Below, piece by piece: positions 1 through 64,000 of a stretch of DNA of 64,000 nt. The position numbers and the translations under genes were made by a program. The DNA comes from Streptomyces sp. NBC_00775 (GTDB lineage: Bacteria > Actinomycetota > Actinomycetes > Streptomycetales > Streptomycetaceae): assembly GCF_036347135.1 (NCBI RefSeq), contig NZ_CP108938.1:6820001-6884000 (forward strand), in the 5' to 3' direction. The notes under the pieces are model-generated. The model was not told where the DNA came from and made no database searches. It worked only from the letters and a program-made list of their open reading frames with translations. Each line of letters starts with the position of its first letter. The stretch's first letter is position 1.

Positions 1-1686
1 ACACCGCTGCTGACCGGTCTGGTCGGCGCGGTCGGGCAGGAGGCCGTGACCGCCGAGTACGTCCTCTACGACAGCACGGGCGCCGTCGTGGGCGACTCGC
101 CCCTGGGGACGGCCACCGTCGGGAACGGCGAGCGCGCCGCTCTGGTGGTGCCGGAGACCCTCACCGACGGCAGTACGTACAGCTGGAAGATGCGCGCTTG
201 TGTGGGGGACACCTGCTCCTCGTACACGGCGAAGAGCACGTTCACCGTCGATGTGGCCGCGGCGGACGAGGGCGACACGGGGGACACCGTCCCCACGGCG
301 GTCCAGCACCTCGCCACCAGGGCCGGTGAGACGGGCGCTCTCGTGACCTGGGAGGCGCCCGAGAGCTGGGGTGTCACGGACGAGGACCTGAGCTACACGG
401 TCACCGCCCTCAAGAGCGGCGCCACGGTGTCGACGACGACCACGGACGGCACGTCCGCGGTCATCAAGGGGCTGACCAACGGCACCGCCTACACCTTCAA
501 GGTGACCGCGACCAACAGCGTCGGCACCGGCGCGGCCGCCACCTCCGGCGCCGTGACCCCCGTCGCCGTCACGGGCGGCGCCGCCGTCTACGAGGGCGTG
601 GTGCAGGCCTACCTGGAGGCCCAACTCGGCCTGCTCACCGGTGACTACGCGTCCGCCGACTCCGCCGCGTCCGACAGTGACCAGGGCACGGGCTTCGCGG
701 ACGTCCTCGACGCCGAGCAGTCCGACCCACTCGGTGACCGGGCCGTCCTAGGCGACGAGGACTCCGACACCTACGAGCCGGGAGTGACCCTCAGCGACGT
801 GCTCGCCATGCCGTCCGGCACCACCGGCACCGTCACCTTGCGCGCCACGTCCAACCTCACCGACACCGTCGTCGCCGGTGAGGACACGGATGACCCGGAC
901 TCCACGGACGAGGCCGAGGAGAGCACCCGGCTCTATACGCTCACGACCGCGAGCACCCCGGTGCTGACCGGCTACCAGGACGCGGCCGCGGCCGAGATCA
1001 CGGTCAGCGAGTCCGCGGACGCGCTGGCGGTGGCCGACACCTCGACCACGGACGACTCCACCGTGCCCGACGCGATGGAGACGGACGCCGACGGCAACCT
1101 CGTCAGCGGCACCGACAGCACCTCCACCACGGCCACGACCGTGTCCGCGGACGCCACCTACGCCGCCGACATCTCCTGGGGCGGTACGGCTGCTTGGGCC
1201 CGCGACCACTGGAACTCCAAGCACGACTACGACAACGACTGCACGAACTTCGTCTCCAAATCGCTGAACCGCGGCGGCGGAATGAAGATGAAGTCCGGCG
1301 GGACCCGCTGGACCTACGACGATGACGACTACTGGTGGCGCGACGACGACAACAGCTGGCCCAAGCGTTCGTACTCCTGGGCCAACGCCTACCACTCGGC
1401 CAACTTCATGAGCCGACAGGCCACTTACGCCTGGCACACGAAGAAGAGCCAGGTCAACGTCGGCGACATCATCTACTACAACTGGAACCTGAAGGGCGAC
1501 GACCACCCCAACGGATTCAAGGGGATCAGCCACGCCTCCGTCGTGACGAAGATCGACTCCCAGGGGAACATCTACATCACGCAGCACAGCACGAACCGCA
1601 AGAACTACCGGCTGTCCAAGCAGCGCACAGGAAGCTACAAGAACATGGATGTCTGGATCGTGTCCGTGTTCCCCTGGTACGAGTGA
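1..1686 (+). CDS. Secreted fibronectin-III / amidase-domain protein, 5' end outside the window
   Basis: The frame is open from base 1, so the true start lies upstream; the GTG at 46 is internal. The first ~75 visible residues form an Ig-like domain with a Cys pair (ACVGDTC). A fibronectin type III domain follows at about residues 95-185 (VTWEAPE, LTNGTAYTFKVTATNSVG). A long acidic Ser/Thr/Asp-rich segment of low complexity precedes the C-terminal ~160 residues. That last part looks like the Amidase_6 / CHAP-type domain: the AWARDHW...DCTNFVSKSLNRGG region supplies the likely catalytic Cys, and GISHASVV the likely His. Family knowledge suggests an extracellular peptidoglycan or amide hydrolase. 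The substrate is unknown. Confidence 0.8.
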   Translation, partial: TPLLTGLVGAVGQEAVTAEYVLYDSTGAVVGDSPLGTATVGNGERAALVVPETLTDGSTYSWKMRACVGDTCSSYTAKSTFTVDVAAADEGDTGDTVPTAVQHLATRAGETGALVTWEAPESWGVTDEDLSYTVTALKSGATVSTTTTDGTSAVIKGLTNGTAYTFKVTATNSVGTGAAATSGAVTPVAVTGGAAVYEGVVQAYLEAQLGLLTGDYASADSAASDSDQGTGFADVLDAEQSDPLGDRAVLGDEDSDTYEPGVTLSDVLAMPSGTTGTVTLRATSNLTDTVVAGEDTDDPDSTDEAEESTRLYTLTTASTPVLTGYQDAAAAEITVSESADALAVADTSTTDDSTVPDAMETDADGNLVSGTDSTSTTATTVSADATYAADISWGGTAAWARDHWNSKHDYDNDCTNFVSKSLNRGGGMKMKSGGTRWTYDDDDYWWRDDDNSWPKRSYSWANAYHSANFMSRQATYAWHTKKSQVNVGDIIYYNWNLKGDDHPNGFKGISHASVVTKIDSQGNIYITQHSTNRKNYRLSKQRTGSYKNMDVWIVSVFPWYE

Positions 1687-1699
1687 TGGAGGGCATCGC

Positions 1700-2020
1700 A
1701 TGAAAGAGGTCGGGTTGCTTCGCCTGCCGCCGCGGTGGTCGGTACCGCTCGGAATCGAAGCCGTTCTCGCCGCTGCCACCGCGTACGGTCTCTACGTGCT
1801 CAGCGGGCACGTCTACTGTGATCAGGCGACCCAGGACAGCCGGGTCTGGATGGCCGGCGGGGTACTGCTGTCCCTGCCGCTGACCTGGTTCCTCGCGGGC
1901 CGCAGCAGCCGGGGCGCCCGTCCTGTCACCTGGCTGCTGATCGTCGTCCGGCTCCTCCTGGCGGCGTTCGTGTTCCTCCTGCTCCAGCCGTACTCGGCGG
2001 ACTGGTACATGGAGTGCTGA
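1700..2020 (+). CDS. Small membrane protein, unknown function
   Basis: A 106-residue product begins at an ATG 14 nt after the stop of the preceding amidase gene, with GGAGGG just upstream, so the two are probably cotranscribed. Three hydrophobic segments are visible: near residues 13-35 (IEAVLAAATAYGLYVLSG), 50-65 (GGVLLSLPLTWFLAG) and 77-96 (LLIVVRLLLAAFVFLLL). No enzymatic motif is visible and I do not recognise the family. An export or anchoring partner for the secreted protein is possible but is inference only. Confidence 0.6.
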   Translation: MKEVGLLRLPPRWSVPLGIEAVLAAATAYGLYVLSGHVYCDQATQDSRVWMAGGVLLSLPLTWFLAGRSSRGARPVTWLLIVVRLLLAAFVFLLLQPYSADWYMEC

Positions 2021-2038
2021 GCGTTTCTCGGCGATAGC

Positions 2039-2071
2039 GGGGCGCGGAATCCCTCACGGGGTCCGCGCCCC
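2039..2071 (+). terminator. Hairpin after the small membrane protein gene
   Basis: GGGGCGCGGA (2039-2048) and TCCGCGCCCC (2062-2071) form a perfect 10-bp stem with a 13-nt loop. It starts 18 nt after the stop codon at 2020 and has no clear T run, as is common for Streptomyces terminators. Confidence 0.7.
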
Positions 2072-2093
2072 GTTCTCCGTCCCGGCGGCCGGG

Positions 2094-2288
2094 TCAGCGC
2101 GTGAGGATTCCGGCCTTGACGGCGTGCAGCAGGCCCGCCATGGCGCGGGGCACTGCCGTGGCGATCTGGTCGGGGTGGTCGCCCCAGCGGAGGTGGATGG
2201 CTCCTCCCGTCGCCGCCATCTCCATGGCAGTACTCTGCGGGACGATCACATCTGAGGCAGGTTCGTGTTCTTTCCAGGACGGCGGTAC
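2094..2288 (-). pseudogene. Degenerate DUF397 paralogue without a usable start
   Basis: Read on the minus strand, this 65-codon stretch aligns without gaps to the DUF397 gene at 2475-2669. IHLR falls at residues 30-33 of both, and the C-terminal parts match (IATAVPRAMAGLLHAVKAG here, IATTTPHTLAGLLGALKTG there). Codon 1, where the paralogue has ATG, reads GTA. The family's N-terminal KSS/SGG and Cys signature is gone. A GTG at codon 14 or ATG at codon 22 could start a shorter protein, but neither has a good ribosome site. Best read as a decaying duplicate, though a short functional product is possible. Confidence 0.5.
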
Positions 2289-2293
2289 GTCTG

Positions 2294-2503
2294 ATGGCCC
2301 GCACTCGACCCTTCGCCCAGCGCGCGGCGATGTCCTTCGGCATGGCCGCGGTGGGGATGACCGTGACCTCACTCGTGACTGAACATGCGTTTCCGTCGGC
2401 TGTCGAGGTCGGGACGTTCGTCGTTGTCTCGGTGGTCCTGATCGCCGTGCTTGCGCCGGTGGCCAGGCGGCGCGTCAAGGCCGAGCGATCCGACCGGTCT
2501 TGA
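2294..2503 (+). CDS. Possible small one-span membrane protein
   Basis: A 69-residue frame starts with ATG and has GGACGG about 12 nt upstream. It carries a hydrophobic segment at about residues 38-56 (VGTFVVVSVVLIAVLAPVA) followed by a basic tail (RRRVKAERSDR), the usual shape of a small inner-membrane protein with a cytoplasmic C-terminus. The last 29 nt overlap the 3' end of the opposing DUF397 gene. It sits between two DUF397-type genes. No family is recognised and its coding status is uncertain. Confidence 0.4.
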   Translation: MARTRPFAQRAAMSFGMAAVGMTVTSLVTEHAFPSAVEVGTFVVVSVVLIAVLAPVARRRVKAERSDRS

Positions 2504-2669
2504 GGGCGCCGAGCAGTCCCGCCAGGGTGTGGGGTGTGGTGGTGGCGATGGCGTGCGGCCGGTCGCTTTCGCGGAGGTGGATGCGGCGAGAGGCTGCTGC
2601 CGCCAGCTCTACGCACTCGCCTTCGCCGCCCCCGCTGAATGAGGATTTCTGCCAGGTGAGTTGGGGCAT
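2475..2669 (-). CDS. DUF397 domain protein
   Basis: The 64-residue product starts at ATG and has the full DUF397 signature: TWQKSSFSGGGEGECVELA, then an IHLRESD region and a C-terminal LAGLLGALKTG helix. DUF397 genes of Streptomyces usually sit beside an XRE-type regulator with which they form a two-gene regulatory unit, for example around WhiJ and BldB-type proteins. No such helix-turn-helix gene is adjacent here: upstream is the divergent kinase gene and downstream is a decayed paralogue. It may therefore act with a regulator encoded elsewhere. That role is inference; family membership is clear. Confidence 0.85.
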   Translation of the reverse strand: MPQLTWQKSSFSGGGEGECVELAAAASRRIHLRESDRPHAIATTTPHTLAGLLGALKTGRIARP

Positions 2670-2829
2670 CGCGGTTCCTTTCAGAGGGCGCACATGACGT
2701 GCTGGATCAGGCTCAGTGAGTCGCGAGACCTGTGTGTTTCCGGCGCAACTCATCTCGTACGGCGCCGACGCCTGGGGCGTGTGCACGCACGGCCCCGGTC
2801 GGGGCAAGGCGACCTGGTTCGAGTTGGGT

Positions 2830-2855
2830 CGTGTCTGATGGGGGCGTGTCTGATG
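2830..2855. repeat. Direct repeat CGTGTCTGATG upstream of the kinase-MFS gene
   Basis: The 11-mer CGTGTCTGATG occurs at 2830-2840 and again at 2845-2855, 15 bp apart. It lies 46-71 bp before the proposed GTG start at 2901, in the divergent spacer between the DUF397 gene and the kinase-MFS gene. It could be a regulator site, but that is inference. Confidence 0.4.
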
Positions 2856-2900
2856 TGTGAAGTCGCCGCCCTTATTGGATAGTTGCCCTATCTTTCTCCC

Positions 2901-5501
2901 GTGGACCAGTTGATCGCCGAAGAAGACCCCACCCGTATAGGCCCGTACCGCCTGATCGCCCGGCTCGGCGCGGGCGGCATGGGCCTGGTCTATCTGGGCC
3001 GTTCCGAGGTCGGACGCACCGTGGCCGTGAAGGTCGTGCAGGCCGAGTACGCCGGGAACCCGGAGTTCCGCAAGCGCTTCGCCCGTGAGGTCGACGCCGC
3101 GCGGCGGGTGGGCGGCAGCTGGACGGCGGCCGTGCTCGACGCCGACAGCGAGGCCGACGTTCCCTGGGTGGCGACCCAGTACATCCCGGGGCCCGACCTG
3201 CACAGCGTGGTCGCCAAGGACTTCGGGCCGTTGCCCGAGCATTCGGCGCATACCCTCGCCAACCGGCTCGCCCTCGCCCTCCAGGCCGTGCACGAGGCGG
3301 GCCTGATCCACCGTGACCTCAAGCCGTCCAATGTCCTCGTCACCGTCGACGGCCCCCGCGTCATCGACTTCGGCATCGCGCGGGCCATGGACAGCCTCGC
3401 CGGAGACAGCCTGCACACTCGGACCGGCATGCTGATCGGTTCCCCCGGCTTCATGTCGCCGGAGCAGGTCCGCGGCCTTGAACTCACCCCCGCCAGCGAT
3501 GTCTTCTGCCTGGGCGCCGTCCTCGTCTACGCCACCACCGGGCGCCTTCTCTTCGGCGCCACGGACACCGGCCTGAACGCCCACCTCTTCCGCGTCGCCG
3601 AGGAAGAGGCGGACCTGACCGGCGTACCGGCGACGCTTGTCGATCTCGTACGAGAATGTCTGCACAAGGACCCGGCCAGGCGGCCGACCCCGCTGCAGGT
3701 GGCCGTACGCACGACGACGGACCGGGCCGAGGAATGGCTGCCGGGCGCGGTACTGGCCCAACTCGGCCGACATGCGGCCAAGTTGCTGGACTACGCCCCC
3801 GCGATCCCCGCCCCCGCAACCCCCGCGACCCCTGATCCGGCAACTCCCGTTACGCCCCTAGACCCCCGCATCTCGCCCCCGCAGCCCCAGCCCCAGTCCG
3901 TGTCCCACCTCGCCTCCCCGCCACCACCCCCGCCACCCGCGTACGCCCCGGCGCACTTCGGCCCCGCGCAGGCATTCGGGCCACCGTCGGTCACATCACC
4001 CGGCGCCTGGCCCGCCGCACCCCCGGCCCCAGTCGCGGCCCACCTCCAGGACGTGGCGCCCCCGCACCCCAGGCGCTGGTGGGCCCTGGTGGTGGCCGCC
4101 TTGGTGCAGCTGATGGTGCTGATCGAAGTGCCGGCCCTCAACATGGCGATGCCGTCCCTCCAAGCCGACCTGCACATCAGCTCCAGCAACTTGGCTCTGC
4201 TGTCCCTCGCCTATGCGGTGGCCTTCACCGGACTGCTGCCGCTCGGCGGGCACCTCGCGGATCTCGTGGGCCGCAAAGGGATGTTGATCGTCGGCCTGGT
4301 CTGCTTCGCGGTGGCCGCCGCGATGGGCGGTTCGGCCTCTGTTGCCGGAACGCTGATCTTTGCCCGTGCTCTGCAAGGCGTCGCCGCCGCGCTGCTGTCG
4401 TCGTGCGCGCTGTCCCTGGTGGCCACCGGCTTCACCGACCCGAAGGAACGCGGCAGGGCCTTCGGGGTCTACGCCGCGGTCGCCGGCGGCGGTACGGCGC
4501 TCGGGCTGCTCACGGGCGGACTGATCGTCGAGGGCCTGTCCTGGCGTGTGGCCCTGTACGCCAACATCCCCGTCGCCGTGATCGCCTTCATCGGCGTGGC
4601 CACCCTGCCGCACGACCTCCCGGGCCGCACCGGCGCCCGCTTCGACGTGCTCGGCGTGCTGCTCAGCTCCGTGGGGTTCGGCGCCCTCGTCTACGGCTTC
4701 AACAAGGCCGAGCCGCTCGGCTGGACCGACCCCGTGACCGTGGCCCTGCTCGGGGCCGGCGTCCTCCTGCTCATCGCGTTCGTGTGGTGGCAGACCAGGA
4801 CGTCCAGCCCGATTCTCCCGGCGTCCCTCCTCAAGGACCGCAACCGCGTCGGCTGCCTGCTCGCCATGGTGCTGGCCGGCGCCGGCTTCTTCGCCCTGTT
4901 CCCGGTCCTGGCCTATTTCCAGGGGAACGTCCTCGGATATACCCCGGCGCGGACCGGCGTGGCCTTCCTGCCCATGGTCGTCGCGCTCGTCATCGGCTCC
5001 ACCCAGGTCTCCGCCCGCCTGCTGCACCGTGTCGCGCCCCGCGTCCTGATCGTGGCGGGCCTGGTGACCGCGGCGCTCGGGCTGCTGCTCCTGACCGGCC
5101 TGACGACCGACAGTGCGTACGCGACCCAGGTACTGCCCGGCCTGCTCCTCACCGGCTTCGGCATCGGCCTGGCCTTCACGCCGGTCTTCGCCGTCGCGAC
5201 CGGCGACACCGCCTCGCCAACCGGTGATATCGCCTTGCCACAGCCCGGCGGGGCCTCGGCCGGCATCGTCACGGCCCACGAGGTGGGTGTGGCGATCGGC
5301 GTGGCCCTGATCAGCAGCATCGTCACCGCCCGTGTGAACTCCGCGCTCGCGTCGGGCCGGTCGACTTCCCAGCAGATCCCCGGAGTGGTGCTGAGCGGCT
5401 ACGCCGACACCCTCTGGTGGGCGGCCGGCGGCATGCTGCTCGCGGGCCTCATCGCCGCCCTGATGATCACGGCCAGAGCACCGAAGGGGACCGCGATCTG
5501 A
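2901..5501 (+). CDS. Serine/threonine protein kinase fused to a DHA2-type MFS exporter
   Basis: One 866-codon frame joins two complete modules. Residues ~13-275 are a PknB-type kinase: glycine loop LGAGGMG (23-29), VAVK with Lys44, HRDLKPSN with Asp139, DFG at 156-158, and SPGFMSPEQ in the activation segment. Residues ~297-392 are a Pro/Ala-rich linker. From ~394 on it is a major facilitator permease of the 14-span DHA2 drug-efflux type, with motif A GHLADLVGRKGM after the second span. Kinase and linker should be cytosolic. The start is uncertain: the frame opens at a TTG (2883), but GTG 2901 fits kinase N-termini better. TATCTT at 2890-2895 could be a -10 element giving a leaderless mRNA. 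The fusion suggests phosphorylation-controlled export; substrate and signal are unknown. Confidence 0.9.
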   Translation: MDQLIAEEDPTRIGPYRLIARLGAGGMGLVYLGRSEVGRTVAVKVVQAEYAGNPEFRKRFAREVDAARRVGGSWTAAVLDADSEADVPWVATQYIPGPDLHSVVAKDFGPLPEHSAHTLANRLALALQAVHEAGLIHRDLKPSNVLVTVDGPRVIDFGIARAMDSLAGDSLHTRTGMLIGSPGFMSPEQVRGLELTPASDVFCLGAVLVYATTGRLLFGATDTGLNAHLFRVAEEEADLTGVPATLVDLVRECLHKDPARRPTPLQVAVRTTTDRAEEWLPGAVLAQLGRHAAKLLDYAPAIPAPATPATPDPATPVTPLDPRISPPQPQPQSVSHLASPPPPPPPAYAPAHFGPAQAFGPPSVTSPGAWPAAPPAPVAAHLQDVAPPHPRRWWALVVAALVQLMVLIEVPALNMAMPSLQADLHISSSNLALLSLAYAVAFTGLLPLGGHLADLVGRKGMLIVGLVCFAVAAAMGGSASVAGTLIFARALQGVAAALLSSCALSLVATGFTDPKERGRAFGVYAAVAGGGTALGLLTGGLIVEGLSWRVALYANIPVAVIAFIGVATLPHDLPGRTGARFDVLGVLLSSVGFGALVYGFNKAEPLGWTDPVTVALLGAGVLLLIAFVWWQTRTSSPILPASLLKDRNRVGCLLAMVLAGAGFFALFPVLAYFQGNVLGYTPARTGVAFLPMVVALVIGSTQVSARLLHRVAPRVLIVAGLVTAALGLLLLTGLTTDSAYATQVLPGLLLTGFGIGLAFTPVFAVATGDTASPTGDIALPQPGGASAGIVTAHEVGVAIGVALISSIVTARVNSALASGRSTSQQIPGVVLSGYADTLWWAAGGMLLAGLIAALMITARAPKGTAI

Positions 5502-5659
5502 AGCAAAAGCAACATCAACTCGGCATGCCCATACCTATATAGTGTGCGGCCGGGTCGATCTTCGGCCGTTTTCACCACACGGGCTTCGGCTCGATTCGCT
5601 GCTTGGGCTTCGTCCCATCACCACCCGGGCCTCGGCCCGTATCACCACTCGGGGGAGTC

Positions 5660-6247
5660 GTGCTTTCCATCCGTCATGCCCTTGGCACCGCCATGCTCGT
5701 TTCCGTGGCGCTGACCCTCACCGCCTGTCAGCCCGGCGAGACCGACGACACCGGTGCCGCCGGCAGCAGTGCCAGTCCGAGCGCCACAGCCTCCGCAGGC
5801 GCTACAGCCACCGCCAGTCCTGCCGCCTCGGCGAGCGCGGACAACGGCTCCTGCCCGACCATCGCCAAGGGCCACAAGGTCATCTGGGTCAACAACGTCG
5901 AAGGCGCCATGAACAACGTCATCGCCAAGGACGCCAAGATGCACTGCGACCCGAAGTCGGACGCCGGTGCCGCCTACGAGCCGGTCGGTGAGCCGAAGAC
6001 GTACTCCATGGCCTCGGGCGACACCAAGGTGACCGTCATCAGCAAGAACGACATGAAACAGAAGACCCTCACCGCCCAGGACGGCGGCATCGCCCACGTG
6101 AAGACGTGCGCGGACCCGAACGGGGAGTCGTACGACGGCGGTCAGGCCTCGGCGGACACCAGCGACTGCTGGGGGATGAACTTCTACGACGTCGCGGTCG
6201 GCGCCGACAACAAGATCACCGCGATGACCGAGGTCTACTCCTCGTAA
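5660..6247 (+). CDS. Secreted lipoprotein, unknown function
   Basis: A GTG start with GGGGGAG just upstream gives 195 residues. The N-terminus is a lipoprotein signal: RHALGTAMLVSVALTLTAC, with lipobox LTAC and the acylated Cys near residue 20. A low-complexity Ser/Ala/Thr stretch (~25-58) is the cell-wall spacer, followed by a compact domain with four further Cys (CPTI, HCDP, TCADP, CWGMN). An in-frame ATG at 5603 would add 19 residues but spoils the signal peptide. I recognise no enzyme motif. The protein is probably anchored outside the membrane; ligand or partner is unknown. Confidence 0.75.
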   Translation: MLSIRHALGTAMLVSVALTLTACQPGETDDTGAAGSSASPSATASAGATATASPAASASADNGSCPTIAKGHKVIWVNNVEGAMNNVIAKDAKMHCDPKSDAGAAYEPVGEPKTYSMASGDTKVTVISKNDMKQKTLTAQDGGIAHVKTCADPNGESYDGGQASADTSDCWGMNFYDVAVGADNKITAMTEVYSS

Positions 6248-6263
6248 GCAGCCGTGGATCGCC

Positions 6264-6296
6264 GGGGCGCGGCACCCCCCTCAGGTGCCGCGCCCC
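6264..6296. terminator. Bidirectional hairpin between the lipoprotein gene and bglC
   Basis: GGGGCGCGGCACC (6264-6276) pairs perfectly with GGTGCCGCGCCCC (6284-6296) around a 7-nt loop. It lies in the 95-bp gap between two convergent genes and can serve both. Confidence 0.8.
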
Positions 6297-6342
6297 GTCC
6301 CCCGCCATCCCCCGCGACCCCCCGGTCACCTGGTCACCTGGT

Positions 6343-7773
6343 CTATTCGGCGGCCGTCACCGGCGGCAGCGTCCCCGTCCGGGCCGCCTGCCGGTACCAG
6401 AGGGCGCTCGACTTCGGCGTACGGGCCTGCGTCGCGTAGTCCACGTACACCGCGCCGAAGCGCTTGCCGTAGCCGTACGCCCACTCGAAGTTGTCCATCA
6501 GGGACCAGAGGTAGTAGCCGCGGACGTCCGCGCCGTCGGTGATCGCCCGCCGTACGGCCGACAGGTGGCCGTGCAGATAGGCGATCCGCTCCGGGTCGTG
6601 GACGCGGCCGTCCGGGTCCGGCTTGTCGTCGTACGCGGCGCCGTTCTCCGTCACATACAGCGGCAGGCCCGGCGCCTCCTCGCTGTAGCGCATGATCAGG
6701 TCGTGCAGGCCCGTCGGGTCGATCGTCCAGCCCATCTCCGTACGCTCACCCGGGGTTTGATGGAAGGCGACGTCGTCCGCGCCCGGCCAGGGGGAGAAGG
6801 AACTCGCGCCGTGGCCGTCCGCGCGCGGGACGTCGGCCGTTGCCGCCGCGGCCGACACCAGCGTCGGGGTGTAGTAGTTGAGGCCCAGCGCGTCGAGCGG
6901 CTGGTTGATCGCCGCCAGGTCGCCGTCCAGGACGTACGACCAGTCCGTGACCGACGACGTCGCCGTCAGCAGCGTCTCCGGGTACGCGCCGTGCAGCATC
7001 GGGCCGTGGAAGACGCCGTTGGCGAGGTCGTCGATGCGCCGGGCGGCCGCCAGGTCGGCCGGGTCCTGGGAAAGCGGCCTGACCACCGAGGAGTTGAGGC
7101 TCACCGCGACCGAGTTGCGGGCGGGCATCGTGGCGCGGAGTGCCGAAGTGCCGAGCCCGTGGGCCAGGTTCAGGTGGTGGGCCGCGCGCAGGGACGCCGC
7201 CGGGTCCGTACGGCCCGGAGCGTGCACCCCGGAGCCGTACCCCAGAAAGGCGCTGCACCAGGGCTCGTTGAGGGTGATCCACTGCTCGACGCGGTCGCCC
7301 AGCGCGTCGCCGACGATCTGCGCGTACTCGGCGAACCGCAGTGCGGTGTCGCGCTCGGGCCAGCCGCCCGCGTCCTCCAGCTCCTGCGGAAGGTCCCAGT
7401 GGTAGAGGGTGACCGCCGGCTTGATGCCGTGGGCGAGCAGCTCGTCGACCAGGTTGCGGTAGAAGTCCAGACCGCGCTGTACGGCGGGGCCGCGGCCGGT
7501 CGGCTGCACGCGCGACCAGGAGATCGAGAAGCGGTACGCCGTCAGGCCCAGCTCCGCCATCAGGGCCACGTCGTCGCGGTATCGGTGGTAGTGCTCGACA
7601 GCGATGTCACCGGTCTCACCACCGGCCGTCTTGCCGGGCGTATGGCTGAAGGTGTCCCAGATCGAGGGGGTGCGGCCGTCCTCCCGCACCGCCCCCTCGA
7701 TCTGGTACGCGGAGGTGGCCGCGCCCCAGAGGAAGGCGGGAGGAAAGGTCACAGGGGTAACGGGCTCAGGCAT
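6343..7773 (-). CDS. bglC: GH1 beta-glucosidase of the cellobiose system
   Basis: This 476-residue glycoside hydrolase family 1 enzyme cleaves cellobiose and short cello-oligosaccharides to glucose in the cytosol. The family signature [15 protein letters not shown] is near the N-terminus. The acid/base Glu170 lies in TLNEPW and the nucleophile Glu376 in YVTENG. Length matches the family and no signal peptide is seen. It lies last after cebE-cebF-cebG, 163 nt beyond cebG. A CebR-type operator overlaps its ATG, so it is probably derepressed together with the transporter. The symbol rests on the conserved gene order and the operator. Confidence 0.93.
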
Positions 7774-7786
7774 GGAAGCGCTCCCA
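7773..7786. promoter_or_regulatory. CebR-type operator at the bglC start
   Basis: TGGAAGCGCTCCCA differs at one base from the CebR palindrome TGGGAGCGCTCCCA. It overlaps the first base of the bglC start codon. A repressor bound here would block bglC initiation independently of the cebE promoter. Site identity comes from the known CebR consensus; binding is inferred. Confidence 0.85.
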
Positions 7787-7936
7787 TTAGAGGTCGTGGA
7801 GACCGACGGTCAGGAGGAGGGGGGAAAGAGGTGGAGGGAAACGGGTGGGGGGAAGGCGGGGGCCGGGGCGGCGGTGACCCGGCCCCGTCGGGCTCCGTCG
7901 GGCCCCATCGGGCCCCGTCGGCGGTGGCGCGGCGGG

Positions 7937-8863
7937 TCAGCCCTTGATCGCGCCGTTCATGATGCCGCCGACGATCTGCTTGCCGAACAGCAGGAAGGCG
8001 ATGAGCAGCGGCAGCGTGCCGAGCAGCGCGCCCGCCATGATCACGGCCTGGTCGGGTACGTAGCCGGTGCCCAGCGAGTTGAGGGCGACCTGCACGGTCG
8101 GGTTCTGCTGGTTGAGCGCGATGATCGGCCACAGGAAGTCGTTCCAGGCCATCACGAACGTCAGCAGTCCGAGCACCGCCATCGCGGGGCGCGCCGCCGG
8201 GAAGACCACGTGCCACACCACGCGCAGGCTGTTCGCGCCGTCGACGCGCGCCGCCTCGATCAGCTCGGTGGGCAGCGCCTGCACCAGGTACTGCCGCATG
8301 AAGAACGTGCCGAACGCGGTGACCAGGGTGGGCAGGATGACCGTCGGCAGATGGTTGGCCCAGTGCAGGTCGCTCATCCACAGGTACAGCGGTACGACGG
8401 CCAGCTGCGGCGGGATCATCATCGTGCCGATGGTCAGCAGCAGCAGCGTGCTGGAGAACCTGAACCGCAGCTTGGCGAAGGCGAATCCGGCGAGCGTGGA
8501 GAAGACCACCGTACCGATGGTGATGGTGCCCGCCACGATCGTGCTGTTGAGCATCGCGGTGCCGAGCCCGGCCTGGTCCCAGGCGGCCTGCATGTTCTTG
8601 AACAGGTTGCCGCCGAACCACAGCGGCGGCGGCGTCTGGGCCAGCCGCTGGTCGTTGCGCGAGGCCGCGATGGCCGTCCACAGCAGCGGCGCCAGCGAGA
8701 CCATCGCGAAGACGACCAGGACGACGTAGGTGACCGGGCCCGCGTGCAGCTGCTTGCCCGCGCCGAGCACCCGGCGCCGGGAGCCCCGGCCGTCCGTGCC
8801 CGCGCCGCCGTCGCCCTTCACCTTCTCCTCTGCCTGAGGCAACGTCAGATCACTTGTGGTCAT
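7937..8863 (-). CDS. cebG: Cellobiose ABC transporter permease CebG
   Basis: A 308-residue inner-membrane permease of the MalG/CUT1 type. A charged cytosolic N-tail is followed by about six spans, and the EAA loop (EAARVDGANSLRVVWHVVFP) contacts the ATPase. In Streptomyces the cognate ATPase is the shared MsiK, encoded elsewhere, which fits the absence of an ATPase gene here. Its ATG overlaps the cebF stop (ATGA), indicating translational coupling. It ends with FGKQIVGGIMNGAIKG, typical of this family. Confidence 0.92.
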   Translation of the reverse strand: MTTSDLTLPQAEEKVKGDGGAGTDGRGSRRRVLGAGKQLHAGPVTYVVLVVFAMVSLAPLLWTAIAASRNDQRLAQTPPPLWFGGNLFKNMQAAWDQAGLGTAMLNSTIVAGTITIGTVVFSTLAGFAFAKLRFRFSSTLLLLTIGTMMIPPQLAVVPLYLWMSDLHWANHLPTVILPTLVTAFGTFFMRQYLVQALPTELIEAARVDGANSLRVVWHVVFPAARPAMAVLGLLTFVMAWNDFLWPIIALNQQNPTVQVALNSLGTGYVPDQAVIMAGALLGTLPLLIAFLLFGKQIVGGIMNGAIKG

Positions 8864-9888
8864 TGGGACTTCCTCAGACGTCGGGTGAGCAGGAGATTGA
8901 TCACGGCGACGATCAGCAGGATCAGGAACATCGACCAGGCGATCGCGGACGCCTTGCCGAGGTTGCCGATGATCCAGCCCTGGTCGTACATGTACAGGCC
9001 GAGCGTCTGGAACTGGTGCCCGGAGCCGCCCTTCGAACCGCTGAGCCCGCCGAACAGCAGCGGCTCGCCGAAGAGCTGGGTCGCGCCGATGGTGGAGACG
9101 ACCACCGTGAACAGGATCGTCGGCCGCAGCATCGGGATGGTGACGTGCCGGAACTGCTGCCAGCGGTTGGCGCCGTCCAGCGCCGCCGACTCGTACAGGT
9201 CGGTCGGGATCGCCTGCATCGCGGCGAGGTAGATCAGCGCGTTGTAGCCGGTCCACCGCCAGATCACGATCGAGGAGACCGCGAACTGCGAACCCCAGTC
9301 GGACTCACGCCAGTTGATCGGGTCGACCCCGACGAAGTGCAGCAGCCAGTTGATCATGCCGCCGTCCCACGAGTACAGCAGCGTGAAGACGAGCGTCGCC
9401 GCCGCCACCGAGGTGGCGTACGGGGTGAGCATCACGACCCGCCACACGGTCGAGCCGCGCAGCCGGTAGTTGAGCAGATGCGCGATCGCGATCGCCATCA
9501 GCAGCTGCGGCACCGTGGAGATCAGGCCGATGGTGAAGGTGTTCTTCAGGGCGTTCCAGAAGAAGTCCGAGGACCACAGGTTCTTGTAGTTGTCCAGGCC
9601 CGCCCAGGTCTGGTGGTCCAGCGAGGCCAGCTGCACGTCATGCAGCGAGTACCAGGCCGTGTACAGCAGCGGGATGAGCCCGAAGGCCCCGAAGATGATG
9701 AAGAAGGGGGCGATGAACGCGTACGGCGACGCCTTCATGTCCCAGCGGTACAGCCGGCTGCGCCACGAACTCGAGCCCGGGGGCGGCGTACCGCGACCGT
9801 GAGCGCCCCCCGCCGCGCCCGGCTTGGAGCCGGGCGCGGCGTCAGCACTCGGCGCGGGTTGCGCGAGAGCCTGCTTGGAGCTGGTCAC
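8860..9888 (-). CDS. cebF: Cellobiose ABC transporter permease CebF
   Basis: A 342-residue MalF-type permease. I chose the GTG at 9888 because it overlaps the cebE stop (GTGA) and gives a normal CebF length; the frame stays open upstream only inside cebE. The N-terminal ~45 residues are Ala/Pro/Gly-rich, then the first span is SPYAFIAPFFIIFGAFGLIP. Further spans and the EAA motif (ESAALDGANRWQQFRHVTIP) follow. With CebG it forms the membrane channel for cellobiose/cellotriose. Confidence 0.92.
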   Translation of the reverse strand: MTSSKQALAQPAPSADAAPGSKPGAAGGAHGRGTPPPGSSSWRSRLYRWDMKASPYAFIAPFFIIFGAFGLIPLLYTAWYSLHDVQLASLDHQTWAGLDNYKNLWSSDFFWNALKNTFTIGLISTVPQLLMAIAIAHLLNYRLRGSTVWRVVMLTPYATSVAAATLVFTLLYSWDGGMINWLLHFVGVDPINWRESDWGSQFAVSSIVIWRWTGYNALIYLAAMQAIPTDLYESAALDGANRWQQFRHVTIPMLRPTILFTVVVSTIGATQLFGEPLLFGGLSGSKGGSGHQFQTLGLYMYDQGWIIGNLGKASAIAWSMFLILLIVAVINLLLTRRLRKSQ

Positions 9889-11210
9889 TGGCCGAGCACG
9901 TCCTTGATTTCGTTCGTGGCCGCCGACCAGCCCTGGGCAGGGGTCTTGCCCTTCTGCTCGACCTGGAGGATGCCCACGTCGGTGATCGCGGTGCCGATCG
10001 GCTGGTCCTTCGTGCCGAAGTACTGCGTCGGGATGGTCTTCGCCGAGTCGGAGAAGATCTGCGCGATCGGCGCGTTCGAGAAGTACGCCGTGGTGTCCGC
10101 CAGCGGCTTCAGGCTCGCGTACGCCGACGGGGTCGACGGGAAGCTCGCCTGCTTGGCGAAGACCTTCGCCTGCTGCTCGGGCGCGGTCAGCCACTTCGCC
10201 AGCGCGATGGCCTCCTTCTGGTGCTTGCCCGCCGTCGGCACACCGATGAACGAGCCGCCCCAGTTGGCCGCGGTGGGCGCCGCCGCCACGTCCCACTTGC
10301 CCTTGCCGGAGTCACCCGACTTTTCCTCGATGTAGCCGATCATCCACGCGGGGCAGGCCACCGTCGCGAACGTGGCGTTCGAGAAGGCCTTGTTCCACGG
10401 GTCCTCGAACTGCTTCAGCTTCGCCGACATATTGCTGGTCGCGACCGTCATCGCGTTGTTCCAGGCCGACTTCACGCCCGTGGACTTGTCCCAGATGACG
10501 TTGCCGTCCTTGTCGTAGTACCGCTGGCTCTCGCCACCGAGCGCGGCGTTGTAGACCGAGGAGGCGGAGTCCACGAACTTGGTGCCGCTGGGCGCCTTCT
10601 TCATGTACTCCTTGCCGAGCGCGACGTACTTGGACCAGTCGCCCTTCCACTGCGCGGCGAGCTTGGTGCGGTCCGTCTCCAGACCGGCCTTCTCGAAGAG
10701 GTCCTTGCGGTAGCAGATCGCCATCGGGCCGATGTCGGTGCCGAGCGCGATCGTCTTGCCGTCCTTGGTGGTGGCCTGCGCCAGCTTCCAGTCCAGCCAC
10801 TGGGACTTGTCGACCTCCTTGCCCAGGTCGACGAACTTGTCGGCCTGCGTCTGGACGGCCTCGGTGACGTTGCCGACCTCGATCGCCTGGATGTCGTCGG
10901 TACCGGAACCGGCCTGCAGACGTGTGAGCGTCTTGGGCCAGTACACGTCGGTCTTGGTGGTGACGTTCTCCTTGATAGAGATGTTCGGGTGCAGCTTCAT
11001 GTACTCGTCGTAGAGGCCGGCCTGCTTGTAGCCGAAGACGCCGAAAGTACCGATGGTCAGCGTGGTCGTGCCCTTGCCGCCGCCTCCGCCGCCGTCCGAC
11101 GACCCCTTGTCTTTCGAGTCGCTGGCGCAGCCGGCCAGCAGCCCTGTGGTCAGCGCGGCGACGGCCGCGAGGGCCCCCAGCCTGCGGGACCGACGGGTAC
11201 TCGTGCGCAT
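9885..11210 (-). CDS. cebE: Cellobiose-binding lipoprotein CebE
   Basis: This is a 441-residue extracellular solute-binding protein of the SBP_bac_1 cluster. The signal peptide ends in lipobox LLAGC (Cys ~28), followed by a Ser/Gly spacer. The mature region starts TTTLTIGTFGVFGYKQAG and has several Trp/Tyr residues suited to stacking on sugars. It is the first gene of cebE-cebF-cebG, coupled to cebF by a GTGA overlap. A perfect CebR palindrome lies 115 bp upstream. Assignment rests on gene order, divergent cebR and the operator. Confidence 0.93.
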   Translation of the reverse strand: MRTSTRRSRRLGALAAVAALTTGLLAGCASDSKDKGSSDGGGGGGKGTTTLTIGTFGVFGYKQAGLYDEYMKLHPNISIKENVTTKTDVYWPKTLTRLQAGSGTDDIQAIEVGNVTEAVQTQADKFVDLGKEVDKSQWLDWKLAQATTKDGKTIALGTDIGPMAICYRKDLFEKAGLETDRTKLAAQWKGDWSKYVALGKEYMKKAPSGTKFVDSASSVYNAALGGESQRYYDKDGNVIWDKSTGVKSAWNNAMTVATSNMSAKLKQFEDPWNKAFSNATFATVACPAWMIGYIEEKSGDSGKGKWDVAAAPTAANWGGSFIGVPTAGKHQKEAIALAKWLTAPEQQAKVFAKQASFPSTPSAYASLKPLADTTAYFSNAPIAQIFSDSAKTIPTQYFGTKDQPIGTAITDVGILQVEQKGKTPAQGWSAATNEIKDVLGQ

Positions 11211-11324
11211 TGCGTCCTCCTGTTGCCTGACGTGCCGACCCCCCGGCCAACTGCTCTGTTGGGCCCGTTGGTTCTCGCTGCGGCTCGGGCGGGGAACGTG
11301 CGGGATGTGTATGTGTCAGGTACT

Positions 11325-11340
11325 GTGGGAGCGCTCCCAC
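11325..11340. promoter_or_regulatory. Perfect CebR operator upstream of cebE
   Basis: GTGGGAGCGCTCCCAC is a 16-bp perfect palindrome containing the full CebR consensus. It lies in the 495-bp divergent region between cebE (start 11210) and cebR (start 11706). A half-site TGGGAGCGC occurs at 11387-11395. Known biology: CebR releases the site when cellobiose or cellotriose binds. Confidence 0.95.
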
Positions 11341-11529
11341 AGGTGATGTGTTGAAGAGTCGTCGGTCCGGGCGGGGGTGTCAAGGGTGGGAGCGCGGAGA
11401 GATGCGTTCAGTTATCGGCCTGTTAACTAACCGCGGGGGACGGGTCGGAGGGGGCTGCGGGGCGGAGGCAGTGGTGGCTCGTCTCAGTGTGACTTGCCGG
11501 CTCCGGGTGGTGGCCTCGGGTGGTGGCGC

Positions 11530-11583
11530 GGGCGGTTGCCGGGCGGTGGCCAGGCGATGGTTCGGGCGGTTGCCGGGCGGTGG
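11530..11583. repeat. 34-bp-period direct repeat before cebR
   Basis: The same 20 bases (starting GGGCGGTTGCC and ending GGGCGGTGG) occur at 11530-11549 and 11564-11583. Related GGTGG-rich text extends from about 11505 to 11610. It lies 120-175 bp upstream of cebR. Possibly only a slippage product. Confidence 0.6.
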
Positions 11584-11705
11584 TTCGGATGGCGGCCAGG
11601 CGGGGGCAGGGCGAGGTCGGCGCGATCGCCGGGCTTCTGTCCATGAACGGGACTGTTAGATTCCAGGCCAGTCGCGCAGCGCGCGGTGTCGACGGGAGGC
11701 GGACC

Positions 11706-12761
11706 ATGGCAAGCCACGGAGCGCGGGGCCGGGGTGGCGGCCGGCCGACCTTGGAAGAGGTCGCGGCACGCGCCGGAGTGGGCCGCGGCACGGTCTCCCG
11801 GGTGATCAACGGCTCCCCAAGGGTCAGCGACGCGACCCGCGCCGCCGTCGAGGCGGCGGTCGCGGAACTCGGCTACGTCCCCAACACGGCGGCCCGCGCC
11901 CTCGCCGCGAACCGCACGGACGCGATCGCCCTGGTCGTCCCCGAGCCGGAGACCCGCTTCTTCGCGGAGCCGTACTTCTCCGACATGCTCAAGGGCGTGG
12001 GGTCCGAACTCTCCGAAACCGAGATGCAGCTCCTGCTGATCTTCGCGGGCAGCGACCGGGAGCGGCAGCGGCTGGCCCAGTATCTGGCGGCCCACCGGGT
12101 GGACGGCGTCCTCCTGGTCTCGGTCCACGCGGACGACCCCCTCCCCGACCTGCTCGCCCAGCTGGAGATCCCGGCCGTCATCAGCGGCCGCCGCTCGGCC
12201 GACGAGACGCTGCCGTCCGTGGACTCCGACAACTACGGCGGGGGCCGCGCGGCGATCGAGCACCTGATGGCCCGGGGGCGCCGCACGATCGCCCACATCG
12301 CGGGGCGTCTCGACGTCTACGGTGCCCAGCGCCGCGTCGACGGCTACCGCGAGGCGCTGCTCGACGCGGGCCGCGAGGTGGACGAGCGGCTGATCGTCAC
12401 CGGCGACTTTACGGAGGAGGGCGGCCGCCGTGCGATGACCCAGCTCCTGGAGCACTGCCCCGACCTCGACGCGGTCTTCGCCGGCTCCGACGTCATGGCG
12501 GCCGGCGCCCGCCAGGTCCTGCGCGAGGAGGGGCGCCGTATACCCGACGACGTGGCGCTGATCGGCTACGACGACTCCGCCATCGCCCGCCACATGGACC
12601 CGCCCCTGACCAGCGTCCGCCAGCCGATCGAGGAAATGGGCCGCGCGATGATCGACCTCCTCCTCGGCGAGATCGCGGACCGCCGGCCAGCGGTGTCGCG
12701 CGGGCTGGAGAAGCGGCAGCTGGTGCTGCCGGCGGAGCTGGTGGTGCGGGAGTCGTCGTAG
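11706..12761 (+). CDS. cebR: LacI-family cellobiose repressor CebR
   Basis: A 351-residue LacI/GalR regulator. The DNA-binding helix-turn-helix and hinge are at ~16-70 (TLEEVAARAGVGRGTVSRVI, then SPRVSDATRAAVE). The periplasmic-binding-type effector domain follows. ATG 11706 is preceded by GGGAGGCGG; the frame extends upstream but without homology. Known role: represses the ceb genes and, in plant pathogens of the genus, other cellulose and virulence genes; cello-oligosaccharides release it. Both operators in this window match its consensus. Confidence 0.94.
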   Translation: MASHGARGRGGGRPTLEEVAARAGVGRGTVSRVINGSPRVSDATRAAVEAAVAELGYVPNTAARALAANRTDAIALVVPEPETRFFAEPYFSDMLKGVGSELSETEMQLLLIFAGSDRERQRLAQYLAAHRVDGVLLVSVHADDPLPDLLAQLEIPAVISGRRSADETLPSVDSDNYGGGRAAIEHLMARGRRTIAHIAGRLDVYGAQRRVDGYREALLDAGREVDERLIVTGDFTEEGGRRAMTQLLEHCPDLDAVFAGSDVMAAGARQVLREEGRRIPDDVALIGYDDSAIARHMDPPLTSVRQPIEEMGRAMIDLLLGEIADRRPAVSRGLEKRQLVLPAELVVRESS

Positions 12762-12771
12762 GGCGTGCGGT

Positions 12772-12864
12772 GTCCGGTCGTGCGACGTCGTACGCGCCGG
12801 TCGTATGACGCCGTACGCGCCGGTGGTACGCCGTCGTGCGCGTCGGTGGTACGACGTCTCGTGC
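12772..12864. repeat. Four-copy 23-bp minisatellite
   Basis: Four imperfect tandem units lie at 12772-12795, 12796-12818, 12819-12841 and 12842-12864. Each resembles G(C/T)CGGT(C/G)GTACGACGTCGTACGC. They fill almost the whole 107-bp gap between convergent cebR and the SUKH gene. Internal CGTACG-like dyads allow hairpins, so the array might act as a terminator. Confidence 0.8.
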
Positions 12865-12868
12865 CCGG

Positions 12869-13303
12869 CTACCGGTACCAGTCGTCCCCGTCGCCCCCGA
12901 GCGCCCGCCCGAGGTAGTCCCGCAGGTCCCGTGCGGCCCAGCGCCGGCTGTCGTCCTCGTGGTCCCATACGAAGATGTCGGCGCGCGGGGGTGTCCGCAC
13001 GAACGCGAACTGGTCACCGCCGCCGTTGCCGCCGAAGAAGAGCAGGGGCTCGAAGGGCATGTAGAGCTCGGCGAACGACGGGTCCGACCGGAAGAGAAGG
13101 TTCTGCTCGACGATCTGCTCCAGGTCCCAGACGGTGTCGACCCCGTCGGGAGCCTCGATGCCGTCCGTCTCCCGCAGCAGTTCGGCCAGCTCCTCCGGCA
13201 GCCGACAGCCGAGCCGTGTCTCGGCGGCAGCGAGCGCGCTCTCCTCGACGGGGGTCCGGAACCCGGCCTCGGGCGATGCCTGACCTGCGGCTTCTCTCCA
13301 CAT
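12869..13303 (-). CDS. SMI1/KNR4 (SUKH) family protein
   Basis: The 144-residue product shows the SUKH pattern: early ALAAAETRLGCRLPEELAELL, then a Gly-rich core (LLFFGGNGGGDQFAF) and the terminal WAARDLRDYL. No signal peptide is visible. Many SUKH proteins are immunity factors for secreted or contact-dependent toxins, but stand-alone copies are frequent and no toxin gene is adjacent. It diverges from a kinase-like gene: the starts are only about 20 bp apart, so the promoters must overlap the opposing coding regions. Immunity is a family-based guess. Confidence 0.8.
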   Translation of the reverse strand: MWREAAGQASPEAGFRTPVEESALAAAETRLGCRLPEELAELLRETDGIEAPDGVDTVWDLEQIVEQNLLFRSDPSFAELYMPFEPLLFFGGNGGGDQFAFVRTPPRADIFVWDHEDDSRRWAARDLRDYLGRALGGDGDDWYR

Positions 13304-13322
13304 GGGGGCAGGGTATTACGGC

Positions 13323-14168
13323 ATGGTGGCGAGCATGGTCCTGCATCCCTTGCTCGGAGTTGATGAAGTGCCCGCCGTGGAACCGTACTTGGGTCGTGTG
13401 GGCGAGGTGTTCAAGGTGTTCAGGGAGCAGGACTCGGGGTGTGTGTCGTACGGGGTGCGGCTGCTCGACGGTGCGCGGTGGTTCGTCAAGGCGTCGGTCA
13501 ACGACCGTGCACGGCGTTCACTCGATCGAGGATGGGCATTTCACCGGGCCGTACGGCACTCGGCGATCGTCCCCCAGGTCCACCGGATCGCCGTGCGCGG
13601 AGGCGGCGGCTGGGCGGTCGTGATGCCCTGGCGGGAGGGCGAGGTGCTGTACCACGCCACTGTGGACGGTCCCCGCGACCGTACGAGCCCGGGCAGCCCA
13701 ATGGCCCGCTTCCGCGCCCTGCCCGCCGCCCGCGTACTGCGTGCCTTCGACCGGGTCCTGGACGCGCACCTCGCGGTGGAGGCCGCCGGCCATGTCGCCG
13801 TTGACTTCTACGACGGCGCGCTGCTCTACGACTTCGCCGCCGACACGGCCCATCTCATCGACCTCGACGAGTACCGGCCGGGTCCCTTCGAGGTGGAGGA
13901 CGAACGGCTGCCGGGCTCCCGGCGGTTCATGGCCCCCGAGGAGTTCGTGCGCGGGGCGGTCATCGACACCCGTACGACCGTCTTCACCCTCGGCCGCACC
14001 GCCCGGCTGCTCCTGGACGCGGGCGACGAGGAGCGCGCCTGGCGCGGCACACCGCAGCAGCTGGCGGTCGTCGAACGCGCCACGTTTCCCGACCCCGACG
14101 ACCGCTTCGCCGACGTCCACCGTTTCGCGGCGGCGTGGCGCGCGGCCAACGAGCCTCAGGAGACGTGA
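13323..14168 (+). CDS. Serine/threonine kinase-like protein
   Basis: About 281 residues with a protein-kinase-like fold. WFVKASVND supplies the probable ATP-binding Lys. VAVDFYDGALLYDF takes the catalytic-loop position, HLIDLDEYRPGPF the metal-binding position, and GSRRFMAPEEF a kinase-type APE motif, followed by VFTLGRTARLLLD. The normal HRD...N and DFG motifs are absent, so chemistry may differ from ordinary kinases. The frame opens at 13302; ATG 13323 has GGGGGCAGGG upstream and avoids overlap with the SUKH start, and ATG 13335 is also possible. Substrate unknown. Its 3' end overlaps an acetyltransferase remnant on the other strand by 13 nt. Confidence 0.75.
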   Translation: MVASMVLHPLLGVDEVPAVEPYLGRVGEVFKVFREQDSGCVSYGVRLLDGARWFVKASVNDRARRSLDRGWAFHRAVRHSAIVPQVHRIAVRGGGGWAVVMPWREGEVLYHATVDGPRDRTSPGSPMARFRALPAARVLRAFDRVLDAHLAVEAAGHVAVDFYDGALLYDFAADTAHLIDLDEYRPGPFEVEDERLPGSRRFMAPEEFVRGAVIDTRTTVFTLGRTARLLLDAGDEERAWRGTPQQLAVVERATFPDPDDRFADVHRFAAAWRAANEPQET

Positions 14169-14350
14169 GGTGACGGCCTTACGGTCAGTTCCCACCGGGC
14201 CTCGCCGCCATGGACGGTGCCGGTCGGGGACAGTCCCGCCGCCTCGGCGACGGCCGCGGAGGCGTGGTGGCCGGGGTGGATGCGGGCGAGGACGGTACGC
14301 ACGGACCGCTCCGCCGGCCACTCCACCAAGCCCCGGGCGGCCTCCTTAGG
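14156..14350 (-). pseudogene. C-terminal remnant of a GNAT acetyltransferase
   Basis: On the minus strand the frame reads RGLVEWPAERSVRTVLARIH, then PGHHASAAVAEAAGLSPTG and an RWELTV ending before the stop at 14156-14158. That is the last ~60 residues of a GNAT family N-acetyltransferase, including the HASAAVAEAAGL acetyl-CoA-side helix. Further upstream in the frame there is no acetyltransferase sequence, and no plausible start or ribosome site. The N-terminal acetyl-CoA-binding core is missing. I read this as a truncated gene left by a deletion next to the tRNA. Confidence 0.65.
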
Positions 14351-14460
14351 CGACTCTTGTCGGGCGGCCCCGGCGCAGGGCTCCGAGGGCGAAAGGTTCG
14401 GCGAGATGGCGCACGCGGGAAGGGTACGGGCTTCGGTGGTGCGTGGAACGTCCGGGAACG

Positions 14461-14502
14461 CAGTCAGCCGGTGACCTGTTCGAACAGGTCACCGGCTGAC
14501 TG
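14461..14502 (-). terminator. Perfect 42-bp palindrome after tRNA-His
   Basis: Bases 14461-14481 are the exact reverse complement of 14482-14502 (21 + 21, no spacer), with TTCGAA at the centre, so the RNA can form a long stem capped by a small loop. It begins 5 nt after the tRNA 3' end (14508) in the direction of tRNA transcription. Best explained as its terminator. Confidence 0.85.
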
Positions 14503-14507
14503 ATCAG

Positions 14508-14581
14508 GGTGAGTGACGGGACTTGAACCCGCGGCATCCTGGACCACAACCAGGTGCTCTACCAGCTGAGCTACACCCACC
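14508..14581 (-). tRNA. tRNA-His (GTG anticodon)
   Basis: The minus strand folds as a tRNA: acceptor GTGGGTG pairs with CACTCAC, the D arm has AGCTCAGCTGGTAGAGC, the anticodon loop is TTGTGGT with GUG, and the T arm has GGGTTCAAGTCCC. An extra G at 14581 faces C73 at 14508, the hallmark G-1:C73 pair of tRNA-His. CCA is not encoded. Confidence 0.96.
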
Positions 14582-14687
14582 ATGTCCGGTCTTGGTTTCC
14601 CTGACCGGCCGAGAAAAAGTGTACAGGGTCCGAAGGGGTGCTCGCGCACGGCTTTTTCGGGGGCCCCAGGAGGGCCCCGTCAAAGGC

Positions 14688-15290
14688 CTACTCGGCGGGC
14701 AGGACGTGCTTCGCCGCGATGGTGCGGGCGGTCTCCGAGTCGGGGCCGGGCTGGGGGACGAAGATCGCCTCGCGGTAGTAGCGGAGCTCGGCGATGGATT
14801 CGCGGATGTCGGCGAGGGCGCGGTGGTTGCCGTTCTTGTCCGGGCTGTTGAAGTACGCCCGGGGATACCAGCGGCGGGCCAGCTCCTTGACGGAGGAGAC
14901 GTCCACGATGCGGTAGTGGAGGTACTCCTCAACGGTGGGCATGTCACGGAGGAGGAAGCCGCGGTCCGTGCCCACCGAGTTCCCGCACAGCGGGGCCTTG
15001 CCCGGCTCCTTGACGTGCTCACGCACATAGGAGAGGACCTGCTCCTCAGCGTCCGCGAGAGTCGTGCCCGCGGCCAGCTCTTCGAGGAGGCCGGAGGCCG
15101 TGTGCATCTGGCGCACCACGTCCGGCATCGTCTCCAGCGCCGCGTCCGGCGGGCGGATCACGATGTCCACGCCTTCGCCGAGCACGTTCAGCTCCGAGTC
15201 GGTGACCAGTGCGGCCACCTCGATGAGCGCGTCATCCGACAGCGAGAGCCCGGTCATCTCGCAGTCGATCCACACCATGCGATCGTTCAT
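14688..15290 (-). CDS. orn: Oligoribonuclease
   Basis: The 200-residue DEDDh 3'-5' exoribonuclease degrades 2-5 nt RNAs, including pGpG left from c-di-GMP breakdown. Exo I is [11 protein letters not shown] (Asp and Glu), the Exo II Asp is in NSVGTDRGF, and Exo III is [11 protein letters not shown] with the catalytic His and Asp. ATG 15290 gives the usual family length; longer upstream frames are non-homologous. It lies between adpA and tRNA-His on the same strand, 108 nt after adpA but separated from it by a strong terminator. In S. coelicolor the homologue is needed for normal growth and aerial mycelium. Confidence 0.96.
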
Positions 15291-15349
15291 ATGTCTCACC
15301 CTACGGCTCGCTCCGGCCGACTGGACCCGCCCGTGCGCGCGGGCGCACG

Positions 15350-15387
15350 GGAAGGGGGCCCGCACCCCAAGGCGCGGGCCCCCTTCC
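15350..15387 (-). terminator. Terminator of adpA
   Basis: GGAAGGGGGCCCGC (15350-15363) pairs perfectly with GCGGGCCCCCTTCC (15374-15387) around a 10-nt loop. It starts 11 nt past the adpA stop and separates adpA from orn. Confidence 0.85.
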
Positions 15388-15398
15388 GGCGGGTACTG

Positions 15399-16637
15399 CT
15401 ACGGCGCACTCCGCTGCCCCGGCAGGCTCGGGCGGCCCGCCGCGTACAGCTCGGGCTTGCCCGAGTCCGTGGACAGAGACGCGGACGACGCGGCCGGGCC
15501 CAGGGCGCTCGCCGCCGCTGTGCGACGGGTCTGCATCGGGACCGGGCTCTCCTGGTGCACGGACGGTGGCGGTCCGGCCGGAGCCGCCGAGCTGTCCGTG
15601 TCCGACGAGCGGTCGGACTGCGGCCTGCGGGCGCGGTACGCCGCCCGGTACGCGGCCGGGGACGATCCCAGCTGGCGCCGGAAGTGACCCCGCAGCGCGA
15701 CCGGCGAGCGGAAGCCGCAGCGGCCCGCGACCTCGTCGACCGAGTAGTCGGAGGTCTCCAGGAGACGCTGTGCCTGCAGTACGCGCTGAGTGATCAGCCA
15801 CTGCAGGGGAGCGCTCCCCGTGAGCGAGCGGAACCGGCGGTCGAAGGTGCGCCGGCTCATGTACGCGCGTGCCGCCAGCGTCTCGACGTCGAACTGCTCA
15901 TGGAGGTGCTCCAGCGCCCAGGCGACGACCTCCGCGAGGGGGTCGGCGCCGATCTCCTCCGGCAGGGACCGGTCGAGATAGCGCTCCTGGCCGCCGCTGC
16001 GGCGCGGCGGGACCACCAGACGGCGGGCCAGGGCCCCGGCCGCTTCGTTGCCGTGGTCTGTCCGCACGATGTGCAGGCAGAGGTCGATTCCGGCCGCCGT
16101 TCCCGCCGATGTCAGGACGTCTCCGTCGTCCACGAAGAGTTCTCGTGGATCCACATGCACCGACGGATAGCGCTTGGCCAGCGTCGGTGCGTACATCCAG
16201 TGGGTCGTCGCCGGACGGCCGTCCAGTAAACCCGCCGCCGCGAGGACGAAGGCGCCGGTGCACAGCCCGACTATGCGGGCACCCTCCTCGTGCGCGCGGC
16301 GCAGTGCGTCGAGCGCGTCCTCCGGTGGTGGCGAAGTGATCGACCGCCAGGCGGGCACGACCACCGTGCCTGCCCGCGAGATCGCTTCCAGGCCATGTGG
16401 CGCGGTGAGTTCCAGGCCCCCTGTGGTCCGCAGTGGGCCTTCCTCGCCGGCGCACACCAGTAGGCGGTAGCGCGGCACGCCGGCGTCCTGGCGGTCAATC
16501 CCGAACACCGACAGCGGTATGGAACTCTCGAAGATGGGGCCGCCGCTGAACAGCAGCACCGCGACGATCTCCTTGCGGCGTCGCCCGGAAAGTTTCCGGG
16601 CCGCGGCTTCCGGCGCGGCAGTGGAGTCGTGGCTCAT
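15399..16637 (-). CDS. adpA: Developmental regulator AdpA (AraC/XylS type)
   Basis: The 412-residue protein has an N-terminal DJ-1/PfpI-type dimerisation domain (~25-200, with LCTGAFVLAAAGLLDG around the nucleophile-elbow position) and a C-terminal AraC DNA-binding domain (~225-330). The latter carries two helix-turn-helix units (LAARAYMSRRTFDRRFR; VDEVAGRCGFRSPVALRGHF). The tail is Ser/Ala/Pro-rich. Codon 137 (16227-16229) is TTA, the only in-frame TTA I found, so translation should need bldA tRNA-Leu, as in other Streptomyces. ATG 16637 has GGGGGG upstream. AdpA controls hundreds of genes for aerial growth and secondary metabolism. The orn neighbour supports the call. Confidence 0.96.
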   Translation of the reverse strand: MSHDSTAAPEAAARKLSGRRRKEIVAVLLFSGGPIFESSIPLSVFGIDRQDAGVPRYRLLVCAGEEGPLRTTGGLELTAPHGLEAISRAGTVVVPAWRSITSPPPEDALDALRRAHEEGARIVGLCTGAFVLAAAGLLDGRPATTHWMYAPTLAKRYPSVHVDPRELFVDDGDVLTSAGTAAGIDLCLHIVRTDHGNEAAGALARRLVVPPRRSGGQERYLDRSLPEEIGADPLAEVVAWALEHLHEQFDVETLAARAYMSRRTFDRRFRSLTGSAPLQWLITQRVLQAQRLLETSDYSVDEVAGRCGFRSPVALRGHFRRQLGSSPAAYRAAYRARRPQSDRSSDTDSSAAPAGPPPSVHQESPVPMQTRRTAAASALGPAASSASLSTDSGKPELYAAGRPSLPGQRSAP

Positions 16638-17011
16638 ACTGCTAAGCCCCCCTCGGTGGTCGCGGCTCCTCGGTTGTGTCGCTCCTGCACGTTTCCCCTC
16701 GGTCCTGCACGAGTCCCCCGCCGTAAGACAAGATCGAATCTACTGTGTCCCGTGGCGCCAAGGTGACCAGTTCGCTACTCCGCAGAATGTCGACATGGCA
16801 ACTTGGCGTGAAGCATTCGATCACGAAGCGTTGCACTCGTGGGCCGTACAGGGAAGTGCGCCTCGTGGCAGTGGCCAATCCACGTAGGGTGCGCGAGCCC
16901 CCTGTGGCACTTTCAGTGCAGGTCGAACGGGGGTTGGGGGGTCGTTCGACCAAGGGATGCGCGGTGCGCAGAAGTTGGCTGAAAAGTAGCGGGCGCGTGC
17001 GCGGAAACCGG
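16638..17011 (-). promoter_or_regulatory. adpA: Upstream / leader region of adpA
   Basis: This 374-bp gap before adpA holds no convincing gene. It contains a small dyad GCACT-TTC-AGTGC (16907-16919). Homologous adpA genes have long leaders and several regulator sites, so this is the likely place for adpA control. I could not assign individual boxes. Confidence 0.5.
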
Positions 17012-17482
17012 TCAGTCGACCGGCTTGTTTCCCGCGCCGTGCCGACCACCTCTGTGCGCCCCCGCACCATTTCTGCCCTGTGCGGCGACCACACCGCGCG
17101 CACCGCCCACTCCGGACCCATCACGCGGACCGCGCGGACCGCCCACTCCGGCCACACCGCGCGGGCCGCCCACTCCGGCCACACCGTGCGGGCCGCTCCT
17201 GCCGTGCCGGCCGCGGTGCGGGGCCCGCTCCTCGGCGCGCAGTCGCGCCGCGCCGCGTTCCGACTGCCTCAGCAGCACTCGGCAGGCCCCGGTCACCGCC
17301 GCCAGGCCCAGGGCCGTACCGGCCGCGCCGGCCAGAGAGGTGCCGTACCAGACGAGGACCACCGGGACCAGGACACAGCTGAAGGCCGCCCAGCGCACCA
17401 CGTCGCTCGCGGTGTCCGGCACGGGCGGCGACGCGGACTGTGTGGCGGGGGAGGGGTGGGACGCGGTCTCGGGTCCGGGCAC
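17012..17482 (-). CDS. Membrane protein with Gly/Arg repeat tail
   Basis: A GTG start with AGGGAG upstream gives 156 residues. Two hydrophobic segments lie at about 31-48 (AAFSCVLVPVVLVWYG) and 51-66 (LAGAAGTALGLAAVTG). The C-terminal half is Gly/Arg/His-rich with two tandem GVAGVGGPR units (DNA repeat near 17130-17195). No known domain is seen. It lies upstream of adpA in the same direction, but 374 bp away. Both the small size and the tail suggest a fast-evolving envelope protein; function unknown. Confidence 0.6.
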   Translation of the reverse strand: MPGPETASHPSPATQSASPPVPDTASDVVRWAAFSCVLVPVVLVWYGTSLAGAAGTALGLAAVTGACRVLLRQSERGAARLRAEERAPHRGRHGRSGPHGVAGVGGPRGVAGVGGPRGPRDGSGVGGARGVVAAQGRNGAGAHRGGRHGAGNKPVD

Positions 17483-17503
17483 GGTCTGCTCCCTAGTACT
17501 CCA

Positions 17504-17542
17504 GTGCTCCCCATGGCGAGTACGCGCGTGCTCCCCATGGCG
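17504..17542. repeat. 15-bp direct repeat GTGCTCCCCATGGCG
   Basis: GTGCTCCCCATGGCG occurs at 17504-17518 and 17528-17542 (24-bp period), just upstream of the repeat-tail membrane protein and in the 418-bp divergent gap to the stress-protein gene. Each copy contains the palindrome CCATGG. The rest of the gap shows only promoter-like text and no gene. Confidence 0.6.
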
Positions 17543-17900
17543 GTGGCTTACCGGTTCAACGCGTGTTCGACCGGCCGGTCACTGCCCGGCCGACGGTGGT
17601 GCGGCGCCGAAGGGCTTCGGTGTGCGACGGCGCGGGACGTCGGCGTGCCGAGTCGTGCGACGATGAAAGGGCCCCTCCCTAGGTGAACCCTGTGCAAACC
17701 GCCTGTACGGGGCAGCAACCATTGCGTTACGGGCGCCTCTCATGCATGCTCCGGGGAACGCCGCACAGCGCGCGCGGGATCTGGGCAGAGGAGGCGTGCC
17801 GCCGTACCCTTGGGGGTATGGGGTTGGGAAGATGTTTCCCAGACACAGCTCTGCCGATCGTTGTCGTCCCCACCACGAGGATCCAAACGCCGAGACACCC

Positions 17901-18428
17901 ATGGCCGGTCACGAATTCTTCGATCCCGCGGACCGCAAGCGCCCGCTCGCCGATCCCACGGCGGCCGAGCCCCTGGCGGCGGAAGAACACCGCCAGTCCT
18001 GCGATCCCGCCTTCAAGCACGGCGTCGTCGTCGGTTTCGACGGCTCGACGTCCAGCGAGCGCGCCCTCGCCTACGCGATCGGCATGGCCCATCGCTCCGG
18101 CTCGGGCCTGATCATCGTGCATGTCGCCAACCGGCTGCCCACCACGGTGTGGGCGGGCTGCGAGCCGCCGGTCTTCGTCGACGTGCCGGACCACCGCACC
18201 GAGGTGCTCGGACTCGAACTCGCCTGCGCCGAATATCTGGCCGAGGTGCCCTGGATCCTCGTCGAGCGCGGCGGTGACATCTGCCATGAACTCGAAGAGG
18301 TGGGGCGGGAGTACGAGGCGGACGCGATCGTCGTCGGCTCCACGCACGGCATCGTCGGGCGCATCTTCGGCTCGGTGGCCGGAAGACTCGCCAAGCGCGC
18401 GAAGCGTCCCGTCGTCGTCATTCCGTAA
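17901..18428 (+). CDS. UspA-family universal stress protein
   Basis: A 175-residue protein with a single Usp domain at ~35-175. The start strand has GVVVGFDGSTSSERAL; the ATP-type loop and end are IVVGSTHGIVGRIFGSVAGR and PVVVIP, matching the G-2x-G-9x-G(S/T) nucleotide-binding pattern. The N-terminal ~30 residues are charged. I prefer ATG 17901 (MAGHEFFDPADRKRP); an in-frame ATG at 17832 would add 23 residues and has purine-rich text upstream. Likely a cytosolic ATP-binding stress protein. No operon partner is evident: the next gene is 200 bp away. Confidence 0.88.
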   Translation: MAGHEFFDPADRKRPLADPTAAEPLAAEEHRQSCDPAFKHGVVVGFDGSTSSERALAYAIGMAHRSGSGLIIVHVANRLPTTVWAGCEPPVFVDVPDHRTEVLGLELACAEYLAEVPWILVERGGDICHELEEVGREYEADAIVVGSTHGIVGRIFGSVAGRLAKRAKRPVVVIP

Positions 18429-18629
18429 CTCGCCGTTGTCCCAGGTGAGATGAGCCGGACGAGTTTCCTGGCGGATCGTCAACTCCCCCTGACGCACACG
18501 TGATGCGGCCTAAATCTACTGGCGCGTAGAGGTGGTTTGTGCCCTTGTGAAGGGTACATACCGGTCGCCGGACCAACCGCACGGCCGGTACCACGCAGCA
18601 CAACTGCACATGCATGAAGGGAGCCCGCC

Positions 18630-19199
18630 GTGGACAACGACGTCTCTGCGGGAAGCACCACATCGACCCTCGGCCAACTCGCGCTCGGACTCACCCTGCT
18701 GGCCTTCGGCCTCGGTCACACCGAAGTGATCGACGGCGTCACGGCAGCCGACTCCGTCTCCCTCGCCACCTATGTCGGTGGCATCGCGCTCTTCGTCGCC
18801 GGTCTGTTCGCCTTCCGTGACCGTGACGCCTTCACCGGTACGGCCTTCACCGCACTCGGCGCGCTCTGGTTCACCTGGGGCGTCACGTCCGACGCGCAGG
18901 CCTCCGCCAACGCGGCCGGTCTCTTCCTGCTCCTGTTCGCGCTGGTCGCGCTGAGCCTGGCAGCAGGGTCCGCCGGCGGTTCCCTGTTCGTACGGGGCAC
19001 GTACGGGCTGCTCTTCCTGTCGCTGCTGCTGCTCGCCATAGGGCAGTTCGGTGACTCCAGCGGGCTGGCGAAGGTCGCGGGCTGGCTTGCGGCGGTAGGC
19101 GGTCTGCTCGCTTGGTACGGGGCTACGGCGGCCATGGCTCACTGGCCCACCACGCTTCCCGGGCGTGCCGCCGGCCGGGGGGTGACGGCCACCGGTTAG
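18630..19199 (+). CDS. Acetate/succinate transporter, GPR1/FUN34/YaaH family
   Basis: GTG with GGGAG eight bases upstream gives 189 residues and six hydrophobic segments. GQLALGLTLLAFGLGHTEV corresponds to the family's first span, and LGALWFTWGV to a conserved mid-protein span. Family members (SatP/YaaH, Ady2) are channels or symporters for acetate and small monocarboxylates. The motif agreement is partial, so substrate is tentative. It is transcribed alone and ends in front of two terminators shared with glmS. Confidence 0.75.
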   Translation: MDNDVSAGSTTSTLGQLALGLTLLAFGLGHTEVIDGVTAADSVSLATYVGGIALFVAGLFAFRDRDAFTGTAFTALGALWFTWGVTSDAQASANAAGLFLLLFALVALSLAAGSAGGSLFVRGTYGLLFLSLLLLAIGQFGDSSGLAKVAGWLAAVGGLLAWYGATAAMAHWPTTLPGRAAGRGVTATG

Positions 19200-19239
19200 C
19201 GGCGCCGGCTGGGGGTTTGGGCGGCCCCCGGCGATGAGA

Positions 19240-19279
19240 ACGGACCCCCCGTGTTTGGTGGCAACACGTGGGGGTCCGT
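19240..19279 (+). terminator. Hairpin after the acetate-type transporter
   Basis: ACGGACCCCCCGTGTT (19240-19255) pairs with AACACGTGGGGGTCCGT (19263-19279), a stem of 16 bp with one bulge and a 7-nt loop, 40 bp after the stop. Confidence 0.85.
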
Positions 19280-19294
19280 CCCGTTGTCCGGCCT

Positions 19295-19364
19295 GTGCGG
19301 GCCGGTGGGGGTTGCTCGCGCAGTTCCCCGCGTCCCTGAAGGGGCGCTGCCCCTTCAGGGACGC
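19295..19364 (-). terminator. glmS terminator within a dispersed repeat copy
   Basis: The stem is perfect over 15 bp: 19330-19344 pairs with 19350-19364, loop CGCTG. It ends 5 nt from the glmS stop. Bases 19295-19337 carry the dispersed element TGCGGGCCGGTGGGGGTTGC...CGCAGTTCCCCGCGTCCCT that recurs at 36.3-36.5 and 46.2-46.4 kb. Confidence 0.85.
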
Positions 19365-19368
19365 TTCA

Positions 19369-21186
19369 CTACTCCACCGTTACCGACTTGGCGAGGTTGC
19401 GCGGCTTGTCGATGTCCCGGCCCAGGGCCAATGCCGTGTGGTAGGCGAGGAGTTGGAGGGGGATGCCCATGAGGATGGGGTCCAGTTCGTCCTCGTTCTT
19501 CGGGACGACGATCGTCTGGTCGGCCTTCTCCTGGTGCTGGTGGGCGACCGCGAGGATCTTGCCGCTGCGGGCCTTGATCTCCTCCAGGGCGGCGCGGTTC
19601 TTCTCCAGGAGGTCGTCGTCGGGGACGATCGCGACCGTGGGCAGGGCGGGCTCGATGAGGGCCAGCGGGCCGTGCTTGAGCTCGGAGGCGGGGTAGGCCT
19701 CGGCGTGGATGTACGAGACCTCCTTGAGCTTCAGGGAGGCCTCACGGGCCACCGGGTAGCCCCGTACGCGGCCGATGAAGAGCATCGAGCGGGCCTCGGC
19801 GTACTCCGCGGCCAGCTTCTTGATCTCGTCCTCCTGCTCCAGGATCTCGGAGATCTGCGCGGGCAGCTTGCGCAGGCCCTCGATGATCCGCTTGCCGTCG
19901 CGGACCGACAGGTCACGGGTACGGCCGAGGTGCAGCGCGAGCAGCGCGAACGCGACGGTGGTGTTGGTGAAGCACTTCGTCGAGACGACGCAGACCTCGG
20001 GGCCCGCGTGGACGTACATGCCGCCGTCCGCCTCGCGGGCGATCGCCGAGCCGACGACATTGACCACGCCCAGCACCCGCGCGCCCTTGCGCTTCAGCTC
20101 CTGGACGGCGGCCAGTACGTCGTACGTCTCACCGGACTGGGACACGGCCACGTACAGGGTGTCGGGGTCGACGACCGCGTTGCGGTAGCGGAACTCGGAG
20201 GCCGGCTCGGCGTCCGCGGGGATGCGGGCCAGCTCCTCGATCATCTGGGCGCCGATCATGCCCGCGTGGTACGAGGTGCCGCAGCCGAGGATCTTCACGC
20301 GGCGGATCTGGCGCGCCTCGCGGGCGTCCAGGTTCAGGCCGCCGAGGTGGACCGTCGAGAACCTGTCGTCGATGCGGCCGCGCAGCACGCGGTCCACGGC
20401 GTCGGCCTGCTCGTGGATCTCCTTGTGCATGTACGTGTCGTGGCCGCCCATGTCGTACGACGCCGCCTCCCACTCCACGGTGGTCGGCTCGGCCGTCGTA
20501 CGGGTGCCCTCGGTGGTGTACGTGCGGAAGTCGTCGGCCTTGAGGGTGGCCATCTCGCCGTCGTCCAGGGTCACTATCTGGCGGGTGTGGGTGACCAGGG
20601 CAGCGATGTCCGAGGCGACGAACATCTCCTTCTCGCCGATGCCGAGGACGACCGGGGAGCCGTTTCGGGCCACCACGATGCGGTCGGGGAAGTCGGCGTG
20701 CATCACGGCGATGCCGTAGGTGCCCTCGATCACGCGCAGCGCCTGGCGGACCTTCTCCTCCAGGGTCTCGGCCTGGGAGCGGGCGATGAGGTGGGTGAGG
20801 ACCTCGGTGTCGGTCTCGGAGAGGAACTCGACGCCGTCGGCCTCCAGCTTCTTGCGCAGGTCGGAGGCGTTGTCGATGATCCCGTTGTGGACGATCGCGA
20901 CCTTGTTGTCGGCCGACATGTGCGGGTGGGCGTTCACGTCGGAGGGGGCGCCGTGGGTGGCCCAGCGGGTGTGGGCGATGCCGGTGGTGCCCTTGAAGCG
21001 CGCGGGGACCTTGGCCTCCAGGTCACGGACCCGGCCCTTGGCCTTGACCATCTTCAGGCCGGCCGACTTGGGGGTCGTGACGACGATGCCCGCCGAGTCG
21101 TAGCCGCGGTACTCCAGGCGCTGCAGGCCTTCGAGCAGCAGGGGAGCCACATCACGCTTGCCGATGTATCCGACGATTCCGCACAT
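19369..21186 (-). CDS. glmS: Glutamine--fructose-6-phosphate aminotransferase (isomerising)
   Basis: This 605-residue enzyme makes glucosamine-6-phosphate from fructose-6-phosphate and glutamine, the entry to peptidoglycan aminosugars. The N-terminal glutaminase has Cys2 as nucleophile (MCGIVGYIG) and HTRWATHG. Two SIS sugar-isomerase domains follow (CGTSYHAGM; SQSGETYDVLAA), and the end KPRNLAKSVTVE is the family signature. ATG 21186 is followed directly by the catalytic Cys, so the start is certain. An 85-residue gene lies 20 nt upstream on the same strand. Many streptomycetes carry a second glmS elsewhere. Confidence 0.97.
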   Translation of the reverse strand: MCGIVGYIGKRDVAPLLLEGLQRLEYRGYDSAGIVVTTPKSAGLKMVKAKGRVRDLEAKVPARFKGTTGIAHTRWATHGAPSDVNAHPHMSADNKVAIVHNGIIDNASDLRKKLEADGVEFLSETDTEVLTHLIARSQAETLEEKVRQALRVIEGTYGIAVMHADFPDRIVVARNGSPVVLGIGEKEMFVASDIAALVTHTRQIVTLDDGEMATLKADDFRTYTTEGTRTTAEPTTVEWEAASYDMGGHDTYMHKEIHEQADAVDRVLRGRIDDRFSTVHLGGLNLDAREARQIRRVKILGCGTSYHAGMIGAQMIEELARIPADAEPASEFRYRNAVVDPDTLYVAVSQSGETYDVLAAVQELKRKGARVLGVVNVVGSAIAREADGGMYVHAGPEVCVVSTKCFTNTTVAFALLALHLGRTRDLSVRDGKRIIEGLRKLPAQISEILEQEDEIKKLAAEYAEARSMLFIGRVRGYPVAREASLKLKEVSYIHAEAYPASELKHGPLALIEPALPTVAIVPDDDLLEKNRAALEEIKARSGKILAVAHQHQEKADQTIVVPKNEDELDPILMGIPLQLLAYHTALALGRDIDKPRNLAKSVTVE

Positions 21187-21206
21187 ATAGGTAAAGTCCC
21201 AGTCCC

Positions 21207-21464
21207 TCAGCCGTAAACGATGCGGCGCAGCTGCCTGAGCGTGAGCTCCGGCGGCGCGACCGCGCGGTATTTCAGGTCCGCCTCGATCCGTTCGAAGATC
21301 GTCGCGTTCACCATGCCCTGGGCCTGGAGCTCGCGATGGCGGCGACGGACGTACTCCTCGGTCGTCTCGTCGAAGTAGGCGAGCACGTCCTGGATCACCC
21401 GCAGCGCCTCGCCCCGGTTCAGGGGCGTGGACCGCGTCAGATGATCAACAAGTTCGTCGTGCAC
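21207..21464 (-). CDS. 85-residue conserved-looking protein upstream of glmS
   Basis: I chose the GTG at 21464 (AGGA about 8 nt upstream) because the coherent helical sequence begins there: VHDELVDHLTRSTPLNRGEA. The product is charged, with no membrane span or signal, and probably all-helical: an LNRGEALRVIQDVLAYFDE helix, then EEYVRRRHRELQ, and a C-terminal LTLRQLRRIVYG. The longer frame up to 21626 lacks such composition. The 20-nt gap to glmS implies one transcript. No family is recognised; a role linked to GlmS or aminosugar supply is inference from position. Confidence 0.75.
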   Translation of the reverse strand: MHDELVDHLTRSTPLNRGEALRVIQDVLAYFDETTEEYVRRRHRELQAQGMVNATIFERIEADLKYRAVAPPELTLRQLRRIVYG

Positions 21465-21505
21465 CCGTTGATCCTGGGGTACCGGCGAGTGATTCGCAAG
21501 AATCC

Positions 21506-21521
21506 TGCCCGATATCGGGCA
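21506..21521. promoter_or_regulatory. 16-bp perfect palindrome between divergent promoters
   Basis: TGCCCGATATCGGGCA is a perfect palindrome 42 bp upstream of the 85-residue gene/glmS unit and 87 bp before the GTG of the phosphatase gene. It looks like an operator for a dimeric regulator; the regulator is unknown. Confidence 0.55.
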
Positions 21522-21607
21522 AGCGGCTGTTGAACCTCTTATGGGGGGCTGTTTGCAAGCTGTCCATCCTGTGTCTTGTGCCGCGTCGATTGCCGGGAGC
21601 AACTTCT

Positions 21608-23194
21608 GTGACCATGGACACTCCACGCATGGGCGTACCGGAGAAGCTCGCCGAGCGCATGAGCATGGCCGAGCAGCACGAATTCCTCCGCGCCAAGTTC
21701 TCCCGGCGCAACATGATCAGAGGCGGGGCCGTGACCATCGGCGCCGTCGCGGGCGGCGCCTTCGTGCCGGGCGCCGTCGCACAGGCCGCGGTCCCGACGC
21801 AGGCCACCGCCTCCTCGACCGAGACGGTCGACGGCGCGCTCGTCGCCCCCTTCGGCCGCCACCTGGCCTTCGGCAACGACCCGCGCACCGAGGTCACGGT
21901 CTCCTGGCAGGTGCCGACCGCCGTGAAGAAGCCGTACATACGCATCGGCGCCCACCCCTGGGACCTCTCCCGCAAGATCGAGGCCGAGGTCCGGGCGCTG
22001 TACACCCCGGCCGGTGTCGGCGTCAGCGCCGACCACACGCAGTACTACCTGCACGCCAAGCTCACCCACCTGCGCCCCGGCAAGACGTACTACTACGGCG
22101 TCGGCCACGCGGGCTTCGACCCGGCCGCGCCCCACCTCCTCGGCACCCTGGGCACCTTCACCACCGCGCCCGCGAGCGCCGAGCCGTTCACCTTCACGGC
22201 CTTCGGCGACGAGGGCGTCGGCTACCACGGCCTCGCCAACGACGCCCTGCTGCTCGGCCAGAACCCGGCCTTCCACCTGCACGCCGGCGACATCGCGTAC
22301 GCGGACCCGTCCGGCGCGGGCAAGGTCGCGGACACCGGCTTCGACTCGCGCATCTGGGACCAGTTCCTCGCCCAGACCGAGACGGTCGCCAAGTCCGTCC
22401 CGTGGATGCCGGCGTACGGCAACCACGACATGGAGGCCTGGTACTCGCCCAACGGCTACGGCGGCGAGGAAGCCCGCTGGACGCTGCCGGACAACGGGCC
22501 CGACAAGGCGAACCTGCCCGGCGTGTACTCCTTCGTCTACGGCAACACGGCGGTCATCTCGCTGGACGCCAACGACATCTCCTTCGAGATCCCGGCGAAC
22601 CTGGGCATCTCCGGCGGCACCCAGACCACCTGGCTGGAGGGGCAGCTCAAGAAGTTCCGGGCGTCCAAGGACGTCGACTTCATCGTGATCTTCTTCCACC
22701 ACTGCGCGTACTGCACCTCCACGGCGCACGCCTCGGAGGGGGGCGTGCGACAGGAGTGGGTGCCGCTGTTCGAGAAGTACACGGTGGACCTGGTCATCAA
22801 CGGTCACAACCACCAGTACGAGCGGACCGACGTCATCAAGGGCGACGCGGTCATCAAGAAGCTGCCGATCGGGGGTACGGCGTACCCGGAGACCGAGGGC
22901 GTTGTGTACGTGACGGCGGGGGCCGCCGGGCGGAGCCTGTACGCGTTCACCGCGCCGCAGTCGTACGAGGGGAACGAGAACGAGGTCGAGTCCGTGGCCT
23001 CCTTCATCAACCAGAAGGACGGGAAGCAGAACGAGACGGTGGCGTGGTCTCGGGTGCGGTATCTCAACTACTCGTTCCTGCGGGTGGATGTCGCGCCCGC
23101 GGTGAAGGGGCGGATGGCCACGTTGACTGTGCGGGGGATCGCTGAGACCGGGGTTGAGGTTGACCGGTTTACCGTGGCTCGGCGGGTGCGTTAG
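21608..23194 (+). CDS. Tat-exported purple-acid-type metallophosphoesterase
   Basis: Residues ~35-60 carry a twin-arginine signal (SRRNMIRGGAVTIGAVAGG). An N-terminal fibronectin-like purple acid phosphatase domain follows (VTVSWQVPTAVKK; PGKTYYYGVGHAG). The metallophosphatase core has GDIAYAD, YGNHDMEAW, FFHHCAYC and NGHNHQYERT, supplying Asp, Asn and His ligands of a two-metal centre. GTG 21608 has GGGAG 8 nt upstream; ATG 21614 is the alternative. Expected to release phosphate from organic esters outside the cell after folding with metals in the cytosol. It diverges from the glmS unit across a palindrome. Confidence 0.92.
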   Translation: MTMDTPRMGVPEKLAERMSMAEQHEFLRAKFSRRNMIRGGAVTIGAVAGGAFVPGAVAQAAVPTQATASSTETVDGALVAPFGRHLAFGNDPRTEVTVSWQVPTAVKKPYIRIGAHPWDLSRKIEAEVRALYTPAGVGVSADHTQYYLHAKLTHLRPGKTYYYGVGHAGFDPAAPHLLGTLGTFTTAPASAEPFTFTAFGDEGVGYHGLANDALLLGQNPAFHLHAGDIAYADPSGAGKVADTGFDSRIWDQFLAQTETVAKSVPWMPAYGNHDMEAWYSPNGYGGEEARWTLPDNGPDKANLPGVYSFVYGNTAVISLDANDISFEIPANLGISGGTQTTWLEGQLKKFRASKDVDFIVIFFHHCAYCTSTAHASEGGVRQEWVPLFEKYTVDLVINGHNHQYERTDVIKGDAVIKKLPIGGTAYPETEGVVYVTAGAAGRSLYAFTAPQSYEGNENEVESVASFINQKDGKQNETVAWSRVRYLNYSFLRVDVAPAVKGRMATLTVRGIAETGVEVDRFTVARRVR

Positions 23195-23200
23195 CTGTCG

Positions 23201-23328
23201 GCCGGTGGGGGTTGCCCGCGCCCACGCGGCGGAGCCGCAAATGTCACAGCCCCGCGCCCCTAAATGAGCCCGGCGCTTGGCTGATCGCGTGTCTAGAAGG
23301 CGGGGCATGTTGATCTGGAGGCGGTCCT
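23201..23328. repeat. Diverged dispersed-repeat copy in a convergent gap
   Basis: 23203-23219 reads GCCGGTGGGGGTTGCCC, and CAGCCCCGCGCCCCTAAATG follows at about 23249-23268; both parts recur in the copies near 19.3, 36.4 and 46.3 kb. The gap separates the phosphatase gene from the opposing DUF4429 gene. No gene lies in it. Confidence 0.5.
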
Positions 23329-24198
23329 CTACATTCGTTTGAGGACCGCCTGCTTGGCCAAGGCGAACTCGTCGTCCGTCAGGATGCCGGACTTATGGAG
23401 GTCGCCGAGTTCGCGGAGGCGGCGGAGCAGGGCGTCGTGGTCGGCCTCCGGGGTGATGGTTGGGGGCTGCTCCTTCACCGGCGTCTTTTCTGGAGCTGCC
23501 GTCGGATGCGGGAGCCTCGCCTGCACCGCCGCCGCGACGAGCGCCATCAGCGGGTCCTTCCTGAAGCCCCACAGCTCGACGGAGTTGGGGTCGTACTTCG
23601 GTGGGGCCTTGGTTTCCGCGCCGCGTACCGTGAAGCGCAGGGAGCCGTTCTCCAGGCCGATCGCGGGGTGCCACTCGACGGCGGTGATGTCGGTGAGGGC
23701 CAGGGTGCGGGCGCCCGCGGCGGACTTGGCGTCCTCCGTCTTCCAGTTCCATTCCAGGCGTACGTGTTCGCCGTCGAAGCTCGCCGTGCCGTCCCCGGCG
23801 GAGGCGGACAGCGGTACCGAGGGGCCGGGGAGCAGGTAGCTGTCGACCGGGCCGGAGGGCACCTGGTCGAGGAGCAGCGCGTTGCGGATCTCGTCCACCA
23901 TGTACTCGGCGACGCCGTAGCGGTCGGACTCGACGGTGAGCTGGTACGGGTCGTTCGGCTCCGCGAGCTTGCCGGCGGTCGCCTGGAGCAGCGGGTCGGC
24001 GCCGTCGCGCAGCCGGAGCCTGAGGCGCCCGGTCTTCCTGCCCTGCTCGAAGGAGATGCCCGCCAACGCGCCGAGCGGGACGGTCAGTTCGCCCAGCATC
24101 GTGCGGAGCGGGCTGACGTTCTTGTTCCGGCCAGGGGTCATCCGCAGGGCGTCGCCGTCGAAGGCCCACGTGCCGTCTCTCTGGATGATTTCCGCCAT
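23329..24198 (-). CDS. DUF4429 / SHOCT domain protein
   Basis: The 289-residue protein has two tandem DUF4429-like beta-rich domains, ~5-115 (GTWAFDGDALRM...GISFEQGRKTGRLRLRL) and ~130-230 (TASFDGEHVRLEW...ITAVEWHPAIGLENGSLRF). Each resembles a PH-like fold. A Pro/Glu linker leads to a C-terminal SHOCT motif (~260-289, LRELGDLHKSGILTDDEFALAK). SHOCT tails are short two-helix oligomerisation modules. No signal peptide or catalytic motif is seen. Function is unknown; membrane or nucleic-acid association has been proposed for similar proteins. Confidence 0.85.
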   Translation of the reverse strand: MAEIIQRDGTWAFDGDALRMTPGRNKNVSPLRTMLGELTVPLGALAGISFEQGRKTGRLRLRLRDGADPLLQATAGKLAEPNDPYQLTVESDRYGVAEYMVDEIRNALLLDQVPSGPVDSYLLPGPSVPLSASAGDGTASFDGEHVRLEWNWKTEDAKSAAGARTLALTDITAVEWHPAIGLENGSLRFTVRGAETKAPPKYDPNSVELWGFRKDPLMALVAAAVQARLPHPTAAPEKTPVKEQPPTITPEADHDALLRRLRELGDLHKSGILTDDEFALAKQAVLKRM

Positions 24199-24288
24199 GA
24201 GGGGGATTGTTTCACCGGCTCTGCGGGAGAGTGGTCTTTACCAATTCGGGTCCACCCCCCAGGTGCAGGGCCCTCGAAGGGAGCGCAT

Positions 24289-25875
24289 GTGAGACAGCAC
24301 AGAACGCCCCGCCTTCTCGGTACGCTGTTGCTTGTGGCGGCTGCCGGTATCTCCGTCGTCGGCGCGGCTCCCACCGCCGCCGCGAAGACCGCTGCCCCGC
24401 TGGGGCAGGTCGTCCCGGCCCCCGCCTCTGTCCATCCCGGCGGCTCCGCGTACCGCATCACCGGCGACACCCGCATCCGTGTCGACGACTCGCCAGGCGC
24501 CCGCCGCGTCGGCGAGTACCTCGCGGACATCCTGCGGCCCTCCACCGGCTACCGGCTGCCGGTCACCTCGCACGGCGGGGGCGGTATCCAACTCCGGCTC
24601 GGCGCGAAGGGATTGGGCGGGGAGGCCTACCGCCTGGACAGCGGCCGGGGTGGTGTCACCATCAGCGCCGCCAAGCCCGCCGGGCTCTTCCACGGCGTCC
24701 AGACCCTGCGCCAGCTGCTGCCCGCCGCCGTCGAGAAGAACTCCGTACAGCCCGGACCCTGGCTCGTCGCGGGCGGCACCATCGAGGACAGCCCGCGCTA
24801 CGGCTACCGCGGCGCGATGCTCGACGTCTCCCGGCACTTCTTCAGCGTCGGCCAAGTCAAGCGCTACATCGACGAGTTGGCCCTCTACAAGGTCAACAAG
24901 CTGCATCTGCACCTGAGCGACGACCAGGGCTGGCGCATCGCGATCGACTCCTGGCCGAGGCTGGCCGCATACGGCGGCTCGACGCAGGTGGGCGGCGGCA
25001 CCGGCGGCTCCTACACCAAGGCGGACTACCAGGAGATCGTCCGGTACGCCGCCTCGCGCTACCTGGAGGTCGTCCCGGAGATCGACATGCCCGGGCACAC
25101 CAACGCCGCCCTCGCCTCGTACGCGCAGCTGAACTGCGACGGGGTCGCGCCGCCGCTCTACACCGGCACGGACGTCGGCTTCAGCTCGCTGTGCGTGGCG
25201 AAGCCGGTGACGTACGACTTCGTGGACGACGTGATCCGCGAGCTCGCCGCGATCACGCCCGGCAAGTACCTCCACATCGGCGGGGACGAGGCCCACTCCA
25301 CCAGCCACGCCGACTACGTGACCTTCATGGACAAGGTGCAGCCGATCGTCGCCAAGTACGGGAAGACCGTCGTCGGCTGGCACCAGCTGACCGGGGCCAC
25401 TCCGGCGAAGGGCGCCATCGCGCAGTACTGGGGGCTCGACGACACCAGTGCCGAGGAGAAGGCGCAGGTCGCGAAGGCCGCGCGGAACGGGACGGGGCTC
25501 GTGCTGTCGCCCGCCGACCGGGTCTACCTCGACATGAAGTACACCGCCGACACCCCGCTCGGGCAGGACTGGGCCGGTCTGGTCGAGGTGAAGCGGGCGT
25601 ACGACTGGGACCCGGGCACCTACCTTCCCGGAGCCCCGAGTTCGGCGATCCGCGGGGTCGAGGCGCCGCTGTGGACGGAGACCATCGTCACCGGCGCGGA
25701 CATCGACTACATGGCCTTCCCGAGGCTGCCCGGCGTGGCCGAGCTCGGCTGGTCGCCCGCGTCGACGCACGACTGGGACACGTACAAGGTGCGGCTCGCG
25801 GCACAGGGGCCGCGCTGGGACGCGCTGGGGATCGGCTACTACAAGTCGCCCCAGGTGCCCTGGCCCGCCGCGTAG
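24289..25875 (+). CDS. Secreted GH20 beta-N-acetylhexosaminidase
   Basis: GTG with AGGGAG upstream gives 528 residues; the open frame extends back to 23395 but only antisense to the DUF4429 gene. A signal peptide (LLGTLLLVAAAGISVVGAAP) precedes a GH20b-type N-domain and the catalytic barrel. Signatures: NKLHLHLSDDQGW, EIDMPGHTNAALASY, and the catalytic pair Asp333-Glu334 in HIGGDEAHS. The enzyme removes terminal GlcNAc/GalNAc from chitin oligomers or glycans by substrate-assisted catalysis, outside the cell. It faces the end of the desferrioxamine cluster across a terminator. Confidence 0.95.
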   Translation: MRQHRTPRLLGTLLLVAAAGISVVGAAPTAAAKTAAPLGQVVPAPASVHPGGSAYRITGDTRIRVDDSPGARRVGEYLADILRPSTGYRLPVTSHGGGGIQLRLGAKGLGGEAYRLDSGRGGVTISAAKPAGLFHGVQTLRQLLPAAVEKNSVQPGPWLVAGGTIEDSPRYGYRGAMLDVSRHFFSVGQVKRYIDELALYKVNKLHLHLSDDQGWRIAIDSWPRLAAYGGSTQVGGGTGGSYTKADYQEIVRYAASRYLEVVPEIDMPGHTNAALASYAQLNCDGVAPPLYTGTDVGFSSLCVAKPVTYDFVDDVIRELAAITPGKYLHIGGDEAHSTSHADYVTFMDKVQPIVAKYGKTVVGWHQLTGATPAKGAIAQYWGLDDTSAEEKAQVAKAARNGTGLVLSPADRVYLDMKYTADTPLGQDWAGLVEVKRAYDWDPGTYLPGAPSSAIRGVEAPLWTETIVTGADIDYMAFPRLPGVAELGWSPASTHDWDTYKVRLAAQGPRWDALGIGYYKSPQVPWPAA

Positions 25876-25883
25876 GCATGCAG

Positions 25884-25925
25884 GAGCGGGCGCCCGGAAT
25901 CCCCAACTCCCGGACGCCCGCGCTC
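25884..25925 (+). terminator. Hairpin after the hexosaminidase gene
   Basis: GAGCGGGCGCCCGG (25884-25897) pairs, with one mismatch and one bulge, to CCGGACGCCCGCGCTC (25910-25925), 9 nt past the stop. The remaining ~185 bp to desD contain no gene. Confidence 0.7.
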
Positions 25926-26110
25926 ATGTGGTGGACACCTCGGCCCGTACGCGTGCACAGGAGGGTTGGACGCTAGTGGGGTTGCCTGTGAGGTGGCTGT
26001 GGACCTCAAGTGACGTGCGGAGACTGGGTGGTTGGGGTGCTCGGCGAACTGGCCGGCAGATGGGTCCGGGCCCGGGGGGACCGTCCCCCGGGCCCGGCAG
26101 TCTGTGCCGG

Positions 26111-27880
26111 TCAGGCCGCGATCGGGTTCTTCAGCGTGCCCACGAGCTGGAGGGCTCCCGACGGGTCGGCGAGGTCCACCATCTGCTTGTTGTCGCGCAG
26201 CTGGAGGCGGTTGAGGCAGGACAGCGCGAACTCCGGCGCGAACATGTCGTACTGCTGGAATTTGTCGGCGAGTTCGGGCGTCGTGTCCTGGTACGCGCGC
26301 ACCGCCTCGGCGACCGTCCGCCAGAAGTCGTCCTCGTCGAGGATGCCCTCGCTCGCCAGATTGGCGGCCAGGAAGCGGAAGAAGCAGTCGAAGACGTCCG
26401 TGAAGATGGACAGCAGCTTCTTGTCCTCGGGGACTTCGACCCTGATCCGCTCGACCGTGGGCGGCAGCACCGCCTGCGGGTCCATGACCGCGATCTCCTC
26501 GGCGATGTCCTTGTAGATCGCGCGCTGTACGGCGCCGTCCTTGAGGACCAGGATGACGTTCTCGCCGTGCGGCATGTAGACGAGGTCGTACGCGTAGAAG
26601 CTGTGCAGCAGCGGGGTGAAGTAGGCGCGCAGATAGCCGCGCAGCCACTCCACCGGGGTCAGCCCCGACTGCTCGATCAGTGCGCCCGCGAACGACGCGC
26701 CCTCGTGGTCGACGTGCACGAGGGACGCCATGGTCGCCAGGGTCTCGCCCTCCTGGAGCGAGGACACCGGGCTCTCGCGCCACAGGGCGGCGAGCATTTT
26801 CCGGTACGGCGAGTAGCGGTCCGTGGCGGCCTCGTACTCCAGGTGGCGGTAGCCGACGGCGGCGCGCTCGCGGATGACCGACAGGCCGGTGGACTTCAGG
26901 ACCGGGTCGTTCTCGACGAGTTGGGCAAGCCAGTCGTTGATCGCCGGGGTCGCCTCCATGTAGGCGGCGGAAAGGCCGCGCATGAAGCCCATGTTGAGGA
27001 CCGACAGGGCGGTCTTCACGTAGTGCTTCTTGGGTGCGCTCTTGTTGAAGAACGTCCGGATCGACTGCTGGGCCAGGTACTCGTCGTCGCCCTCGCCGAG
27101 GCAGACGAGGTGGCGCTGGGCGACCTCGGCGGCGAAGGTCACGGAGAGCTTGTTCCACCACTGCCAGGGGTGGACGGGGATGAGGAGGTACTCCTCGGGG
27201 TCCAGGCCCTGGTCCTCCAGCGTCGCCGCGAACCGCTCGATCGTCTCCTGGCCCAGCTCCTCGCGCACGAACGACTCGTACTCGATGCCCACACCCGCTG
27301 TGAAGGCGGCCCGCGAGCGGTGCGCGGCCAGCCAGACCAGGCGGACCGGGCTCGCGGTCTCGGGGGCGTACGAGAGGTACTCGTGCACTCCGAAGCCGAG
27401 CCGCCCGTTGTTGGCGACGAAACAGGGGTGGCCCTCGGTCATCCCGGTCTCGATGGCCTGGAAGCCGCTTCTGACGAGTTCGGCGACCGGGATCTGCGGC
27501 TTGGTGAGCTTGAAGCAGGTGCCGGAGAGGGTGGAGGAGATCTCCTCCAGGTAGACCGGCAGGACCTCGTCGCTCAGGCCGAGCGAATTCTTCAGCTCGA
27601 TGAAGAAGTCCAGGGCGGCGAGCGGGAGTTCGGTCCCGTCGCGGTGCCGGGTGATCGACTCGGCGTCGACCTCCCAGTGGTCGAGGGAGCGCACCACGGC
27701 GGTGAAGCGGTAGCGGGTCAGACCGTCGTCGCCGCGGACCTCGTAACGGCCGTCCGGGAGACGCGTCGGCGTGATCAGCCGCTCGTGGGCGAACTCGGCG
27801 AGCGCCTTGCGGACGAGAAGGCGGTTGGCGCGGGCCCAGCGCTCGGGGGAGAGGTGGGCCACGCTGTCGGAGAGGCTCAT
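26111..27880 (-). CDS. desD: Desferrioxamine synthetase DesD (NIS synthetase)
   Basis: A 589-residue IucA/IucC-family enzyme that uses ATP to oligomerise and cyclise N-hydroxy-N-succinyl/acetyl-cadaverine into desferrioxamine E and B. Family features are an EGHPCF-type substrate loop (MTEGHPCFVANNGRLGFG), LIPVHPWQWWNKL in the ATP site, and a C-terminal FhuF-like part. ATG 27880 overlaps the desC stop by 4 nt; the frame runs on upstream inside desC without homology. It is the last gene of desABCD. Confidence 0.96.
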   Translation of the reverse strand: MSLSDSVAHLSPERWARANRLLVRKALAEFAHERLITPTRLPDGRYEVRGDDGLTRYRFTAVVRSLDHWEVDAESITRHRDGTELPLAALDFFIELKNSLGLSDEVLPVYLEEISSTLSGTCFKLTKPQIPVAELVRSGFQAIETGMTEGHPCFVANNGRLGFGVHEYLSYAPETASPVRLVWLAAHRSRAAFTAGVGIEYESFVREELGQETIERFAATLEDQGLDPEEYLLIPVHPWQWWNKLSVTFAAEVAQRHLVCLGEGDDEYLAQQSIRTFFNKSAPKKHYVKTALSVLNMGFMRGLSAAYMEATPAINDWLAQLVENDPVLKSTGLSVIRERAAVGYRHLEYEAATDRYSPYRKMLAALWRESPVSSLQEGETLATMASLVHVDHEGASFAGALIEQSGLTPVEWLRGYLRAYFTPLLHSFYAYDLVYMPHGENVILVLKDGAVQRAIYKDIAEEIAVMDPQAVLPPTVERIRVEVPEDKKLLSIFTDVFDCFFRFLAANLASEGILDEDDFWRTVAEAVRAYQDTTPELADKFQQYDMFAPEFALSCLNRLQLRDNKQMVDLADPSGALQLVGTLKNPIAA

Positions 27881-28422
27881 GCGGCCACCGCCTTCCGGAA
27901 CTGCTCGCGGGTGCAGAAGCTCAGCAGCGCCTGCTTCTCCGGCTTCTGGATCTCGCGCTCGGGTACAAAGCCGACGGCTTCGTTGAGGGCGTGCACCGCC
28001 GTGTTGCGGACGTCGGGTTCGACGACGACCCGCGCGGTCGCCGGGTCGGCGAACAGGTGCTCCATCACGGCGGTGATCACGGCCCGGGTGAAGCCGTGCA
28101 CGGGTGTGTCGCTCGGCGCGACCAGGAAGTGCATGCCGACGTCGCCGGGCTCCGGCTCGTACAGGCCGGCGAGCTCGACGTGCGCCGGGTCGTAGCGCTC
28201 CATCAGGAACGCGGGTTCGCCGTCGCGCAGCCCGAGGAACGCGTCGTGGTACTCGCTGGCCGCGATGGCCATGTACTCGCGCTCCACGTCGTGCAGTTTC
28301 GCCTCCTGCATCATCCAGAAGGCGGCCTTGGGGTGTGTCACCCAGCCGTGCAGCAGCTCGGCGTCCTCGGTCGGGTCGAGCGGGCGGACGGTGAAGGTGC
28401 CCAGGTCGGTGGTCGTGCTCAT
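27877..28422 (-). CDS. desC: Hydroxycadaverine N-acyltransferase DesC
   Basis: A 181-residue GNAT protein of the IucB/RhbD siderophore type. It transfers succinyl or acetyl groups from CoA to N-hydroxycadaverine. Visible motifs are [14 protein letters not shown] near the N-terminus, [20 protein letters not shown] in the centre, and [22 protein letters not shown], the CoA-binding region. It overlaps desB upstream and desD downstream by 4 nt each (ATGA), so the three are translationally coupled. Confidence 0.95.
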
Positions 28423-29696
28423 ATGGCGAACTCCTGGAACGCGATCGACTTCTCGACGGGGTAGTACTCGGTGCCGAGCAGCTCACGGATGATGGACGCG
28501 TTGCGGTACGCGCCCATGCCGAGGTCCGGCGAGGTGATCGAGTGGGTGTGGACGCCGGCGTTCTGCAGGAAGATCCCGCGCCCCGTCGTGTCGATGGCGT
28601 AGTTGCGGGCCACGTCGAAGTTGCCGTGCGTGTCGTAACGCAGCCGGTCGCGGACGGGCGCCAGGAACCCGGGCTCGGCGTACTTGTAGCCGGTGGCGAG
28701 GATCAGGCCCTCGGAGCGCAGCTCGTAGTCCTTGCCCTGCTCCTCCTGGCGCAGGCCCAGGGTGTACGTGCCGTTCTCGTGACGCGCGCTGTTCAGCGAG
28801 GAGTTGGTGAGCAGCCGGGTGGGGACCGGGCCGCCGAGGTTCTTCTGGTAGAGCAGGTCGAAGATCGCGTCGATCAGCTCGCCGTCGATTCCCTTGAACA
28901 GGCCCTTCTGCTCCGACTGGAGGCGGTAGCGGGTCGGTTCGGGCAGCGCGTGGAAGTAGTCGATGTACTCCGGGGAGGTCATCTCCAGCGTGAGTTTGGT
29001 GTACTCCAGCGGGAAGAAGCGCGGGGAGCGGGTGACCCAGTTCAGCCGGTAGCCGTGGACGTCGATCTCGCTGAGCAGGTCGTAGTAGATCTCGGCGGCG
29101 GACTGCCCGCTGCCGACAAGGGTGATCGACTCTTTACCCTGCAGTTCCTGCTTGTGCTTCATATAGCGGGAGTTGTGGATGAAGTCGCCGCCGAGCTCCG
29201 CACAGGACTCCGGGATGTACGGCGGGGTGCCGGTGCCGAGGACCAGGTTCCGGGCGCGGTACACGTCACCGGCTTCCGTCCGTACGACGTACACCTCGTT
29301 CTCGTACGTCACTTCCGCGACCGTCGTGCTGAACCGGACGCTGCTGAGTTTCGACGCGGCCCAGCGGCAGTAGTCGTCGTACTCGACCCGCAGCGGGTAG
29401 AAGTTCTCGCGGATGTAGAACGAGTACAGACGGCCCGATTCCTTCAGGTAGTTGAGGAAGGAGTACGGGGACGTCGGGTCGGCGAGCGTGACCAGGTCCG
29501 ACATGAACGGGGTCTGGAGGTGGGCGCCCTCCAGGAACATCCCGGAGTGCCACTCGAAGTCCGGCTTGGACTCCAGGAAGACATAGTCCAGTTCGACGAT
29601 CGGCTCGGTGAGGCAGGCGAGGCCCAGGTTGAACGGGCCGAGGCCGATCCCCACGAAGTCGTGGACGTGGCTGCTGGATTCAGGAAGCGCGGTCAA
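28419..29696 (-). CDS. desB: Cadaverine N-hydroxylase DesB
   Basis: A 425-residue flavin-dependent monooxygenase of the lysine/ornithine N-hydroxylase family. The FAD motif is [14 protein letters not shown] (16-29), the NADPH motif is around [15 protein letters not shown], and a C-terminal [10 protein letters not shown] motif is present. It hydroxylates cadaverine made by DesA. The start is TTG at 29696 with GGGAG upstream, and it overlaps the desA 3' end by 17 nt. Ends at an ATGA overlap with desC. Confidence 0.95.
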
Positions 29697-31122
29697 GGGA
29701 TTCTCCCAGGTACTGCTCGGCGTGGCCGGCGATCAGATCGAGTACGGCGGTGATGTCGTCCACCGTGGTCTCGGGGTTGAGCAACGTGAACTTCAGGTAG
29801 TGGCGACCGCCGACCTTGGTGCCCGCCACGACCGCGTCGCCGGAGGCGAAGATGGCCTTGCGGGCATACAGGTTGGCGCGGTCCATCTCGGACGGGTCGG
29901 TGACGGCCGCCGGGATGTAGCGGAAGACGAGGGTGGACAGCGACGGCTGTACGACGACGTCGTAGCGGGGGTCGGCCGCGAGGACCTTCCAGCCCTCCTC
30001 CGCCAGGTCGCAGACCTCGTCGAAGAGTTCGCCGATGCCGTCGGCGCCCATCACGCGCAGCGTCATCCACAGCTTGAGCGCGTCGAAGCGGCGGGTGGTC
30101 TGCAGGGACTTGTCGACCTGGTTGGGGATGCGCTCCTGGACCATACGGCGGGGGTTCAGGTACTCCGCGTGATAGGTCGCGTGGCGCAGCGTCGAGGCGT
30201 CCCGGACCAGCACGGCGGACGAACTCACCGGCTGGAAGAAGGACTTGTGGTAATCGACGGTGACGGAGTCGGCGCGCTCGATGCCGTCGATGCGGTCCCG
30301 GTTCTTCAGCGAGGCGAGCAGCCCGCAGCCGTAGGCCGCGTCCACGTGCATCCAGGTGCCGAACTGGGCGCACAGCTCGGCGATTTCGGGCAGCGGGTCG
30401 ATGGAGCCGAAGTCGGTGGTGCCGGCGGTCGCGACGACGGCCATGGGGACGAGGCCGTCGCGCTTGCAGCGGTCCAGCTCGTGGGCGAGCGCGACCGTCT
30501 GCATGCGCTTGTCGTGGTCGACGGGGATCGAGACGACGGAGTCCGCGCTCAGGCCGAGGAGTTTGGCCGACTTCTTGACGCTGAAGTGGCTGACCTCGGA
30601 GGCGAAGATACGCAGTTTGGCGAGGTCATTGGACTTGGCCTCCTCGCGGGCCAGCAGCAGCGCCTGGAGGTTGGACTGCGAGCCGCCGGAGGTGAACACG
30701 CCGTCGGCGGCCGGGCCGAGGCCGATGCGCTCGTTGGTCCAGTCGATGAGCTTGCGCTCGATGAGGGTGCCGCCGGCCGACTGGTCCCAGGTGTCCAGCG
30801 AGGAGTTGACGGCGGAGAGGACGGCCTCGCCGAGCACGGCCGGGATGACGACCGGGCAGTTGAGGTGGGCGAGGTAGCGCGGGTGGTGGAAGTAGATCGC
30901 GTCCCGGAGGTAGACCTCTTCCAGCTCGTCGAGGACCGCCGTGGTGTCGTGCAGCGGCCGGTCCAGGTCGATCTGCTCGATACGGGGAGCGAGGGCGTCG
31001 ACCGTGACGCCGGTGAACGGACGGTCGGTGGTGGCGAGTTTGGCCGCCACCCGCTCGACTCCTTCCGTCACGGAACGGCGGTACCGGTCCGCGGTGGTGT
31101 CATTGAGCAGGTGCGAGCGCAT
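29680..31122 (-). CDS. desA: Lysine decarboxylase DesA
   Basis: A 480-residue PLP-dependent group II decarboxylase converting lysine to cadaverine, the committed step of desferrioxamine synthesis. Seen: [21 protein letters not shown] with the Asp that contacts the PLP ring, and [10 protein letters not shown] with the Schiff-base Lys293. First gene of desABCD. An iron box is centred about 78 bp upstream of its ATG, so transcription is expected only in iron limitation under DmdR1. Confidence 0.96.
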
Positions 31123-31190
31123 GTGGGGGTCCTCCGTGCGGGGGGAGAGTCCGAGCGGGACAGGCGAGGGGCGGGGTCGCGACGTTCAAC

Positions 31191-31209
31191 TTAGGTTAGC
31201 CTAACCTAA
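31191..31209. promoter_or_regulatory. Iron box upstream of desA
   Basis: TTAGGTTAGCCTAACCTAA is a 19-bp perfect palindrome (odd centre) matching the DmdR/DtxR iron-box consensus, 69 bp upstream of desA. Confidence 0.96.
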
Positions 31210-31295
31210 CTCGATCGTGCGACCCCGCCCCACCTGTGTCTTCAGTGACGTACGCCTCTGTTTGAACTACGCGAGAAGCGCCGCAGACCCTCGAA

Positions 31296-32174
31296 CTACT
31301 CGCCCTGCTCCCGCAGTTGCTCCTCGCTCAGCCCGCGCCGCCAGTAGCCCACGAAGGTGACCCTCCGGCGGTCGATGGCGCGCTCGCGCACGAGATGGCG
31401 GCGCAACTCCTTCACCTGGCCGGACTCGCCCGCGATCCAGGCGTACGGCGCTTCGGCGGGCGGAAGGTGGGCGGCCCGCACGACATCGACGGCCATGGGG
31501 GTGGGGGCACCTCCCACGCCCTTAAGGCTGTGGGGGACGTCGCTCCGTACGAGCCACGTGATCTCGGCGTCGGCCTCGGTCGCCAAGTCCTGGATGTCAC
31601 CGGCGTGATGGACCTCCAGCCAGGCGCGGACGCGGGCGCTCGCCGGCAGGGACTCGAGGATGGCCGAGGCGGCGGGGACGGCTGTCTCGTCGCCCCAGAT
31701 GACGATCAGGTCGGTGTCCTCGGGCGGGCGGAAGCGGATCGCCCGGTTGTCCTCGATCGCCGGGCCGAGCAGCACGACACGGTCGCCCGCGGCCGCCCGG
31801 GACGCCCACGCGGACGCGGGCCCCGCGGGCGTCGCCGCCCCCGGCTGCACGCCGTGCAGCGCGAAGTCGATGTCGATCTCGTCGGGGTCGCGGCGCAGTG
31901 CGCGCAGGGTGTACGAGCGCATCACCGCCCGTACGTCGTCGGGGAGTTCACGCCAGCCCTGCCACCAGCCGTCGCCCAGCTCGTAGGGGATGGCCGGCTC
32001 GGTCTGGCCGGGGTGCGGCAGGAAGAGGGAGAGGCTCTGATCGCGGCCGTTCGAGTGGAACGCCTGGAGATCGGAGCCCGTGAAGGTCACCCGGACCAGA
32101 GACGGGCCGAGCCGCCTCGTCCGTACGACCTGGAGGGAGAAGAAACGGAACGGGGCGGCTACGGCCGTCGTCAT
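31296..32174 (-). CDS. desF: Siderophore-interacting FAD protein DesF
   Basis: A 292-residue SIP/ViuB-type flavoprotein, thought to reduce ferric desferrioxamine in the cytosol to release iron. The FAD-binding motif is RSYTLRALR in a beta-barrel N-domain (~10-130). The C-domain carries GDETAVPAASAIL and WIAGESGQVKELRRHLV, the NAD(P)H-side motifs of the family. It lies 43 nt after desE on the same strand and so shares its iron box. About 170 bp separate it from desA, which has its own box. Confidence 0.92.
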   Translation of the reverse strand: MTTAVAAPFRFFSLQVVRTRRLGPSLVRVTFTGSDLQAFHSNGRDQSLSLFLPHPGQTEPAIPYELGDGWWQGWRELPDDVRAVMRSYTLRALRRDPDEIDIDFALHGVQPGAATPAGPASAWASRAAAGDRVVLLGPAIEDNRAIRFRPPEDTDLIVIWGDETAVPAASAILESLPASARVRAWLEVHHAGDIQDLATEADAEITWLVRSDVPHSLKGVGGAPTPMAVDVVRAAHLPPAEAPYAWIAGESGQVKELRRHLVRERAIDRRRVTFVGYWRRGLSEEQLREQGE

Positions 32175-32217
32175 GAGTGCTCCTGAGTTGTCGTCAGGGA
32201 TTCACGGCAGGGGGGCG

Positions 32218-33270
32218 TCAGGCGACCTTCTTGGCGTTCTCGATCGCCTCGGCGAGGTTGTCGAGGAGCGGGGTGCACTTGTCGTACGACACGATCGGCT
32301 CGGGGGAGCGGGCGATGACCTGGCCGGCCTTGACGGCGGGCAGCTTCTTCCAGGTGGCCTCGGTGATGTCGGCCGGCTGGATGGTCGCGCTGCGGTCGTC
32401 CATGATGATGATGTCGGCCGGGTACTTGTCGACGTTCTCCCAGCTCAGGTTCTCGAACCAACCACCGCTGGCCTTCAGGGCCTTGGCGGAGGGCTCGATG
32501 ATGTTCACGCCGAGCGCCTTGAAGTACTCCAGGTCGATGGAGAGGTTGGAGCCGGAGACGTAGAAGATGTCCTGGCTCGCGGAACCGGCGAGCACCTTGA
32601 TCTCCGGGCGGGCCTTGGCGGCCTTGCGCAGCCGCTCGGCGGCCGTCTCGAACTTCTTCTTCGCCTCGACGATCTGGGCGGACTTCACGTCGGCGCCCAG
32701 CGACTCGGCGAGCGCGTACATGCGCTCCAGCGACTGGGGCATCTGGCGGTCGTAGACGGAGATGCCGACGGTCGGGGCGAGCTTGACGATCTTGGCCTTG
32801 GACTCCTCGGGGACGTACCAGAGGGTGCCCGCGTCGTCGAACATCGTGGAGATCAGCACGTCGGGCGCGAGGGCCGCGTACTTCTCGATGTTGAACTGGC
32901 CCCACTCGTTGCCGAGGATCGTCAGCTTGCTGATGTCCATGTCGCCGGCCTGGACATCGGCCTTGCCGTCCTTGGTCTTGGTCGGGCCGAAGACGCCCTT
33001 GACCTCGATGCCGTAGTCGAAGAGCGCGGCGGCGACACCGGTGAACGCGACGATGTCGGCCGGGATCTTGTCCAGCTTCACCGTGGTGCCGCGGTCGTCC
33101 TTGAACGTCCAGGGACCGGACTTGGCGTCGGCGGCCTTCGTCGAGTCCGAGCCACCGCTTTTCGTGCCGTCGTCGTCGCCACAGGCGGCGAGGACGGCGC
33201 CGAGGCCGAGGGCGCCGCCCGCGGCGAGGATGCCGCGACGGGTGAGGTGGGTGGCACGGGCGTTGGACAT
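32218..33270 (-). CDS. desE: Ferric-desferrioxamine-binding lipoprotein DesE
   Basis: A 350-residue class III (FhuD/FepB-like) binding protein. ATG 33270 gives THLTRRGILAAGGALGLGAV followed by lipobox LAAC; the twin Arg may allow Tat export. The mature part begins with WTFKDDRGTTVKLDKIP and ends EPIVSYDKCTPLLDNLAE, typical of periplasmic siderophore receptors. It captures ferrioxamines for an ABC permease encoded elsewhere. First gene of desE-desF, with an iron box 54 bp upstream. Confidence 0.95.
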   Translation of the reverse strand: MSNARATHLTRRGILAAGGALGLGAVLAACGDDDGTKSGGSDSTKAADAKSGPWTFKDDRGTTVKLDKIPADIVAFTGVAAALFDYGIEVKGVFGPTKTKDGKADVQAGDMDISKLTILGNEWGQFNIEKYAALAPDVLISTMFDDAGTLWYVPEESKAKIVKLAPTVGISVYDRQMPQSLERMYALAESLGADVKSAQIVEAKKKFETAAERLRKAAKARPEIKVLAGSASQDIFYVSGSNLSIDLEYFKALGVNIIEPSAKALKASGGWFENLSWENVDKYPADIIIMDDRSATIQPADITEATWKKLPAVKAGQVIARSPEPIVSYDKCTPLLDNLAEAIENAKKVA

Positions 33271-33323
33271 GTGTGTGGCTGCTTTCGGCACGGGGCAGGA
33301 ACGCCCGCCGGACAAGTTCGAAG

Positions 33324-33342
33324 ATAGGTTAGCCTAACCTCA
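33324..33342. promoter_or_regulatory. Iron box upstream of desE
   Basis: ATAGGTTAGCCTAACCTCA holds the 15-bp palindrome AGGTTAGCCTAACCT, close to the desA box but with mismatched outer bases. Expected DmdR1 site. Confidence 0.95.
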
Positions 33343-33520
33343 CCTCCTGTCCAGGGGGCGGGATGCGCCGGGGTGATCAATATGTTGCGGGCAGGGCATG
33401 TGTCACCTGCGAGTGATGATCCATATCCGTTGTGGATCACCCGCTTCTCTCCTTAGTGTTCCGATCAACACGCTCGGTCCCAGGCTGAGTTGACGGATCA
33501 TTGAACATCGGGAGGGAATC

Positions 33521-33949
33521 ATGGGCAGATACAAGAAGGGGCTCGCGGTCGCGGTCGCGGGGGCGGCGCTGACGGTGGGGATGTCGGCCGGGCCGGCGTC
33601 GGCGACTTCGTACACGCTGTACTGCGACACGTCGTCGGCGTCGGGCGCCGGCACGATCAACGGCTGGGGCAGCGGTGCGACGAGCCTCGACGTCATCCTG
33701 TCCGTGTACGACGCCAAGGCGGACAGCCACCACGTGGCCATCCGCCTGATCGCTAAGAACGACGGCGGCGGGGTGGTCACCCCCTGGCCGTGGCACCACA
33801 ACTACGACGGGTACGACAAGAGTCTGACCTTGAGCACCACGGCCACCTACTCCGCCGGCATGTACGACGTCGGCATCGAGGTCGCCACCTTCGAGGGCAG
33901 CACCGAGCTGAACTACTGCAGGGACTGGCTGCGCTCCGACCAGACCTGA
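33521..33949 (+). CDS. Small secreted protein, unknown
   Basis: The 142-residue product has a clear signal peptide (KKGLAVAVAGAALTVGMSAG, cleavage after PASA near residue 28). A mature domain with two Cys (YCDTS and NYCRDW) could form one disulfide. Its alternating hydrophobic pattern (SLDVILSVYDAKADSHHVAI; LTLSTTATYSAGMYDVGIEV) suggests a small beta-sandwich. GGGAGG precedes the ATG. No family is recognised. Upstream is a 7-bp dyad TGATCCA...TGGATCA (33417-33439). Confidence 0.8.
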   Translation: MGRYKKGLAVAVAGAALTVGMSAGPASATSYTLYCDTSSASGAGTINGWGSGATSLDVILSVYDAKADSHHVAIRLIAKNDGGGVVTPWPWHHNYDGYDKSLTLSTTATYSAGMYDVGIEVATFEGSTELNYCRDWLRSDQT

Positions 33950-33994
33950 CGGCCCGGCGGGCGGTCTGCGGCGGCACGCCGGACCGCCGGAGTG

Positions 33995-34024
33995 CCGGTC
34001 CGCACCCGCAGTGGTGCGGACCGG
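33995..34024. terminator. Bidirectional terminator
   Basis: CCGGTCCGCACC (33995-34006) and GGTGCGGACCGG (34013-34024) form a perfect 12-bp stem with a 6-nt loop between convergent genes. Confidence 0.88.
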
Positions 34025-34043
34025 TCGATGTGTCCCTGGCTGA

Positions 34044-35819
34044 TCAGGCCTTGCCCTTGCTCACCACCCACTTGCCGCCGACCCAGTTGCCGACCGTCTC
34101 GTAGCCCGAGCGGAAGGAACCCAGCCAGTCCAGCTTCAGGTTCGCCTCGGCGGTGGACTTGACGGCGGTGTAGCTGCTCGCGTCGTCCGCCGAGCCGCCC
34201 GTGGTGTTCTTGGCGTAGTACGGGAACGGGTAGACCGGGCGGGTGGAGGTGACCTTGCCGGTGCTGTCGACCGAGGTGGTCGTCAGGCTGCTCGGGGCCT
34301 CGCCCTTGGTGACCCAGTCGGTCATCGCGGTCAGCGCGTCGAAGGTGTTCGGGCCCTGGCCGCCGCCGCAGTGCGCGACACCCGGGAGCAGGAACAGCCG
34401 CGCGAAGCTCTTGGTCGCCGTCTCGCCGCCCATGACCTTCTTCACGGCCTTGTAGTACGCCATGGTGCCGACCGCCGGGATGTGCTGGTCACCCAGGCCG
34501 TGCCAGAGGATCAGCTTGCCGCCGGCCTTCTTGAACGCCGACAGGTCGGGGTCCGTGGCGTCGTACATGCCCTCGTTGGGCTCCATGACCTTCTTGTAGT
34601 AGGCCGCGGTGAACTTGACGTCCTTGTACGTCAGGGCCGGCTGCGGGCTGTCGAAGATCTGGTAGCGCAGGGTCTCGCGGACGAAGCTGATGTCACCGGA
34701 GTTGGCGGTGGCGGTGGCCGGCGTGATGATCCCGGCCCAGTTCAGCTCGGAGCCGCGCAGCTGGTAACCCGGGTACAGCAGCTGGCCGTTCTCGTCGGTC
34801 GGGCCGGCGTAGATCCGGCGCAGGGTGGTGACCTGGTCGGCCGTCAGGCAGTAGGCGTCGGACGTCGAGGTCTGGCCGGCCTTGCACTCGATGGTGGCCG
34901 GGTCCCAGTCGCAGGCCAGTGGGTCGGCGATGATGCCGTCCGCGGGTGCGTCACAGCCCTTGAGCACGGCCTTGTGGATGTCAGCCAGGTCGGCGTTGGT
35001 GATGGTGGCCGTACCGCCGTTGAGGTAGACGGACTGGGCGGTCCAGGCGTGCGAGAAGGTGTTCAGCGCGGTGAAGTTGTTGGCCGGGGCGCCGGCGATG
35101 ATGCCGTCGAAGTCGGTCGGGTAGCGCTGGGCCTCGGTCAGGGCCTGGTGGCCGCCCTGCGAGCAGCCGTCGAAGTACGAGTGGTCCGGGGCCTGCCCGT
35201 AGTACGTCTTGATGATCGCCTTGGCCGCCTGGACGAGCAGGTGGTCGGACTTGTAGCCGAAGTCGGCGCGCAGCGTCGGGTCGGTGGAGAAGAGCCCGCC
35301 GCCCTGGTAGTGGCCCTCGTCGCTGGAGGCGACCGCGAAGGCGCCGCTGGTCAGCGGGACACAGCCGGCGGAGGCCGGGGCGCTGGTCACGTTCGTGTTG
35401 CCGCAGAGACCGCCGCAGCCGACCTGGAGGTAGCCCGCCTGCCAGCCGCTCTGGGGCAGCTTGATCTCGAAGTGGATCTGCGGGGCGATCACGCCCTTCA
35501 CGTCACAGGCGGCCCAGTTGCCGAGCGTGTTGGCGCTCGCGGCCAGCTCGGTGGCGGAGCTGATCTCGAAGGGCACCCCGGGGACGGCGGCGGCCAGGTC
35601 CTTGGACGCGATGTCGGCGCAGGAGATGGCCGGGGCGATGCCGGAGGTCGTGGTGCTGGCCGTGGTGGCGTTGACCGAGTTCGAGGTGGAGGCCGCCGCG
35701 CTGCCGGTCGTGGCGCTCGCGAGGGCCACGCTCGCGCCGGTCACCACCGCGAGGGAGGCGGCGAGGGTGGCCATGAACGTGGCTGATTGCCACCGACACC
35801 ATCTCAACAGCTTGGGCAT
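34044..35819 (-). CDS. Secreted tannase / feruloyl-esterase family enzyme
   Basis: ATG 35819 with GGAG upstream gives 591 residues. A signal peptide (FMATLAASLAVVTGASVALA) precedes the tannase-family alpha/beta hydrolase. The serine elbow lies in FDGCSQGGHQALTEAQRYP, with the nucleophilic Ser in GCSQGG and the family's neighbouring Cys. LWHGLGDQHIP and LPGVAHCGGG supply the likely acid and His, the latter again with a Cys. Expected to cut ester-linked phenolics such as gallate or ferulate from plant material. It matches the plant-biomass theme of the ceb genes but lies alone. Confidence 0.9.
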   Translation of the reverse strand: MPKLLRWCRWQSATFMATLAASLAVVTGASVALASATTGSAAASTSNSVNATTASTTTSGIAPAISCADIASKDLAAAVPGVPFEISSATELAASANTLGNWAACDVKGVIAPQIHFEIKLPQSGWQAGYLQVGCGGLCGNTNVTSAPASAGCVPLTSGAFAVASSDEGHYQGGGLFSTDPTLRADFGYKSDHLLVQAAKAIIKTYYGQAPDHSYFDGCSQGGHQALTEAQRYPTDFDGIIAGAPANNFTALNTFSHAWTAQSVYLNGGTATITNADLADIHKAVLKGCDAPADGIIADPLACDWDPATIECKAGQTSTSDAYCLTADQVTTLRRIYAGPTDENGQLLYPGYQLRGSELNWAGIITPATATANSGDISFVRETLRYQIFDSPQPALTYKDVKFTAAYYKKVMEPNEGMYDATDPDLSAFKKAGGKLILWHGLGDQHIPAVGTMAYYKAVKKVMGGETATKSFARLFLLPGVAHCGGGQGPNTFDALTAMTDWVTKGEAPSSLTTTSVDSTGKVTSTRPVYPFPYYAKNTTGGSADDASSYTAVKSTAEANLKLDWLGSFRSGYETVGNWVGGKWVVSKGKA

Positions 35820-36290
35820 GCTCGGTCTCCATTCGATCGTCGGCTCGGGGATGCGGGCCAGTACAGGTGCCCTCGTGGGCCGGTCAGGGCCGACCTGTCG
35901 TGCGGGGTGCTGTGCGCGGGGCGATACCGGGCGAAACGCGTTCGCCGGTGTGCCTGTGAGCACGCGGACGCAACCGTCGGCAGGCCAGGGGCGATGCCAC
36001 GGTGGGGCCGCGCGGATCGGGTCGCGACAGCGGTCAGGCGGGTGACTGGGGGGAGGGGACGAGATGCCGGAGATCTGGGCAGAGGGGGCCGCTGTGCGGA
36101 CCCCGTCGTCGCACCGGCGCCCGTGCGGGGGCGTGTGCGCGACTGCGGCTCAGGGGCTCGGCCTCCTTCCGCGACTCCGGCTCTGCAGTGGCGGTACGGC
36201 GAGGAACCTAACCCGCCGTTTTACCCGTGCACAAGACCTGTCAACGAGATTGTTGACGATGTTGTCGGAGGTTTTCGGCCATGCGGAGGG
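35820..36290. other. Long intergenic region upstream of the tannase gene
   Basis: About 470 bp before the start of the dispersed repeat contain no gene I can support. The notable element is GTCAAC-N6-GTTGAC at 36240-36257, next to a second GTTG-rich unit (GATGTTGTC at 36258-36266). Read on the minus strand it supplies a TTGACA hexamer. This may be the distal tannase promoter or an orphan operator left by gene loss. Confidence 0.4.
36240..36257. promoter_or_regulatory. GTCAAC-N6-GTTGAC dyad
   Basis: Six-base inverted arms, GTCAAC (36240-36245) and GTTGAC (36252-36257). The pattern resembles GntR-family operators upstream of many Streptomyces genes. The target gene is unclear. Confidence 0.4.
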
Positions 36291-36315
36291 GTGAGCGGGT
36301 GGGGGGTGTTTGTCG

Positions 36316-36480
36316 GGTGCGGGCCGGTGGGGGCTGATCGCGCAGTTCTGCGCGCCCCTGAAAGCAAAAGCAGGCGGCACCGCCCAGGCGTCAAGCGAGC
36401 CCGGGGTATCGCGGGGCGCAGCCCCGCGCCTTTAGGGGCGCGGGGAACTGCGCGAGCAACCCCCACCGGCCCGCAGCCGA
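36316..36480. repeat. Dispersed repeat forming a large imperfect inverted repeat
   Basis: The left arm 36316-36360 (GTGCGGGCCGGTGGGGGCTG ... CGCAGTTCTGCGCGCCCCT) is answered by the right arm 36434-36477 (AGGGGCGCGGGGAACTGCG ... CCCCCACCGGCCCGC). A separate hairpin GCGGGGCGCAGCCCCGC sits inside. It starts about 30 nt beyond the stop of the acyl-CoA dehydrogenase gene and probably acts as its terminator. Confidence 0.8.
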
Positions 36481-36512
36481 CGCACTACCCCCACCGCGCC
36501 CCTTCCGATCGC

Positions 36513-37679
36513 TCAGCCGGTCAGCCCCAACTCCCGTGCGATCAGCATCCGCTGCACCTCGCTCGTACCCTCGCCGATCTCCAGGATCTTGGAGTCGCGC
36601 CACATACGGGCCACCGGGTACTCGTTCATGAAGCCGTAGCCGCCATGGATCTGCGTGGCGTCGCGGGCGTTGTCGACGGCGATGGTGGAGGAGTAGAGCT
36701 TGGCGATCGCCGCCTCCTTCTTGAAGGGCTCTCCGGCGACCAGGCGGGACGCGGCGTCACGCCAGCCGACGCGGGCCATGTGCGCCTTCATCTCCATGTC
36801 GGCGATCTTGAACTGGATGGCCTGATACGCGCCGATGTTCCGCCCGAACGCGTGCCGTTCCTTGGCGTACTTCACCGACTCGTCGACGCAGCCCTGAGCG
36901 AGCCCGGTGGCGAGGGCGGAGATGGCGATCCGGCCCTCGTCCAGGATCCGCAGGAACTGCGCGTATCCGCGGCCCTCCGCACCGAGCAGATTCGCGGCCG
37001 GTACGCGTACGTCGGAGAAGGACAGCTCACGGGTGTCCGACGCGTTCCAGCCGACCTTCGAGTAGGGGGCGGCGACCGTGAAGCCGGGCGTTCCGGACGG
37101 CACGATGATGGCGGAGATCAGCGGCTTGCCGTCGGGCTTGCGGCCCGTGACCGCGGTGACCGTCACCAACCCGGTGATGTCCGTACCGGAGTTGGTGATG
37201 AAGCACTTGCTGCCGTTGATCACCCACTCGTTCGTCTCGGGGTCGAGCCGCGCCGTCGTACGCGTCGCGCCCGCGTCCGAGCCGCCGTCCGGTTCGGTCA
37301 GCCCGAACGCGCCGAGGATCTCGCCGGAGCAGAGCCGGGGGAGCCACTCGGCCTTCTGGGCGTCGGTGCCGAAGAGGTGGATCGGCATGGCGCCGAGCGA
37401 GACCCCGGCCTCCAGGGTGATGGCGACCGACGAGTCGACCCGGGCCAGCTCCTCCAGGGCGATGCCGAGGGCGAGATAGTCGCCGCCCATGCCGCCGTAC
37501 TCCTCCGGGAACGGCAGCCCGAACAGGCCCATGCGGCCCATCTCCCGCACGATCTCGTACGGGAACTCGTGCCGCTCGTAGAAGTCGCCGATCTTCGGCG
37601 CCACGACATCGTGCGCGAACTCCTCGACCGTACGCCGGAGTTCTTCGAGTTCGGGGGAGAGGCGGTGGTCCAGGGACAT
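36513..37679 (-). CDS. Acyl-CoA dehydrogenase of the branched-chain/leucine operon
   Basis: A 388-residue FAD enzyme. Signatures: FGLTEPDGGSDAGATRTTA (flavin/substrate site), and QIHGGYGFMNEYPVARMWRD followed by GEGTSEVQRMLIARELGL. The Glu of GEGTSE occupies the catalytic-base position of short/medium-chain enzymes. ATG 37679 has GGAG 8 nt upstream; it lies 5 nt after hmgL. As last gene of accD-accA-hmgL-acd it likely oxidises isovaleryl-CoA or related branched acyl-CoAs (cf. AcdH). Exact substrate not decided. Confidence 0.9.
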   Translation of the reverse strand: MSLDHRLSPELEELRRTVEEFAHDVVAPKIGDFYERHEFPYEIVREMGRMGLFGLPFPEEYGGMGGDYLALGIALEELARVDSSVAITLEAGVSLGAMPIHLFGTDAQKAEWLPRLCSGEILGAFGLTEPDGGSDAGATRTTARLDPETNEWVINGSKCFITNSGTDITGLVTVTAVTGRKPDGKPLISAIIVPSGTPGFTVAAPYSKVGWNASDTRELSFSDVRVPAANLLGAEGRGYAQFLRILDEGRIAISALATGLAQGCVDESVKYAKERHAFGRNIGAYQAIQFKIADMEMKAHMARVGWRDAASRLVAGEPFKKEAAIAKLYSSTIAVDNARDATQIHGGYGFMNEYPVARMWRDSKILEIGEGTSEVQRMLIARELGLTG

Positions 37680-37684
37680 GCGGA

Positions 37685-38641
37685 TCACTCCTGGTGGGGC
37701 TGTGTTGGTTTACCGAGCGCTTTGACGGTGCGGGACGGGCTGGGTCGGCCCAGTTGTCCGGCCATCCACACGCTGGTGGCGGTGAGGCGGCCGAGGTCTA
37801 CCCCGGTGTCGATACCGAGGCCCTGGAGCATCCATACGAGGTCTTCGGTGGCGAGATTGCCGGTCGCGGACTTCGCGTACGGGCAGCCGCCGAGGCCGCC
37901 CGCCGAGGCGTCGACCGTGGTCACGCCGTGCTGGAGCGCGGCCAGGGTGTTGGCGAGCGCCTGGCCGTACGTGTCGTGGAAGTGCACGCCCAGCGCGCTG
38001 GTCGGCACGCCCTCCTCATTGAGCTCGGCGAGCAGGCTCTGGACGTGGCCGGGCGTCGCGACGCCGATGGTGTCGCCGAGGCTCAGCTCGTCGCAGCCCA
38101 TGTCCATCAGGGACTTGCAGACGCGGACGACCTGGTGGATCGGGACCGCGCCCTCCCAGGGGTCGCCGAAGCACATCGAGATGTACGCGCGCACGTGGAG
38201 CCTGTCCGCGCGCGCCTTCTCGACCACCGGCTCGAACATGGCGAGCGACTCGTCGACCGTCCTGTTCAGGTTGGCCTTCGCGAAGGATTCGGTGGCGCTG
38301 GCGAAGACGGCGATGTGCCGCGCGCCGAGCGTGAGGGCCCGGTCCAGCCCGCGCTCGTTCGGCACGAGGACCGGGAGATGGACTCCCGGCAGGTCGCTCA
38401 CGAGCGGGAACAGCTGCTCGGCGTCCGCGAGTTGGGGCACCCACTTCGGGTGGACGAAGCTGGTGGCCTCGATGGTGGTCAGGCCCGCGTCGGCGAGGCG
38501 CCGGATGAACTCCGCCTTGACCTCGGTGGGCACGGTCGCCTTCTCGTTCTGCAAACCGTCGCGCGCGCCGACCTCGTAGATCCGCACCCGCGCGGGGAGA
38601 TCCTGGGCCGGTACGACCATGGGCAGCCCTTGAACGGTCAT
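37685..38641 (-). CDS. hmgL: Hydroxymethylglutaryl-CoA lyase
   Basis: A 318-residue HMGL-like lyase splitting HMG-CoA into acetoacetate and acetyl-CoA, the last step of leucine breakdown. [13 protein letters not shown] holds the catalytic Arg/Asp; [18 protein letters not shown] holds two metal-binding His; and [20 protein letters not shown] is the active-site loop with the conserved Cys. Its ATG overlaps the upstream carboxylase stop by 4 nt and it ends 5 nt before the dehydrogenase start, a tight operon. Confidence 0.95.
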
Positions 38642-40680
38642 TCCGCCTCCTCGTGCGGTGCGATGACGGCCAGCACCTGGTCCATGGCGACCGTCGTGCC
38701 CGGGGCGACGTCCAGCTCGCTGACGGTCCCGGCGTGCGGCGCGGAGATGACGTGCTCCATCTTCATCGCCTCGACGACCAACAGGCTCTGACCGGCGGTC
38801 ACTTCGTCACCCACAGCGACCTTCACGACGGTCACCGTGCCGGGCATGGGGGCGGTGAGCGAGTCGGCGCCGGAATGGGCGGCGCCGGTGAGGGAGGCGG
38901 CCACGGGGTCGTGGTCGCGCACATGCCAGGCGTCGCCGTCGCGGCCCAGCCAGGTGCCCGACGGCAGGGCGGCGAAGGTGTGGGTGACACCGTCGAGCCG
39001 GAAGGCGAACCGTGATGCGGTCGCCCCTCCCCGGAGCGGGGTGAGGGGCACGGCCCCCCGGAGGGGCGGCTTCTCGTCGTCGAGCAGCAGCTCGACGCCG
39101 CCGTCCGCCGTGCCGCGCACGCGCACGGTCACGGGGTCGTGGCCCGGCACCTGAAGGTGGTGCGCCGTCCACGCCGGTGCGCCGCCCAGGCGCCAGCCGC
39201 TGGGCACGGAGAAGGGGTCCACCCACTCGGGGGTCCCGGGGCGAAGCCCCTGGGACGTGGCGGGGGAGAGAGCCTCGTGCCGCAGCAGCGCCGCCGCCGC
39301 GTACACCTCCTCGGGCACCTCACCCGAGACCAGCCCCTCGGCCTCCCGCTCCACCAGCCCCGTGTCCAACTCGCCCGCCACCACCGCCGGATGGGCCAGC
39401 AGCCGCCGCAGGAACCCCGCGTTCGTCTGCACCCCCAGGGTGACCGTCTCGGCGAGGGCAGCCCGGAGTTTGCGCAGCGCGGTCGCGCGGTCGGGGCCGT
39501 ACGCGATGACCTTGGAGAGCATCGGGTCGTAGAGCGAACCGACCTCCGTGCCCTCGCTCAGCCCGGAGTCGGTGCGTACTCCGTCGCCCTGCGGCTCGTC
39601 CAGCGCGAGCACCGTGCCGCCGGAGGGGAGGAACCCGCGCGCGGGGTCCTCGGCGCAGACGCGCGCCTCCACCGCGTGTCCCGTGAGCGTGATGTCCTTC
39701 TGCTCGTACGGCAGTCGCTCGCCCGCCGCGACCCGGAGCTGCCACTCCACCAGGTCCAGTCCCGTGATCAGCTCGGTGACCGGGTGCTCCACCTGGAGGC
39801 GGGTGTTCATCTCCATGAAGTAGTACGACGACGGGTCGCGGCCCGGCACGATGAACTCCACCGTGCCCGCGCCCGCGTAGCCGCAGGAGCGGGCCGCCTG
39901 GACCGCCGCCTCGCCCATCGCGGCGCGCGTCCCGGGGTCCAGGAGCACGCTCGGCGCTTCCTCGATGATCTTCTGGTGGCGGCGCTGGAGGGAGCACTCG
40001 CGCTCGCCGAGGTGCACGACATTGCCGTGGCCGTCCGCGAGGACCTGGATCTCGATGTGCCGGGGGCGGTCGACCCAGCGCTCTACGAGGAGGGTGTCGT
40101 CGCCGAAGGAGGCGCGGGCCTCGCGGCGGGCGGCGGCGATCTCCTCGGCCAGCTTCTCCGTGTCCCGCACCAGACGCATGCCCTTGCCGCCGCCGCCCGC
40201 ACTGGGCTTCAGCAGCACCGGCATGCCGATCTCCCGGGCGGCGTCGGCCAGTTGGGTGTCCGTGAGCCCGCTGCCGGACGAGCCGGGCACGACCGGGACC
40301 CCGGCCGCCTTCACGGTCTCCTTGGCGCGGATCTTGTCGCCCATGAGGTCGATGGCGGAGGCGGGCGGACCGATGAAAGTGAGCCCGGCCTCGGCGCACG
40401 CGCGCGCGAAGGCGGCGTTCTCCGCGAGGAAGCCGTAGCCCGGGTGCACGGCCTGCGCGCCCGTCCGCGCCGCCGCCTCCAGGAGCCGCTCCACCGACAG
40501 ATAGCTCTCGGCCGCCGGTGCCGGACCGATCCGTACCGCCGTGTCCGCCTCGCGCACATGCCGGGCGTCGGCGTCGGCGTCGGAGAAGACGGCCACGGAG
40601 CGCACGCCGAGGGTCCGCAGCGTACGGATGACCCGGACCGCGATCTCGCCCCGGTTGGCCACAAGAACGGTGTCGAACAT
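38638..40680 (-). CDS. Biotin-dependent acyl-CoA carboxylase, alpha subunit
   Basis: A 680-residue protein with biotin carboxylase (~1-450: [22 protein letters not shown]-grasp loop [21 protein letters not shown]) and a C-terminal biotin-carrier domain whose VVEAMKMEH Lys is biotinylated. It pairs with the carboxyltransferase encoded 13 nt upstream. In the leucine pathway this would be 3-methylcrotonyl-CoA carboxylase alpha; acetyl/propionyl-CoA activity is also possible in Streptomyces. ATG 40680 has GAGGGACC upstream. Confidence 0.93.
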
Positions 40681-40693
40681 GGTCAGAGGTCCC

Positions 40694-42310
40694 TCACATC
40701 CGGAAGACGCCGAACTGGGGGTCACCCAGGGGCGCGTTGGCGCAGGCGGTCAAGGCGAGGCCCAGGACCTGCCGGGTCTCCATCGGGTCGATCACACCGT
40801 CGTCCCAGAGCCGGGCCGTCGCGTAGTAGGCGTTCCCCTGGCGCTCGTACTGCTGGCGGATCGGGGCCTTGAAGTCCTCTTCCGCCTCGGCCGGCCAGGA
40901 CTCGCCGCGCCCCTCCAGCTGGTCGCGCTTGACGGTCGCGAGGACCGACGCGGCCTGCTCGCCGCCCATCACGGAGATCTTGGCGTTGGGCCACATCCAC
41001 AGGAAGCGCGGCGAGTACGCCCGGCCGCACATCGAGTAGTTGCCCGCGCCGTACGAGCCGCCGATCACCACCGTCAGCTTGGGCACGCGTGTGCAGGCGA
41101 CGGCCGTGACCATCTTGGCGCCGTGTTTGGCGATGCCCCCGGCCTCGTACTGCCTGCCCACCATGAACCCGGAGATGTTCTGCAGGAACACCAGCGGGAT
41201 GCCGCGCTGGTCGCACAGCTCGATGAAGTGGGCGCCCTTCTGGGCGGATTCGGAGAACAGGATGCCGTTGTTGGCGACGATCCCGACCGGGTGCCCGTGG
41301 ATCCGGGCGAAGCCGGTGACCAGGGTCTGCCCGAACTCCGCCTTGAACTCGGCGAAACGCGAACCGTCGGCCACGCGCGCGATGACCTCGCGTACGTCAT
41401 AGGGGGTGCGGGAGTCGACCGGCACCGCCCCGTACAGCCCGTACGGGTCCACCTTGGGCTCGACGGAAGGCTCCACGGCCCAGGGCAGCGGCCCGCGCGC
41501 GGGGAGCGTGGCGGCGATGTTCCGTACGATCCGCAGCGCGTGCGCGTCGTCCTCCGCCAGGTGGTCGGTGACGCCCGACACGCGCGCGTGGACCTCGCCT
41601 CCGCCCAGCTCCTCCGCCGTGACGACCTCGCCGGTGGCGGCCTTCACCAGGGGAGGGCCGCCGAGGAAGATCGTGCCCTGATTGCGCACGATCACGGCCT
41701 CGTCGCTCATCGCCGGGACGTACGCGCCGCCGGCCGTGCAGGAGCCGAGGACGGCGGCGATCTGCGGGATACCCGCCCCCGACATCCGCGCCTGGTTGTA
41801 GAAGATCCGCCCGAAGTGCTCGCGGTCGGGGAAGACCTCGTCCTGCATGGGCAGGAAGGCGCCCCCGGAGTCGACGAGATAGACACAGGGGAGGCGGTTT
41901 TCGAGCGCCACCTCTTGTGCCCGCAGATGCTTCTTCACCGTCATCGGGTAGTACGTGCCGCCCTTGACGGTGGCGTCATTGGCGACGATCACGCACTCGC
42001 GCCCGCTGACCCTGCCGATCCCGGCGATGACGCCCGCCGCCGGGGCCTGCCCTTCGTACATCCCGTCGGCGGCGAGGGGAGCCAGCTCCAGGAAGGGCGA
42101 GCCGGGGTCGAGGAGGGTGTCCACGCGGTCGCGGGGCAGCAGCTTCCCGCGCGCGGTGTGCCGGGCGCGGGCCTTCTCACCGCCGCCGAGCCGGGCCGCC
42201 GCCAGCTTCTGGCGCAGCTCCTCGCCCAGCGCGCGATGTGCCGCCTCGTTGGCCCGCCAGGCCTCCGACGCGGGGTCTGCCGCGCTCGTCAGCTCCGGTG
42301 CCTCGTGCAT
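40694..42310 (-). CDS. Acyl-CoA carboxylase carboxyltransferase, beta subunit
   Basis: A 538-residue carboxyltransferase with N- and C-terminal crotonase-like halves: [19 protein letters not shown], the [21 protein letters not shown] biotin-side loop, and [20 protein letters not shown] in the second half. The sequence resembles 3-methylcrotonyl-CoA carboxylase beta more than PccB. It is the first gene of the four-gene operon and is divergent from a TetR gene across an 86-bp spacer holding two operators that should control it. Confidence 0.93.
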
Positions 42311-42329
42311 CCTGCGGTCCCCTCATCTT

Positions 42330-42345
42330 GTTAATGAGCGTTAAC
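42330..42345. promoter_or_regulatory. TetR-type operator 1
   Basis: GTTAATGAGCGTTAAC: arms GTTAA and TTAAC around 6 bp. It fits the GTTAA-N6-TTAAC motif reported for AccR of S. avermitilis. Confidence 0.85.
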
Positions 42346-42358
42346 GCGTTTCCTTCAG

Positions 42359-42374
42359 GTTAACGACCGCTAAC
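42359..42374. promoter_or_regulatory. TetR-type operator 2
   Basis: GTTAACGACCGCTAAC, a second copy of the dyad with one arm mismatch, 29 bp downstream of the first and 23 bp before the TetR start. It would give autoregulation. Confidence 0.8.
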
Positions 42375-42396
42375 CTCCCTGTCTAGAATTGCTTCC

Positions 42397-42987
42397 ATGG
42401 CCACGAGAACCGACGCCCCCACCCGCCGCGAGCAGATCCTCAAGGAGGCCGCGCGGCTCTTCGCCGAGCGCGGCTTCCATGGCGTCGGTGTGGATGAGAT
42501 AGGAGCGGCCGTCGGCATCAGCGGCCCCGGCCTCTACCGGCACTTCGCCGGCAAGGACGCGATGCTCGCGGAGCTGCTGGTGGGGATCAGCGGGCAGCTG
42601 CTCACGGGGGGCAAGCGCCGTGTGGCGGAGACCGACGGGAACCCCGAGGCGCTCCTGGACTCGCTCATCGAGGGCCACATCGACTTCGCGCTCGACGACC
42701 GCCCCCTGATCACCCTGCACGACCGCGAGCTGGACCGCCTCCGGGACAGCGACCGCAAGCTCGTACGGCAGCTCCAGCGGCAGTACGTCGAGCTGTGGGT
42801 GGAGGTCGTGCGCGAGGTCTATCCGGGGCTGACGGAGCCCACCGCGCGCTCCGCCGTGCACTCCGTCTTCGGTCTGCTGAACTCCACGCCGCACCTGGGC
42901 CGCCCCGGCGCGCTGCCGGGCCGGGCGGGCACCGCCGCGCTGCTGCACCGGATGGCTCGTGGGGCCTTCGAGGCGGCGCGGGCGTGA
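42397..42987 (+). CDS. TetR-family regulator of acyl-CoA genes (AccR-like)
   Basis: A 196-residue regulator. The helix-turn-helix is at ~10-55: REQILKEAARLFAERGFHG, then EIGAAVGISGPGLYRHFAGK. The remaining helices form the ligand/dimer domain. Divergence from the acyl-CoA carboxylase operon and the two shared GTTAA-N6-TTAAC sites make it the likely repressor, with short acyl-CoAs as probable inducers by analogy with AccR. The match to AccR rests on operator and context, not on an alignment. Confidence 0.88.
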   Translation: MATRTDAPTRREQILKEAARLFAERGFHGVGVDEIGAAVGISGPGLYRHFAGKDAMLAELLVGISGQLLTGGKRRVAETDGNPEALLDSLIEGHIDFALDDRPLITLHDRELDRLRDSDRKLVRQLQRQYVELWVEVVREVYPGLTEPTARSAVHSVFGLLNSTPHLGRPGALPGRAGTAALLHRMARGAFEAARA

Positions 42988-43089
42988 CGAGCGTCTCGGG
43001 GTGGTTGCTCTGGACTACCGTCGTGACTGCCCGGTAACCTGATGTCTGAGCAAGCGCTTAGACAGATATCCCAGGTGGAGGTGGCGGCG

Positions 43090-44247
43090 GTGCGCCGTAC
43101 TGTGTTCAACGAGGACCACGAGGCGTTCCGGGAGACCCTCCGGGCCTTCATCGAGGCCGAGGTCGTTCCCGTCTACGACGAGTGGTTCGCCGCGGGCCAG
43201 GCGCCGCGCGACTTCTACTACAAGCTCGCCGAGCTCGGCATCTTCGGCATCCGTGTCGACGAGGAGTTCGGCGGCGCCGGCATCGACTCGTACAAGTTCG
43301 AAGCCGTGATGTACGAGGAGACGGCCCGCGCGGGCGTCCAGTTCGGCGGCTCCGGTGTGCACGTGCTGCTCGGCCTGCCGTACATCAAGATGCTCGCCAC
43401 CGACGAGCAGAAGAAGCGCTTCCTGCCGAAGTTCGTCTCCGGCGAGGAGATGTGGGCCCTCGCGATGACCGAGCCGGGCACCGGCTCCGACCTCGCGGGC
43501 ATGAAGACCACCGCGAAGCTCTCCGAGGACGGCACGCACTACGTCCTCAACGGCTCCAAGACCTTCATCACGGGCGGCGTGCACGCCGACAAGGTCATCG
43601 TCTGCGCCCGCACCTCCGCCCCGACGGCCGAGGACCGCCGCTTCGGCATCTCCCTCTTCGCCGTGGACACCAAGTCCGAGGGCTACTCCATCGGCCGCAA
43701 GCTGGACAAGCTCGGCCTGAAGACCTCCGACACCGCCGAGCTCGCGTTCGTCGACGTCAAGGTGCCCGTCGAGGACCTCCTCGGCGAGGAGAACAAGGGC
43801 TTCTACTACCTCGGCCACAACCTCGCCTCCGAGCGCTGGGGCATAGCCTTCGGCGCCTACGCCCAGGCCAAGGCCGCGGTCCGGTTCGCCAAGGAGTACG
43901 TGCAGGAGCGCACCGTCTTCGGCAAGGCCGTCGCCTCCTTCCAGAACACCAAGTTCGAGCTGGCCGCCTGCCAGGCCGAGGTGGACGCGGCCGAGGCCGT
44001 CGTCGACCGCGCCCTGGAGGCCCTCGACGCGGGCGAGCTGACCCCCGCCGAGGCCGCCAGCGCCAAGCTGTTCTGCACCGAGGTCGCGCACCGCGTCATC
44101 GACCGCTGCCTCCAGCTGCACGGCGGCTACGGCTTCATGAACGAGTACCCGATCGCCCGCCTGTACGCGGACAACCGCGTCAACCGCATCTACGGCGGTA
44201 CCAGCGAGATCATGAAGTCGATCATCGCCAAGGACATGGGCCTGTAA
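43090..44247 (+). CDS. Long-chain-type acyl-CoA dehydrogenase
   Basis: A 385-residue FAD enzyme. I prefer GTG 43090, preceded by GTGGAGGTGG; the frame also has an ATG at 43042, but a -10-like TAACCT lies just before it. Motifs: ALAMTEPGTGSDLAGMKTTA, and QLHGGYGFMNEYPIARLYAD followed by NRIYGGTSEIM. The usual catalytic Glu of IYEGT is Gly here. As in long-chain and isovaleryl enzymes, the base is probably the Glu in NLASERWGIA. It is followed 34 bp later by a TesB gene. Substrate undecided. Confidence 0.9.
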   Translation: MRRTVFNEDHEAFRETLRAFIEAEVVPVYDEWFAAGQAPRDFYYKLAELGIFGIRVDEEFGGAGIDSYKFEAVMYEETARAGVQFGGSGVHVLLGLPYIKMLATDEQKKRFLPKFVSGEEMWALAMTEPGTGSDLAGMKTTAKLSEDGTHYVLNGSKTFITGGVHADKVIVCARTSAPTAEDRRFGISLFAVDTKSEGYSIGRKLDKLGLKTSDTAELAFVDVKVPVEDLLGEENKGFYYLGHNLASERWGIAFGAYAQAKAAVRFAKEYVQERTVFGKAVASFQNTKFELAACQAEVDAAEAVVDRALEALDAGELTPAEAASAKLFCTEVAHRVIDRCLQLHGGYGFMNEYPIARLYADNRVNRIYGGTSEIMKSIIAKDMGL

Positions 44248-44281
44248 GGTCCGCGAAAAAAGTTCACGGTACAACTGACCT

Positions 44282-45154
44282 ATGAGTCAGGCACTTCAGT
44301 CACTGCTCGATCTGCTCGACCTGGAGCGGATCGAGCAGGACATCTTCCGCGGCCAGTCCCGCTCCGCCGTCGTCCCCCGCGTCTTCGGCGGACAGGTGGC
44401 GGCGCAGGCACTAGTCGCCGCGGGGCGCACCGTCCCCGAGGACCGTCTCGCCCACTCCCTGCACGCGTACTTCCTGCGTGCGGGGGATCCCGGCGCGCCC
44501 ATCGTGTACTCCGTGGACCGCATCCGCGACGGCCGCTCCTTCACCACGCGCCGGGTGGTCGCGGTCCAGCACGGACAGCCGATCTTCCACCTCTCCGCGT
44601 CCTTCCAGGCGTACGAGGAGGGCATGGAGCACCAGGCTGAGATGCCGCCCGCGCCCGACCCGGAGACGCTGCCCACGGCCGCCGAACTGCTGCCGCTGTA
44701 CGCCGACGTCATCTCCGACCCGCTCGTCGTGGAACGCCTTCTGGAGGCCCGCGAGTCCGTTGACCTGCGCTACGTCGACGCGCCGCCGTACGGCACGGTC
44801 GGCGAGGTCCGCGAGCCGCGCTCCCAGGTGTGGTTCCGCACGAACGGCAAGCTGGCGGACGACCCGCTCCTGCACGTCGTTCTCGCGACGTACGTCTCCG
44901 ACATGACGCTCCTCGACTCCATCCTGCTCGCGCACGGACGCGGCGGCTGGGTGACCGGCGACGTCGTCGGGGCCTCCCTCGACCACGCGATGTGGTTCCA
45001 CCGCCCGTTCCGCGCCGACGAATGGCTGCTGTACGACCAGGAGTCGCCCTCGGCCTCGGGCGGCCGGGGTCTCGGCCAGGCCCGCATCTACACGCAGGAC
45101 GGCCGGCTGGCCATCTCGGTCATACAGGAGGGCGTGGTCCGCGTTCCTCGGTAA
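44282..45154 (+). CDS. tesB: Acyl-CoA thioesterase II (TesB family)
   Basis: A 290-residue double-hotdog thioesterase hydrolysing acyl-CoAs. Family marks: VFGGQVAAQALVAAGRTVPE, SLHAYFLRAGDPGAPIVY, the first-domain hotdog helix, then SLDHAMWFHRPFRADEWLLY and RGLGQARIYTQDG, carrying the catalytic Asp/Gln/Thr region. It lies 34 bp after the dehydrogenase gene and 9 bp before the efflux gene, so cotranscription is likely. It may reset CoA pools during acyl-CoA oxidation. Confidence 0.93.
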   Translation: MSQALQSLLDLLDLERIEQDIFRGQSRSAVVPRVFGGQVAAQALVAAGRTVPEDRLAHSLHAYFLRAGDPGAPIVYSVDRIRDGRSFTTRRVVAVQHGQPIFHLSASFQAYEEGMEHQAEMPPAPDPETLPTAAELLPLYADVISDPLVVERLLEARESVDLRYVDAPPYGTVGEVREPRSQVWFRTNGKLADDPLLHVVLATYVSDMTLLDSILLAHGRGGWVTGDVVGASLDHAMWFHRPFRADEWLLYDQESPSASGGRGLGQARIYTQDGRLAISVIQEGVVRVPR

Positions 45155-45163
45155 AACTGAGGC

Positions 45164-46135
45164 ATGGTCGAAGCAGCACGGGAACCCGGCGGCGGCGAGA
45201 GCACCTTCACGGTGATCGTCGCCGCCTTCGCCAATCTGGGGATCGCGGTGGCGAAGGCGGTCGCGGGCGTCATCAGCGGATCGAGCGCGATGCTCTCCGA
45301 GGCCGCGCACTCGGTGGCCGACACGGTCACCGAGGTCCTGCTGCTCACCGCGCTGAAGCGCAGCGAGAAACCGGCGGACGAGGACCATCCGCTGGGCTAC
45401 GGCCCGGAGCGCTACATCTGGGCGCTGCTCGCGGCGGTGGCGACCTTCGTCGGCGGCGCGGTGTTCTCGATCTACGACGGCATCCACACCCTCGTCGCGG
45501 GCGAGGAACTGGGCGACCCGCTGATCTCCTACATCGTGCTCGCGGTCGCGTTCGTCCTGGAGGGCTACTCCCTGCGGACCGGCGTCCGCCAGGCACGCGG
45601 CGAGGCGGCGCGCCTCGGGGCACCCTTCAAGCGCTACCTCCGCCATACGCCGGACACCGCCGTGAAGGCCGTCGTCATGGAGGACTCGGCCGCGCTGGTC
45701 GGCCTGCTGTTCGCCGCGGGCGGCCTGCTGGGCGGCCAGCTCACCGGCTCCGGCGTCTGGGACGGCATCGCGTCGCTGTGTATCGGCGCACTCCTGCTGT
45801 ACGTCGCCTGGGTGCTGGGCCGCTCCAACGCGGAGCTGTTGATCGGGCGGCCGCTGCCCCAGCCGATGCGGGCGCGGATCCGGGAGGAACTGCTGGCCCT
45901 GGAGCACGTGGAGGCCGTACTGGAGCTGACGACCCTGGTCCAGGGGCCGCGCGAGGCCCTGGTCGCGGCCAAGATCGACTTCCGTGACGCATCGACCGCC
46001 GCGCAGATCGAGTGGGCCTGCGAGCAGGCCGAGCAGCGCCTGCGGGAGGTGTTTCCCGGGGTGAGCCGGGTGTATCTGGATCCGACGCCGGGTTACTCCC
46101 AGCGCCGGGAGGAGGGGCTCAATCCCTGGCCGTGA
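45164..46135 (+). CDS. Cation diffusion facilitator (Zn/Mn/Fe efflux)
   Basis: A 323-residue CDF protein with about six spans. Metal-site motifs are SEAAHSVADTVTEVLLL (span 2, HxxxD) and KAVVMEDSAALVGLLFAAGG (span 5). DHPLGYGPERYIWALLAAV is the family signature. The C-terminal ~85 residues form the cytosolic metal-sensing domain. The span-5 pair reads E-D instead of the H/D-xxx-D typical of zinc transporters, which favours Mn or Fe; that is an inference. It ends in front of the large nested palindrome. Confidence 0.9.
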   Translation: MVEAAREPGGGESTFTVIVAAFANLGIAVAKAVAGVISGSSAMLSEAAHSVADTVTEVLLLTALKRSEKPADEDHPLGYGPERYIWALLAAVATFVGGAVFSIYDGIHTLVAGEELGDPLISYIVLAVAFVLEGYSLRTGVRQARGEAARLGAPFKRYLRHTPDTAVKAVVMEDSAALVGLLFAAGGLLGGQLTGSGVWDGIASLCIGALLLYVAWVLGRSNAELLIGRPLPQPMRARIREELLALEHVEAVLELTTLVQGPREALVAAKIDFRDASTAAQIEWACEQAEQRLREVFPGVSRVYLDPTPGYSQRREEGLNPWP

Positions 46136-46167
46136 GTGGTCCGGCTGTGGGGGGACGGGATCTGTCA

Positions 46168-46507
46168 CGGTTTCTCGCCCCCGCCGCCCCTACCCGTCCC
46201 ATCCCCCAGGGGCTCCGCCCCTTCGACCCCGTTGGGTTGTGTGTCGGGTGCGGGTGGGTGGGGGCTGGTGCAAAAGATTGCGCAGTTCCCCGCGCCCCTA
46301 AAAGACAAAAGCACCCGGGGCGGGCGGGGGATCGCGGGGCGAAGCCCCGCGCCTTCAGGGGCGCGGGGAACTGCGCGAGCAACCCCCACCGGCCCGCAGA
46401 CGACTGTCTCTTCAGGGGCGCGGGGAACTGCGCAATCTTTTAGGGGGGTCTGGGGGCGCAGCCCCCAGGAACGGATGGGACGGGTAGGGGCGGCGGGGGC
46501 GAGAAAC
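46168..46507. repeat. Nested inverted-repeat array (~340 bp)
   Basis: The outer arms are 32-bp perfect reverse complements: 46171-46202 and 46475-46506. Inside lie two 28-bp perfect arms, 46272-46299 and 46414-46441, both holding AGGGGCGCGGGGAACTGCG in one or other orientation. A third copy is at 46357-46375 with its CCCCCACCGGCCCGC flank. Small hairpins include GGCGCGGGG and GGGGGCGCAGCCCCC. The array fills the gap between two convergent genes and contains no gene. It probably terminates both transcripts; its origin is unclear. Confidence 0.9.
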
Positions 46508-46509
46508 GG

Positions 46510-47307
46510 CTACGCCAGCCCCGCCGTGGACAGCAGGTAAGCCGTCATCGGGTCATAGAACCGCGGACTCTTCACGTGGTCGTCCAGAGGAATCGTCACC
46601 TGGAGCGTGCCCTCGGCCTCCGCGAGGAACAGGGCGGGGTCGTTGCAGTCGGCGTACCCGATGGAGTCGAGGCCGAGCTGACCGGCGAAGCCGGCCCAGC
46701 CGTGGTCGGCGACGACCAGGTCGGGCAGCGGACGCCCCTCACGCTCAAGGCCGGTGAGAATCGCGCGCATCGGCTCACCCGAGTGGGTGTGCCACAACGT
46801 CGCACCGTGCTCAAGCACCGCGACATCGGCGAACTGGAAAACGTACCCTTCGTCCGTCTGCAGCCCGTCCGGGATGACGACGATCTCGCAACCGGCGGCA
46901 CGCAAGGCGGCGGCGGTGGCCCGATGCACATCGAGCAGCCCACCGGGGTGCCCGGTGGCGAACAGCACCCGCTGCTCCCCGTCGGCGGCCTTGCGCAGCC
47001 GCCCCGCCGCCCGCTCCAGCGCGTCCACCGTCAGATCAGGGTCGATGGTGTCCTGCCCGTACCGGTACTCCGGGTCGTCGCTCACCCCGCACCGCTCCGC
47101 CATCACCGCGAGCACGTCCTGCTCGTCCGTCCAACGGTCACCGAGCTCCAGGCCGAGCCAGTAGTTGCGGTCGCCGTTCGCGAGCTTGCGGTAGTGGGAG
47201 AGGTTGTTCTCGCGGGGCGTGGCGACATCGCCCGCGATACGCGTCAGTACAAGGTGGTCGACAAGCTCGGCGCGGCTGGGAGTCCCGGGTATCGGCATGC
47301 CTCCCAT
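46510..47307 (-). CDS. Phosphatase-family protein
   Basis: The 265-residue product starts at ATG 47307 (next ATG at 47298). It matches what I know as the actinobacterial 'Phosphatase' family: RENNLSHYRKLANGDRNYWL near the N-terminus, then RVLFATGHPGGLLDVHRATA, DGLQTDEGYVFQFADVAVLE, TLWHTHSGEPMRAIL, and VADHGWAGFAGQLGLDSIGY. The His/Asp-rich GHP, HTHS and DHGWAG motifs suggest a metal site. Cytosolic, no signal peptide. Substrate unknown; it may be independent of the neighbouring PucR gene. Confidence 0.8.
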   Translation of the reverse strand: MGGMPIPGTPSRAELVDHLVLTRIAGDVATPRENNLSHYRKLANGDRNYWLGLELGDRWTDEQDVLAVMAERCGVSDDPEYRYGQDTIDPDLTVDALERAAGRLRKAADGEQRVLFATGHPGGLLDVHRATAAALRAAGCEIVVIPDGLQTDEGYVFQFADVAVLEHGATLWHTHSGEPMRAILTGLEREGRPLPDLVVADHGWAGFAGQLGLDSIGYADCNDPALFLAEAEGTLQVTIPLDDHVKSPRFYDPMTAYLLSTAGLA

Positions 47308-47408
47308 TGTGCCGGTGCGCTCCGCCGGTCGGGCGGCAGTCCTGAACCGTGGGATGCGGGTCACTCGGGGGTACGGGACTGTCGCGGCCGATCCGTACAA
47401 CGGGCCCC

Positions 47409-48893
47409 TCACCCCTCCCGCAGCGCGAACCACAACTCCATCCGCACATCCGGATCGTCGAGGTCCGACCCCAGCAACACCCCGCACCGCGCGATCCGTT
47501 GCCGCACCGTATTGCGGTGGACCGACAGTGCCACCGCCGTGCGGTCCCAACTGCCGTGCAGGGAGAGCCAGGTGCGGAGGGTCTCGGTGAGGGCCGGGGT
47601 CGTGGAGATCGGGGCGAGGAGGGTGCGGGCGTGGGCCTCGGCGTCGGCCGGGGGGACGAGGTCCGCGAGGGCGGGGCGCTCGCCGTGGCGGACGAGGGGT
47701 GCCCGGGTCGCGCGGGCGCGGGCCAGGGCGCGGGCCGCCTGGGTGTCGGCGGCCGCCCACTCGTGCGGGGCGACGGGCGCGCTGACCCCGCAGGTCCAGC
47801 CCGCCTGTGCGGTGGGCTCGCGGTCGCAGGGGACGAGGACGCGTACGACGTCGCCGCCCGCGTCGACCAGCGCGGAGCCCAGTGCCGCCCCCAGCGCGGA
47901 CGCGGTGACGGCGTCCGGCGCGGGGCCGTCCCCGGCGGGGCGGGCGTGTACGACGACCCATCGCTCCCCGCCGAGGAGGGGCGCCACATCCTCCGGCGCG
48001 GCCCCGAGCAGCAGCCGCACCAGCGCCGCCGACCGCGCCGCCCCGCTGCCGCTCTGGTGCTCCCCGGTGAGGAGGGACAGGAGTACGGCGGCGACGGAGG
48101 CGATGGTGTGGTCACCCGGGTCACGGCGCGGCGCCCCGACGCCGAGCACGAAGCCCTGCCCGGCGCCGAGCGCGTAGGCGGCGAGGTGGACGCCGCCGAC
48201 GGTGTCCGTCGCCGACGAGGGAACGGCTCCCTTCCCCTCCCCGGGCCGCACGACAGCGGCCAGCTCGGCGAGCGCCTCCACGGTGGACGCGTCCGCCACC
48301 CTCCCCGCCCCCGCCAGCTCCACCCCGTCCGGCCCGTACAGCACCGCCCAGCCCGCCACCCGCTGGGCCAGCTGCCGCAGCACCGCCGGTACGGGATCCG
48401 GGCGCGCCGCGGCCGCCGCCAGGCTCTGCTGGGCCTCCGTCACGCGGCGCAGCTCCGCCAGGCGGGCCTGGGCCATCAGCTGCCAGACCGCGCGGGCCAC
48501 GCCCGAGAACGTCGTCTGGGGCGGGACCTCCAGGAGCGGGAGCCCGTACGCGTCGCAGGCCGCGACCAGCGCCCGCGGAACCGTGTCGTGGACCGGGGCC
48601 AGACCGAAGCCGAGGGCCGCGCCGCCGGCCGTCACGATCCGGGATACGTAGTCGTCGAAGTACGTGCCCGAGCCCGCCGCCTCGGGGATGTGGACCCCGG
48701 CGGTCAGCAGCAGCTCGCCGCCCAGCAGATACGGGTACGGGTCCGCCATCTCCGACGTGTGCGCCCAGTGGATCACCGTGTCCGGGTCGGAGGGGCCCGC
48801 GATCTGCTGCAGGGCCAGGTCCTCGCGGGCCAGCAGTGCCGAGAGTGGGACGGGCGGGGTCGGTGGTACTGCTGGTGCGGATGTGTCCGGCAT
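47409..48893 (-). CDS. PucR-family transcriptional regulator
   Basis: A 494-residue protein with an N-terminal PucR sensor domain (~20-130: ALQQIAGPSDPDTVIHWAHT, YLLGGELLLTAG), a middle GGDEF-like domain, and a C-terminal PucR helix-turn-helix (SLHGSWDRTAVALSVHRNTV, followed by RIARCGVLLG). ATG 48893 has GGAGGG upstream; ATG 48911 is also in frame. It diverges from a sodium/solute symporter-agmatinase-TPP enzyme gene run across a 186-bp spacer, so it is the likely regulator of that unit, probably responding to a guanidino or amine compound. Confidence 0.93.
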   Translation of the reverse strand: MPDTSAPAVPPTPPVPLSALLAREDLALQQIAGPSDPDTVIHWAHTSEMADPYPYLLGGELLLTAGVHIPEAAGSGTYFDDYVSRIVTAGGAALGFGLAPVHDTVPRALVAACDAYGLPLLEVPPQTTFSGVARAVWQLMAQARLAELRRVTEAQQSLAAAAARPDPVPAVLRQLAQRVAGWAVLYGPDGVELAGAGRVADASTVEALAELAAVVRPGEGKGAVPSSATDTVGGVHLAAYALGAGQGFVLGVGAPRRDPGDHTIASVAAVLLSLLTGEHQSGSGAARSAALVRLLLGAAPEDVAPLLGGERWVVVHARPAGDGPAPDAVTASALGAALGSALVDAGGDVVRVLVPCDREPTAQAGWTCGVSAPVAPHEWAAADTQAARALARARATRAPLVRHGERPALADLVPPADAEAHARTLLAPISTTPALTETLRTWLSLHGSWDRTAVALSVHRNTVRQRIARCGVLLGSDLDDPDVRMELWFALREG

Positions 48894-49079
48894 GGTGGAC
48901 GTTCCCTCCATCCCGCTCGGCTCGAATGGATGAAACGTACACTTCGCAGTCGCTTTCCGGCCACTTAGTGTCAGTCCCGACCGGCAGCCGCGGGTACGGG
49001 CGGATGTCCCCGCGATCAGTTGCCGGCTCGTCCCCACACCACCTGCACGACACGCCACCGAGCGCGCGGAGGAGCCCCC

Positions 49080-50543
49080 ATGGCCGTCGACTACACAGTG
49101 ATCGTCGTCTATCTGGCCGGCATGCTGGCCATGGGCTGGTGGGGCATGCGCCGCGCCAAGTCCAAGAGCGAGTTCCTCGTCGCGGGGCGGCGCCTCGGGC
49201 CCGCGATGTACTCCGGCACCATGGCCGCCATCGTCCTCGGCGGCGCGTCCACCATCGGCGGCGTCGGGCTCGGCTACCAGTACGGGCTCTCCGGCGCCTG
49301 GATGGTGTTCACCATCGGCCTCGGGCTCCTCGCCCTCTCCGTCTTCTTCTCCGCCCGCATCGCCCGCCTGAAGGTCTACACCGTCTCCGAGATGCTGGAC
49401 CTCCGCTACGGCGGCCGGGCCGGTGTCATCTCCGGTGTCGTCATGTGGGCGTACACCCTGATGCTGGCGGTCACCTCGACCATCGCGTACGCCACGATCT
49501 TCGACGTCCTCTTCGACATGAACCGGACGCTCGCGATCGTCCTCGGCGGCTCGATCGTCGTCGCGTACTCGACGCTCGGCGGCATGTGGTCGATCACCCT
49601 CACCGACATGGTGCAGTTCGTCGTCAAGACCGTCGGTGTGCTGCTGCTCCTGCTCCCCATAGCCGTCATCAAGGCCGGCGGGTTCAGTGAGATGAAGGCC
49701 AAGCTGCCCACCGAGTACTTCGACCCGCTGGGCATCGGCGGCGAGACGATCTTCACCTATGTGCTGATCTACACGTTCGGCATGCTCATCGGGCAGGACA
49801 TCTGGCAGCGCGTGTTCACCGCGCGCAGCGACAAGACCGCCAAGTGGGGCGGCACCGTCGCGGGCACCTACTGCCTGGTGTACGCCCTCGCCGGCGCCGT
49901 CATCGGTACGGCGGCCAAGGTCCTCTACCCGAAGCTGCCCAGCGCCGACACCGCCTTCGCGACCATCGTCAAGGACGAACTCCCGGTCGGCGTACGGGGA
50001 CTGGTGCTCGCCGCGGCGCTCGCGGCCGTCATGTCCACCTCCTCCGGCGCCCTCATCGCCTGCGCCACCGTCGCCAACAACGACATCTGGTCGAAGCTGC
50101 GCGGAGTGATGAAGCGCGACGGTGAGGAGCACGACGAGGTCAAGGGCAACCGTGTCTTCATCCTGATCATGGGTGTCGCGGTGATCTGTACGGCGGTCGC
50201 GCTCAACAACGTCGTCGAGGCGCTGACCGTCGCGTACAACCTGCTCGTCGGCGGACTGCTCGTGCCGATCCTCGGCGGACTGCTGTGGAAGCGCGGCACC
50301 GCGCAGGGCGCGCTCGCCTCCGTCGTCGTCGGCGGCCTCGCGGTCATCGGCCTCATGGTCACGCAGGGCATCCTCGCGAACGAGCCCGTCTACTACGGCC
50401 TGCTGTCCTCGCTGGCCGCGTACGTCGTCGTCTCGCTGGCCACGCCCGCGACCGACGCGGCCGTGCTGGCCGCCTGGCGCGAGCGGCTCGCGGGCCGGGT
50501 CGCCGCCGAACCCCTGTCCGAGCCGGCCCCGGCGCACCAGTAG
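49080..50543 (+). CDS. Sodium/solute symporter (SSS family)
   Basis: A 487-residue permease with about 13 spans. ATG 49080 follows GGAGGAG. SSS marks: SEFLVAGRRLGPAMYSGTMA near span 1, YTVSEMLDLRYGGRAG, YSTLGGMWSITLTDMVQF, and AALAAVMSTSSGALIACATV, the Na-site region. It lies 51 bp before agmatinase, suggesting uptake of agmatine, guanidinobutyrate or putrescine. The substrate is inferred from the neighbours only. Confidence 0.92.
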   Translation: MAVDYTVIVVYLAGMLAMGWWGMRRAKSKSEFLVAGRRLGPAMYSGTMAAIVLGGASTIGGVGLGYQYGLSGAWMVFTIGLGLLALSVFFSARIARLKVYTVSEMLDLRYGGRAGVISGVVMWAYTLMLAVTSTIAYATIFDVLFDMNRTLAIVLGGSIVVAYSTLGGMWSITLTDMVQFVVKTVGVLLLLLPIAVIKAGGFSEMKAKLPTEYFDPLGIGGETIFTYVLIYTFGMLIGQDIWQRVFTARSDKTAKWGGTVAGTYCLVYALAGAVIGTAAKVLYPKLPSADTAFATIVKDELPVGVRGLVLAAALAAVMSTSSGALIACATVANNDIWSKLRGVMKRDGEEHDEVKGNRVFILIMGVAVICTAVALNNVVEALTVAYNLLVGGLLVPILGGLLWKRGTAQGALASVVVGGLAVIGLMVTQGILANEPVYYGLLSSLAAYVVVSLATPATDAAVLAAWRERLAGRVAAEPLSEPAPAHQ

Positions 50544-50594
50544 AGTCGTATCAGATGTACATACGCGACGAAGCGTAAGAAAGAAGGCTATTCC

Positions 50595-51563
50595 ATGAGC
50601 AGCAACGAGACGCCCCGCGGCCCTGTCGACTCGTCCCGCATCCCGCGGTACGCGGGCCCCGCGACCTTCGCCCGGCTGCCGCGCCTCGACGAGGTCGGCA
50701 CCGCCGACGTCGCCGTGGTCGGTGTGCCGTTCGACTCCGGCGTCTCGTACCGGCCGGGCGCCCGCTTCGGCGGCAACGCGATCCGCGAGGCGTCCCGGCT
50801 GCTGCGCCCCTACAACCCGGCGCAGGACGCCTCCCCCTTCGCCCTCGCGCAGGTCGCGGATGCCGGTGACATCGCGGCGAACCCGTTCAACATCAACGAG
50901 GCCGTGGAGACGGTGGAGGCGGCGGCCGACGAGCTGCTCGGCACGGGTGCCCGCCTGATGACGCTGGGCGGCGACCACACCATCGCGCTCCCGCTGCTCC
51001 GCTCCGTCGCCAAGAAGCACGGCCCGGTCGCGCTGCTCCACTTCGACGCGCACCTCGACACCTGGGACACGTACTTCGGCGCCGAGTACACGCACGGCAC
51101 CCCGTTCCGCCGCGCCGTCGAGGAGGGCATCCTCGACACCTCCGCGCTCTCCCACGTCGGCACCCGCGGCCCGCTGTACGGCAAGCAGGACCTCACCGAC
51201 GACGAGAAGATGGGCTTCGGCATCGTCACCTCGGCGGACATCTACCGCCGCGGAGCCGACGAGGTCGCCGACCAGCTGCGCCAGCGCATCGGCGACCGCC
51301 CGCTCTACATCTCCATCGACATCGACTGCCTCGACCCGGCGCACGCCCCCGGCACCGGTACGCCGGAGGCGGGCGGCATGACCTCGCGCGAACTCCTGGA
51401 GATCCTGCGGGGCCTGTCATCCTGCAACCTGGTCTCCGCGGACGTCGTCGAGGTCGCCCCCGCGTACGACCACGCCGAGATCACCGCCGTCGCCGCGTCC
51501 CACACGGCGTACGAACTGACCACGATCATGTCCCGCCAGATTGCAGAGGCTCGCGCGAAGTGA
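50595..51563 (+). CDS. Agmatinase / guanidinobutyrase (ureohydrolase)
   Basis: A 322-residue arginase-superfamily enzyme. Its two-Mn ligands lie in [16 protein letters not shown] and [19 protein letters not shown]; the substrate loop is [13 protein letters not shown]. It hydrolyses a guanidino compound to an amine and urea; agmatine to putrescine is the default, but guanidinobutyrate is equally possible. AGAAGG-type Shine-Dalgarno text precedes ATG 50595. Its stop overlaps the TPP-enzyme start by 4 nt (GTGA). Confidence 0.92.
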
Positions 51564-53245
51564 CTCACGACCACGACCTGGTTCTCCGCCCGTCGGCCGC
51601 ACAGACGGAGGCCGCGCTCAACCCGCCCCCCGGCCGCAACGGCGGAGACCTGGTCGTGGAGACCCTCTCCGGTCTCGGCGCGACGACCGTCTTCGGCCTG
51701 CCCGGCCAGCACGCGCTGGGCATGTTCGACGCCCTGCGTCGGTCCTCGCTCCAGTACGTCGGCCTGCGCGTCGAGAACAACGCCGGGTTCGCGGCGGACG
51801 CGTACGGCCGGATCACGGGTGAGGCGGCCCCGCTGCTGCTGTCGACGGGCCCGGGCGCGCTGACCTCGCTCGCCGCGCTCCAGGAGGCGGCGGCCGCCTC
51901 CGCCCCCGTCCTCGCGATCAGCAGCCAGATCCCGACGGCGGGACTGGGCGGCGGCAGGCACGGCTATCTGCACGAACTCCCCGACCAGGCAGCCTCGTTC
52001 AGGGGCGTGGTGAAGTCGGTTCACACGGTCCGTACGCAGTCGCAGATCCCGTCGGCGATCGCGGCGGCCTGGGAGTCGGCGCTGACGGCCCCGCACGGCC
52101 CGGTGTGGGTGGAGATCCCGCAGGACGTCCTCCTCGCAGAGACCCACCTGCCGATGGTGACGGCGATGGACGCGACCCCCGAGGACGTCGTCCCGCGCCC
52201 CGAACTCACGGCGCTGGCAGCCCACTTGCTGTCGTCCGCCGCCCGCCCCGCGATCATCGCCGGCGGCGGTGTCGTACGAGCGGACGCGTCCGGCAAGCTG
52301 AAGTCGCTGGCGGAGAAGCTTCAGGCTCCCGTCGTCACCACCTTCGGCGGCAAGGGTGCCTTCCCCTGGGAGCACCCGCTCTCCCTCCAGTCCTGGCTGG
52401 AGGACCGCCACACCACGGACTTCCTGGAGGACGCCGACGTACTCCTGGTCGTCGGCTCGGGCCTCGGTGAACTCTCCTCGAACTACCACACGTTCAAGCC
52501 CCGCGGCCGGGTCGTCCAGATCGAGGCCGACCTCGGAAAACTGGAGTCGAACCACCCGGCGCTGGGCATCCACGCGGACGCCCGACTCGCCCTCCAGGCA
52601 CTCCTGGAGACGGTCGAGGAGCGCCCGGACCCGACGGCCGAGGACCGCGTACGCACCGTCCTGACAAAGGTCGGCGAGCGCATCGCCTCCCAGGAGCTCA
52701 CCCTGGAACAGGACGTGCTGGCATCCGTCCGCCGGGCCCTCCCGTCCGACTCGCCGTCCTTCTGGGACATGACGATCCTGGCGTACTGGGCGTGGTCGGC
52801 CTTCGACCCGCGCGGGACGAACACCATGCACTCCGCCCAGGGCGCGGGCGGCCTCGGCTACGGCTTCCCGGCGGCGCTGGGCGCGGCGGCCGCCGACCCC
52901 TCCCGTCCGGTCCTCGCGGTCTCCGGTGACGGCGGCGCGTTGTATTCCATCGCGGAGCTGGCGACGGCCAGGCAGTACGACCTGAATGTCACCTGGCTGA
53001 TCGTCGACGACGGCGGCTACGGAATCCTCCGTGAGTACATGGAGGACGCCTTCGGGCAGGCGACGGCGACCGAACTCTCCCGCCCCGACTACGTCGCCCT
53101 GGCGGAGTCCTTCGGGGTGCCAGGAGTCCGTACGAGCCCCGAGACCCTGGAGGAGGACCTGGCCAAGGCCCTGTCCGCCCCCGGCCCCTCGGTCGTCGTA
53201 CTCCCGGCGGTGCTGCGGATGTTCGCGCCGACACACCTGGGCTGA
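51560..53245 (+). CDS. Thiamine-diphosphate-dependent enzyme, acetolactate-synthase-like
   Basis: A 561-residue protein with the three domains of the pyruvate-oxidase group: PYR (~25-190, catalytic Glu in [15 protein letters not shown]), central DHS-like (~205-330) and PP (~365-540). The TPP motif begins [20 protein letters not shown] and ends at LIVDDGGYG: the usual Asn pair reads Asp-Asp. GTG 51560 overlaps the agmatinase stop. Not an ordinary IlvB: no ilvN neighbour and unusual context. It may act on a keto or aldehyde product derived from the amine; unproven. Confidence 0.88.
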
Positions 53246-53258
53246 CCACAGCGGACGA

Positions 53259-53293
53259 CGGTGAACTCCCCCCGATCCAGAGGGAGTTCACCG
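53259..53293. terminator. Bidirectional terminator
   Basis: CGGTGAACTCCC (53259-53270) pairs with GGGAGTTCACCG (53282-53293), 12 bp perfect, 11-nt loop, between convergent genes. Confidence 0.85.
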
Positions 53294-53307
53294 CCCGTCG
53301 GGCACGC

Positions 53308-54111
53308 CTACCAGATCGCCTCGACCCACTCCGGGTGGTCGATGAACGGGTTGCGGTTGTGCTGGTAGGTGTCATAGATGACCTGGTTGCGGTTCTCCTC
53401 GAACGCGCTCGGCGGGTCCTCCTCGTTCCACTCCTTGAGCACGGAGAGCTTGCCCATGTACGGGTTGCTTCCGTTGTTCACCAGCTCGTTGGGCTCGAGG
53501 TCGGCGAAGCCGTCGTCACCCTCGTACCGCACGGCCATGTAGAGGATCATGCGGGCCACGTCGCCCTTGTCGGCGTCGCGCGGCTCGAAGGAGTCGGAGT
53601 CGGTGAGGCTGCCGCCCCCGCCGCTGACCGTGCTGCCGCCGTTGTCGAAGTCCTTGTTGCCACGGATGCTGTTGACCGTCACGTCCGCGGGGCGCAGGTG
53701 GTGCAGGTCCGTGCCGGGACCGGTCACCTCGCCGAAGTCGCCGTGCGACTTGGCCCACGTGTGCTCGCGGTTCCAGTCGCCCACGTCGCCGCCGTTGAGG
53801 GTCTTGGCCCGGGAGACACCGCTGTACAGCAGAATCACGTTGCTGCTGTTGTTCGGGTCCTGGTCGGTGACCTTCAGCGCGTTCCAGACAGCGGAGTACG
53901 AGATCTTGGTCTGGCTGCTGATGATGGTGTGCAGCGAGGACTTCAGGCTCGTCCCGGTCTTGCCGACCGCGTTCTTGTAGTACGTGCTGTCGTACGAGGT
54001 CGTCGTGGCGCTCGCGGGGGTCGCGGTCACCGCCGGCATGGTGAGGCCGACGAGCACCGCGGAGGTGGTCAGCGCCAGCGTTTTCCAGCGGCGTATGTGC
54101 GTGGCGGGCAT
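53308..54111 (-). CDS. Secreted endonuclease I family nuclease
   Basis: A 267-residue product. The signal peptide is ALTTSAVLVGLTMPAVTATP, with cleavage near PASA (~35). The EndA/Bsn-type beta-beta-alpha-metal core is NREHTWAKSHGDFG, in which His is the general base, followed by TDLHHLRPADVTVNSIRGN. It ends NPFIDHPEWVEAIW, a signature of the family. It would degrade extracellular DNA and RNA for phosphate and nitrogen. The upstream region has two GTTCA units 22 bp apart that may be Pho boxes. Confidence 0.93.
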   Translation of the reverse strand: MPATHIRRWKTLALTTSAVLVGLTMPAVTATPASATTTSYDSTYYKNAVGKTGTSLKSSLHTIISSQTKISYSAVWNALKVTDQDPNNSSNVILLYSGVSRAKTLNGGDVGDWNREHTWAKSHGDFGEVTGPGTDLHHLRPADVTVNSIRGNKDFDNGGSTVSGGGGSLTDSDSFEPRDADKGDVARMILYMAVRYEGDDGFADLEPNELVNNGSNPYMGKLSVLKEWNEEDPPSAFEENRNQVIYDTYQHNRNPFIDHPEWVEAIW

Positions 54112-54190
54112 CGGGGGTGTCCGTTCTACGCGGGTTGAATGAAGCGGATAACCGGGAGCGTGACATGGACATGTGTACCTGTAAATAAAT

Positions 54191-54217
54191 TGAACGTGTC
54201 CATCAGATGTCCTGAAC
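54191..54217 (-). promoter_or_regulatory. Possible PHO-box pair upstream of the nuclease
   Basis: On the minus strand GTTCA units end at 54217 and 54195, exactly 22 bp (two 11-bp periods) apart, as in PhoP direct-repeat boxes. The intervening 11-mer fits poorly. About 80-105 bp upstream of the start codon. Confidence 0.35.
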
Positions 54218-54256
54218 CGGCAAATCGCCCTGTGTCTACGCGAGTTGATATACCAA

Positions 54257-54288
54257 AACGGCCCCCGACCGGGTGGTCGGGGGCCGTT
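54257..54288 (-). terminator. Terminator of the glycosyltransferase gene
   Basis: AACGGCCCCCGACC (54257-54270) and GGTCGGGGGCCGTT (54275-54288), 14-bp perfect stem, GGGT loop, followed on the minus strand by TTTT. Classic intrinsic terminator. Confidence 0.93.
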
Positions 54289-54308
54289 GGCCGTTTACCT
54301 GCGCCGCG

Positions 54309-56591
54309 TCAGCTGACGTCCGACGGGTCCAGCCGGTAGAGCGTCGAGGTGGAGCTGGAACTGGAGCTCGAACTGGTCGACGAGGAAGCGGACTTGTCGT
54401 ACGCGCTCGCCTTCACCGCCGTGGCGTTCTTCTCCACCCAGGCGGTGATCTGCGAGTTGAGGGTGCTGTTGCCGCCCATGCCCCCGCCGCCGAGCTGGAT
54501 GTAGTGCAACTCGCCCTTCTTCACCAGCTCCTTGAGCTTGGCGAGCGTCATCGCCTTGTCGGAGCCGGTGAAGCCCCACATGGAGATGACGGGCTTGTGG
54601 GTGCTGAGGATCAGCTGGCCCGCGCTCTGCGAGTTGGACACCGCGAGCAGCCAGGTGGCGCCGTCCTGGTGCTTCTCCAGGTACGAGACCAGCGCGGCGC
54701 TGGTGCTGCCGCCCATGCCACCGCCGCCCATGTTGCCACCGCCTGCGCCGGGACCGCCCGTGCCGCCGGTACCGCCCGGGGCCGTACCGCTCTCGCCGCC
54801 GGGAGCCGTGCCACCGCCGGGGAACTCCCCGTTGGTGCCGCCCTGCTGGCCGCTGGGCGCGCCGCTGGGTGCGCCGCTCGGCGCCCCGCCCTGCGGCAGC
54901 TCACCGGTGCCGCCGCCACCGGGCGTCATCCCGCCGGGGGCCTCGCCACCGCCGGGCATCTCACCGCTCGCCTGGCCGCCGCCCTGCTGGGTGCCGCCGG
55001 GAGCGCCGTTGCCTCCGCCGAAGCCGCCCCGGTTGCCGCCGGGGCCGCCGCCCATGCCGCCGCCGGTGGACGGTCCCGCCGTCGGGTTGGAGCCGCCCAT
55101 GCCGCCGCCCGAGCCGCTGGACGCGGCCGGTGTCACGGCGTACGCCGTCGGGCCGGCGAGCGCGGCCACGACCGCCGCCGCGATGGACGCGGTGAGCAGC
55201 CGGCCCCGGTTGCCGGAGCGGAAGACGAACAGGCCCACGATCGCCAGCACCATGACCACCGCGATGGCCGGCCACAGCCAGCTGTTCCAGCCGGAGGCCC
55301 GGCGCAGCAGCACGACCGCCCAGACGCCGGTGACCGCGAGTCCGGCGGGCAGCACCCAGGACCAGCGCACGTCACCGCCGCGGAAGGCGCGAAGGAGCAT
55401 CACGCCACCCGCGCCGGTGAGGACCGCGATGCCGGGGGCGAGCGCGGTCGTGTAGTACGGGTGCATGGTGCCCTCGGCCATGCTGAACGTCAGGAAGTGC
55501 AGCACGGTCCAGCCGCCCCACAGCACCAGCGCGGCGCGCGTCAGGTCGGTGCGCGGGGCACGGCCGCACAGCACCAGGCCGCCGACGAGGGCGATGCCCG
55601 CGAAGGGGAGCAGCCAGGAGATCTGGCCGCCGAGGATCTCGTTGAACATCCGGCCGAGGCCCGCGGTACCGGCGAAGGTGCCGCCGCCACCCCCGCCGCC
55701 TCCGCCGTTGCCCTCGCCGCCGAGGACCCGGCCCAGGCCGTTGTAGCCCATGATCAGGTCCCAGGCGGAGCCGTCCGTCGAACCGCCGATGTAGGGGCGG
55801 TCGTCGGCGGGCACCAGCGAGACGGCCGCGGCCCACCAGAAGCTGGAGACCGCCAGGGCGACGGCCGCGAGCAGCAGGTTGCGGGCCTTCTTCGCCCAGC
55901 CCAGCTCGGACGCCAGCAGGTACACGGCGAAGACGGCGGGCAGCGCGATGTAGCCCTGGAGCATCTTGGTGTTGAAGGCGAGCCCGAAGCACACCGCCGA
56001 GCCGAGCAGCGGCAGCAACTTGCCGTCACGGGTGGCCCGCAGACCCAGGGCGGCGCCCGCGACCATCAGCAGGACGAGCAGGGTGTCCGGGTTGTTGTCA
56101 CGGTTGATGGCGACGGTGATCGGGGTCAGCGCGAGGACGAGCGCGGCGACCGTCGCCGCCGCGTGGCCGAAGACCCGCTTCACCGAGGAGTGCAGGATCC
56201 AGATCGTGCCGAGCGCGGCCGCGATCATCGGCGCCATCATCTGCCAGGTGCCGAAACCGAAGACCCGGCAGAACAGACCCATGATCATGAGCGCGAACGG
56301 CGGCTTGTCGACCGTGATGAAGTTGCCCGCGTCGAGCGAGCCGAAGAACCAGGCCTTCCAGCTCTGCGTACCGCTGAACACGGCCGAGCTGTAGAAGCTG
56401 TTCAGGCTGGACGAGGAGAGGTTCCAGGAGTACAGCGCCGCGGCCAGCACCAGAATCGCGATCAGCGCGGGGAGCGACCAGCGTGGTGCGGCGGGTGTGG
56501 GGGACGGCCCCTCGGGCGGCTCGGCGGCCGGTGCGCCGGGGGCCACGGTGGGAACGGGGGCCGGGGACAGTGGGTCGGTGGCAGATGTCAC
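54309..56591 (-). CDS. GT39/ArnT-type membrane glycosyltransferase with Gly-rich loop
   Basis: About 760 residues. I take GTG 56591 (VTSATDPLSPAPV) as start; no clear ribosome site, so it could be shifted. A Pro/Ala N-tail is followed by ~11 spans. The first extracellular loop has NSFYSSAVFSGTQSWKAWFF and then DAGNFITVDKPPFA, the metal/phospho-lipid motif of the ArnT/PMT family. A second Gly-run loop (GGGGGGGG) lies mid-protein. After the last span comes a ~130-residue Gly/Pro-rich segment with repeated GAPSGAPSGAPSG, then a soluble domain ending in a poly-Ser tract. It likely transfers sugars from polyprenyl phosphate to the envelope; acceptor unknown. Confidence 0.85.
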   Translation of the reverse strand: MTSATDPLSPAPVPTVAPGAPAAEPPEGPSPTPAAPRWSLPALIAILVLAAALYSWNLSSSSLNSFYSSAVFSGTQSWKAWFFGSLDAGNFITVDKPPFALMIMGLFCRVFGFGTWQMMAPMIAAALGTIWILHSSVKRVFGHAAATVAALVLALTPITVAINRDNNPDTLLVLLMVAGAALGLRATRDGKLLPLLGSAVCFGLAFNTKMLQGYIALPAVFAVYLLASELGWAKKARNLLLAAVALAVSSFWWAAAVSLVPADDRPYIGGSTDGSAWDLIMGYNGLGRVLGGEGNGGGGGGGGGTFAGTAGLGRMFNEILGGQISWLLPFAGIALVGGLVLCGRAPRTDLTRAALVLWGGWTVLHFLTFSMAEGTMHPYYTTALAPGIAVLTGAGGVMLLRAFRGGDVRWSWVLPAGLAVTGVWAVVLLRRASGWNSWLWPAIAVVMVLAIVGLFVFRSGNRGRLLTASIAAAVVAALAGPTAYAVTPAASSGSGGGMGGSNPTAGPSTGGGMGGGPGGNRGGFGGGNGAPGGTQQGGGQASGEMPGGGEAPGGMTPGGGGTGELPQGGAPSGAPSGAPSGQQGGTNGEFPGGGTAPGGESGTAPGGTGGTGGPGAGGGNMGGGGMGGSTSAALVSYLEKHQDGATWLLAVSNSQSAGQLILSTHKPVISMWGFTGSDKAMTLAKLKELVKKGELHYIQLGGGGMGGNSTLNSQITAWVEKNATAVKASAYDKSASSSTSSSSSSSSTSTLYRLDPSDVS

Positions 56592-56814
56592 CAGTGCACC
56601 ATGCAGACGGCCGATGGGCGCGGGCTGTGCCCTGCCTGGGCGCAGGCTGTGGATGGATGAGATACGGGTAAGAGAACGGCGGCCCGTGCACCGCTCCGCG
56701 AGCGGAACCCCCGTCCTGGGAACACACGTACAACTTTCGGCCACCCCTGTGAGTCAACTGTGGCGAGTGCGCCCGTGGCGCGCTCGTATCGGTTCAAGGG
56801 GATGGGAAGCCTCC

Positions 56815-57735
56815 ATGACTCACCGGATATCCCGGGGTACCCGTGTGCTCGCAGCGAGCCTCGGTGCCGGCGTGATCGTGCCGTTCGCGGTGGCCGCGGC
56901 GCCCGCCGCCGCGACGGCACCGCAGGTCAGCTGTACGTCGGACAAGGCGGGGCTGGCCGCCAAGCTGCAGAAGGACATCACCGCGGCGCTCGCGAACCGC
57001 ACCGGCACGATCGCGGTCGGCCTCTACGACCGCAGCACCAACACCCGGTGCACCCTGCGGAGCAGCACCGCCTTCGACTCGGCGAGCGTCGTCAAGGTGA
57101 CCGTTCTCGCCACGCTGCTGTGGGACGCCAAGAAGCACAACCGGTATCTCACGGACCGCGAGACCACCCTCGCCACCGCCATGATCACCAAGTCCGACAA
57201 CAGCGCGACCACCACCCTGTGGAAGCAGCTCGGCATGACCAAGATCAAGGGCTTCCTGACCGCGGCCGGGATGACCCAGACCGTGCCGGGCACGGGCGGC
57301 TACTGGGGTCTCACCCAGATCACCGTCCGCGACGAGCAGAAGCTGCTCGCCCTCGTCACGGCCAAGAATTCCGTGCTGAGCGACAACTCCCGCGCGTACA
57401 TCCTGAAGCTGATGGGCAAGGTCATCTCCTCGCAGCGCTGGGGTACGCCGGCGGGGGCGCCCTCCTCGGTGGCCGTGCACGTCAAGAACGGCTGGCTGTC
57501 GCGGTCCACGCACGGCTGGCGGGTGCACAGCCTCGGCACCTTCAACGGCGGCGGCCACGACTACATGATCTCCGTGCTCACCCACGGGAACAGCACCATG
57601 GACTACGGCGTCGCCACCATCCAGGGCGTGGCCAAGGCCATCCACAAGGACCTCGTGCCGGTGACCACGAGTGTCCAGCGGTACACGCCGACGAGCACCC
57701 CGCGCGAGGCGTTCCCGGCCGTGCCGACCGACTGA
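56815..57735 (+). CDS. Secreted serine hydrolase, class A beta-lactamase fold
   Basis: A 306-residue product. ATG 56815 gives a signal peptide (VLAASLGAGVIVPFAVAAAP). Catalytic elements in order: SASVVKVTVLATLLWD with S-V-V-K (SxxK), KSDNSATTTLW with SDN, and HVKNGWLSRS where K-N-G takes the place of KTG. A canonical omega-loop ExxLN is not evident, so it may be a carboxypeptidase-like or inactive relative rather than a resistance enzyme. It is transcribed away from the glycosyltransferase gene. Confidence 0.85.
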   Translation: MTHRISRGTRVLAASLGAGVIVPFAVAAAPAAATAPQVSCTSDKAGLAAKLQKDITAALANRTGTIAVGLYDRSTNTRCTLRSSTAFDSASVVKVTVLATLLWDAKKHNRYLTDRETTLATAMITKSDNSATTTLWKQLGMTKIKGFLTAAGMTQTVPGTGGYWGLTQITVRDEQKLLALVTAKNSVLSDNSRAYILKLMGKVISSQRWGTPAGAPSSVAVHVKNGWLSRSTHGWRVHSLGTFNGGGHDYMISVLTHGNSTMDYGVATIQGVAKAIHKDLVPVTTSVQRYTPTSTPREAFPAVPTD

Positions 57736-57816
57736 CCCGGGGCCGCTCAGCGCTGAACTCCCTGTGATTCACGGCGAGTCCGCCCCCGGGCCATCGACGC
57801 GTCCTAGCGTGACCGC

Positions 57817-58842
57817 ATGCGCCTGAGAACCGTACTCGCCACCGTCACCGCCGGCCTGGCGGCGGCCACCACCCTGACCGCCGCCGGGCCCGCCAGCGCC
57901 AACACCGGTACCAGCAACGCCTGTTCGCCCGCAGTCTCCCTCCAGAGCTTCTCCGACGCGCTCGACAAGACGACGTACGAGGGCACGTTCGTCGGCAACC
58001 TCTCCGCGCTCGCCGTGGACCGCGACGGGCAGCTGGCCGCGCTCTCCGACCGGTCCTCGCTCTTCACTCTGGACCGCACCACGCTTCAGCCCACGAGCGT
58101 CGTCCCGCTCGCCGACGAGAACGGCGCCGCCCTCGACTCCGAAGGGCTGGTCGTCGACCGCGACGGCACCCGCCTGGTCACTTCCGAGACCGAGCCGTCC
58201 ATACGCCGCTACTCCCGCGACGGCCTCATCCTCGACCGCCTCCCCGTGCCGGACGCGCTCAAGGTCGCCCCGGCGGGCCGCGCCACCTCGAACCAGACCT
58301 TCGAGGGCCTGACCCTGCTGCCCGGCGGGCACACCCTGCTCGCCTCGATGGAGTACGCGATCTCCGGCGACAGCACCGGCATCGTCCGCCTCCAGACCTG
58401 GGAGCGGAAGGGCGGGCACTTCGAACTCGCCGCCCAGTACGCCTACCGCACCGACGCCGGGCTCGGTGTCCCCGAGGTCGCCGCGACCCCCGACGGCCGC
58501 CTCCTCGTCCTGGAGCGCGGCTTCACCTCCGGCGTCGGCAACACGGTCCGGCTGTACGTGGCCGACCTCCGCCACGCCACCGACACCAGCGGCATCGAGA
58601 ACCTGACCGGCCAGGACGGTGTACGGCTCGCCCGCAAGACCCTCCTCGCCGACATCGCCGACTGCCCGTCCCTCGGAGCCACCGCCAAGCAGCCCCAGCC
58701 CAATCCGCTCCTCGACAACATCGAGGGGCTCGCGGTCACGGGCACCGCGCACGGCCGCCTGAGCCTGCTCCTGGTCAGCGACGACAACCAGAACGCCGTA
58801 CAGACGACCCGGTTCTACCGCCTCACCGCGCGCCTGCCGTGA
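57817..58842 (+). CDS. Secreted 'esterase-like activity of phytase' domain protein
   Basis: A 341-residue product. The signal peptide is VLATVTAGLAAATTLTAAGP, cleaved near PASA (~28). The mature beta-propeller-like domain has VGNLSALAVDRDGQLAALSD, LDSEGLVVDRDGTRLVTSE, SNQTFEGLTLLPGGHTLLAS and LLDNIEGLAVTG, typical of the PF13449-type family. Actual substrate is unknown; phosphate-ester hydrolysis is implied by the name only. TAGCGT 9 nt before the ATG may be a -10 box of a leaderless transcript. Confidence 0.88.
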   Translation: MRLRTVLATVTAGLAAATTLTAAGPASANTGTSNACSPAVSLQSFSDALDKTTYEGTFVGNLSALAVDRDGQLAALSDRSSLFTLDRTTLQPTSVVPLADENGAALDSEGLVVDRDGTRLVTSETEPSIRRYSRDGLILDRLPVPDALKVAPAGRATSNQTFEGLTLLPGGHTLLASMEYAISGDSTGIVRLQTWERKGGHFELAAQYAYRTDAGLGVPEVAATPDGRLLVLERGFTSGVGNTVRLYVADLRHATDTSGIENLTGQDGVRLARKTLLADIADCPSLGATAKQPQPNPLLDNIEGLAVTGTAHGRLSLLLVSDDNQNAVQTTRFYRLTARLP

Positions 58843-59001
58843 CCTGAGAACGGCGCCGGGCCCGCCCTTCCCCCGTGGAAGCGCGGGTCCGGCGCGTACG
58901 GGGCTCCCCCGCACATCCCCCTTCTTTGTTGCGGAGGGATGAAATCCGCTTCCCTCGGCGTTGGTGTCTTCCGGCGGACAAGGATCTACGGGAGGACCGG
59001 C

Positions 59002-62000
59002 GTGGCAGCGCAACAGGGGGAAAAGCGGGGCCTGGCCGGGCCGGACGAAGGTGCCGGCTGGGCACGGCGCCTTGCCGGGTACGCGTGGCGGTACCCGAAG
59101 GACGTCGTCCTCGCGCTCGGGTCCTCGCTGGCCGGTATGGCCGTCCTGGCGCTGGTCCCGCTGATCACCAAGGTGATCATCGACGACGTCGTGGGGAACC
59201 ACACCAGGGGCATGGCCCCCTGGGCGGGCGCCCTGATAGGCGCCGCCGTCCTCGTCTACGGCCTCACCTACATCCGCCGCTACCACGGCGGCCGGCTCGC
59301 CCTCGACGTCCAGCACGATCTCCGTACCGAGATGTACGAGACGATCACCCGCCTCGACGGCCGCCGCCAGGACGAGCTGTCCACCGGCCAGGTCGTCGGC
59401 CGCGCCACCAGCGACCTCCAGCTGATCCAGGGCCTGCTCTTCATGCTCCCGATGACCATCGGGAACGTCCTTCTCTTCCTGATCTCCCTCGGGATCATGG
59501 CCTGGCTGTCCCTGCCGCTCACCCTGGTCGCGCTCGCCGTCGCCCCCGCCCTCTGGTTCGTCGCCAAGCGCAGCCGCTCCAAGCTGCACCCCGCCACCTG
59601 GTACGCGCAGGCCCAGGCCGCCGCGGTCGCCGGTGTGGTCGACGGCGCCGTCAGCGGCGTACGCGTGGTCAAGGGCTTCGGACAGGAGGACCAGGAGACC
59701 GGGAAGCTCCGGGAGGTCGGGCGCAGGCTCTTCGCCGGACGGCTGCGGACGATCCGCCTCAACGCCAAGTACACCCCGGCCCTCCAGGCCGTCCCCGCCC
59801 TCGGCCAGGTCGCGATGCTCGCCCTGGGCGGCTGGCTCGCCGTGCGCGGGCAGGTCACGCTCGGTACGTTCGTGGCGTTCTCCACCTATCTCTCCCAGCT
59901 CGTCGGACCCGTACGCATGCTGGCCGTCGTCCTCACCGTCGGGCAGCAGGCCCGCGCCGGTGCCGAGCGGGTGCTGGAGCTGATCGACACCGAGCCGTCG
60001 ATCGAGGACGGGACGAAGACCCTGCCCGCCGACGCGCCCGCGACCGTCGAGTTCGACGACGTGTCGTTCGGATACGAGGAGGGGCGGCCCGTGCTGGACG
60101 GGCTGTCGTTCGAGATCCGGCCCGGCGAGACCCTCGCCGTCGTCGGCTCCTCCGGCTCCGGCAAGTCGACCGTCTCGCTCCTGCTGCCCCGCTTCTACGA
60201 CGTCACGCACGGCGCCGTCCTCATCGGCGGCCACGACGTCCGCGAGCTGACGCAGGAGTCGCTGCGCGCCGCGATCGGGCTCGTCCCCGAGGACTCCTTC
60301 CTCTTCTCCGACACCGTGCGCTCCAACATCGCGTACGGCCGCCCGGACGCCACCCAGGAGGAGATCGAGACCGCGGCCCGCGCCGCCCAGGCGGACCGTT
60401 TCATCGCCGAGCTGCCGAAGGGGTACGACACCAAGGTCGGCGAGCACGGCCTCACCCTCTCCGGCGGCCAGCGGCAGCGCGTCGCGCTCGCCCGCGCCAT
60501 CCTCACCGACCCGCGCCTGCTCGTCCTCGACGACGCCACCTCCGCCGTGGACGCCCGCGTCGAGCACGAGATCCACGAGGCGCTGGGGCAGGTCATGGAG
60601 GGCCGGACCACCCTGCTGATCGCCCACCGGCGCTCCACGCTCAACCTCGCCGACCGCATCGCCGTGCTCGACGGCGGCCGGCTCGCCGACATCGGTACGC
60701 ACGAGGAGCTCCAGGAGCGCTCCGCCCTGTACCGGCGGCTGCTCACCGACCCCGACGAGCTGGGCGGCGTCTCCCCGGGACACGCCCTGCCCACGGCACC
60801 GCAGGAGGACACCTCCGTACGGGACGAGCTGGACGCCGAGTTCGACGCCGAACGCGGTGTCACTCCGCACCTGTGGACCGGCGATCGCGAGCCCAAGGAC
60901 GACGCGCTCGCCGGGATGCCCGCCACCCCCGAACTCCTCGCCCAGGTCGAGGCGTTGCCCCCGGCGACCGACACCCCGGGCATCGACGAGGCACGCGCGG
61001 TCACGCCCGAGGAGTCGTACGGACTGCGGCGGCTGCTGCGCGGCTTCGGGGCCGTGCTGCTCATCAGCCTCGGGCTCGTCGCCGTCGACGCGGGCATGAG
61101 CCTGCTGCTGCCCGTGCTGATCCGGCACGGCATCGACCAGGGCGTCTCCCGCATGGCGCTCGGCGCGGTGTGGGCCGCTGCCGGGCTCGCGCTGGTCACC
61201 GTGCTCGTCCAGTGGGCGGCGCAGATCGGCGAGACGCGGATGACGGGACGGACCGGCGAGCGGGTCCTCTACTCGCTCCGCCTGAAGATCTTCGCCCAGC
61301 TCCAGCGCCTCGGACTCGACTACTACGAGCGGGAGTTGACGGGCCGGATCATGACCCGGATGACGACCGACGTCGACGCCCTGTCGACGTTCCTCCAGAC
61401 CGGTCTGGTCACGGCCTTCGTCTCCGTCGTCACCTTCTTCGGCATCATGGTCGCCCTGCTGGTGATCGACGTACAGCTGGCGCTGGTCGTCTTCGTGACG
61501 CTGCCGCCGCTGATCATCGGCACGTTCTTCTTCCGCCGGGCGAGCGTGAAGGCGTACGAACTCGCCCGCGAGCGGGTCTCGGTGGTCAACGCCGACCTCC
61601 AGGAGTCGGTGTCCGGGCTGCTGATCCTCCAGGCGTTCCGGCGCGAGCGCTCGGGCGTGCGGCGGTTCGCGGAGGGCAGCGACAGCTACCGCCAGGCACG
61701 CATCCGCGGGCAGTGGCTGATATCCATCTACTTCCCGTTCGTGCAGCTGCTGTCGTCGGTGGCCGCGGCGGCCGTCCTGATCGTCGGCGCGCACCGGGTC
61801 GACGCGGGCACCCTGACGACCGGCGCGCTGGTCGCCTACCTCCTCTACATCGACCTGTTCTTCGCGCCCGTGCAGCAGCTCTCACAGGTCTTCGACGGCT
61901 ACCAGCAGGCGACGGTCTCGCTGGGCAGGATCCAGGAGCTGCTCCAGGAGCCGACCTCGACGAAGGCCGCCGACGAGCCCCTCGAAGTCCTCTCCCTGCG

Positions 62001-62745
62001 GGGCGACATCGCCTTCGAGGACGTCGACTTCGCGTACGGGGACGACGAGGAGGCGTTGAGCGGGGTCTCGCTGAGCATCCCCGCCGGGCAGACCGTCGCC
62101 TTCGTCGGCGAGACCGGCGCGGGCAAGTCGACCCTGGTGAAACTGGTCGCCCGGTTCTACGACCCGACGGGCGGGCAGGTCACGGTCGACGGCATGGACC
62201 TGCGCGACCTCGACATCACCTCCTACCGCCACCGGCTCGGCGTCGTCCCCCAGGAGGCGTACCTCTTCCAGGGCACGGTCCGCGACGCCATCGCCTACGG
62301 CCGCCCCGACGCCACCGACGCCGAGGTGGAGGCCGCGGCCCGCGCGGTCGGCGCGCACGACATGATCGCCACGCTCGACGGCGGCTACCTCCACGAGGTC
62401 GCCGAACGCGGCCGCAACCTCTCCGCGGGCCAGCGCCAGCTGATCGCCCTGGCCCGCGCCGAACTCGTCGACCCGGACGTGCTGCTCCTCGACGAGGCGA
62501 CGGCGGCCCTGGACCTGGCCACGGAGGCCCTGGTCAACCAGGCCACCGATCGCCTGGCCGGCCGCCGTACGACCCTGGTGGTCGCCCACCGCCTGACGAC
62601 GGCCGCCCGTGCGGACCGGGTCGTGGTCATGGACCACGGCCGGGTGGCGGAGGACGGTACGCACGCTGAGCTGATTCAACTCGGGGGAATGTACGCCGAG
62701 TTGTGGCGCACGTTCATCGGGGAGCCGGTCAGCTCCGCTGTCTGA
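59002..62745 (+). CDS. Fused two-unit ABC exporter (TMD-NBD-TMD-NBD)
   Basis: A 1247-residue single chain equal to two half-exporters of the MsbA/LmrA type. GTG 59002 has GGGAGG 6 nt upstream. TMD1 ~30-310; NBD1 ~345-580 with Walker A GSSGSGKS (382-389), LSGGQRQR and LLVLDDATSAVD. A linker of ~90 residues (Asp/Glu/Pro-rich) follows, then TMD2 ~680-960 and NBD2 ~985-1230 with GETGAGKS (from 1036), LSAGQRQL and LLLDEATAALD. Walker B of NBD1 has Asp where the catalytic Glu should be, so one ATP site is probably degenerate, as in heterodimeric exporters. Substrate unknown; lipid or drug export is typical. Confidence 0.93.
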   Translation: MAAQQGEKRGLAGPDEGAGWARRLAGYAWRYPKDVVLALGSSLAGMAVLALVPLITKVIIDDVVGNHTRGMAPWAGALIGAAVLVYGLTYIRRYHGGRLALDVQHDLRTEMYETITRLDGRRQDELSTGQVVGRATSDLQLIQGLLFMLPMTIGNVLLFLISLGIMAWLSLPLTLVALAVAPALWFVAKRSRSKLHPATWYAQAQAAAVAGVVDGAVSGVRVVKGFGQEDQETGKLREVGRRLFAGRLRTIRLNAKYTPALQAVPALGQVAMLALGGWLAVRGQVTLGTFVAFSTYLSQLVGPVRMLAVVLTVGQQARAGAERVLELIDTEPSIEDGTKTLPADAPATVEFDDVSFGYEEGRPVLDGLSFEIRPGETLAVVGSSGSGKSTVSLLLPRFYDVTHGAVLIGGHDVRELTQESLRAAIGLVPEDSFLFSDTVRSNIAYGRPDATQEEIETAARAAQADRFIAELPKGYDTKVGEHGLTLSGGQRQRVALARAILTDPRLLVLDDATSAVDARVEHEIHEALGQVMEGRTTLLIAHRRSTLNLADRIAVLDGGRLADIGTHEELQERSALYRRLLTDPDELGGVSPGHALPTAPQEDTSVRDELDAEFDAERGVTPHLWTGDREPKDDALAGMPATPELLAQVEALPPATDTPGIDEARAVTPEESYGLRRLLRGFGAVLLISLGLVAVDAGMSLLLPVLIRHGIDQGVSRMALGAVWAAAGLALVTVLVQWAAQIGETRMTGRTGERVLYSLRLKIFAQLQRLGLDYYERELTGRIMTRMTTDVDALSTFLQTGLVTAFVSVVTFFGIMVALLVIDVQLALVVFVTLPPLIIGTFFFRRASVKAYELARERVSVVNADLQESVSGLLILQAFRRERSGVRRFAEGSDSYRQARIRGQWLISIYFPFVQLLSSVAAAAVLIVGAHRVDAGTLTTGALVAYLLYIDLFFAPVQQLSQVFDGYQQATVSLGRIQELLQEPTSTKAADEPLEVLSLRGDIAFEDVDFAYGDDEEALSGVSLSIPAGQTVAFVGETGAGKSTLVKLVARFYDPTGGQVTVDGMDLRDLDITSYRHRLGVVPQEAYLFQGTVRDAIAYGRPDATDAEVEAAARAVGAHDMIATLDGGYLHEVAERGRNLSAGQRQLIALARAELVDPDVLLLDEATAALDLATEALVNQATDRLAGRRTTLVVAHRLTTAARADRVVVMDHGRVAEDGTHAELIQLGGMYAELWRTFIGEPVSSAV

Positions 62746-62774
62746 TCGGCTCTTCGACGTGATCTTCCGCTCGG

Positions 62775-63251
62775 TCAGCTTTTCTGCTTGATGTCGGAGA
62801 TCTTCTTCGTCGCGAGATCCGACTGCACCGTCAGATAGGTGTACGTCGGATGCTTCGCGGAGCCCCAGGTCAGGCGGACCGTCGACCAGGTGTGGCCCAT
62901 GCCGCTGTCGCCTGCCGTCACCTTCCAGGCGCGCGGCACGTCCTGGGCGCGCAGGACGCCGTCGGCGTGCTCGCGGTTCTCCCAGGTGGTCAGGCGCGAG
63001 CGGAGGCCGGAGGTCAGGTAGAACGCGCGCAGCTGGGTGTCGAGGTGGCCGGATCCCGAGTCGGTCACCGCGTCGATGTAGGCGCCGTAGAAGTCGGCCA
63101 CCCGGTCGTAGGCGGGACCGTTGCTCCCGCTGCGGGCCGGTGGCGGGGTGGTGGAGCCGGCGACGGCCGGTACGGAGGCGCCCGCGGTCAGCAGGAGCGC
63201 CGCGGCGACGAGGGCACGACCGGTCGTGCGTGAAGGAATCATGCGTGACAT
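62775..63251 (-). CDS. Secreted protein, unknown
   Basis: A 158-residue product. Start ATG 63251 (ATG 63242 also possible). The signal peptide is ALVAAALLLTAGASVPAVAG, cleaved after AVAG (~32). The mature domain starts YDRVADFYGAYIDAV and ends in a beta-rich half (WKVTAGDSGMGHTWSTVRL; YTYLTVQSDLATKKISDI). Its shape resembles NTF2-like secreted domains, but I cannot assign one. No Cys. It converges on the ABC exporter gene with a 29-bp gap. Confidence 0.8.
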   Translation of the reverse strand: MSRMIPSRTTGRALVAAALLLTAGASVPAVAGSTTPPPARSGSNGPAYDRVADFYGAYIDAVTDSGSGHLDTQLRAFYLTSGLRSRLTTWENREHADGVLRAQDVPRAWKVTAGDSGMGHTWSTVRLTWGSAKHPTYTYLTVQSDLATKKISDIKQKS

Positions 63252-63361
63252 GGACTACCGCCTTTCCCTTTCTGACCAGTTGGACACCGGATAAACGGGT
63301 GAGGTTGCCCCAAACCCGAGGAAAACCTCTCCTGGGTGAGTCCCGGGGCGCGCAACCATCC

Positions 63362-63386
63362 GGTGTACGTCGTGCGTCCGTACACC
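63362..63386. promoter_or_regulatory. Dyad GGTGTACG-N9-CGTACACC
   Basis: Perfect 8-bp inverted arms at 63362-63369 and 63379-63386, 31 bp before the GTG of the next gene, in the divergent spacer. Candidate operator. Confidence 0.5.
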
Positions 63387-63416
63387 AGTACGCTGATTGC
63401 TGCGGGAGGGACGACA

Positions 63417-63806
63417 GTGGACAGTGGTGCGATACGCCGATGGTTGGCGCTCGGTGTGACCGTGCTGACCGCCTCCGGGCTGCTCGCGCTCGCGAGTCCC
63501 GGCAGCGCGCAGGCGGCCACCTCGTACTGCTCGGGCCGCAAGGTCCGTACGCTGCCCTTCTCGACCGGATCCGTGCAGGTCTTCAAGCGCAGCGGTTACG
63601 TCTGCGCGGTGACCTTCCCCAAGACGCACGGGGTCCGTAAGTCGATGTCCGTCAGCGTGCAGGCGCGCGGCGGCCGGCCGGTGGTCGACAGGGGGCAGTT
63701 CGCGCACCACGCGGGCCCGGTGACCGTGCACGTGGGCCACCGCTGCGTCCGGATCAAGGGCTCGGTCGGCTCGGGTTCGGTGGACTCGGGCTGGATCCTC
63801 TGCTGA
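63417..63806 (+). CDS. Small secreted basic protein
   Basis: GTG with GGGAGGG 6-7 nt upstream gives 129 residues. The signal peptide is WLALGVTVLTASGLLALASP, cleaved near AQA (~34). The mature ~95 residues are basic with four Cys (SYCSGRK, YVCAVTF, HRCVRIKG and a terminal Cys), probably two disulfides. It is beta-rich. No family is recognised; compact extracellular proteins of this kind include inhibitors and lectin-like modules. Its stop lies inside an 18-bp tandem duplication. Confidence 0.8.
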   Translation: MDSGAIRRWLALGVTVLTASGLLALASPGSAQAATSYCSGRKVRTLPFSTGSVQVFKRSGYVCAVTFPKTHGVRKSMSVSVQARGGRPVVDRGQFAHHAGPVTVHVGHRCVRIKGSVGSGSVDSGWILC

Positions 63807-63839
63807 GCCGGCGGGACCGAGGCTGAGCCGGCGGGACCG
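63802..63839. repeat. 18-bp tandem duplication at a stop codon
   Basis: GCTGAGCCGGCGGGACCG occurs at 63802-63819 and 63822-63839 (20-bp period). The first copy supplies the TGA of the secreted-protein gene. Confidence 0.85.
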
Positions 63840-63874
63840 GGTCGCCGCCCGGCCGGTTTCTCAGGTACCTCACC

Positions 63875-63892
63875 GCAAACCCACAGGTTTGC
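63875..63892. terminator. Small hairpin before the last gene
   Basis: GCAAACC-CACA-GGTTTGC, a perfect 7-bp stem. It is either the end of the upstream transcript or an operator for the gene starting at 63968. Confidence 0.45.
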
Positions 63893-63967
63893 TCAAACAC
63901 CCCTGGTGTCACGGGAGTTGCTCCGCTAGGTTCCGGCGGACATCTGCGTATTCCCAGGGGAGGGTGC

Positions 63968-64000
63968 ATGCGCAAGCCGCTCAGATGGCTGCTGGCGCTC
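63968..64000 (+). CDS. Start of a gene running out of the window
   Basis: ATG with GGGGAGGG upstream begins MRKPLRWLLAL, which looks like the basic-then-hydrophobic start of a signal peptide or membrane anchor. Only 11 codons are visible, so the product cannot be named. Confidence 0.55.
   Translation, partial: MRKPLRWLLAL

Follow-up and report, generated by a model that had tools for sequence, protein, structure and literature searches.

A Ser/Thr protein kinase fused to a DHA2-like exporter fold in Streptomyces: a possible transceptor-type receptor kinase

The fusion gene and its start

The window (the whole 64,000-nucleotide stretch of the Streptomyces sp. NBC_00775 genome analysed here) carries a kinase-MFS fusion gene at positions 2901–5501 (+), with a GTG start, a TGA stop and a single open frame of 866 amino acids; the uninterrupted frame spans 2883–5501 (+) and encodes, in this order, a Ser/Thr kinase, a Pro/Ala-rich linker and a 14-helix DHA2-like MFS. 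Both domains were identified by Pfam in this one frame, as the first-pass annotation had described for a kinase and an exporter in one polypeptide. That annotation had named a frameshift, or a start inside the linker giving two proteins, as what would undo the fusion; no frameshift and no good internal start was found. In-frame candidate starts at codons 295, 334 and 385, within the linker or shortly ahead of it, were each preceded by 3/6 Shine-Dalgarno bases, and codons 401–402 have 5/6 but lie within TM1. Both domains were on one chain in all 120 best matches listed, of 4929 scored. A frameshift, an internal start or an annotation artefact was ruled out by the shared one-chain architecture together with the poor internal starts.

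The start equivalent to that of the window was GTG in 31/31 sequences (the window and 30 relatives), and the Shine-Dalgarno match at the GTG at 2901 was weak (2/6 bases). A -10 box (TATCTT, 2889–2894, +) lies 12 nt upstream of the GTG and is conserved in relatives as TANNNT: when sought from -17 to -10 in the same 31 sequences, TANNNT was found 12–13 nt before the GTG in 28 (exceptions L021, L022 and L032), compared with 0.6% of background windows. Because TANNNT stands at -12/-13 and the Shine-Dalgarno match is weak, the gene has the predicted layout of a leaderless gene. An inverted repeat (GATAG-N5-CTATC, 2878–2892), noted by eye, overlaps the -10 region; its CTATC arm was seen again in several relatives, partly as promoter sequence.

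Distribution

The fusion was present in at least 155 protein clusters (120 best matches listed and 35 further ones listed, own count), and was widespread yet patchy in Streptomycetaceae. The 120 relatives used below are best matches and not a random sample. Named hosts among these 120 were Streptomyces and one Peterkaempfera; hosts among the loci further included Streptacidiphilus (L015), Kitasatospora (L042) and a contig labelled Microtetraspora (L037). The architecture is already known as an annotation, with the NCBI name ‘bifunctional serine/threonine protein kinase/MFS transporter’ on 12 of the 120 best matches listed; no study of Ser/Thr kinase-MFS fusions was found among the papers listed from open-licence PubMed Central. 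When the own genome and 12 relatives were compared, 3/13 had a match at E 1e-160 and 10/12 relatives were without one at that threshold, so the fusion was missing from most of these genomes at that threshold; even so, absence from close relatives, which had been proposed as a counter-argument to the fusion, was not borne out, as many relatives share it.

The best 80 loci of 551 were examined: 29 encoded a kinase and a full-length MFS in one frame, 5 a kinase with a partial MFS, 1 a kinase with an OpuAC domain, 1 an MFS alone and 42 kinases without an MFS match at the threshold used; 2 frames were broken (L011 interrupted, L039 probably shifted). Among the 29 full-length loci, 27 reach TM14 in the alignment; L040 and L042 were assigned as kinase and MFS by Pfam and have weak similarity to the MFS of the window. 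Two copies were found in the genomes ADI95-17 (L014, L041), sk2.1 (L018, L023) and ISL-43 (L011, L032).

Kinase half

The Ser/Thr protein kinase domain (2946–3701, +; residues 16–267) matched Pkinase PF00069 with 127.3 bits (cut-off 31.7) and has the catalytic Lys, HRD Asp, Asn and DFG Asp of Hanks-type Ser/Thr kinases. Of the motifs first described, Lys44, HRD (137–139) and DFG (156–158) were found as stated, and the supposed APE-type motif reads SPE (186–188). Lys44, Asp139, Asn144, Asp156 and the activation-loop residues Thr173/Thr175 were conserved in 121/121 fusions and 34/34. PknA/PknB were the nearest solved sequences. The AfsK profile NF053615 matched residues 3–346 only, at 273.8 bits, below its cut-off of 1300 bits. 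In the AlphaFold model the kinase half was poor (pLDDT mostly <70), probably owing to an overly uniform alignment, and the MFS half alone was used. Equal-scoring kinase-like matches on opposite strands near both ends of contig C1 of G000 (19678–20232 and 11076381–11076935) are as expected for the terminal inverted repeats of a linear chromosome.

Linker and candidate phosphosites

The Pro/Ala-rich linker (3801–4064, +; residues about 301–388; pLDDT <50 over 287–384) comprises 88 residues instead of the approximately 95 first estimated, and its Pro-rich character was confirmed. Across 121 fusions linker length was 51–95 (median 72), with a composition of 32% P and 20% A. One linker position was Thr in 108/121 aligned fusions and is a candidate phosphosite; a YxPT motif around it was present in 105/121 linkers. 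Because this Thr is kept in 108/121, it favours some putative phosphorylation in cis, controlling the MFS or the kinase.

Such sites bear on the proposal of the first-pass annotation that export is under direct phospho-control, in which a working MFS exporter would be phosphorylated on its loops or linker by the attached kinase and export thereby switched on or off. The intact kinase, the conserved linker Thr with its YxPT motif, and the 4 Thr-Pro and 3 Ser-Pro among the 11 Ser/Thr (6 Ser, 5 Thr) of the window's own linker speak for it, as does the fact that this member has motif A and a complete DHA2-like fold of 14 helices. However, the stretch with the conserved Thr and YxPT is deleted in the protein of the window itself, and no Ser/Thr new to the fusions (at least 85% of 121) was found on the predicted cytoplasmic MFS loops when compared with 108/110 standalone proteins (P0122 and P0197 left out). 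The sole fusion-new conserved Ser/Thr position in the MFS was 590, within TM7, and Thr512 on loop 4-5 was conserved in the fusions but equally so in standalone relatives. Together with the MFS evidence given below, these findings make control of export in cis an unlikely account of the family: it is possible in view of the linker Thr, and most of the comparative evidence favours another reading.

A TASPTGD loop was tried as a conserved phospho-motif and rejected; it is a 7-residue insertion in the protein of the window only, absent from 120/120 aligned relatives. A tandem 21-bp duplication (5199–5240) encodes residues 770–776 and is missing in all 120 aligned relatives; its copies differ at four bases, each C versus T (by eye).

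MFS half

The MFS domain (4074–5465, +; residues 392–855) was predicted with 14 helices (own count, broken helices merged) at pLDDT mostly >90, which is the helix number of 14-TMS DHA2 proteins and agrees with the complete DHA2-type permease first described. MFS_1 PF07690 matched residues 401–768 with 125.5 bits (cut-off 33.4). TIGR00711 (DHA2/EmrB efflux subfamily) gave 185.1 bits, under its curated cut-off of 230.2, as a clear relative. The DHA2 exporters EfpA, QacA and EmrB are like this domain in fold and sequence but are standalone, and the TM1 Asp that nearly all standalone relatives examined possess is often lost in the fusions.

This acidic TM1 position is Glu409 in the window (codon 4125–4127, +) and Asp in standalone DHA2 relatives; we take it to be the counterpart of QacA Asp34, and the TM1 Asp is reportedly essential in QacA. 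Position 409 was Asp in 36, Glu in 30 and non-acidic in 55 of 121 fusions, as against Asp in 109, Glu in 1 and a non-acidic residue in none of 110 standalone relatives, a narrow set (mean identity 0.81 versus about 0.55 for the MFS of the fusions); in the 29 DHA2 paralogs of the own genome (mean identity 0.34) it was Asp in 28 and Ala in 1. Parsimony on the tree gave 22 residue changes at this position and 10 changes between acidic and non-acidic. TM2 Trp433 was present in 29/29 own-genome paralogs yet in only 2/121 fusions, and TM6 Asn555 in 28/29 paralogs yet in 9/121 fusions, the protein of the window being among the 9. Many MFS positions, several of them motif A or structural ones, were invariant in 121/121 (G449, G450, D454, G457, G493, R517, D582, G720, G727, G752, G754, G756 and G783), and R458 (89/121) and R489 (106/121) were loosened. 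The loss of the TM1 acid in 55/121 weighs against an exporter switched by its own kinase.

The member in the window retains Glu409, Asn555, motif A and a complete MFS, and because it is full-length with Glu409 it may still transport. Its acidic TM1 residue, and the invariance of gating and structural residues in aligned full-length members, would suit a receptor that also remains a carrier, in which the MFS would still move its ligand and the transport cycle would drive the kinase to signal in trans, a mechanism put forward for CbrA (PMC13022988). CbrA supplies a precedent, but frequent loss of the TM1 acid and the clade with a partial MFS run against it, and for the family we regard continued transport coupled to signalling as rather improbable.

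Partial-MFS forms

In L021, L027, L029, L032 and L037 a stop codon was found at the equivalent of residues 672–685, after about nine MFS helices. These five genes, each from a different genome, group in one clade (SH-aLRT 100), and no C-terminal MFS half was found downstream of them; beyond that, only L029 gave a match, to a different MFS on the opposite strand. The clade retains the 11 kinase residues checked, and its kinase has dN 0.03–0.07 versus dS 0.21–0.53; its MFS part diverges fast, as in the full forms. A truncated MFS beside an intact kinase is a further point against phospho-control of export in cis. The partial-MFS clade keeps the TM1 Asp, and residue 409 alone is therefore no clean marker of transport.

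A shorter form lies on a linear 439-kb plasmid of Streptomyces sp. NBC_00212 (L121, 4001–5689), encoding 562 aa with a kinase and about six MFS helices (to about TM6); it is a single record annotated only as ‘MFS transporter’. Because similarity to the window extends beyond its stop, to about residue 610, this form may be recent or decaying.

Unequal evolution of the two halves

Over 1500 pairs sampled from the 121 fusions, mean identity was 89% for the kinase and 54% for the MFS. Divergence of the two halves was correlated in the same sampled pairs (r 0.74); therefore both halves travelled together. Median dN/dS over pairs of 28 genes was 0.15 for the kinase (378 pairs), 0.90 for the N-terminal and 1.03 for the C-terminal half of the MFS; pairs with undefined values were dropped, L039 was left out, L011, L040 and L042 were outside the alignment, and since Nei-Gojobori dN/dS is inflated at such divergence the contrast between kinase and MFS is more reliable than the absolute values. 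Standalone DHA2 paralogs gave, by the same method, 0.44–0.73 at 53–66% identity and 0.25 for the lone closer pair (82%).

Near-neutral change of the MFS could equally mean relaxed constraint. Were the MFS a mere membrane anchor, holding the kinase in place while it decays, a dN/dS near 1 and truncated forms would be seen, and both were; yet many MFS residues stand at 121/121, and 29/34 MFS-bearing loci with an intact frame retain the whole fold, which leaves a decaying anchor very improbable.

Origin and sister kinases

On the MFS tree, built from 121 fusions and 110 standalone proteins, three changes are needed to explain the fused label, with the standalone P0122 and P0197 each placed singly next to fused proteins. 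One fusion and two later kinase losses or miscalled starts would fit this tree; P0122 and P0197 may have lost the kinase, or their start may have been called in the linker. On the kinase tree, the smallest group with support (97) that includes an OpuAC-fused kinase comprised 23 MFS-labelled rows and three others, of which two are the OpuAC-fused kinase itself and the third, L041, is an MFS fusion labelled ‘other’ by helix count. The OpuAC-fused kinase (L043, 5992–8052, Streptomyces sp. CBMA152) consists of a same-clade kinase, one helix and an OpuAC glycine-betaine-type binding domain; it is 78% identical to the kinase of the window and the only such record among the listed matches.

The three closest own-genome kinases, with 63–69% identity over the kinase, each carry a Pro-rich linker, a single helix and an ectodomain; such receptor kinases and the fusion share the linker and a C-terminal membrane/sensor part. 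In a hydropathy scan of 76 kinase tails, 54 had one or two helices and a tail >120 aa, 6 were MFS-like, 6 had no helix and 10 were other (L041 and 9 with three hydrophobic stretches). P0289 is a kinase-only protein whose tail is odd; the counts do not include it. Because the sisters carry a linker, a helix and an ectodomain or OpuAC, the MFS occupies the place where they carry a helix and, probably, a sensor. Actinobacterial receptor Ser/Thr kinases, including AfsK-like ones, have a related kinase domain, but are described with one helix and an ectodomain, or with a β-propeller, where the fusion has a 14-helix MFS (PMC1262709). That 2005 survey of bacterial Ser/Thr kinase architectures reports a kinase with a solute-binding protein in S. 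coelicolor, and its Table 2 has no kinase-MFS entry (PMC1262709).

A transceptor-type reading

As in a transceptor, transporter fold and kinase lie on one chain, and we tentatively favour, at close to an even chance, the reading that the fusion is a transceptor-type membrane receptor kinase with the exporter fold as sensor and the kinase as output. The ancestor would have been a Ser/Thr kinase of receptor type (kinase, Pro-rich linker, single helix, ectodomain) in which a DHA2 exporter fold replaced the helix and the ectodomain; via the linker, the cytoplasmic kinase would sense either the binding of a ligand in the cavity of the MFS or the conformational cycle of the MFS, and would phosphorylate a conserved target in trans. 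Ligand sensing, signalling direction and target are the parts that we infer. The reading is supported by the single frame, a single main origin in the trees computed here, the intact kinase, the unequal halves, repeated loss of the TM1 acid, a truncated MFS with an intact kinase and receptor-type sister kinases. Against it stand the complete member of the window and the conserved linker Thr, as cis- or autophosphorylation predicts; the sensor reading rests on the family and not on the full-length Glu409 member of the window. It is plausible, though somewhat short of an even chance, that streptomycetes possess a family of Ser/Thr receptor kinases whose multidrug-exporter fold has turned into a fast-diversifying small-molecule sensor, one subfamily having a partial MFS; through different members, different compounds would then be signalled to a single conserved phosphorylation target.

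Transporter folds joined to kinases have been reported elsewhere. Ks-Amt5 binds ammonium without efficient translocation, and the histidine kinase fused to it is coupled to this transporter part; the likeness is a transporter fold fused to a kinase, but Ks-Amt5 combines an Amt fold with a histidine kinase, whereas the fusion has a DHA2-like MFS with an N-terminal Ser/Thr kinase and a putative sensing role (PMC5764959). CbrA, an SLC5 carrier joined to a histidine kinase, likewise has a secondary transporter and a kinase on one chain, but is described with SLC5 transporter, STAC and histidine kinase domains (PMC13022988). The Sensor Kinase-MFS fusion family (SK-MFS, TC 2.A.1.34), whose function is given there as unknown, shares a kinase and an MFS on one chain; it is set apart by name and TC number alone, as a sensor kinase with an MFS family other than DHA2 (2.A.1.3) (PMC3924187). 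If the transceptor-type reading is true, transporter-derived receptors would include Hanks-type kinases besides histidine kinases, and drug exporters besides uptake carriers, and Streptomyces could detect antibiotics or metabolites of its own at the membrane. Whether the kinase controls the pump or the pump the kinase would be directly testable, because natural forms with a kinase and a partial MFS exist.

Neighbouring genes

No conserved gene neighbourhood was found, in that no gene family recurred in at least 5/37 loci within about 6 kb (crude gene calling). In the window a DUF397 small protein (2475–2681, −) is divergent from the fusion gene. Further downstream, the region 6343–12761 encodes a GH1 β-glucosidase and a LacI regulator (Pfam) on either side of two frames resembling ABC sugar permeases and a lipoprotein (by eye), and resembles a cellobiose-uptake locus.
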